From positions 1-26,302 of IMG/VR virus record IMGVR_UViG_3300005613_000359: a stretch of 26,302 bases of DNA; one strand, 5' to 3'. The position numbers were made by a program, and so were the translations under genes. This document shows positions 1-26,302 of the stretch, piece by piece. Source of the stretch: a virus. Within the stretch, counting starts at the first letter, position 1. Each line of letters opens with the position of its first letter. The notes beneath the pieces were generated by a model, which was given only the letters and a program-made list of their open reading frames with translations, ran no database searches and was not told the origin of the DNA.

Positions 1-5
1 CGGAA

Positions 6-64
6 CGCGCGGGGTAGAGCCTGAAAGAGCACATACATAGGCAGCCCCGCGCGGCTTTTTTTTT
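6..64 (+). terminator. Probable intrinsic terminator of an upstream unit
   Basis: A GC-rich 9-bp stem is formed by bases 6-14 and 45-53 (CGCGCGGGG with CCCCGCGCG), followed after two bases by nine T residues (56-64). The 30-base loop has a small internal CCT/AGG pairing. GC stem plus T run is the pattern of a Rho-independent terminator and would end a unit that starts left of the window. The long loop lowers certainty. Confidence 0.6.
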
Positions 65-74
65 AAGAAAGAAC

Positions 75-104
75 TTGACAATGTGGAAATAATATGGTAA
101 GAAT
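75..104 (+). promoter_or_regulatory. Candidate sigma70 promoter before terS
   Basis: A perfect -35 box TTGACA lies at 75-80. After 17 bases there is a poor -10 box TAAGAA (98-103), which is preceded by TG-N, an extended -10 arrangement. It follows directly after the putative terminator, so a new unit starting here makes sense. The start site would fall about at the ATG of the first gene, giving a leaderless or nearly leaderless message, which agrees with the lack of a clear Shine-Dalgarno site there. Confidence 0.4.
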
Positions 105-109
105 TTAGC

Positions 110-709
110 ATGGCTGAATCGCCAGCAAACCCGCAAGAGAACCAACCGGAACTCAAACCACTCACGCCCCAGCAAGAATTATTCTGCCACGAATACCTGA
201 TAGACAGGAATGGAACGCAAGCAGCGATCAGGGCTAAGTATAGTGTAAAATCGGCGCAGGAAATTGCGTCGCAGCTATTATCCAACCTTATGGTTAAGGC
301 GAGAGTCAACGAGCTGATAAAAATTCAGCTGGACACGCTGAAAATTGACGCAACTTTCGTATTACGCCAAATATTAAACAGCGCCAACATCGATATCAAC
401 GACGCCTACGACGAGAACGGCAACCTAAAACCAATCAGCGAGATGCCGGAGCCGCTGCGCAAGAGCATTACGTCAATAGAAACAGAAGAATTATTTGAAG
501 GCAAAGGCAAAGACCGCGAACGCATCGGCACAGCCAAGACAATAAAAATAGAAGGACGCCTGAAGGCCCTGAAACTGCTTGGCCAACACCTGAAAATGTT
601 TACCGACATACACGAAATCCCGGGTCTCGAAGGATTAGCAGAGGCAATAAAGGCAGCACGAAAGAGAGCAGACGAGTGCAGAGAGACCAAAGCTACGCAG
701 CCAGAGTAG
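110..709 (+). CDS. terS: Phage terminase small subunit
   Basis: The 199-residue protein recognises phage DNA and regulates the large subunit at the start of packaging. The segment from about residue 18 (LTPQQELFCHEYLIDRNGTQ) followed by AAIRAKYS and SAQEIASQLLSN is the classic N-terminal helix-turn-helix signature of the Terminase_2 family (SPP1 gp1 type), in which the first residues before it are usually short and disordered as here. Residues 70-160 would form the oligomerisation region, and the basic C-terminus (KAARKRADECRETK) probably contacts DNA or the large subunit. Its 3' end overlaps the start of the large-subunit gene by 34 bases, the usual coupling of terS and terL. The ATG lacks a good ribosome-binding site and may be read from a leaderless transcript. 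Confidence 0.93.
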   Translation: MAESPANPQENQPELKPLTPQQELFCHEYLIDRNGTQAAIRAKYSVKSAQEIASQLLSNLMVKARVNELIKIQLDTLKIDATFVLRQILNSANIDINDAYDENGNLKPISEMPEPLRKSITSIETEELFEGKGKDRERIGTAKTIKIEGRLKALKLLGQHLKMFTDIHEIPGLEGLAEAIKAARKRADECRETKATQPE

Positions 710-2232
710 ACGGACGCAGCACACTAATCCTGGAGCACGATCCACCGCTCAAGGTATTAGCCGCGGATATGGAGCGCTTCGTCCACGACCCCCTTGCCTG
801 GGTGCACTATGCCTTTCCCTGGGGCGAACCAGACGGACCCTTGCAGGACTTTGCCGGCCCGGATATCTGGCAAACAGAGGTCTTAGAATACCTAACCCAC
901 CGGCTAAAGAAGAAAGAGATTGACCCAACGGAGGCAGTGAGCGCCGTAATAAGAATAGCCATGTCAGCTGGGAACGGACCGGGCAAGAGCGCCTTGGTAG
1001 CCTGGCTAATCCTCTGGGCCATGAGCACATTCGAAGACACCAGAGGCGTCGTAACAGCCAACACAGAGACCCAGCTGAAGACCAAGACCTGGGCCGAGCT
1101 GGCCAAGTGGTACCATATCTGCATAACCAAACACTGGTTTCACCTAACCGCAACAGCTATTTACGCTAAAGACAAGGAGCATGAGCGCACCTGGCGCATA
1201 GACCAGATACCCTGGAGCGAAGAGAAGACAGAGGCATTCGCCGGTCTACACAACAGAGGCAGGCGGATCCTGCTCGTCTTTGACGAGGCCTCAGCCATAC
1301 CAGACACGATATGGGACGTAGCCCAGGGTGCGCTAACAGACAAGGACACCGAGATAATCTGGCTGGTCTCAGGCAACCCCACCAGGACCACCGGCCGCTT
1401 CCGGGAATGCTGGGGTAAGTTCAGGCACCGCTGGAAGAAGTGGCAGATAGACATACGCAAGAGCATGCTGGTCAACCAGACCGAGGTCCAGGGCTTCATA
1501 GACGACTTAGGCATAGACAGCGATTGGGTTAAGGTCCATATATTAGGAAAATTCCCATCAGCAGGCGACCTGCAGTTTATAGCCACAGCCATAGCCGAGA
1601 AGGCCGCCGCACTTAAACTCAACCAACACCAATACTTCTATGCCCCCAAGATAATCAGCGTGGACGCAGGCTGGACCGGGGGGGACGAAACAGGCATAGC
1701 CATGCGGCAGGGATTAGCCTTCACAATTCTACAGGTATTTGCCAAGAACGACGATGACGGAGCGATAGCAGACGCAGTAGCCCGCCACGAAAACGAGCAA
1801 CAGGCCGATGCGGTCTTCATAGACCAGGGATACGGCACCGGCATCTACTCATTCGGCAAGCGCCTCAATCGCAATTGGATACTGATAAACTTCGGCAGCA
1901 AGTCGCCAACATCAGAGTGCGCCAACAAGCGAGCCGATATGTGGAACAAGGCCAAGCAGTGGCTCATAGACGGAGGCTCTATCCCCAACGAACCCAAGAT
2001 GATAGACGATTTGACCGGAGTGGAGAAGGTGGACAACCTCCAGCAAACGATACAGTTAGAGAGCAAGAAGGTAATGAGGAAGCGGGGCCTGGCCTCACCC
2101 ACAAGAGGCGACCTCTTAGCCCTCACCTTTGCCATGCCGGTAACCAAGAAGCGACGAAACGCAATGGGGGAGCAAGTCCAGGAATTCGCAGTAGGCACGA
2201 ATTACAACCCCTTAGCCCCAGCCCAAAATTAG
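676..2232 (+). CDS. terL: Phage terminase large subunit
   Basis: This 518-residue packaging motor combines an ATPase and a nuclease. Visible ATPase motifs are a Walker A loop AGNGPGKS (98-105), a Walker B strand ILLVFDEA (198-205, D203 and E204) and the coupling motif SGNPT (232-236). The RNase H-like nuclease shows its acidic residues in ISVDAGWTGGDETG (D330), VFIDQGYGTG (D383) and RGDLLALTFA (D479). Length and motif order match complete TerL proteins. The start is GTG at 676, inside terS. An alternative ATG at 769 would remove the first 31 residues. The protein docks on the portal encoded two genes downstream. The absence of frameshifts and intact catalytic residues suggest a working phage, not a decayed remnant. 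Confidence 0.95.
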   Translation: MQRDQSYAARVDGRSTLILEHDPPLKVLAADMERFVHDPLAWVHYAFPWGEPDGPLQDFAGPDIWQTEVLEYLTHRLKKKEIDPTEAVSAVIRIAMSAGNGPGKSALVAWLILWAMSTFEDTRGVVTANTETQLKTKTWAELAKWYHICITKHWFHLTATAIYAKDKEHERTWRIDQIPWSEEKTEAFAGLHNRGRRILLVFDEASAIPDTIWDVAQGALTDKDTEIIWLVSGNPTRTTGRFRECWGKFRHRWKKWQIDIRKSMLVNQTEVQGFIDDLGIDSDWVKVHILGKFPSAGDLQFIATAIAEKAAALKLNQHQYFYAPKIISVDAGWTGGDETGIAMRQGLAFTILQVFAKNDDDGAIADAVARHENEQQADAVFIDQGYGTGIYSFGKRLNRNWILINFGSKSPTSECANKRADMWNKAKQWLIDGGSIPNEPKMIDDLTGVEKVDNLQQTIQLESKKVMRKRGLASPTRGDLLALTFAMPVTKKRRNAMGEQVQEFAVGTNYNPLAPAQN

Positions 2233-2519
2233 TGTTCGAGACAGAAAAAATCGGAGGAGTGCTTATATATGCGTTTTGTGAATGGTGGCCAACTGATGAG
2301 ACAGGCAAGGCAGACGAGAACGGTGAGTATGCCCTCATTCATGAGATATGGATCCATGAGGATTATAGGCGCAATGGCACGCTAAGACGGCTCCTCCATA
2401 AGGCAGCGCAGAGGCATCCGCAAATCAAGGGAATGTATTACCAACGGAGAAAATACGCTAATAGGTTTAGGCAGTATTCACGAAAGCAGCTAAAGGAGGA
2501 GGAAACCAATGGGCGGTGA
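2232..2519 (+). CDS. Small GNAT-like acetyltransferase-fold protein
   Basis: The 95-residue product has the core of a GCN5-type N-acetyltransferase: strands GGVLIYAFCEWWP and ALIHEIWIHEDYRRNGTL, the latter matching the motif A turn (R-R/G-x-G) that binds the CoA pyrophosphate, then a helix LRRLLHKAA. The usual glycine of Q-x-x-G-x-G is partly replaced (YRRNGT), so catalysis is uncertain. Short GNAT-like proteins are common between terL and portal genes in metagenomic podophages, but their substrate is unknown. The start chosen is GTG at 2232, sharing one base with the terL stop (TAGTG). No other start codon with spacing for translation fits the frame, so translational coupling is inferred. 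An open frame continues upstream inside terL, but that part is a shadow of terL. Confidence 0.7.
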   Translation: MFETEKIGGVLIYAFCEWWPTDETGKADENGEYALIHEIWIHEDYRRNGTLRRLLHKAAQRHPQIKGMYYQRRKYANRFRQYSRKQLKEEETNGR

Positions 2520-2754
2520 ACCAAAGCAACCTGAAATTCGTTATATGCCATCAACAGCACCACCTAAGATAGCGCCTATGCCCTCACGAACCCCATCCGA
2601 TACGACCTCACAGAGAGCAACAGAGCAAAGACGGAAGAAGATAAGGGCAGCGCGCTATGGCATATTGTCAACCATCAAGACCAGCCCCCTGGGGATAGTC
2701 GGCGCAGGAGCGGACTTAGGCCCCGGTATGGGCAAGAGCAAATTAGGGACATAA
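2509..2754 (+). CDS. Small basic phage protein before portal
   Basis: The 81-residue protein has a very strong Shine-Dalgarno site (AGGAGGAGG, 2494-2502) and overlaps the previous gene by 11 bases. The N-terminal half is proline-rich and disordered in appearance. It then has a basic stretch (QRRKKIRAARYG) and a glycine-rich tail (GIVGAGADLGPGMGKSKLG). Small proteins with a basic R-x-G-x-x-S-T-I segment and a gly-rich tail ending in K-x-L-G occur next to portal genes in many podophages. Their role is not known, and a minor virion or assembly function is only a guess. Confidence 0.75.
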   Translation: MGGEPKQPEIRYMPSTAPPKIAPMPSRTPSDTTSQRATEQRRKKIRAARYGILSTIKTSPLGIVGAGADLGPGMGKSKLGT

Positions 2755-2758
2755 GAAG

Positions 2759-4516
2759 ATGTCAACAGCACTCATAAGCAACAGAGCAGAGACAAAGATA
2801 CCCCCGCCTGATTTTGCTAACACCGGGCTGGACCATGGATTGCTGATCAAGCGCGCAGGGGCAATGAAAAAAGAAGGCCAGAAGTGGAGCGCCACCCACA
2901 AAGAACTTCAGACATATGAATACCCCACCAAAGGATTCTTTGATACCCGCACACCTAACCAGGGCTCCAAGATAGACCACAAGACCCTAATCGATGAAGA
3001 GGCCACCCTGGACATCGACACATTCGCGGCCGGCATGACAAGCGGGTTTACATCACCGGCCCGGCCATGGTTCAGGCTCTATCTTGAAGAAAAAGAGCTA
3101 ATGGATACACCCGATATAAAATTTTGGCTCCAGGATGTTCAGGAAATCATGTATGCGATATTTCAGAAGTCGAATACCTATAGCGTTCTGACCTCAATGT
3201 ATACCGAACTTGCCCCTTTCGGAACGGCCTGCGCGATTGTAGAGGAAGACTCTCATACCGTAATCCACCTAACCAACTATACCATAGGCGAATACTTATT
3301 AAGCCGCGACAAGCGGGGCCGGATAGACGGATTCTACCATAGGTTCTGGATGACCACCGGACAAATGGTAAAGGAGTTTGGCCTCGGTAATGTATCAGAA
3401 GCCGTTCAGATAGACTGGCAACAGAACAAGCCCGATAGCTGGCATATTGTAAATCATCTCATAGAGACAAACGATGACCGCATCCCATTTCTAAAAGACT
3501 ACCGTAATATGGAATTCCGCTCTGTCTACTGGGAGGACAACGAAAAGACCAAATACTTGCGCTTAGGCGGATATGAGGAGCAGGCGATACTCGGCCCCAG
3601 GTTTGAATTTACCACCAGCCATGATGTATATGGCAAGGGCCCGGGATGGAAGGCACTCGGCAGCGTAAAAGAGTTGCAGGAAAAGGTAAAGGCTCTTTTA
3701 ATTGCCCTGGCAAAGAAAGGCAATCCGCCGCTACAAGTAGACTCATCAGTGGTGGGCGAGGTGAATACCTTGCCTGGAGGAGTAACCAAGTTCTCGGCCC
3801 AGCTGCCAAACGCGGGAGTAAAGACCGCCTATGATGTGGATATAGATATCGCCGCCTTGGATGTCTCAATAAAAGACACTAAACAGAAGATCAGAAAATT
3901 TTTCTTTGCCGACCTATTCCTGATGATGATAGAGGCCGAGAGAAAGGGAACACCGATCACCGCCACCGAGGTCGCGGAGCGCCAGAGCGAGCGGATATCC
4001 AAGATTGGACCAATCCTTGAACTATGGCAAGGCGACGAATTCATTAAAACTTTAATTGACAGGACATTCGCCATAGGCCTACGCAATAATGTATTCCCCG
4101 AGCCCCCTGAGCAACTGCAGGGCGTAGAGATAAAAGTGCAATACACCTCTATCCTTGCCCAGGCGCAGAGGATGATTGATATCCAGGCCATAGATATCTG
4201 GACAGCCGGCGTCCTTGCCGACGCCGATGTAGACCCAAGCGTTATTGACATCATAAACTTTGACGAGAAGAACCGGCACAAGGCAGAAATGCTTGGCGTG
4301 CCGCCGAAGATTGTTCGCTCCATAGCTGAGGCATCAGAGATCAGGAGAAAAAGGAGCGAGAAAGTAGCAGCCACAGAAGCCGAGAACAGGGCAAGGGCCA
4401 TAGCGGAAGCCGCAGCAAAAGGCGGCAAGGCCGTAAAGGATATGGCCCAAGCCCCTATGGGTACGGATAGCGCATTGGACAGGACATTAGAGTCAGTAAA
4501 GGAAATGAATCAATGA
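2759..4516 (+). CDS. Portal (head-tail connector) protein, T7 gp8-like
   Basis: The 585-residue protein forms the dodecameric ring at the capsid vertex through which DNA is packaged and ejected. Diagnostic segments of the podovirus head-to-tail connecting family are AAGMTSGFTSPARPWF (from about residue 88), the following region with FWLQDVQEIMYAIFQKSNTY and PFGTACAIVEED, and GEYLLSRDKRGRIDGFYHRF with the downstream MVKEFG. T7 gp8 is 536 residues, so the length fits. The C-terminal 70 residues are rich in Lys, Glu and Ala and look helical, matching the barrel/crown end of portals. A modest AGGGA site (2745-2749) precedes the ATG. Its stop overlaps the next start (ATGA). Confidence 0.92.
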   Translation: MSTALISNRAETKIPPPDFANTGLDHGLLIKRAGAMKKEGQKWSATHKELQTYEYPTKGFFDTRTPNQGSKIDHKTLIDEEATLDIDTFAAGMTSGFTSPARPWFRLYLEEKELMDTPDIKFWLQDVQEIMYAIFQKSNTYSVLTSMYTELAPFGTACAIVEEDSHTVIHLTNYTIGEYLLSRDKRGRIDGFYHRFWMTTGQMVKEFGLGNVSEAVQIDWQQNKPDSWHIVNHLIETNDDRIPFLKDYRNMEFRSVYWEDNEKTKYLRLGGYEEQAILGPRFEFTTSHDVYGKGPGWKALGSVKELQEKVKALLIALAKKGNPPLQVDSSVVGEVNTLPGGVTKFSAQLPNAGVKTAYDVDIDIAALDVSIKDTKQKIRKFFFADLFLMMIEAERKGTPITATEVAERQSERISKIGPILELWQGDEFIKTLIDRTFAIGLRNNVFPEPPEQLQGVEIKVQYTSILAQAQRMIDIQAIDIWTAGVLADADVDPSVIDIINFDEKNRHKAEMLGVPPKIVRSIAEASEIRRKRSEKVAATEAENRARAIAEAAAKGGKAVKDMAQAPMGTDSALDRTLESVKEMNQ

Positions 4517-4719
4517 AGATAAAACTCCGGAATAAAGACTTCTGTGATGGCTGCGAGCAGCTGGAAGACCTCGGCACCATTGGAGGTCATAAGCGTTGTA
4601 AGATATACAAAAAAACCCTGTTGCCGAAAGAAGAAGTCTTCTTAGCAAGCAGAGGCCAGGGTTACATCAAGCGCCTCGATAACTGCAAAAAAGAGAACGA
4701 AGTGGAGGTGTATAAATAA
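4513..4719 (+). CDS. Small cysteine-containing protein, unknown
   Basis: The 68-residue protein starts at an ATGA overlap with the portal gene, which indicates translational coupling. It has Cys at 11, 14, 29 and 58 and His at 26; C-x-x-C followed by H-x-x-C suggests a small zinc-binding knuckle, although the last cysteine is far away. There is no recognisable family. It belongs to a run of three tiny coupled genes between portal and the Bbp19-like gene. Confidence 0.75.
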   Translation: MKIKLRNKDFCDGCEQLEDLGTIGGHKRCKIYKKTLLPKEEVFLASRGQGYIKRLDNCKKENEVEVYK

Positions 4720-4883
4720 TGCCAGACGGAGACGGAAGAGGGCCATACGGAGGGCAGGGCAGGGGCTTAGGCCCGGGTGGAGGAAGGCGTGATGGCTCAG
4801 GCCGGGGTAAAAAAGGCTATGCCTATCGCAAGAAGAAACTGCGTAATGGAAAAGTAGCGATGTTCAGGGATGAGATAAGATGA
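4719..4883 (+). CDS. Tiny Gly/Arg-rich protein (DUF5320-like start)
   Basis: The 54-residue frame begins with an ATG that overlaps the preceding stop (TAATG) and ends overlapping the next start (ATGA), so it sits in a chain of coupled genes. The first half is Gly/Arg-rich (MPDGDGRGPYGGQGRGLGP) and the second half is Lys/Arg-rich (KKKLRNGK). The opening recalls the M-P-x-G-D-G-x-G-P start of small DUF5320-type proteins, but the cysteines common in those are missing. The high positive charge suggests nucleic-acid contact, possibly as a minor internal head protein. That role is inference. Confidence 0.65.
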   Translation: MPDGDGRGPYGGQGRGLGPGGGRRDGSGRGKKGYAYRKKKLRNGKVAMFRDEIR

Positions 4884-5014
4884 TTACGTCTTGCAAGGGA
4901 GGATGGTGTGTAAAATCAGAGAGCGGCAAAAATCTGGGCGGACCCTATAAATCAAAGAAAGCCGCAAAGCATCGCCTTCGCCAGGTAGAACTTTTTAAGC
5001 ACAAAGGAAAATAA
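4880..5014 (+). CDS. Tiny Lys-rich phage protein (KNLGGPYKSKKAA motif)
   Basis: The 44-residue frame starts in an ATGA overlap and its stop overlaps the ATG of the next gene (TAATG). It contains SGKNLGGPYKSKKAAKHRLR followed by QVELFKHKGK. The block G-K-x-L-G-x-P-Y-x-S-K-x-x-A-x-x-R-L-x-Q-x-E-x-F-K is one I recognise as a recurring small module in phage genomes, either as a free peptide or at the end of larger proteins. Two Cys (5 and 10) precede it. Its function is unknown. The conserved motif and tight packing argue that it is expressed. Confidence 0.7.
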   Translation: MITSCKGGWCVKSESGKNLGGPYKSKKAAKHRLRQVELFKHKGK

Positions 5015-5358
5015 TGCCAGAGCCAGAATATGATATTTTTAACTTGGAGGAACGCAAGAAAAAACTAACTGAGGCGCAAAGACGTGCGCGTCAGAAAGAA
5101 ATAGACGATGTAAGAAAGATACTAAAAACCCCAGAGGGCAGACGATACTTTTGGCGAAAGATGAGCGAGTACGGAATATTCCGAAGCTCATTTACCCCAA
5201 ACAGTAACCAATCCGCTTTTAACGAAGGACAACAGAACGCCGGACTTGATATATTGAGAGATATAAGTGAGGCCGATGGTTCCGCCTTCGCTAAGATGCA
5301 GAATGAACACGTCAGCGCTCTGAAATCAAAGAAGGAGACCCAAGATGGGCGAGACTAA
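5014..5358 (+). CDS. Bbp19-like phage protein
   Basis: The 114-residue protein carries the block VRKILKTPEGRRYFWRKMSE, then GIFRSSFTPNSNQSAFNEGQ and a following N-x-G-L-D-I-L, which is the signature of the Bbp19-like family (Bordetella phage BPP-1). Members sit between portal and scaffold/capsid genes and are probably minor head proteins, though the exact role is not established. The N-terminal 35 residues are charged and helical. The stop lies 14 bases inside the scaffold gene. Confidence 0.82.
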   Translation: MPEPEYDIFNLEERKKKLTEAQRRARQKEIDDVRKILKTPEGRRYFWRKMSEYGIFRSSFTPNSNQSAFNEGQQNAGLDILRDISEADGSAFAKMQNEHVSALKSKKETQDGRD

Positions 5359-6124
5359 TCCCGCTGCCAACCCAAACCCAGCGGATACACAAAACCCGAA
5401 CTTGATCAGGGATGCCGCATCAAAAGATACCATTCTTAGTCAGGCGGGTGAACAGACAGAGGAACAAAAGCAAGCGCAGGCAGCAGAAGAAACGCGATTG
5501 CTTGATGCCGATATAAATACCTTATCTGAAGAGGACAAGGGCAAAAGGACTGTTATCGAGAAGACCAGAGAAGACAAGCGGCTGCTCGATACCCCAGATG
5601 ACCAACTGTCCGAAGAGGATAAGCCGAAGAAAGCTGAACTTGTAAAGGCACAAGAGGCAAAAGCAAAGGCAGGAGAGGTTCCCGAGAAGTATGAATTTAC
5701 AGTTCCTGAAGGGATGACTTTAGACCAAGGATTAGTGGATAAAATCAGCCCTGTGCTTAAGGAGTTGAAAATTACTCAAGAGGGAGCCCAGAAATTGGCA
5801 AATGTATATGCCGAACAAAAGAAAGCTGACGCTGATGCCCAAGCTGCGAGCTTTAAGCAGTTCCTGCAAGACTCATATGATGAGACCGTCAAAGAACTTG
5901 GCGCCAATTATAAAGACCAACTTGCGTACGTGGCCAAAGTGCGAGATCGGTTCTTATCAGAGGAAACTCAGGAAATGCTTGATGCCTCAGGTCTATCTAA
6001 CAATAAGGCCTTTATCTTAGATCTAATCAAGCTCGGCAAGTTGATATCCGAGGATAAGACACCACCAGGACAATCTGCAATACCGGCAGGAGAAAAATCT
6101 GCCGCACAGACATTGTATGGATAA
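5345..6124 (+). CDS. Capsid scaffold / assembly protein
   Basis: The 259-residue acidic, helix-rich protein lies directly before the major capsid gene, the position of T7 gp9. Segment VPEKYEFTVPEGMTLDQGLV followed by KELKITQEGAQKLANVYAEQ is typical of phage scaffold-type proteins (D/E-Y-x-F-x-x-P-E-G...L-G-L-x-Q-x-x-A-Q-x-L). The middle has an internal duplication: LLD..LSEEDK at residues 52-65 and again at 80-93, a period of 28 residues. There is no Ser/His protease motif that I can see, so it is a scaffold and not a prohead protease. It has an AAGGAG site inside the previous gene's last codons. Confidence 0.85.
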   Translation: MGETNPAANPNPADTQNPNLIRDAASKDTILSQAGEQTEEQKQAQAAEETRLLDADINTLSEEDKGKRTVIEKTREDKRLLDTPDDQLSEEDKPKKAELVKAQEAKAKAGEVPEKYEFTVPEGMTLDQGLVDKISPVLKELKITQEGAQKLANVYAEQKKADADAQAASFKQFLQDSYDETVKELGANYKDQLAYVAKVRDRFLSEETQEMLDASGLSNNKAFILDLIKLGKLISEDKTPPGQSAIPAGEKSAAQTLYG

Positions 6125-6161
6125 AAACATAATCAGAACACCATAACAAAGGAGATCAAAC

Positions 6162-7181
6162 ATGGCTGTAATAGCTTCTGATAGACTAACCCTTCTTGAC
6201 TGGGCGCGTCGAGCAGATCCAGATGGTAAAATTGCCAAAGTCGTAGAGGTGTTGAATGAATACAATGAAATACTTGACGACATAAGTTTCGTCGAGGGTA
6301 ATCTGCCGACAGGCCACAAGGTAACCGTCAGGGCATCCCTTCCCACCCCAACCTGGAGGCTCCTGAACAAAGGCGTCGTACGCACCAAATCAACCACTAA
6401 CCAGATAACCGAGACTTGCGGCATGATGGAAACATACTCGGAGGTTGATAAAGATCTGGCCATGCTAAACGGCAATACCCCTGAGTTCCGTTTTACCGAA
6501 GACTTAGGACACATCGAGGGAATGAACCAAGAGTTTGCGTCTACATTGATATATGGCGATACCTCAGTGGACCCCGAGGAGTTCGTCGGTCTTGCGCCTC
6601 GTTATTACACCGTTAGCGGCGCCACCACATCTGGCAATGTGATAGACGCAGGCGGAACCGGCTCAGATAACACCTCGATATGGTTGGTAGGTTGGTCCCC
6701 AATGACCATCCAGGGGATATTTCCCAAAGGTTCAAAGGCCGGCATGCAGGTAACGGATTTAGGCGAGCAGACAGTATTAGATTCAGACGACAATCCGTTC
6801 CAAGCGTACAGGACCCATTTTCAGTGGAAGTGCGGTATCGCTGTTAAAGACTGGCGCTATGTAGTGCGTATCTGCAACGTCGATATCTCCGACCTCGAAA
6901 CCGCAGGCGATGCCTCAGACACTTCTGCAAACATCCTGAAGATGATGTCCCAGGCAATGGATAAGCTTCCTCCGAGCGGAATGGTCCGTCCGGTTTTCTA
7001 TTGCAACAACAGGGTTCGTGCCATGATCCGCGTAAAGTTCCTCAACAAATCCAATACCTACATCACATTGGATGAATTACAAAGCCCGGTATCTGGATTA
7101 AAGAGGCCGACCCTGAGTTTTATGGGTATACCGATTCGTCGCAACGATAAGCTTACCGTTACAGAATCACGAATTACCTAA
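6162..7181 (+). CDS. Major capsid protein
   Basis: The 339-residue protein follows the scaffold and has the strongest ribosome-binding arrangement in the region (AAAGGAGAT, seven bases before ATG), as expected for the most abundant virion protein. T7 gp10A is 345 residues. Recognisable segments are the N-terminal DWARRADPDGKIAKVVEVLN with EILDDISFVEGN, the LPTPTWRLLNKGV stretch, and ESYSEVD-like MMETYSEVDKDLA. The C-terminal GLKRPTLSFMGIPIRRND is the usual end of these HK97-fold capsid proteins (Bbp17 type). No Ig-like extension is present. Confidence 0.92.
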   Translation: MAVIASDRLTLLDWARRADPDGKIAKVVEVLNEYNEILDDISFVEGNLPTGHKVTVRASLPTPTWRLLNKGVVRTKSTTNQITETCGMMETYSEVDKDLAMLNGNTPEFRFTEDLGHIEGMNQEFASTLIYGDTSVDPEEFVGLAPRYYTVSGATTSGNVIDAGGTGSDNTSIWLVGWSPMTIQGIFPKGSKAGMQVTDLGEQTVLDSDDNPFQAYRTHFQWKCGIAVKDWRYVVRICNVDISDLETAGDASDTSANILKMMSQAMDKLPPSGMVRPVFYCNNRVRAMIRVKFLNKSNTYITLDELQSPVSGLKRPTLSFMGIPIRRNDKLTVTESRIT

Positions 7182-7232
7182 CAACGCAGTAGCAATTTAA
7201 TGTAGCTTAACTAAACAACAGGAGGAATGAGC

Positions 7233-7649
7233 ATGATAATTGATAAGTATTTACAGTTAAGCGATGGACAGGAAGTGCTTACAAGCGCAGCCTCTACGTC
7301 GCACATAGATGCCCTGGCATCCGGTGATGCAGTAGCACCAGGTGCGCGTCTAAAGGTTCAGGTGCATACGGCATTCGTAAGTGCCGATAGCGGTACTCTA
7401 ACTATTGCCCTGCAGTGTGATGGCGATAGTGCCTTTGGAAGCGTGAAGACACTATTTACATCAGAGGCATTTGCTTACGACGATGGTGATCTGGCCGCCA
7501 AGAAAATTTTGGTGGATATTCAGATTCCGCCACAGCTCTGCGAAAGATACATCCGGCTGTACTATACTGTTGCCAACAACTTCACCGCCGGAAACCTGGA
7601 TGCAAACATCTCGATTGACACCAACAAGACTATGGACAAGCAGCTTTAA
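7233..7649 (+). CDS. Bbp16-like capsid cement/decoration protein
   Basis: The 138-residue beta-rich protein follows the capsid gene and resembles the Bbp16-type cement proteins: DGQEVLTSAASTSHIDALAS near the N-terminus, then LTIALQCDGDSAFGSVKTLF, and RYIRLYYTVANNFTAGNLDA near the end. Such proteins trimerise on the capsid surface and stabilise it. Of two in-frame ATGs (7227 and 7233), the second has the correct distance from GGAGGA (7221-7226), while the first touches it, so 7233 is chosen. Confidence 0.8.
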   Translation: MIIDKYLQLSDGQEVLTSAASTSHIDALASGDAVAPGARLKVQVHTAFVSADSGTLTIALQCDGDSAFGSVKTLFTSEAFAYDDGDLAAKKILVDIQIPPQLCERYIRLYYTVANNFTAGNLDANISIDTNKTMDKQL

Positions 7650-7660
7650 ATTAACCCACT

Positions 7661-7687
7661 GGAGGGAGGCCTTACAAGCTTCCCTCC
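7661..7687 (+). other. Small hairpin between capsid cement and exported-protein genes
   Basis: GGAGGGA (7661-7667) pairs perfectly with TCCCTCC (7681-7687) around a 13-base loop. No T run follows, so it is not a standard terminator. It could stabilise the 3' end of the abundant capsid messages or mask the purine-rich strand from ribosomes. Confidence 0.4.
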
Positions 7688-7707
7688 TAACAAACAGAGG
7701 GGAATAT

Positions 7708-8184
7708 ATGATGAAAAAGTTTTTGGCATTAACATTAGTGGTATCGTTATGCCTGATGTTATTTCCTGTTCCTGGCTATTGTGGTTACAACCCTTGGCAT
7801 GGATATGATCGCACCAAGTTATTACAAAGAGAACTTCCCTATGATTTGATATATAGAGGGGCATCCAGGGGTGGCGTATCTACCATTGCTTCACAAGTCT
7901 CGCCTCTGACTGCATCCCACATAGCCTTTTCACTAATTTATCTTGAATCCGGCTCTCCAGGAATACATCCGTTTCCTGATGGTGAAATAGGGCAGGAGAT
8001 CACTATTCAGCTCTTAGCTGATGCAGGCTATACGATAGCAGACGATACACCAGGGGATATGACCATGACAGGGTGGACCTCTATATTTTTTGACAGCGTG
8101 AATGACTGGGTTACACTCACATGGTTAGACGATACATACGGTTGGATAATTACAGGTGCTGAAGGCGTAGTAATTACTTATTAA
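7708..8184 (+). CDS. Exported beta-rich protein, paralogue of 21626-22183
   Basis: The 158-residue product begins with a textbook Sec signal peptide (MMKKFLALTLVVSLCLMLF, then PVPGYC). A Cys at the likely cleavage region is not in a proper lipobox, so signal peptidase I processing is more likely. The remainder contains LIYRGASRGGVSTI, IGQEITI and VTLTWLDDTYGWIITGAEG, which align with LLYTGANRGGVSTI, DGQEITL and ISLTWIDDTLGWILTGSGG in the gene at 21626. I recognise no named family. The fold looks like a small beta-sandwich. It lies between capsid and tail genes and ends just before a strong terminator. ATG at 7711 is an equally good start by spacing to AGGGG. Confidence 0.82.
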   Translation: MMKKFLALTLVVSLCLMLFPVPGYCGYNPWHGYDRTKLLQRELPYDLIYRGASRGGVSTIASQVSPLTASHIAFSLIYLESGSPGIHPFPDGEIGQEITIQLLADAGYTIADDTPGDMTMTGWTSIFFDSVNDWVTLTWLDDTYGWIITGAEGVVITY

Positions 8185-8198
8185 AAAGGGAGGAGTTT

Positions 8199-8244
8199 AG
8201 CGGCATTCTCTGGAGCTCCTCTAAGAATGCCGCTTCTTTTTATT
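8199..8244 (+). terminator. Strong intrinsic terminator between head and tail genes
   Basis: AGCGGCATTCT (8199-8209) and AGAATGCCGCT (8224-8234) form a perfect 11-bp stem with a 14-base loop that itself holds GGAGCTCC. The stem is followed by TTCTTTTTATT. This is a good Rho-independent terminator. It lies between the capsid genes and the gp11-like gene, the same place as the T-phi terminator of T7 after gene 10, which lowers tail-gene expression relative to capsid. Confidence 0.8.
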
Positions 8245-9225
8245 ATGAAAAAACTCATTCCCTTTATAATAGGGTTTATTTTAGCCATACAGGCTCTTAC
8301 TCCGCCGTTTGAATTCAGCATTCAATTCACTCACAGCCCGGTCCAGTTTGTATGGGTATTTCTTTTCTTTGGCCTTTTGGCCATTTGTTTTATATTTACT
8401 AAGGCCCATCGTTATCTGAAGTTTCTTATTCCCTACCTATTCGTAAATTCCTTCTTTAGTCATACCCCGCACCTATCCATGACCGCATTTATCTGGGTAG
8501 TAGCAGGTGCCTACTTTTATTTATTATGCCTTGAATGTGAGAACTGGCAGCCGGTATTCAAGATCTTATGCGGCCTGTTTGTGCTGGAGGCATTCTTGTT
8601 CTTTCTCAAGGCATTCAATAATGATGTCCTGCTCAACTTTGGTCAGGAGACAGATGCCTGCGTTGGCTCAGTAGGCAACCCCATGCAGTTTAAGGCACTG
8701 CTTATACTCCTTCTGGCATTTCTCATCCAGGACATGAAGTCATTTAAAAAGTATATCAAATGGGTATATATAATATTTGTGCCGTTTAGCATATGCCTTA
8801 TGCTCTCTAAGAATTTTTGGTACCACTTTGTATATTCTCGCGTTAGCGTATGGATTGAAACCATTAAATTGGCCTGGCAACATCCCATTATCGGCTGGGG
8901 GCTGGGAACATATAAAGCGATTTTTAACGCCCTTGTACGCGGATGTTTCGAAGCCGAAGGGGTCTGGGAGAATGCCCACAACGAACCGATAGAAGCCTTT
9001 ATGGAAATTGGTCTGATCGGAATTATTCCATTAATTTTATTTGCTATATATTTGCTAAAGGGTTGCAGGGGCTTGGCATTGCTGGGGAGCTTGATGATGA
9101 TGTTTACCCTCTGCGTTTACTTTCCCGCTCATCAACCGCATACCAGTTTGCTATTGGTTGCCTTCGTAGCTTATAGGGAACGACAAATAAGGGAGAAAAT
9201 GCAATGGCCAGCAAACTCAATATAA
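8245..9225 (+). CDS. Wzy/O-antigen-ligase-like membrane protein
   Basis: The 326-residue polytopic protein has about nine or ten hydrophobic segments. The C-terminal half carries the Wzy_C (O-antigen ligase/polymerase) signature: SVWIETIKLAWQHPIIGWGL with GTYKAIF, then AHNEPIEAFMEIGLIGIIPL. Proteins of this family join or polymerise lipid-linked polysaccharide repeats at the periplasmic face. In a phage it would act as a morphogenesis-unrelated gene that alters the host surface, as the Wzy of Pseudomonas phage D3 does. It sits among virion genes directly after a terminator. ATG 8245 gives a natural MKK-type membrane N-terminus but has no ribosome-binding site; ATG 8227 lies inside the terminator stem, 11 bases after a GGAG. 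The 3' end overlaps the next gene by 22 bases. Confidence 0.82.
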   Translation: MKKLIPFIIGFILAIQALTPPFEFSIQFTHSPVQFVWVFLFFGLLAICFIFTKAHRYLKFLIPYLFVNSFFSHTPHLSMTAFIWVVAGAYFYLLCLECENWQPVFKILCGLFVLEAFLFFLKAFNNDVLLNFGQETDACVGSVGNPMQFKALLILLLAFLIQDMKSFKKYIKWVYIIFVPFSICLMLSKNFWYHFVYSRVSVWIETIKLAWQHPIIGWGLGTYKAIFNALVRGCFEAEGVWENAHNEPIEAFMEIGLIGIIPLILFAIYLLKGCRGLALLGSLMMMFTLCVYFPAHQPHTSLLLVAFVAYRERQIREKMQWPANSI

Positions 9226-9818
9226 TCAATCTGTCGCTATCGCATATAGCGCAGGTTCAAATAACCCAAGCTCAACTTGATGCGGAAACGACCACCGTTC
9301 AGGTTAAAGAAACACTTCGGATTTGGGAGTTTGCACTTAAAGAAACCCTGCGCGCATATAACTGGGGCTTTGCCAAAACACAGGAAGCATTAGTAGAAAC
9401 AGAAGACTATGATCCAGCCGTATATGACTATGCATATGTGTATCCCGCAAACTGCCTGGCAATAAGAAAAGTGAATAGTCAAACCAAGCTTGATGAAACG
9501 ATAAGCGGGTTATACGAACGGATGTATGATTCCGATAATGATGCGGTGAGAATAGTTACCGACATCGAGGATGCCTATATAGAATACACCTATTATGTTA
9601 CTACAACAGCACTGTTTGACGGTGCATTCGTCGTTGCGTTCTCGTATAGGCTTGCTGCGGCATTGGCCAAACCTTTAAACGGTGATGATAAGCAAGCTGC
9701 AGCTATGAGGGAAACATATGAAGATGCAATTAGTGAAGCCAAAAGGCATGATGCCGGTAGCAAGCACGAAAGCCATGATGCTAATGAACAATCTGATTTT
9801 GTAGACGCCCGCGGTTAA
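9204..9818 (+). CDS. Tail tubular protein A / adaptor, T7 gp11-like
   Basis: The 204-residue protein matches the size of T7 gp11 (196) and its position before the gp12-like gene. Typical segments are MASKLNIINLSLSHIAQ (N-x-A-L-x-x-L-G type start of adaptor proteins), the helix WEFALKETLRAYNWGFAKTQ, YVYPANCLAIRKV and the helical FSYRLAAALAKPLNGDDKQA. It forms the ring joining the portal to the nozzle. A GGGAG site (9191-9195) lies eight bases before the ATG, inside the end of the wzy-like gene. The acidic/His-rich C-terminal tail is probably disordered. Confidence 0.86.
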   Translation: MASKLNIINLSLSHIAQVQITQAQLDAETTTVQVKETLRIWEFALKETLRAYNWGFAKTQEALVETEDYDPAVYDYAYVYPANCLAIRKVNSQTKLDETISGLYERMYDSDNDAVRIVTDIEDAYIEYTYYVTTTALFDGAFVVAFSYRLAAALAKPLNGDDKQAAAMRETYEDAISEAKRHDAGSKHESHDANEQSDFVDARG

Positions 9819-9835
9819 TCGAAAAGGAGAAGAGC

Positions 9836-10111
9836 ATGAAAGACTTGGGTCAAAAGGCAAAAGATTTGTACGACAGCCCAGTATCGCCTGAATCGCAAAA
9901 GAGTAAGACAATCTATCCGGAGATAGATTTTCCCCTATCTTTTATTGAAGGGATGAATCTTAAGGTGGATGACAACGTAGATATACACATCAGGGGGCGC
10001 GTGTCTGGAATGCAGGACACAAAATGGACACAGCGCGTAAGCTTTGAAGCCAAAGAGGGCGAAGTAAAAAAATCAGGAAAAAAAGGTAATAGTTTATTAA
10101 AAGAGGCGTAA
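9836..10111 (+). CDS. Small phage protein between tail tubular genes, unknown
   Basis: The 91-residue protein has a strong AAAGGAGA site. The centre reads YPEIDFPLSFIEGMNLKVDD and then DIHIRGRVSGMQDTKW, a likely small beta-domain, and the C-terminus is Lys-rich (KKSGKKGNSLLKEA). I do not recognise a family with certainty. Its place between the gp11-like and gp12-like genes suggests a tail component or assembly factor. Confidence 0.72.
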   Translation: MKDLGQKAKDLYDSPVSPESQKSKTIYPEIDFPLSFIEGMNLKVDDNVDIHIRGRVSGMQDTKWTQRVSFEAKEGEVKKSGKKGNSLLKEA

Positions 10112-10114
10112 TCT

Positions 10115-13100
10115 ATGCGACCGATAAGAGTACTAATATTAGTGGTATGGGTATTAGCGTTATCGTGCAGTGTGACGACTGCCCAAGATATGGCAGATCC
10201 GTTAACTGGAATCAAAAGTTCTTTTGCCGGTGGCGAGTTTGCTCCTTCTCTATACTCCCGCATTGATCTGGCTAAGTATGCCATAGGCGCCAGGACACTC
10301 CGTAATTTTATCGTTCACCCGCATGGGGGGATATCTAATCGCCCGGGGTTAGAATATATTGCTACATCGAGAGAATCAACCAAAAAGATTCGCCTCCTGC
10401 CTTTTGAATTCTCCACCACCCAAACCTATGTCATAGAGATGGGTGAATATTATGCCAGATTTTATGCTGACGGTGCTCCGATAGACGGGATGGTAGCTGC
10501 TGACGCTTATTCGGAATTATTAGTATCTTTCGATGGTGCCGATGGAGATCAAGGAAACCAAACTGCTGATACAGGTCAGACGGTAACTACGGTTGGAACA
10601 GCTGAATTAGATACTGCTCAAAAAGTATTCGGGACAGCCTCTCTATTATTGGATGGCGATAGCGACTATGGTACAGTTCCTGATAACGCTGATTGGCTCA
10701 TGCAGAATGCAGACTTTACAATTGATGGTTTAGTGAGATTTGCCTCAGTAGCTGATCAGATGCCTATTGCCACCCAATATGAAGACGGCGATAATTATTG
10801 GGATTTCTTTTTTAATGGATCCGCCAGTAAGGTTTTGCAACTTGTAGGTGCAAGTGGCGGAACGACAAGGTTCAGCTATTATACTTCTTGGAGGCCAGAT
10901 GCAGACACCTGGTATCACGTAGCAGTAGTAAGGAGTGGCGACACTTGTCTCATGTTTGTAGACGGAATATCACAGCCAGTTACCGAAGCTACTGCTTGGG
11001 ACACGATGGGCGACATAGCTTCTACCTTAAGAATAGGGTACAGTGAAAATAGCGCCAAATATTATGATGGATGGATTGAGGAACTGCGTATTTCTAAGGG
11101 TATAGCCCGTTGGACAGAGAACTTCTCTGTTCCTGTAGCAGCTTATAGCTTAACCGGGGATGCAGATGCATGGGTTACCGCTACTGGATATTCAATAGGC
11201 GACTTTGTCTCAGAAAGTTCTACTGTGTATAGATGCTTGACAGCGCATACCTCCGGAACATTTGCAACAGACTTGGCCGCAGATAAGTGGGTAGCTGACA
11301 CTGTTTATTCAATATACACTCCCTATGCCGAAGACGACTTAGCCGAGCTTAATTATACCCAATCAGCAGATGTGTTATATTTAACGCATCCAGACCATGC
11401 CCCGCGCCAGTTAGAGAGAGCAGGAACTATGGATTGGTCACTTAACCTATATGCTTATGAGAATGGTCCATTCCAGCTTGCCAATACAGACTCAACTGAT
11501 ACCCTGGCCATATCGGCAACAACCGGGGATGACAAAACTTTGACAGCATCAGGTTTTACGCTTAACTCGCTTCAGGTTGGATCATTATTCAAATTGGAGC
11601 ATTACGTAGAAGGTCAGGCTGTAACGCATGCACTCGATGCTGTAGAATCGTCCTCATCCATAAAGTGCGGTGGCACATGGCGTCTAATTACTCATGGCAC
11701 ATGGACTGCAACAATACAGGTAGAAAAGTCAACTGATGCCGGAAGTAGCTGGACGACTTTAAGAGAATTTTCATCTGCAGATGATTATAATGCCGACACC
11801 TATGGCACAGAGGATATGTCAGATTATGCCGAACCATTTTTAGTGAGAGCAACTTGCAGTGCTTATACAAGCGGTCCATGCAATGTAAACTTAACTGCCG
11901 ATGCGTTCTACCAGGAAGGCATAGTCGAGGTAACTGCTGTAGCCGCAGATGGAGTGACCGCTACTGCCGATGTTGTGAGAACTTGTGCTGAAACAGGCGC
12001 TACCGCAGATTGGTCAGAAAGTTCATGGAGTAATTATCGCGGCTGGCCAGCGGTGGTGGAGTTTCATCCAGAGGATAGGCTTGTATTTGGAAATACAAAG
12101 ACTGAGCCATATACGTATTGGATGACCAGGACCGGAAGTTATCTTGATTTTTCAAGAAGCTCGCCTCTTCAAGATGATGATGGAATATCTTCGCCTCTGC
12201 CGGGCAGAATGGTAAATGGAATAAATGGATTAGTACCGCTAAGTGAAATGATTGCATTAACCTTATCTAACGAAACGAGCATTCGTTCCAGCACAGGACC
12301 TTTATCGCCCACAACTGTAATGAATAAAATTCATGGGTGGGAAGGTTCATACGGTGTCAGGCCGGTAGTCATAGGCAATCGTGCAATCTATGTTCAATCC
12401 ACCGGAACAAGCGTTAGAGATTTAGGATTCGACCTAAACTCAGATTCATTTGTCGGGGCAGATCTGACCATATTTTCAAATCATTTATTCACAAACTATA
12501 CAATAGAGGAAATAGCCTATCAGCAGAATCCCGATAGAATAGTCTGGGCAGTGAGAAGTGATGGCATTTTATTATCCATGACCTACATGCGGGAACAAGA
12601 AGTAGTGGCCTGGAGCTGGCACGATACCAACGACGGTGATGATTTATTTGAATCAGTATGCACCATAAGAGGCAGCGGATACGATGAGGTGTGGGTTGCG
12701 GTAAATAGAGACGATACGCGATATGTTGAGAGAATGGTTAAGCGTCTGGCCTCAACGGATCTCGAGGACCAATTCTTCGTTGATTGTGGAACTACCTTTG
12801 ATGATGATGCTACGACTACATTCACAGTTTCACAACTTGCATCAAAAGATGTATCAGTTCTTGCCGACGGAGTAGTGATTAGCGGAGAAACAGTATCGGC
12901 GGGAGGTGTGCTAACCATTGACTCAGCGTCGGTGGTCCAGGTCGGCTTGCCATATAATGCAGACTTAGAAACTCTGAATGTGGAAGTCAATTTACCAGAC
13001 GGAACGGCCCAGGGCAGAAAGATACATGTGTCCAATGTAGCATTGCGATTGCTTAACACCCAGGGTGGATACATAGGGAGAGATTCGGATAATTTGTTCT

Positions 13101-13288
13101 CTCTGAATTTAGAATCTCGCACTGATTACGATGAAGATGTTTTGTATTCCGGCGATCATTCGGTATCACTTGGTGCCGGGTATGCAGAGGGTGGCAGGCT
13201 TTTTTATAGGCAATCAGATCCGCTTCCAGTAACCATAACTGGTGTAATTCCTACAGTAACCGTTGGTGGGAGTACAAATGTAAGATGA
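10115..13288 (+). CDS. Tail nozzle protein (T7 gp12-like) with signal peptide and LamG insert
   Basis: The 1057-residue protein contains the tail tubular B core: IKSSFAGGEFAPSLYSRIDL, HPHGGISNRPGLEYIA, then TPYAEDDLAELNYTQSADVL with LTHPDHAPRQLER, and RGWPAVVEFHPEDRLVFGNT. T7 gp12 has 794 residues. The extra length is mainly an insertion at about 137-335 that looks like a LamG/concanavalin-type domain (FTIDGLVRFASVADQ, WYHVAVVRSGDTCLMFVDG), followed by a CBM5/12-like repeat at about 351-393 (YSIGDFVSESSTVYRCLTAH). Both suggest binding to surface sugars. Unusually, the protein begins with a Sec-type signal sequence (MRPIRVLILVVWVLALSCS, VTTAQ). The next in-frame ATG at 10193 would remove it but lacks a ribosome-binding site, whereas AGAGG stands properly before 10115. 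Confidence 0.88.
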   Translation: MRPIRVLILVVWVLALSCSVTTAQDMADPLTGIKSSFAGGEFAPSLYSRIDLAKYAIGARTLRNFIVHPHGGISNRPGLEYIATSRESTKKIRLLPFEFSTTQTYVIEMGEYYARFYADGAPIDGMVAADAYSELLVSFDGADGDQGNQTADTGQTVTTVGTAELDTAQKVFGTASLLLDGDSDYGTVPDNADWLMQNADFTIDGLVRFASVADQMPIATQYEDGDNYWDFFFNGSASKVLQLVGASGGTTRFSYYTSWRPDADTWYHVAVVRSGDTCLMFVDGISQPVTEATAWDTMGDIASTLRIGYSENSAKYYDGWIEELRISKGIARWTENFSVPVAAYSLTGDADAWVTATGYSIGDFVSESSTVYRCLTAHTSGTFATDLAADKWVADTVYSIYTPYAEDDLAELNYTQSADVLYLTHPDHAPRQLERAGTMDWSLNLYAYENGPFQLANTDSTDTLAISATTGDDKTLTASGFTLNSLQVGSLFKLEHYVEGQAVTHALDAVESSSSIKCGGTWRLITHGTWTATIQVEKSTDAGSSWTTLREFSSADDYNADTYGTEDMSDYAEPFLVRATCSAYTSGPCNVNLTADAFYQEGIVEVTAVAADGVTATADVVRTCAETGATADWSESSWSNYRGWPAVVEFHPEDRLVFGNTKTEPYTYWMTRTGSYLDFSRSSPLQDDDGISSPLPGRMVNGINGLVPLSEMIALTLSNETSIRSSTGPLSPTTVMNKIHGWEGSYGVRPVVIGNRAIYVQSTGTSVRDLGFDLNSDSFVGADLTIFSNHLFTNYTIEEIAYQQNPDRIVWAVRSDGILLSMTYMREQEVVAWSWHDTNDGDDLFESVCTIRGSGYDEVWVAVNRDDTRYVERMVKRLASTDLEDQFFVDCGTTFDDDATTTFTVSQLASKDVSVLADGVVISGETVSAGGVLTIDSASVVQVGLPYNADLETLNVEVNLPDGTAQGRKIHVSNVALRLLNTQGGYIGRDSDNLFSLNLESRTDYDEDVLYSGDHSVSLGAGYAEGGRLFYRQSDPLPVTITGVIPTVTVGGSTNVR

Positions 13289-13761
13289 CCAAACTATACT
13301 ACAAGGCAGGATCAATAATAATAAGGGATGCGGTAAGCTCTGATACGTTTGAGTTAAGAGAAGCTGATAAAAAAGAAATCCAATATTCGCACCACAGGAC
13401 TCCAAAACAAGCATTAGCAAAGGGATTTGCGGAATCCACATTGTGCCTTACGGTAGAGGTAGAAGGCCATCCCGTAGGGATGTTTGGAATTGTTCCTCAA
13501 ACTATATTAAGTAAGACTGCAAGTATCTGGCTTTTGGGTAGTTCTGAAATAGAGAAAATTCAAAAGACTTTTCTAAAAAATTCAAGAAAATTTATAGATC
13601 TATTCTTAAGTTATTATCCATATCTTGAAAATTTTGTAAGTTGTGAGAGGAAAAGAACATTAAAATGGCTAAAGCATATCGGGGCGACAATAGAAACCCC
13701 AAAACCTTATGGAATTGAGGGGCGATTATTCCACCATTTTTATTTTCGGAGAGAAGCGTGA
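13285..13761 (+). CDS. T7 Gp13-like virion-associated protein (GNAT fold)
   Basis: The 158-residue protein starts in an ATGA overlap with the nozzle gene. It has the pattern of the T7 gp13 family: IIRDAVSSDTFELREADK, HRTPKQALAKGFAEST, EGHPVGMFGIVP, SIWLLGSSEIEK and ENFVSCERKRTLKWLKHIGA. Although the fold is GNAT-like, these proteins are linked to assembly of the internal core. T7 gp13 has 138 residues. The last seven codons overlap the 3' end of the minus-strand HNH gene, so the extreme C-terminus may have been supplied by that cassette. Confidence 0.82.
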   Translation: MTKLYYKAGSIIIRDAVSSDTFELREADKKEIQYSHHRTPKQALAKGFAESTLCLTVEVEGHPVGMFGIVPQTILSKTASIWLLGSSEIEKIQKTFLKNSRKFIDLFLSYYPYLENFVSCERKRTLKWLKHIGATIETPKPYGIEGRLFHHFYFRREA

Positions 13762-14174
13762 AACTTAGTGTGTTCGCTTTTACTGTCAAACAACTGCAAA
13801 TTTTCAGGCCTATCATCCTGTTTATTCTCAAAAGAATCAATAGGATATTTTGTGCCTTTATGGTGCACGACTTCTTCAGGTCTAAGATAACGGCCTATTA
13901 TCTGCTCCATAACAAGGCGAGATCTAAGGACATAATTTTGTTTACTACGAAAAGGATGATTAGAAACATAAATAAGTTTTCGACCGTCTTGTCTTATTAT
14001 TTCACCTTTCCAATGAGGACTATTTTCACCAAAGCGGTGAACGCCAAACATAGGATTATTTTTACCAGAAAACTCAGATCTTTTTCTACCTTTAAGTTTA
14101 GAAGGACGCCCAACATTAACTTTATGTCCTTTTTTAAATCCATGCGTAGGTTTTTGACCTTTTTGAAATGTCAT
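13740..14174 (-). CDS. HNH homing-type endonuclease A
   Basis: The 144-residue protein has two F-x-K-G repeats at its N-terminus (F3-Q-K-G, F13-K-K-G-H), likely DNA-binding, a linker with NPMFG and SPHWKG, and an HNH_3-type core: NHPFRSK (72-78), RLVMEQIIGRYLRPEEVVHH (86-105), DDRPENL (120-126, Asn125) and EHTKFH (134-139). All HNH residues (H104/H105, N125, H135/H139) are present, so activity is plausible. The start is the ATG at 14174, after GGAGG (14180-14184). The open frame extends upstream only by a TTG overlapping that site. It probably spreads by cutting related phages lacking the cassette. The gene runs convergent to the gp13-like gene and overlaps it by 22 bases. Confidence 0.87.
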   Translation of the reverse strand: MTFQKGQKPTHGFKKGHKVNVGRPSKLKGRKRSEFSGKNNPMFGVHRFGENSPHWKGEIIRQDGRKLIYVSNHPFRSKQNYVLRSRLVMEQIIGRYLRPEEVVHHKGTKYPIDSFENKQDDRPENLQLFDSKSEHTKFHASLRK

Positions 14175-14184
14175 TTTTACCTCC

Positions 14185-14282
14185 AAAAAAAGGTGGCCGC
14201 TTTCGGTGGCTTATCAGAAACGGTTAAGTCTCTACACCTACTCACGGCCAGATTAGACATAAAAAATCCGCTTCCGATAAGC
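14185..14282 (-). ncRNA. Structured leader RNA of HNH gene A (stem plus pseudoknot)
   Basis: Read on the minus strand, the RNA begins with GCUUAUCGGAAGCGG (14282-14268), which pairs over 15 positions with CCGUUUCUGAUAAGC (14223-14209); two of the pairs are G-U. UGGCCG in the enclosed loop (14250-14245) pairs with CGGCCA (14199-14194) downstream of the stem, forming a pseudoknot whose 3' strand ends nine bases before the GGAGG of the HNH gene. The same plan occurs at 21468-21572. Sequence shared by both but unpaired includes UUUUUAUGUCUAA, GUAGG, ACUUAACCGUU and CCGAAAG. The wobble pairs are valid only for the minus-strand RNA. A role in controlling HNH translation is inferred. Confidence 0.72.
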
Positions 14283-14288
14283 AATTGT

Positions 14289-14316
14289 AGTATAGCACAT
14301 CCTGGGAGATTGTCAA
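14289..14316 (-). promoter_or_regulatory. Sigma70-type promoter of HNH cassette A
   Basis: On the minus strand, TTGACA (14316-14311) and TATACT (14294-14289) are separated by 16 bases. The -35 box is perfect and the -10 box matches five of six. The predicted start, about seven bases downstream, falls at the first base of the leader stem, near 14282. Confidence 0.75.
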
Positions 14317-15069
14317 GTGATTAATGATTTCTTAAAAGATAAACGTATACATATGCATCATAGATATCCAGATGTTTTACCCTCTGTTGAAAAAAGATTC
14401 TGCGATCCTATATCTATCACAGTAACAGCACTTGCAATAAGCGGAGGCGTAAAGGCATACGGTGAGTATCAGCAGGGTCAGGCCCAGCAAGCTATGTACA
14501 GTTACCAATCTGCTCTTGCTGTGCAAGAAGCCACCGCTACTCGCAAATATGCCAAGATGCAGGAAAAGGCTATAGGCGAGGCGGCAGCAGCGAATATTAC
14601 CGCCGAACAAGCGGCGGCAGCCGAGGAGTCTCGCAGGCTTGCCAGAGACGTAGCCGAATTATCTGGCCAACAGAGAGCCACAATCGGTGCCTTAGGCATA
14701 GGTGGAGTTACCGCAGCAGATATCGCAGTCAGTACTTTTGATAAAGCGCGGTTAGATCAACTTGCCATACGTTACAACGCCAATATTAGAAGCTGGGGCA
14801 TAAGAGAACAGGCAAAGAGAGATATCTGGACCCTTGGGGAAGAAACTAAAATGAAGACATGGGCGTTAAAAGCAGAAGCAAGCCAATTGAAACTTGCGGG
14901 CAAACAAACAAAGAAGGCTGCCAGGATAGGAACAGCCACTACACTTTTAAGCACAGCGGCATCAATGGCCTCGGTAGGGGCACTGAGAGTTCCTACGAAG
15001 GCTGCTGGTGGCGGTGGAGCAGTAGCTTCCGCCGCTCGTGGTGGAGGATATGCAAGACTTACTTTTTAA
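14317..15069 (+). CDS. Internal virion protein, T7 gp14-like
   Basis: The 250-residue protein shows the pattern of podophage gp14-type ejection proteins: CDPISITVTALAISGGVKAY near the start, an Ala/Gln-rich helical stretch (QQGQAQQAMYSYQSALAVQE), GQQRATIGALGIGGVTAADI with LDQLAIRYNANIRSWG, and a small-residue C-terminus. In T7, gp14 (196 residues) forms the part of the ejection channel in the outer membrane. Relatives usually begin at or near M-C-D-P; here 27 extra residues precede CDP. The start is GTG 14317 with GGGAG about eight bases upstream, or ATG 14353. The odd N-terminus is next to HNH cassette A and may reflect its insertion. Confidence 0.8.
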   Translation: MINDFLKDKRIHMHHRYPDVLPSVEKRFCDPISITVTALAISGGVKAYGEYQQGQAQQAMYSYQSALAVQEATATRKYAKMQEKAIGEAAAANITAEQAAAAEESRRLARDVAELSGQQRATIGALGIGGVTAADIAVSTFDKARLDQLAIRYNANIRSWGIREQAKRDIWTLGEETKMKTWALKAEASQLKLAGKQTKKAARIGTATTLLSTAASMASVGALRVPTKAAGGGGAVASAARGGGYARLTF

Positions 15070-15080
15070 CGAGGAAAAAA

Positions 15081-16544
15081 ATGCGTGTACCTGAATATCA
15101 GAGAAAAGTACCGATAGAAACCGCCAGAACACAGGCCCCCAGGATGCCGCAAATAACCATGCCAAGGGCAGTGCCCGGGGCTTTCGGAGCGAATGTCGCA
15201 AAAGCGACACAGGCCCTGAGTGAGGTAGGGACGAAGATAGCCGACCATCTATTACAGATGGCACAAGATAAGCAAGATAGAGAAGTTTTGCACAGAGAGA
15301 CAGAATCCCGAAAGGATTGGCAAAATCGACTCACCAACAGAGAAGAAGAAACAATTAAAATCAATGGCCAGGATATAACCCGCCCTAAAGGATTTCTGGT
15401 CCGTCAACTTGAGCAGGCAGAAGGGTCAATGCAGGAAGCGGATGAGGCATACCAGAAAATGCGTAGCCAGTATTTAGATGGTCTCTCTCAATATCAACTC
15501 GATAAGCTTGGTCCGGCAATGGATAGTTATTATGAAACTGTGCGCAACAGAATCAACATCCACGAAGCTAACCAGTACGATGAAAGCGATAGGATAGCAA
15601 CCGAATCAAACCTTGCCCAGAAAACATTGGATGCGTCAATAATCAGGGCCCCGGATCAATTGACGGCAGCCATAGACGATGCCATTAAGACAGCAGCACC
15701 TTATTATAGAAAATTCGATGAAGCGACGAGGAAGATATTAAATGAAAAGATCAGCAGTGATATAGTGGAAGCGGCAACAATATCAAATTTGCAAAATACA
15801 GGGAATTTGATTTCATCTCAGGCACTATTAGATAGCGCCAAAGATAAGATCTCTCAATCTACCTACAATGACATAAGAAGTAAACTTGCCAAAGGCGATA
15901 AATCCATGAAGGCAGAGGCGGAACGCATTAGAACAGAAAATATAGTAAATGGCAGATTTGATTATATATCGAAAATAGCCGACGGTACTCTGGATTGGGC
16001 AAACTCTGCCGAGATAATCAGGCAGGTAGCCTTAACCGATCCGAAGTTAGCCGAGGCGATGACCAAGAATATCCAAAAGGGTGGTTTTGAAGTTGAAGAA
16101 AAAGATGAAGTCTTTATGGAATTGGCCCAGAGCATATTTACATCCGCTGACTCAAAAACTATAAGCGACTTTCTTGTTAGAGCATTGTCAGAGACCAAAA
16201 ATATTAGTAGAGACAGACTTACTATTCTCGTATATGCGGGAAGGAAGAAAGCTGAAGAGCTTAATCAGGAACCGGGCAATGGTTTCTTGAATAAAGTCTT
16301 TGATATAATAAATCTATCTACCTTTGGCGCTCCTTTTATTTTTATGAATGCCATGAGAAGGATACAAGCTGAAAATGTCCAAGGCAAGAGGGTTCTGGAT
16401 ATTGCCCATGAGGAAGTAAGAGAACAGGCAAGAAAAGATTACCCCGGCTACAATTTAGAAGATTTAGAGTTTACATCTCAAGAACTTAATCTACCTATCG
16501 GCCAAGTTTACGAGATATTAAAAAAGAGAGACGGGATAGAATAA
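15081..16544 (+). CDS. Internal virion / ejection protein, gp15-like position
   Basis: The 487-residue protein begins MRVPEYQRKVPIETARTQ, the V-P-x-Y-x-x-x-V start common to gp15-position proteins of T7-like podophages, followed by GAFGANVAKATQALSEVGTK. The body is almost wholly alpha-helical, with many charged and coiled segments. T7 gp15 is 747 residues, so this is a short version. The start is ATG 15081 after GAGG; the open frame reaches farther back into the gp14-like gene, but that part is a shadow. No enzymatic motif is visible. It is expected to be ejected with DNA and form part of the trans-envelope tube. Confidence 0.78.
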   Translation: MRVPEYQRKVPIETARTQAPRMPQITMPRAVPGAFGANVAKATQALSEVGTKIADHLLQMAQDKQDREVLHRETESRKDWQNRLTNREEETIKINGQDITRPKGFLVRQLEQAEGSMQEADEAYQKMRSQYLDGLSQYQLDKLGPAMDSYYETVRNRINIHEANQYDESDRIATESNLAQKTLDASIIRAPDQLTAAIDDAIKTAAPYYRKFDEATRKILNEKISSDIVEAATISNLQNTGNLISSQALLDSAKDKISQSTYNDIRSKLAKGDKSMKAEAERIRTENIVNGRFDYISKIADGTLDWANSAEIIRQVALTDPKLAEAMTKNIQKGGFEVEEKDEVFMELAQSIFTSADSKTISDFLVRALSETKNISRDRLTILVYAGRKKAEELNQEPGNGFLNKVFDIINLSTFGAPFIFMNAMRRIQAENVQGKRVLDIAHEEVREQARKDYPGYNLEDLEFTSQELNLPIGQVYEILKKRDGIE

Positions 16545-16548
16545 TAAA

Positions 16549-19500
16549 ATGCCTACTAATCTATTAACAGGCGAAGTGAAATCTGTGGCTAAAGATAAGC
16601 CTGTAAATCTTTTGCCAGATCTGACTAATGAGTTATACAAGGACAAAGAAAAGTTACCCGGCATAAAAAGAGAGATAACTCCTGAAACCATATTAAGGCC
16701 GGCTCCTCCTGAACGGCCTATGTCTCAATTCATGAAAAGGGTATCCGAATTTGTAGGATTGAGAAAATCCAATGAGGAAAAGATTGCCGAGTCGGAGGTT
16801 ATCTATTCTGATGCCAAAAGGTTATCAAAAGAGAAGAACATACCCATAGATAACGCAATCCGATATGAAAGAACAAGGAGAGAAAGTGATGTAGTCGGTG
16901 CAATTAAAGTTTTTGGAGAATCGTTGGCAAAAGCTCCTGCAGAAGTAATGACTTCTACGCTGAAAGCACATCAGGGAGCTGAAGGTGCAAGCGTCTTGGA
17001 CGGAGATAGGGTGCAGGAAATTCTTAGAAACGCAAGGGTTGACTCAAATACATTTGTCCAAGATGTGTGGGGAGAATATGGAGAAAGAAAGATTTTGCCC
17101 GGCGTCCCCATCAAAATAACAGACATCGCCCAACTTCCTCAGAACTTAGGATTTTCATTAACGAGTATGGGAGCAGGATTAGCAATAGGCGCGCCTATAG
17201 CATTTGCACCAATTCCGGGAGCAAGAGTGGTAGCTTGGGGAATGGGAACAGCGGCTTCCGGTAAAGTCGCTTTTGAAATGTCAACATATGAAGTAATGCA
17301 ATCATATTTAGAGTTTAAGGATGAAGAAAGCATATTAAAAACAGGCGAAGGAATAACCGCTAAAGAAGAAAAACAACTAAAGGAAGATTTCAATGCCGAT
17401 GCTACAAAGTATGGACTATGGGAAGCTATACCGGAAGCATTAAGTAACCTTGCTTTTGCAAAACTGCTTATGGCTCCGTTGACTAAGATGGTTGGTAAAG
17501 CATTGGCTGGTCGCATTGTAACAAGATTAGCAGGCATATATGGAGAGGAATTTCTTACTGAAACCATTACTGAAAAAGGGCAATCTGCCATTATGCAAAA
17601 GGCTGGATTAGAACCAGCTACAGAGCCGATAACTTGGATGGAAGCATTCAAGAGAGTTGCCCCCCAAACCTTTCTTTTAAGCACCATATTGGCAGGAACA
17701 GGAGCTGCAGCCGTAACAGCCAAACAAAAAATAACCAATTCGCTTAAAAGAGAAGTAGGAACAGATCACCCCAAATATGAAAAATTAGTCAAAGATGCAG
17801 ATAAGCTCATAAAAGAGCAGGCAACACCCCCAAAAGTGCCCGAAATCGGCAAAGTTGAAGGGGAAATAGAAGCAATCGTGCCTGAAAAAGTCCCAGAGGT
17901 CGAGAAACCAGCCGAGGCACTACCAGAGCCCATTGTGACTGAAAAAAGCATCCAACCAGAAGCAGACAAAAAGGCCCCTTTAGAAAAAGAGATAGAGGCA
18001 ATGGAACTTAGGGGAGACAAGGTTGCATCCGCCCGGAAGGCCATTGAACTCGGAGAATCTATATATAATATGGTAAGGGGTACATTAGAAATTATAGCTG
18101 CGGAAAAAGACATCCCCAAAGTTAAGATGAGCGAAATTTTAGCTGAACTTAATGCCGAAGCAGGAACTAACTTTAAGAGCATAGAAGATTTGCAAGAATT
18201 TGAGAAAAACTGGAAAAGCGAGAAAAAGTGGCTTGAGAGAATTATAAAAGAAGTTAAGCCTGAAGCAGTAACAAGAAAAGAGACTACTATATTGAAAGAG
18301 AAGGTTCGCAATATAGAGCGCGGTATTCGAGAAGGCAAGATAATTGCAAGAAAAGAAATCAAAACTGTTCAGAATGATGTCATAAAATTATTCAAAGAAG
18401 CAAAGCTTGATATTCCGATTTCTATAAAGAGCATCCAAACGCAGGAACAATTAGCAAGGGCTTTACCTGCTATCAGAGAGACAATAGCAAGGCTTGAAGT
18501 AGCGGCGGGAAAAAGAGTTGCTTCCGTAAAGATAAAGAGAGAATTAAAAACAACAAAGCCCCTAAAGGTAGGCCAACGGCGCATTGGCAAATTTGATTAT
18601 GAGACCAACAAGATGTTTGATGCGATAAGAGGCTATAACAAGTTAACGCAAGAAAAGGCACAGATAGAATTTGATAAATTCCCGGAAGAAGTAACAAACG
18701 AGATTGACCTAATAAAGAAGAGATTTTTGTCCTTAAAAGCTAACGGTGCTTCTGCCTCATTAGAAATACATAATCAAGTCTACGCAGATATTATGAGGAT
18801 TAAAGAACTCGGCAAGCAGGCAAAAAATGAGGCTGATTTAGAGAAAAGATTAAATAGGCAAGAAAGGGTTGAAAATGCTTTATCTTCCATAGATAGAATC
18901 AAGGCTGATAAAAAAACAGTCAAAACTAAGATCGGCAACGTCTATCGCAAGGCCTTCTCAAATATTTATTCAATGCTTAATTCTATTGGTGGCAAAGCCT
19001 TTGCTGAGACCTATGACCCCGAATTAAGCGAAAACAAAAGAAATACAGCTACCTATAAAAAGACCGTAGAGATAACGCAGCAAGCCTCGAAGATTTACGA
19101 TGAGAAAAATATTATGAGAATGTTTGAAACTATGTCAATGCTTGATTATGAGATAACAGATATAAAAGACGGATTAACAACGGAACTATCAAAACTTGAA
19201 CTTATAGATATCTATAATTCTATTAAGAATGACAAGAAGAAGCAAGACTACTATGAGGCCTTTGGCGAAGACCAAGTGGAAACTCTTATGAGAAAGCTAA
19301 CACCCCAAGATGAACTTTTCGGCGACTCTCTCCAAGAGGCTGTCCAAGACTATAGAAAGATTTTGAATAAAAGAAATATTGAGATAACGGGTCGGGATTT
19401 AGGCTTTATAGAAAACTACTGGCCTGCGACATCTGAATTTCAAGTAAGCGTAATTGACGATATGAGGGTACAGGGCGAAACACCGTCAGCTCTAAAAGAA

Positions 19501-20787
19501 AGAGCAAAGACCAGAGTAGTACCTGTACCTAAAAATGCTTGGTACAAAGCACAACGACATATTGCCCAGGCAGAACATGTTGATAATCTTAGCAGAGAAT
19601 ATGAGGCCTTAAAGAGATTGTTTAACGATAGAAAAGTAAAACACGCAATGAAGCAAAAATTTGGCGAAGATATCTATAATACATTAATAACTCAGATAGA
19701 TAATATTTCATTGAATAAACAAACAGAGAGAATTGACGCTATAAGCAGTATGTTTCAAAGAGCTATCAACAATTGGGTAACTGCTAAAATAGCGCTCAAT
19801 CCCAGCACCTTTGTCCGGCAGCTAATGTCAGTCGGCAATTATGCAGAGAATATGAACCCCGTCGAATGGACTGCGGGCTTCCTTGAAGGGATTTTAAGTC
19901 CAAAGAAAACATTTGATTATATGTGGAAAAATGCGCCATTCTTAGAGGCAAGATTTAACAAAGGATATTCAGAAGCACTAAAAGAAGCTATTAAGGGGGC
20001 CGAAAGCATAAGTGTTAATAGAAAAAGCTGGACTAAATTTTTAACTGCTCTTGTTAGGGGTGGCGACATAACCGCTATTATTTATGGCGGGTTTCCTTTA
20101 ATACAGTCAGAATTAGCAAAGGGCAAGTCTACGCAGGAGGCCGTTGATACTTTTGAGAGGGCAACACTGAAAGCCCAACAATCCGGACTTTCCTCAAGCA
20201 TATCTCAATTCCAGAACAGCAAGAATCCTTTTACTCGATTATTCTTGGCCTTTAAGAATACAGCAAATCAGTATTTTAGAAAAATGGCAGACGCCATTAT
20301 AAGCTATCAGAATGGCGATATACCATTAGAGCAGTTTGCAAAGACAATGACAATCTATGTTGTTGTTCAACCCATACTATATATTTCTGCGGGATATATG
20401 ACAAAGACAGCTTTTTCATTGCTGGGCAAGACGATTGGATTAAGAGAAGACGACGAGGATTATGAGGAACTATTAGAAAAATTCCTTAACGACATCATAA
20501 TACAAATGATAGTAAGTCCTGTAAATGCTATACCTGTAATTGATGATGCTATGAGAACCGTAGCAAGAAAATTGTTAAGCCAGAAAATATATAAAGTATT
20601 TAGTACTCCGTTGTTTGATGATTTAGAAAAAGGGTTGCGAGCATTGACTAAAAAGGAAGTTACTGGCGAAGATTATTTAAAAACAGCAACCTCCATATTA
20701 GAACCTGTAACGGCAGCTCCTATAGCTACAGGTATTAGATATTATGAGATTTTAACAGGCAAAAAGGGAAAGAAAAAATACAAATGA
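16549..20787 (+). CDS. Giant internal virion protein, gp16-like position (polyvalent type)
   Basis: This 1412-residue protein compares with T7 gp16 (1318). It has small-residue hydrophobic stretches near 198-240 (GAGLAIGAPIAFAPIPGAR) and 375-392 (FLLSTILAGTGAAAVTA), a Pro/Glu/Lys-rich hinge at about 420-480, long charged helices from 480 to 900, and a C-terminal third beginning near 1073 (VTAKIALNPSTFVRQLMSVG) with a hydrophobic pair near 1267 (IYVVVQPILYISAGYM). That last region resembles the C-terminal associated domains of large polyvalent phage proteins. I see no lytic transglycosylase motif such as T7 gp16 has. It probably inserts into the inner membrane during ejection. It follows the previous gene after four bases with a weak ribosome-binding site. 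Confidence 0.8.
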   Translation: MPTNLLTGEVKSVAKDKPVNLLPDLTNELYKDKEKLPGIKREITPETILRPAPPERPMSQFMKRVSEFVGLRKSNEEKIAESEVIYSDAKRLSKEKNIPIDNAIRYERTRRESDVVGAIKVFGESLAKAPAEVMTSTLKAHQGAEGASVLDGDRVQEILRNARVDSNTFVQDVWGEYGERKILPGVPIKITDIAQLPQNLGFSLTSMGAGLAIGAPIAFAPIPGARVVAWGMGTAASGKVAFEMSTYEVMQSYLEFKDEESILKTGEGITAKEEKQLKEDFNADATKYGLWEAIPEALSNLAFAKLLMAPLTKMVGKALAGRIVTRLAGIYGEEFLTETITEKGQSAIMQKAGLEPATEPITWMEAFKRVAPQTFLLSTILAGTGAAAVTAKQKITNSLKREVGTDHPKYEKLVKDADKLIKEQATPPKVPEIGKVEGEIEAIVPEKVPEVEKPAEALPEPIVTEKSIQPEADKKAPLEKEIEAMELRGDKVASARKAIELGESIYNMVRGTLEIIAAEKDIPKVKMSEILAELNAEAGTNFKSIEDLQEFEKNWKSEKKWLERIIKEVKPEAVTRKETTILKEKVRNIERGIREGKIIARKEIKTVQNDVIKLFKEAKLDIPISIKSIQTQEQLARALPAIRETIARLEVAAGKRVASVKIKRELKTTKPLKVGQRRIGKFDYETNKMFDAIRGYNKLTQEKAQIEFDKFPEEVTNEIDLIKKRFLSLKANGASASLEIHNQVYADIMRIKELGKQAKNEADLEKRLNRQERVENALSSIDRIKADKKTVKTKIGNVYRKAFSNIYSMLNSIGGKAFAETYDPELSENKRNTATYKKTVEITQQASKIYDEKNIMRMFETMSMLDYEITDIKDGLTTELSKLELIDIYNSIKNDKKKQDYYEAFGEDQVETLMRKLTPQDELFGDSLQEAVQDYRKILNKRNIEITGRDLGFIENYWPATSEFQVSVIDDMRVQGETPSALKERAKTRVVPVPKNAWYKAQRHIAQAEHVDNLSREYEALKRLFNDRKVKHAMKQKFGEDIYNTLITQIDNISLNKQTERIDAISSMFQRAINNWVTAKIALNPSTFVRQLMSVGNYAENMNPVEWTAGFLEGILSPKKTFDYMWKNAPFLEARFNKGYSEALKEAIKGAESISVNRKSWTKFLTALVRGGDITAIIYGGFPLIQSELAKGKSTQEAVDTFERATLKAQQSGLSSSISQFQNSKNPFTRLFLAFKNTANQYFRKMADAIISYQNGDIPLEQFAKTMTIYVVVQPILYISAGYMTKTAFSLLGKTIGLREDDEDYEELLEKFLNDIIIQMIVSPVNAIPVIDDAMRTVARKLLSQKIYKVFSTPLFDDLEKGLRALTKKEVTGEDYLKTATSILEPVTAAPIATGIRYYEILTGKKGKKKYK

Positions 20788-20803
20788 GAATGAAGGGGAT
20801 GCC

Positions 20804-20980
20804 ATGAAAAAGATGATTGCGATATTTCTAATCTTGATATTTACATTCCTGATTGCTGCAGTATTAACTGACATGGTTGGGGCATATTCTTGGAAATCGG
20901 TTCTTGGAGGCGGACTTTACGGATCAACAGGGGTGGCTCTAAAAGTTGAATCAGATGGAACTTTATATATCCGTGATTAA
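20804..20980 (+). CDS. Truncated paralogue of the exported protein at 21626
   Basis: The 58-residue frame has AAGGGG before its ATG and a Sec-type signal (MKKMIAIFLILIFTFLIAA) with a likely cut after VGA. The remaining 32 residues, AYSWKSVLGGGLYGSTGVAL and KVESDGTLYIRD, align with AYDWGHAILGGLYSGTGVPL and KVDSEGQVYVNM of the protein at 21626, about 16 of 32 identical by eye. That protein continues for more than 110 residues, while this one stops where HNH cassette B begins (18-base convergent overlap). It is most likely the 5' remnant of a tandem copy cut short by the cassette, though a functional short form cannot be excluded. Confidence 0.65.
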   Translation: MKKMIAIFLILIFTFLIAAVLTDMVGAYSWKSVLGGGLYGSTGVALKVESDGTLYIRD

Positions 20981-21457
20981 GCGCCCATCAAAAACAATTT
21001 TAGAAGGCTTAACACTTGCAGGATTGCCATGAAATTTACGATGAACCGCATTACTGCTAAATGCCATAAGCATATGAGGGCGGTTATCATCTGTTGCTCC
21101 GAGATGATGAGGCACTTCTTTAGGCCTAAGGTAACGCCCGATCTGTTGCTCAACTACAAGGCGATGTTCAAACACATAACCCTTACTGCTACAAAAAGGA
21201 TGATTGGGTTTTTTAATAAAAACATATCCGCCAATATGCTTTATTCTTCCGCCTTTCCACATAGGATTTTCAGAACCCTTATTCATTTGATGACCCTTTT
21301 TGAATCCATAACCTTGATATACGCCCTTTTTAAACCCATGCGTAGGTTTGTGTCCTTTTTTATATTCTGTCGTCAGAGAACTATGTTGTCCTTTCTTAAA
21401 TTCGGTAGTAGGCGAAGAGCGATGTCCTTTAACAAATCTACCCAATTTATCACGCAT
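20963..21457 (-). CDS. HNH homing-type endonuclease B with five F-K-K-G repeats
   Basis: The 164-residue protein starts at ATG 21457, five bases after GGAGG (21467-21463); the frame continues upstream through the leader RNA but that part is not expected to be translated. Aromatic-x-K-G repeats start at residues 8, 20, 32, 42 and 52 (spacing 12, 12, 10, 10), with KPTHGFKKG shared with copy A. The core has NHPFCSSK (85-92), RLVVEQQIGRYLRPKEVPHH (99-118), DDNRPHML (123-130) and HRKFH (139-143). Where copy A has RPENL, this one has RPHML: the Asn of the HNH motif is replaced by Met129, so cleavage activity may be reduced or lost. Confidence 0.85.
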   Translation of the reverse strand: MRDKLGRFVKGHRSSPTTEFKKGQHSSLTTEYKKGHKPTHGFKKGVYQGYGFKKGHQMNKGSENPMWKGGRIKHIGGYVFIKKPNHPFCSSKGYVFEHRLVVEQQIGRYLRPKEVPHHLGATDDNRPHMLMAFSSNAVHRKFHGNPASVKPSKIVFDGRLITDI

Positions 21458-21467
21458 ATCATCCTCC

Positions 21468-21572
21468 AAATAAAGGCGGCGGCTTTCGGGTATCTGAAAA
21501 AGCAACGGTTAAGTTACTTAACCCTACGACCGCCATTATTTAGACATAAAAATACCGCAACTTTTTCAGATG
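21468..21572 (-). ncRNA. Structured leader RNA of HNH gene B (stem plus pseudoknot)
   Basis: On the minus strand, AUCUGAAAAAGUUGCGG (21571-21555) pairs with CCGUUGCUUUUUCAGAU (21508-21492): eleven perfect pairs, then G-U pairs around one mismatch, then three G-C pairs. UGGCGG (21535-21530) in the loop can pair with CCGCCG (21482-21477) after the stem. Compared with copy A, the fifth pair of the pseudoknot changed from C-G to G-C and the first from U-A to U-G, which preserves pairing. GGUUAAG/CUUAACC can form a loop hairpin here that competes with the inner three stem pairs. It is not kept in copy A. The predicted transcript start coincides with the beginning of the stem. Confidence 0.72.
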
Positions 21573-21577
21573 ACACA

Positions 21578-21606
21578 AGTATAACATTTAACTATTAACA
21601 AGTCAA
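21578..21606 (-). promoter_or_regulatory. Sigma70-type promoter of HNH cassette B
   Basis: On the minus strand, TTGACT (21606-21601) and TATACT (21583-21578) are separated by 17 bases. Both boxes match the consensus at five of six positions, and the -10 box is identical to that of cassette A. The predicted start lies at about 21571, the first base of the leader stem. Confidence 0.75.
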
Positions 21607-21625
21607 GCAAAAAAGGAGATGATTA

Positions 21626-22183
21626 ATGAAGAAAAAATTAGTAGCAATAATCATTGGGATTGCGATTCTTTTGGCAGGGCTTATTTATTATCAGCGACCT
21701 CTTTTAGTTATGGCCTATGATTGGGGGCACGCTATTTTAGGGGGCTTGTATAGCGGAACTGGCGTACCTCTCAAGGTAGATTCAGAAGGCCAGGTCTATG
21801 TTAATATGAGCGGTATGAACTTGCTGTATACCGGTGCTAACAGAGGAGGCGTATCCACCATTGTCTCGGGCGTGTCAAAGCTCAGATCCGCTAACCTTGC
21901 GTTTGCTATCTTAAAACTATCTGGAGCAGAGAAGACCTTCACGATGGCAGCTGGGGATGACGATGGGCAAGAGATAACGCTGGTGAAGTGTGAACATGAT
22001 GCGCGAACATTAAAGTTAGCCTTCGATATCGAAGCCGTCGGAACCAACACCACTCACACAGGATTCAATTCAGTTACCTGGCCAACAGAGGCGGGGAGCT
22101 TTATATCGCTTACATGGATAGACGATACCTTAGGCTGGATCCTCACAGGTTCAGGCGGTGATGTGACCATCGAATACGAATAG
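21626..22183 (+). CDS. Two-module exported protein, paralogue of 7708-8184
   Basis: The 185-residue protein has an AAGGAGATG site, a hydrophobic N-terminal segment (KLVAIIIGIAILLAGLIYY) and a plausible signal-peptidase site after VMA, followed by YDW. Module 1 (about 30-60: ILGGLYSGTGVPLKVDSEG) is shared with the 58-residue frame at 20804. Module 2 (about 68-185) is shared with the gene at 7708: LLYTGANRGGVSTI, GQEITL, ISLTWIDDTLGWILTG. Module 2 appears to be an all-beta domain. No family name is recognised. Since relatives flank both capsid and fibre genes, it may be an exported accessory or a virion surface protein. Confidence 0.82.
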   Translation: MKKKLVAIIIGIAILLAGLIYYQRPLLVMAYDWGHAILGGLYSGTGVPLKVDSEGQVYVNMSGMNLLYTGANRGGVSTIVSGVSKLRSANLAFAILKLSGAEKTFTMAAGDDDGQEITLVKCEHDARTLKLAFDIEAVGTNTTHTGFNSVTWPTEAGSFISLTWIDDTLGWILTGSGGDVTIEYE

Positions 22184-22227
22184 TAAAAGCACAAATTAAC
22201 TGAGCAACATAATACAAGGAGGAAGAG

Positions 22228-22620
22228 ATGATAGATAATGGACCCGTCGTAGTCAAAAATCTCGCAGACCCTCGCGCAACAGAGGAAGCAGTATCGGTAG
22301 GAGCAGACGCAATCGCATATTCAGAGGCCTGGTCACTGGTAGACCTAAGTAGTTTTGCTCTTGAATACAAGGTGGCGGCTACCGGCACGCCGAGCGTAAA
22401 GCTTGAATTGCAGCAAAGATCAAGCCCAGACGTGGGCTGGTCCGATCCAAAGACGCTTGCGGACATAGAATCAAATGTAAACGATAAAAACCAGCACAGT
22501 ACGCAATTGTTTCTTATCACTCTTGCGCAGATGCGGATAAAGATAACAGAGCTAACTACAACTGTATCGGACACAGTAGTAACGCTTAGATTAAGCGCCC
22601 AGAAAAGATACGAGGCATAA
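22228..22620 (+). CDS. Small beta-rich protein, possible decoration-type fold
   Basis: The 130-residue protein has a strong AAGGAGG site and no signal peptide. It is predicted to be mostly beta-strand: AWSLVDLSSFALEYKVAATG, SVKLELQQRSSPD, MRIKITELTTTVSDTVVTLR. The pattern of a value plus a per-item beta-sandwich resembles small phage surface or decoration proteins of the type at 7233, but no conserved motif confirms it. It stands between the exported protein and a coiled-coil gene in the fibre region. Confidence 0.75.
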   Translation: MIDNGPVVVKNLADPRATEEAVSVGADAIAYSEAWSLVDLSSFALEYKVAATGTPSVKLELQQRSSPDVGWSDPKTLADIESNVNDKNQHSTQLFLITLAQMRIKITELTTTVSDTVVTLRLSAQKRYEA

Positions 22621-22654
22621 GTAAAAACTACTGACATAACCATAAGGAGGAGTT

Positions 22655-23575
22655 ATGGTAGGGGAAAGATCATCGGAGGAATTAAGCGAGCTTGTTGTTG
22701 TAGATACATTAGAGAAGCGAAAGAGAGAGCTGGAAGAGGTAGTAATACCGCAGATGTTAAGAGATGCGAATAAGCCTGTGTATGCGGCAAAGGAACAGGC
22801 CGAGAAAATCATAGCCGATGCCAATGCCGAAGCGAAGAAGATCAAGGAAGAGGCAGATAAGCTGATTCCAAGGGCTCAAGAAAAGGCGGCTATTTTAGAG
22901 CAGGAAGCAAGCACCTTTGTTCTGGCCGCCAAGAAAAAAGATGCAGAGGCGGCAAAGATAAAGGAAGAAGTAGAAAAAGATAGGGCAGATTTTGGCGCTG
23001 AGAAGTTTGCCCACGAGACCAATCTTGCCACCAAGAAGAGCGAGGCAGAGGCCTTAATGAATAATGCCCTAACCCTACAGACCGAGCAGAATACCCGGAA
23101 GACGAATCTTGACGGCAGGGAATCTGTTGTTATAAAGAAGGAGCAAAATTACGAGAGCAAGTTGCTTGAACTGGAGAGCATGAGAAAAAGTGTAGAAGAT
23201 AAAATAACAGAATTAAGAGCAGTAGAGCAGAGCCACGCTGATGCAAAGGCAGAGATATCGGCTCTTAAGTCTGAGAATGAAGACATCCTGGCCAACATCG
23301 AAAAAAAGAAAGAAGAGGCAAGGTTAGCAACAGAGAAAAGTAAAAAGGCACAGGCTTCATTGCTGGAAAGAGAAAAAGAGATAGACGAAAAAATAAAAAC
23401 AAACGGTGCCCACCTCAAGTCTATTTCCAAAGAAAAAGCAGAGCTCAAGGATGAGGCAAAGACCTTAGACGAGAAGCAGAGAATGAACAAGATCCTCGAA
23501 AGGCAATTAGACGAAAAAATAAGAACACTAAAGAGATTGAGGCAAGAAGATGCAGGGAGGTCGACGCCTGAATGA
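22655..23575 (+). CDS. Long coiled-coil protein
   Basis: The 306-residue protein is Lys/Glu/Ala-rich nearly throughout. After a short head (LSELVVVDTLEKRKRELEEV), heptad-like repeats run from about residue 40 to the end (EQAEKIIADANAEAKKIKEE, KAELKDEAKTLDEKQRMNKI). It resembles rod proteins and the ATP-synthase b-type stalk only in composition. Its stop overlaps the start of the fibre-like gene (ATGA), so a role as a fibre stalk or fibre-associated rod is reasonable but unproven. AAGGAGGAG precedes the ATG. Confidence 0.8.
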   Translation: MVGERSSEELSELVVVDTLEKRKRELEEVVIPQMLRDANKPVYAAKEQAEKIIADANAEAKKIKEEADKLIPRAQEKAAILEQEASTFVLAAKKKDAEAAKIKEEVEKDRADFGAEKFAHETNLATKKSEAEALMNNALTLQTEQNTRKTNLDGRESVVIKKEQNYESKLLELESMRKSVEDKITELRAVEQSHADAKAEISALKSENEDILANIEKKKEEARLATEKSKKAQASLLEREKEIDEKIKTNGAHLKSISKEKAELKDEAKTLDEKQRMNKILERQLDEKIRTLKRLRQEDAGRSTPE

Positions 23576-25656
23576 AACTAAAAATAATATCTCTTATATT
23601 TTTATTGATGCTCGCCTTATCACCGCCTGTTGTAGGAGATGAAGATTTTTATAATATTTTGCAGGCCCCCGGGGACGTAGACAAAACCGCGCCATTAGAC
23701 GCTCAACAGTTGATATGGGACGATACTCTGGAGCTATGGTTCGCTGATTATGTTCAAGCAGCTGATATCGAGGTAGATGTTACAAACTTTGACAACAACC
23801 TGGGGGCCGGTGATGATGACCTGCAAGCTGCCCTTGATACCTTAGACGATATGGCAGGCGGCTCAACCGCCTACGATGACATTGGCGACCCCGACGCAAA
23901 CTCCACCATTGGCTTCGCCGGATATACTAATATCTGGCAATCCACCCTTGATAACGGCACGGTGTTTAAGATTGACAATAGCGATGCCGACCTTACCAAC
24001 AACACCTACCTCTTAGACCTTGAGTTTACCGATGACTCCGATATTAACGGCATATTCTTGAGATGTTTAGACAACAATGGCGATGCAATGTTTAAGATAG
24101 GAAAAGACGGTCAATTGACGATTGGCCCGGCAGCTACTGATTACACTATGCCAACTGCCGATGGAACAGCAGGTTATGTGCTGGCAACAGGCGGGGCAGG
24201 AGCGGTAACCTTTACCGACCCTGCTACTCTTACATCTTCAGGCGATGCCGTTACCGTTGACGGCACCGCCGTTGACACAACAGCAGCCTTCGCCTCAACC
24301 GGAAACATAGATTTTATTATTGCTGACGGTGGAGCAGGCGGGCCGGATGCCGTTACCGCAAATATAAATGATGATGCAATAGGGGTTGCTCACTTTGTCC
24401 ACTCCTCCGACTGGGGCGATGTGGCTACTGGAGCAGCAGGGGATGTCAGACTTGATGGGGATTGTGTTGACTCAGGCCATATTCAGAACGATTCAATAGC
24501 CGAGATTGACCTTGATATGACAGATGCTGCTGCTGACGAGGATATTTTGACTTATGAGTCTGGAGCGGGTGGTTCATTCGAGTGGCATACGATAGATGAG
24601 CTGGTGGCAAATATCACAGCGGGGGCTTATACTAATGATAGCATAAACAACGAAGATATAAATTGGGCTGATATAGATTATTTAGATGATGAAGGCGCTG
24701 TTGATATAGCCGCTTATCCCGCCAGAACAGCTTTTGAAAGTGGCGATAGTATGTTAATTTTAGAGGCTGGCGTCGGAATAAGAGAAATAGATTATGATGA
24801 CTTACCCGGCACAGCCGAAGTCAACAACTTAGAAACAGTCTGCACAGGAATAGCCACAACTGAAATACCGATAGGAACTGCTGCTGATACTGTTGTTTAT
24901 GCTGCTATGAGTGGTGAGGCTACAATGGCAAACAACGGAGCTGTTACCCTTGCCGACAGCGTAGCCGTAACCTCCTGGAACTTAACCACTCCCACAATTA
25001 CCACAAGCCTGACTACTGATAGCAAGACTATTTCAGAGGCGGAGATTGGCAGGTTAGATGGATTGGCAGGAGTGATTGTAACTGATACGACAGCCTGCAC
25101 AGACCTTGAGGGGACAGGGTTAAGTATTACAGCAGGAACGCTGAACGTAGCCACAGCAAACACAACCACAGCGGGAATATCCGAACTCGCAACCACAGCA
25201 GAAATAGACACAGGCACAGACTCAACAAGGGCTATGCCGGTTGACCAATTCGTAGCCTCCAAAAGAAATATCCGCTGGTTAGTGTTTAATCTTGTTGAAG
25301 CAGATACGGATTGTGCAACGGCGACAAATATCGCAGGGGATTTTGTTTCGCCTATCGCAGGAACTGTCCTCCAAAGTGATACTACTCCGTTTTACTTGTA
25401 TGCGACAAATAGCACAGCAGGCACTAACACAGGGACAGGCTTAGTAGTGGATATTAGTTTCAATGGCACTTCAATAATGACAACGAATAAACTTGACTTT
25501 GATACGACAGAGAAAACCACGACCACAGCAGGAACGCCGCCTGATTTAACTGATACCACATTAGCAGTTGGGGATATAATAACGATTGACATAGATAGCA
25601 TTCACGACGGGACAGCCGCTAAAGGGCTCGTTTTATATATGGCAATTCGTGAATAA
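23572..25656 (+). CDS. Tail-fibre-like protein with signal peptide
   Basis: The 694-residue protein is rich in Thr, Asp, Ala and Gly with repetitive beta-type segments (LGAGDDDLQAALDTLDDM, YDDIGDPDANSTIGFAGY). Residues about 533-560 (TTAGISELATTAEIDTGTDS) match the widespread tail-fibre repeat G-I-x-x-L-A-T-x-A-E...G-T-D, which comes before a C-terminal domain of about 130 residues ending VGDIITIDIDSIHDG and GLVLYMAIRE, probably a jelly-roll receptor-binding tip. Its position matches T7 gp17. The N-terminus is a clear Sec signal peptide (MKLKIISLIFLLMLALSPP, cut near VVGD), which is unusual for a virion fibre. It is coupled to the coiled-coil gene by ATGA. Confidence 0.8.
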   Translation: MKLKIISLIFLLMLALSPPVVGDEDFYNILQAPGDVDKTAPLDAQQLIWDDTLELWFADYVQAADIEVDVTNFDNNLGAGDDDLQAALDTLDDMAGGSTAYDDIGDPDANSTIGFAGYTNIWQSTLDNGTVFKIDNSDADLTNNTYLLDLEFTDDSDINGIFLRCLDNNGDAMFKIGKDGQLTIGPAATDYTMPTADGTAGYVLATGGAGAVTFTDPATLTSSGDAVTVDGTAVDTTAAFASTGNIDFIIADGGAGGPDAVTANINDDAIGVAHFVHSSDWGDVATGAAGDVRLDGDCVDSGHIQNDSIAEIDLDMTDAAADEDILTYESGAGGSFEWHTIDELVANITAGAYTNDSINNEDINWADIDYLDDEGAVDIAAYPARTAFESGDSMLILEAGVGIREIDYDDLPGTAEVNNLETVCTGIATTEIPIGTAADTVVYAAMSGEATMANNGAVTLADSVAVTSWNLTTPTITTSLTTDSKTISEAEIGRLDGLAGVIVTDTTACTDLEGTGLSITAGTLNVATANTTTAGISELATTAEIDTGTDSTRAMPVDQFVASKRNIRWLVFNLVEADTDCATATNIAGDFVSPIAGTVLQSDTTPFYLYATNSTAGTNTGTGLVVDISFNGTSIMTTNKLDFDTTEKTTTTAGTPPDLTDTTLAVGDIITIDIDSIHDGTAAKGLVLYMAIRE

Positions 25657-25667
25657 AAGGAGGCTTT

Positions 25668-26273
25668 ATGAAAACACCTATTTTAGCTTTTTGTTTTTGT
25701 TTGCTGACAACTTTTGTCTTTGCTGATGTTGACAGAGTAATTGTTACACAAGGTTATGACAACAATGGAAACATTATAGTATGCACGGAATACAAAACCG
25801 ATGGGAAAGTAGTCGAAAGTCAATATACTTTCAAGGATGGCTCAATCTACAATTTTGCAGGTAAAAAAATAGCCGAATATTCTCAAGGCAACCCCGACGG
25901 AAAACAACTGTATTGCACCAGATATAATAAGCGTAATTTTCTAAAAGAAGATGGGGCGATAATGACTCAAGCCGAGATAGATAAGTATATTGCTGATGAC
26001 CTTGCACGACACGAACAAGAACTAATCAAGCAAGGATATGATACGAAAGCTGCCGTAACTTTCAATCAATTGCAGAAAAACTACAATCGTCAAGCAAACG
26101 AGGATTTTGTTAATTCTTCATTTCCAACTCTAATAGGCAAAAAACATACTACCAAAGAAACGATTGAATATTTGGATACTGATAATGATGGTGAACTTGA
26201 TAAGGAAATTAAATTAAAATCCGATGGCACAAAAACTGAGAAACCTTATACTCCTATTATTATTCCTCAGTAG
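25668..26273 (+). CDS. Exported protein of unknown function with DxDxDG motif
   Basis: The 201-residue protein has AAAGGAGG before its ATG, a signal peptide (MKTPILAFCFCLLTTFVFA, cut before DVD), a beta-rich middle with repeats of the type G-N-I-I-V-C-T-E-Y-K-x-D-G-K, and a charged helix (IDKYIADDLARHEQELIKQG). Near the C-terminus, YLDTDNDGELDKEI is a calcium-binding-type loop (D-x-D-x-D-G-x-x-D). The middle resembles the short repeats of bacterial surface proteins that read D-G-K-x-x...Y. Function is unknown. It overlaps the next, partial gene by 50 bases. Confidence 0.78.
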   Translation: MKTPILAFCFCLLTTFVFADVDRVIVTQGYDNNGNIIVCTEYKTDGKVVESQYTFKDGSIYNFAGKKIAEYSQGNPDGKQLYCTRYNKRNFLKEDGAIMTQAEIDKYIADDLARHEQELIKQGYDTKAAVTFNQLQKNYNRQANEDFVNSSFPTLIGKKHTTKETIEYLDTDNDGELDKEIKLKSDGTKTEKPYTPIIIPQ

Positions 26274-26302
26274 TTTTCCCTTAACTGCCCAAGCTACTGA
26301 TT
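26224..26302 (+). CDS. Partial gene: start of another exported protein
   Basis: An open frame begins at ATG 26224, in a different frame from the previous gene, and runs off the window after 26 codons. It reads MAQKLRNLILLLLFLSSFPL then TAQATD, a good signal peptide with a cut after AQA. An AAGGA lies farther upstream than ideal. The quality of the signal sequence is the main reason to call it, and the 50-base overlap is the main doubt. Confidence 0.5.
   Translation, partial: MAQKLRNLILLLLFLSSFPLTAQATD

Follow-up and report, generated by a model that had tools for sequence, protein, structure and literature searches.

The stretch at positions 14185-14282 of the window (the whole 26,302 nucleotides analysed), on the minus strand in front of the gene for HNH endonuclease A, raises the question of whether the RNA read from it folds into a pseudoknot next to the ribosome-binding site, as the original prediction proposed, and what such a leader would do for the gene behind it. 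The structural genes of the window resemble a phiV10-like podovirus module, with a terminase approximately 46-48% identical to those of phiV10 and TL-2011b, a head-tail adaptor (phrog_332), and internal virion proteins on both sides of HNH endonuclease A. Direct comparison of the window's DNA with known phages gave nothing useful.

Two pseudoknotted leaders in one window

Leader A lies between a sigma-70-type promoter and the endonuclease gene, and a second leader, B, precedes another HNH gene of the window. Their parts are as follows.

14289..14316 (-): promoter A, sigma-70-type, TTGACA-16-TATACT, +1 at ~14282
14185-14282 (-): leader A, knot and tract, in front of HNH endonuclease A
14268..14282 (-): 5' arm of P1, its first base the predicted +1
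14251..14267 (-): loop L1, AUUUUUUAUGUCUAAUC; UUUUUAUGUC-AA near-invariant among 38 copies
14244..14250 (-): 5' strand of Pa, UGGCCGU, the pseudoknot helix originally spotted
14239..14243 (-): 5' side of the internal loop, GAGUA, facing GAAA; GUA in 32/38 copies
14235..14238 (-): 5' strand of Pb, GGUG, the second pseudoknot helix
14224..14234 (-): loop L3, terminating in near-invariant CUUAA
14209..14223 (-): 3' arm of P1
14205..14208 (-): 3' strand of Pb, CACC, abutting P1 without a gap
14201..14204 (-): 3' side of the internal loop, GAAA; GAA in 35/38 copies
14194..14200 (-): 3' strand of Pa, GCGGCCA
14185..14193 (-): pyrimidine/U-rich tract CCUUUUUUU, separating the pseudoknot from the Shine-Dalgarno (SD) sequence
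14180..14184 (-): SD of leader A, GGAGG, assigned from the sequence
13740..14174 (-): HNH endonuclease A, 144 aa (P0002), PHROG HNH endonuclease families, E=8e-16
21578..21606 (-): promoter B, TTGACT-17-TATACT
21477..21571 (-): leader B, 74% identical to leader A
21571-21555/21508-21492 (-): P1 of leader B
21535-21529/21483-21477 (-): Pa of leader B
21524-21521/21491-21488 (-): Pb of leader B
20963..21457 (-): HNH endonuclease B, 164 aa (P0001), PHROG HNH, E=4e-18

In leader A, P1 consists of 15 pairs (14282-14268 with 14223-14209), exactly two of them G-U, and begins at the transcript start given by the promoter, all as had been proposed. The crossing helix Pa, close upstream of the SD, was likewise located correctly, but it comprises seven pairs (14250-14244 with 14200-14194) rather than six, and a second crossing helix, Pb (GGUG/CACC, 14238-14235 with 14208-14205), had been missed. 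The leader is an H-type RNA pseudoknot, in which bases of a hairpin loop pair with a stretch lying 3' of the hairpin itself. Folded as a single sequence, leader A showed a moderate excess over shuffled controls (z = -2.56, 3/200) and is therefore unconvincing on its own; the structure is settled by leader B, whose differences from leader A within stem and knot preserve the pairing, and by 36 copies from outside the window.

A covarying family of phage leaders

Together with leaders A and B, these 36 copies from IMG/VR phage contigs form an alignment of 38 full copies, so that the family occupies at least 38 places on more than 20 phage contigs; one additional truncated copy (L193) was left outside the alignment. 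The leader turned up at two phage loci (L004 and L006) in a search with the HNH B protein, and an alignment of HNH proteins also retrieved true copies. Of four pattern scans over viral contigs, three did so as well, and the first had L003 as its sole match, a chance match within a structural gene. A covariance model with P1 as its only structure recovered copies in loci that had been retrieved on other grounds and at further places on the same contigs. With a second covariance model, true copies scored at least 67 bits and noise at most 25 bits. Antisense matches in the covariance searches, at 17-25 bits, came from the opposite strand of P1 or were noise. None of 50 other contigs, nearly all with a related HNH gene, matched the leader model. 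In bacterial and archaeal genomes, a strict pattern that would miss most copies matched three times by chance, and each of these matches lacked both a proper stem and an endonuclease gene behind it. Since three of the pattern scans demanded TATGTCTAA or a near form of it, the apparent conservation of L1 is inflated; a similar motif was found in copies from protein or whole-contig searches (e.g. L048, L053, L055, L056, L103, L149-L155 and L168-L170).

The covariance search in further homologues suggested with the original prediction revealed covariation in all three helices, with two-sided changes in 16 of the 17 aligned pairs of P1, all seven pairs of Pa and all four of Pb among the 38 copies. 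Helix segmentation of individual copies maximised pairing and is thereby biased, and the unbiased test is an alignment fitted to P1 alone, combined with shuffles and slides. In that alignment 92.1% of cells were paired, compared to 67.5% after shuffling and 36-48% when the partners were slid, and none of 500 shuffles matched the observed value on any measure. Because only P1 entered the fitting, the covariation of Pa and Pb constitutes an independent test. When halves were swapped between copies, the mean score was 19.6, compared to 29.9 for a copy's own halves. Pb alone occurs as GGUG/CACC, AGGU/ACCU, AGCGU/ACGCU, AACGU/ACGUU, UGCGU/ACGCA, AGUCU/AGACU, GAGU/ACUC, GGAG/CUCC and others. Under symmetric scoring, the P1 pairs included 70 G-U against 17 A-C combinations, which identifies the HNH-sense RNA as the functional, selected strand, as the two G-U pairs of leader A had originally been taken to indicate.

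Pb follows directly 3' of P1, so that the outermost P1 pair adjoins it, and the spacer between Pa and Pb is an internal loop with NGUA opposite GAA(A) (AGUA in 23/38 copies). To judge from these letters, AGUA facing GAA resembles a loop-E/G-bulge (sarcin-ricin-like) motif. Altogether, approximately 25 unpaired letters are near-invariant across L1, L3 and the internal loop. The L1 triplet (14260-14258 in leader A), which follows a purine-rich P1 arm, is AUG, GUG or UUG in every copy except L103, where it is AUA (37/38). The open reading frames starting there range from three codons to ones ending far inside, or overlapping, the served gene, and a leader peptide was not adopted because its length varies and its stop position and frame are not kept. 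A hammerhead or other ribozyme was also discarded, as the few motif-like letters of copy A are absent from the other copies and Rfam gave no match.

Whether the RNA belongs to a known class such as HEARO had been left undecided by the original prediction. At the gathering threshold, Rfam 15 matched only an unrelated tRNA in the window and 12 further loci, where the HEARO model and the group I and group II intron cores were also unmatched, and a search of 14100-14400 at E<=5 returned chance matches only. No description of the leaders was found in the open-access literature, and we class these phage leader pseudoknots as a new RNA family.

Spacing and the genes served

All 38 copies are preceded by a sigma-70-like promoter with a spacer of 16-18 nt, and in 37 of them P1 starts 5-8 nt past the -10 element (median 6), i.e. 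at the predicted +1. At the other end, with six pairs of Pa counted, the helix stops 19-21 nt short of the start codon in 32/38 copies, despite varying loops and sequences, and this spacing is alike ahead of HNH and replication genes. The first 9 nt 3' of Pa are 72% U and 2% G. The SD lies outside P1, Pa and Pb; in approximately six copies it is weak or absent while the knot is kept. SD openness was 0.51 with the pseudoknot strands held out of other pairing, compared to 0.36 for free folding and 0.37 for the control, a modest gain seen in ~20/32 copies by ordinary folding with the knot imposed.

Most copies precede homing-type endonuclease genes of different families, namely NUMOD3+HNH_3, PF01844-type HNH (L021, L149), further HNH types (L170, L178) and NUMOD1/HNH-like (L150). 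Three copies, in different phages, stand ahead of replication-type genes, encoding a DnaD-like/O-like protein (L152, E=4e-8), a replication initiation protein (L154, E=3e-8) and a phrog_28809 protein with a weak replication initiation match (L053). A search for relatives of the L053 gene returned only the two known near-identical contigs, and other relatives of the L154 gene were without this leader family. Several genomes hold more than one copy ahead of different genes (four in G001, three each in G006 and G007), and the leader-carrying phages have few genes in common. Leader similarity correlates weakly with protein similarity (rho 0.29), as expected of an exchanged module. At L028:2778-3000, the leader is intact and the HNH gene is deleted to a C-terminal remnant, making this a decayed homing gene, and in Pseudanabaena phage Pan5 homing genes lie directly upstream of a relative of the L154 gene. 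The leaders of replication genes could thus be remnants of lost homing genes, or the phages' own.

Further observations concern the surroundings of these genes. By simple ORF calling on the window (13740-14174 and 20963-21457) and on contigs G002, G006, G007, G008, G011, G015 and G016, leader-carrying HNH genes among long, probably late structural genes are mostly antisense to their neighbours, and those in replication-type blocks mostly share the orientation of the genes around them. A tRNA gene lies near a leader-carrying HNH gene on the G001 contig (L155:1641-1705). At L165:1352-1500, a 48%-identical relative of the L154 replication gene has a leader that differs in sequence and, by eye, shares the topology: a hairpin GGATAGG..CTATCC at +1, a crossing 11-pair helix AAGACCGCAAG/CTTGCGGTCTT, a U tract and an SD. 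Another leader of this topology, AGCGGTCAGCT/AGCTGACCGCT crossed by GCCCACC/GGTGGGC, lies ~70 bases before an HNH-relative gene in L008, with the crossing strand GGTGGGC near the start codon.

A putative module for translation initiation

Our preferred reading, offered tentatively and at a little under even confidence, is that the leader is a portable pseudoknot module at the mRNA 5' end through which translation initiation of early genes is controlled; put more generally, it is probably a portable switch, or if its effect is positive a booster, for making the served proteins. It would act in cis on an early-type phage mRNA transcribed from the first P1 base, the RNA folding into one H-type pseudoknot in which P1 (~15-17 bp) abuts Pb, followed by the NGUA/GAA internal loop and Pa. 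The folded body would end ~20 nt before the start codon, near the expected upstream edge of an initiating 30S subunit, and would keep the SD clear of competing pairing. Knot and U-rich strand together may form a landing site for the 30S subunit, by analogy probably via protein S1, while the mRNA 5' end would be buried in the helix junction. Homing-endonuclease genes would carry promoter and leader as a portable expression head, which some phages would use for replication genes. The fixed start-codon distance is what points to translation initiation, the +1 register of P1 suggests an added effect on the 5' end, and because the leader precedes genes for unrelated proteins, whatever acts on it has to be general. 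Translational control of the endonuclease by a structured leader, as originally suggested, is supported by the +1 start, the start-codon distance and the G-U strand bias. The role of S1 assumes a host S1 of the enterobacterial kind, and copies with a GGAGG SD seem to need no enhancer.

The near-invariant letters of L1 and L3 look, on their sequence, to exceed the needs of a general ribosome landing site and to be more like a specific binding site. They speak for the strongest rival, a translational operator in which a putative trans-acting factor common to the phages or hosts would bind the knot and thereby switch the endonuclease and replication genes jointly. Such a factor could be a small ligand or a phage protein of replication or ssDNA binding, on the model of T4 gp32. 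The ~25 near-invariant unpaired letters including those of the internal loop, the several copies per genome before different genes, the DNA-metabolism functions served and the T4 gene 32 precedent of a leader pseudoknot followed by an A+U-rich ribosome-binding site (PMC3014915) all fit this possibility; however, the carrier phages share few genes and the encoded protein cannot generally be the bound one, and we regard the operator as rather unlikely. The variety of products also speaks against two ideas raised by the original prediction from the placement of the leader: that the HNH protein regulates its own gene, and that the RNA functions in homing, for instance as a guide, cofactor or ribozyme. 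Homing-endonuclease genes do follow most copies, but the knot stands at the same spacing before three replication-type genes in different phages and before endonucleases of different families, none of the 50 other contigs (nearly all with a related HNH gene) has it, and Rfam yielded no ribozyme or HEARO match, leaving these explanations very improbable.

Protection of the 5' end, in which the knot would bury the 5' nucleotide and stabilise a short-lived early mRNA with translation effects secondary, is suggested by a P1 that begins at +1 with zero 5' overhang and has its outermost pair directly beside Pb, but it leaves the fixed start-codon distance and the U-rich tract unexplained and is unlikely as the main function. 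That tract, following a G+C-rich helix of 6-9 bp, could instead make Pa part of an intrinsic terminator of pseudoknotted form, which some signal would relieve. We consider such an attenuator improbable, given that an ordinary terminator hairpin was looked for and not found, many U tracts are interrupted (UUUAUUU, UUAUAUUU) and attenuation does not need a fixed start-codon distance. P1 also amounts to an almost perfect inverted repeat next to a mobile gene, and a DNA-level binding or recombination site could mimic RNA structure; the 70 to 17 excess of G-U over A-C strongly disfavours this, as do the covariation of the crossing helices and the +1 register of P1, and the idea is scarcely credible.

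Among known systems, the leader pseudoknot of gene 32 in T4, T2 and RB69 is a translational operator for gp32 (PMC3014915), and it shares with the present leaders the setting in a phage mRNA leader, the H-type fold, the A+U-rich strand leading into the ribosome-binding site and a gene of DNA metabolism. The gene 32 knot is situated far upstream (a region of 67 nt preceding the start codon), belongs to a single gene and is bound by that gene's product (PMC3014915), whereas here P1 of ~15 bp sits at +1, ~20 nt lie between the knot and the start codon, and the genes served are unrelated. Of the features of a gene 32-type operator, the leader pseudoknot and the unstructured A/U-rich ribosome-binding region are present, and the products are endonucleases and replication-type proteins, not an ssDNA-binding self-repressor. 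The tisB +42 mRNA carries a 5' pseudoknot and a nearby unstructured strand, proposed to anchor the 30S subunit via S1, which prefers pseudoknots (PMC7708055). Both elements recur near the 5' end here, but the tisB knot is ~100 nt from a sequestered ribosome-binding site and the present one abuts an open site, where S1 may bind by analogy. RNA structure also governs the expression of the phage homing endonucleases I-TevI/II/III, segB and mobE, whose inhibitory upstream hairpins sequester the ribosome-binding site in read-through transcripts (PMC2988022, PMC3014915). In contrast, the leaders studied here have their own promoter, a pseudoknot and an SD outside the helices, whose computed openness rises modestly with the knot imposed.

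The HEARO/OMEGA RNAs of IscB and IsrB likewise are structured RNAs adjoining an HNH gene; however, the proteins here are of 144-165 aa without a detected RuvC domain, the small NUMOD3/HNH proteins served matched no RuvC family, and the knot is an mRNA leader. The present leaders, where they precede a replication-initiator gene, are also like that of ColIb-P9 repZ. In repZ the pseudoknot pairs GGCG with CGCC, and the system reportedly depends on a stem that sequesters the SD, on a leader peptide and on an antisense RNA. A conserved leader ORF is unsupported here, the NUG at the L1 position in 37/38 copies opening frames of varying length and register. The pseudoknot upstream of the IncI-alpha ColIb-P9 replication-initiator gene is mentioned in a passage of PMC10286972 that cites Asano and Mizobuchi 1998.

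A wider proposal, which we advance as possible rather than probable, is that promoter and +1 pseudoknot form an expression head common to homing and replication genes of diverse phages, in which a compact RNA fold with a loop-E-like core would either dock the 30S subunit directly, with little or no SD, or sense a common infection signal. On this view mobile genes would have adopted, or else disseminated, a regulatory RNA that originally belonged to the phages. As a covariation-supported family of 38 copies, absent from Rfam 15 and with a geometry fixed to both +1 and start codon, the leaders lend themselves to testing how translation is set by a pseudoknot in contact with the ribosome-binding site, and how homing endonucleases gain controlled expression that moves along with them between unrelated phages.
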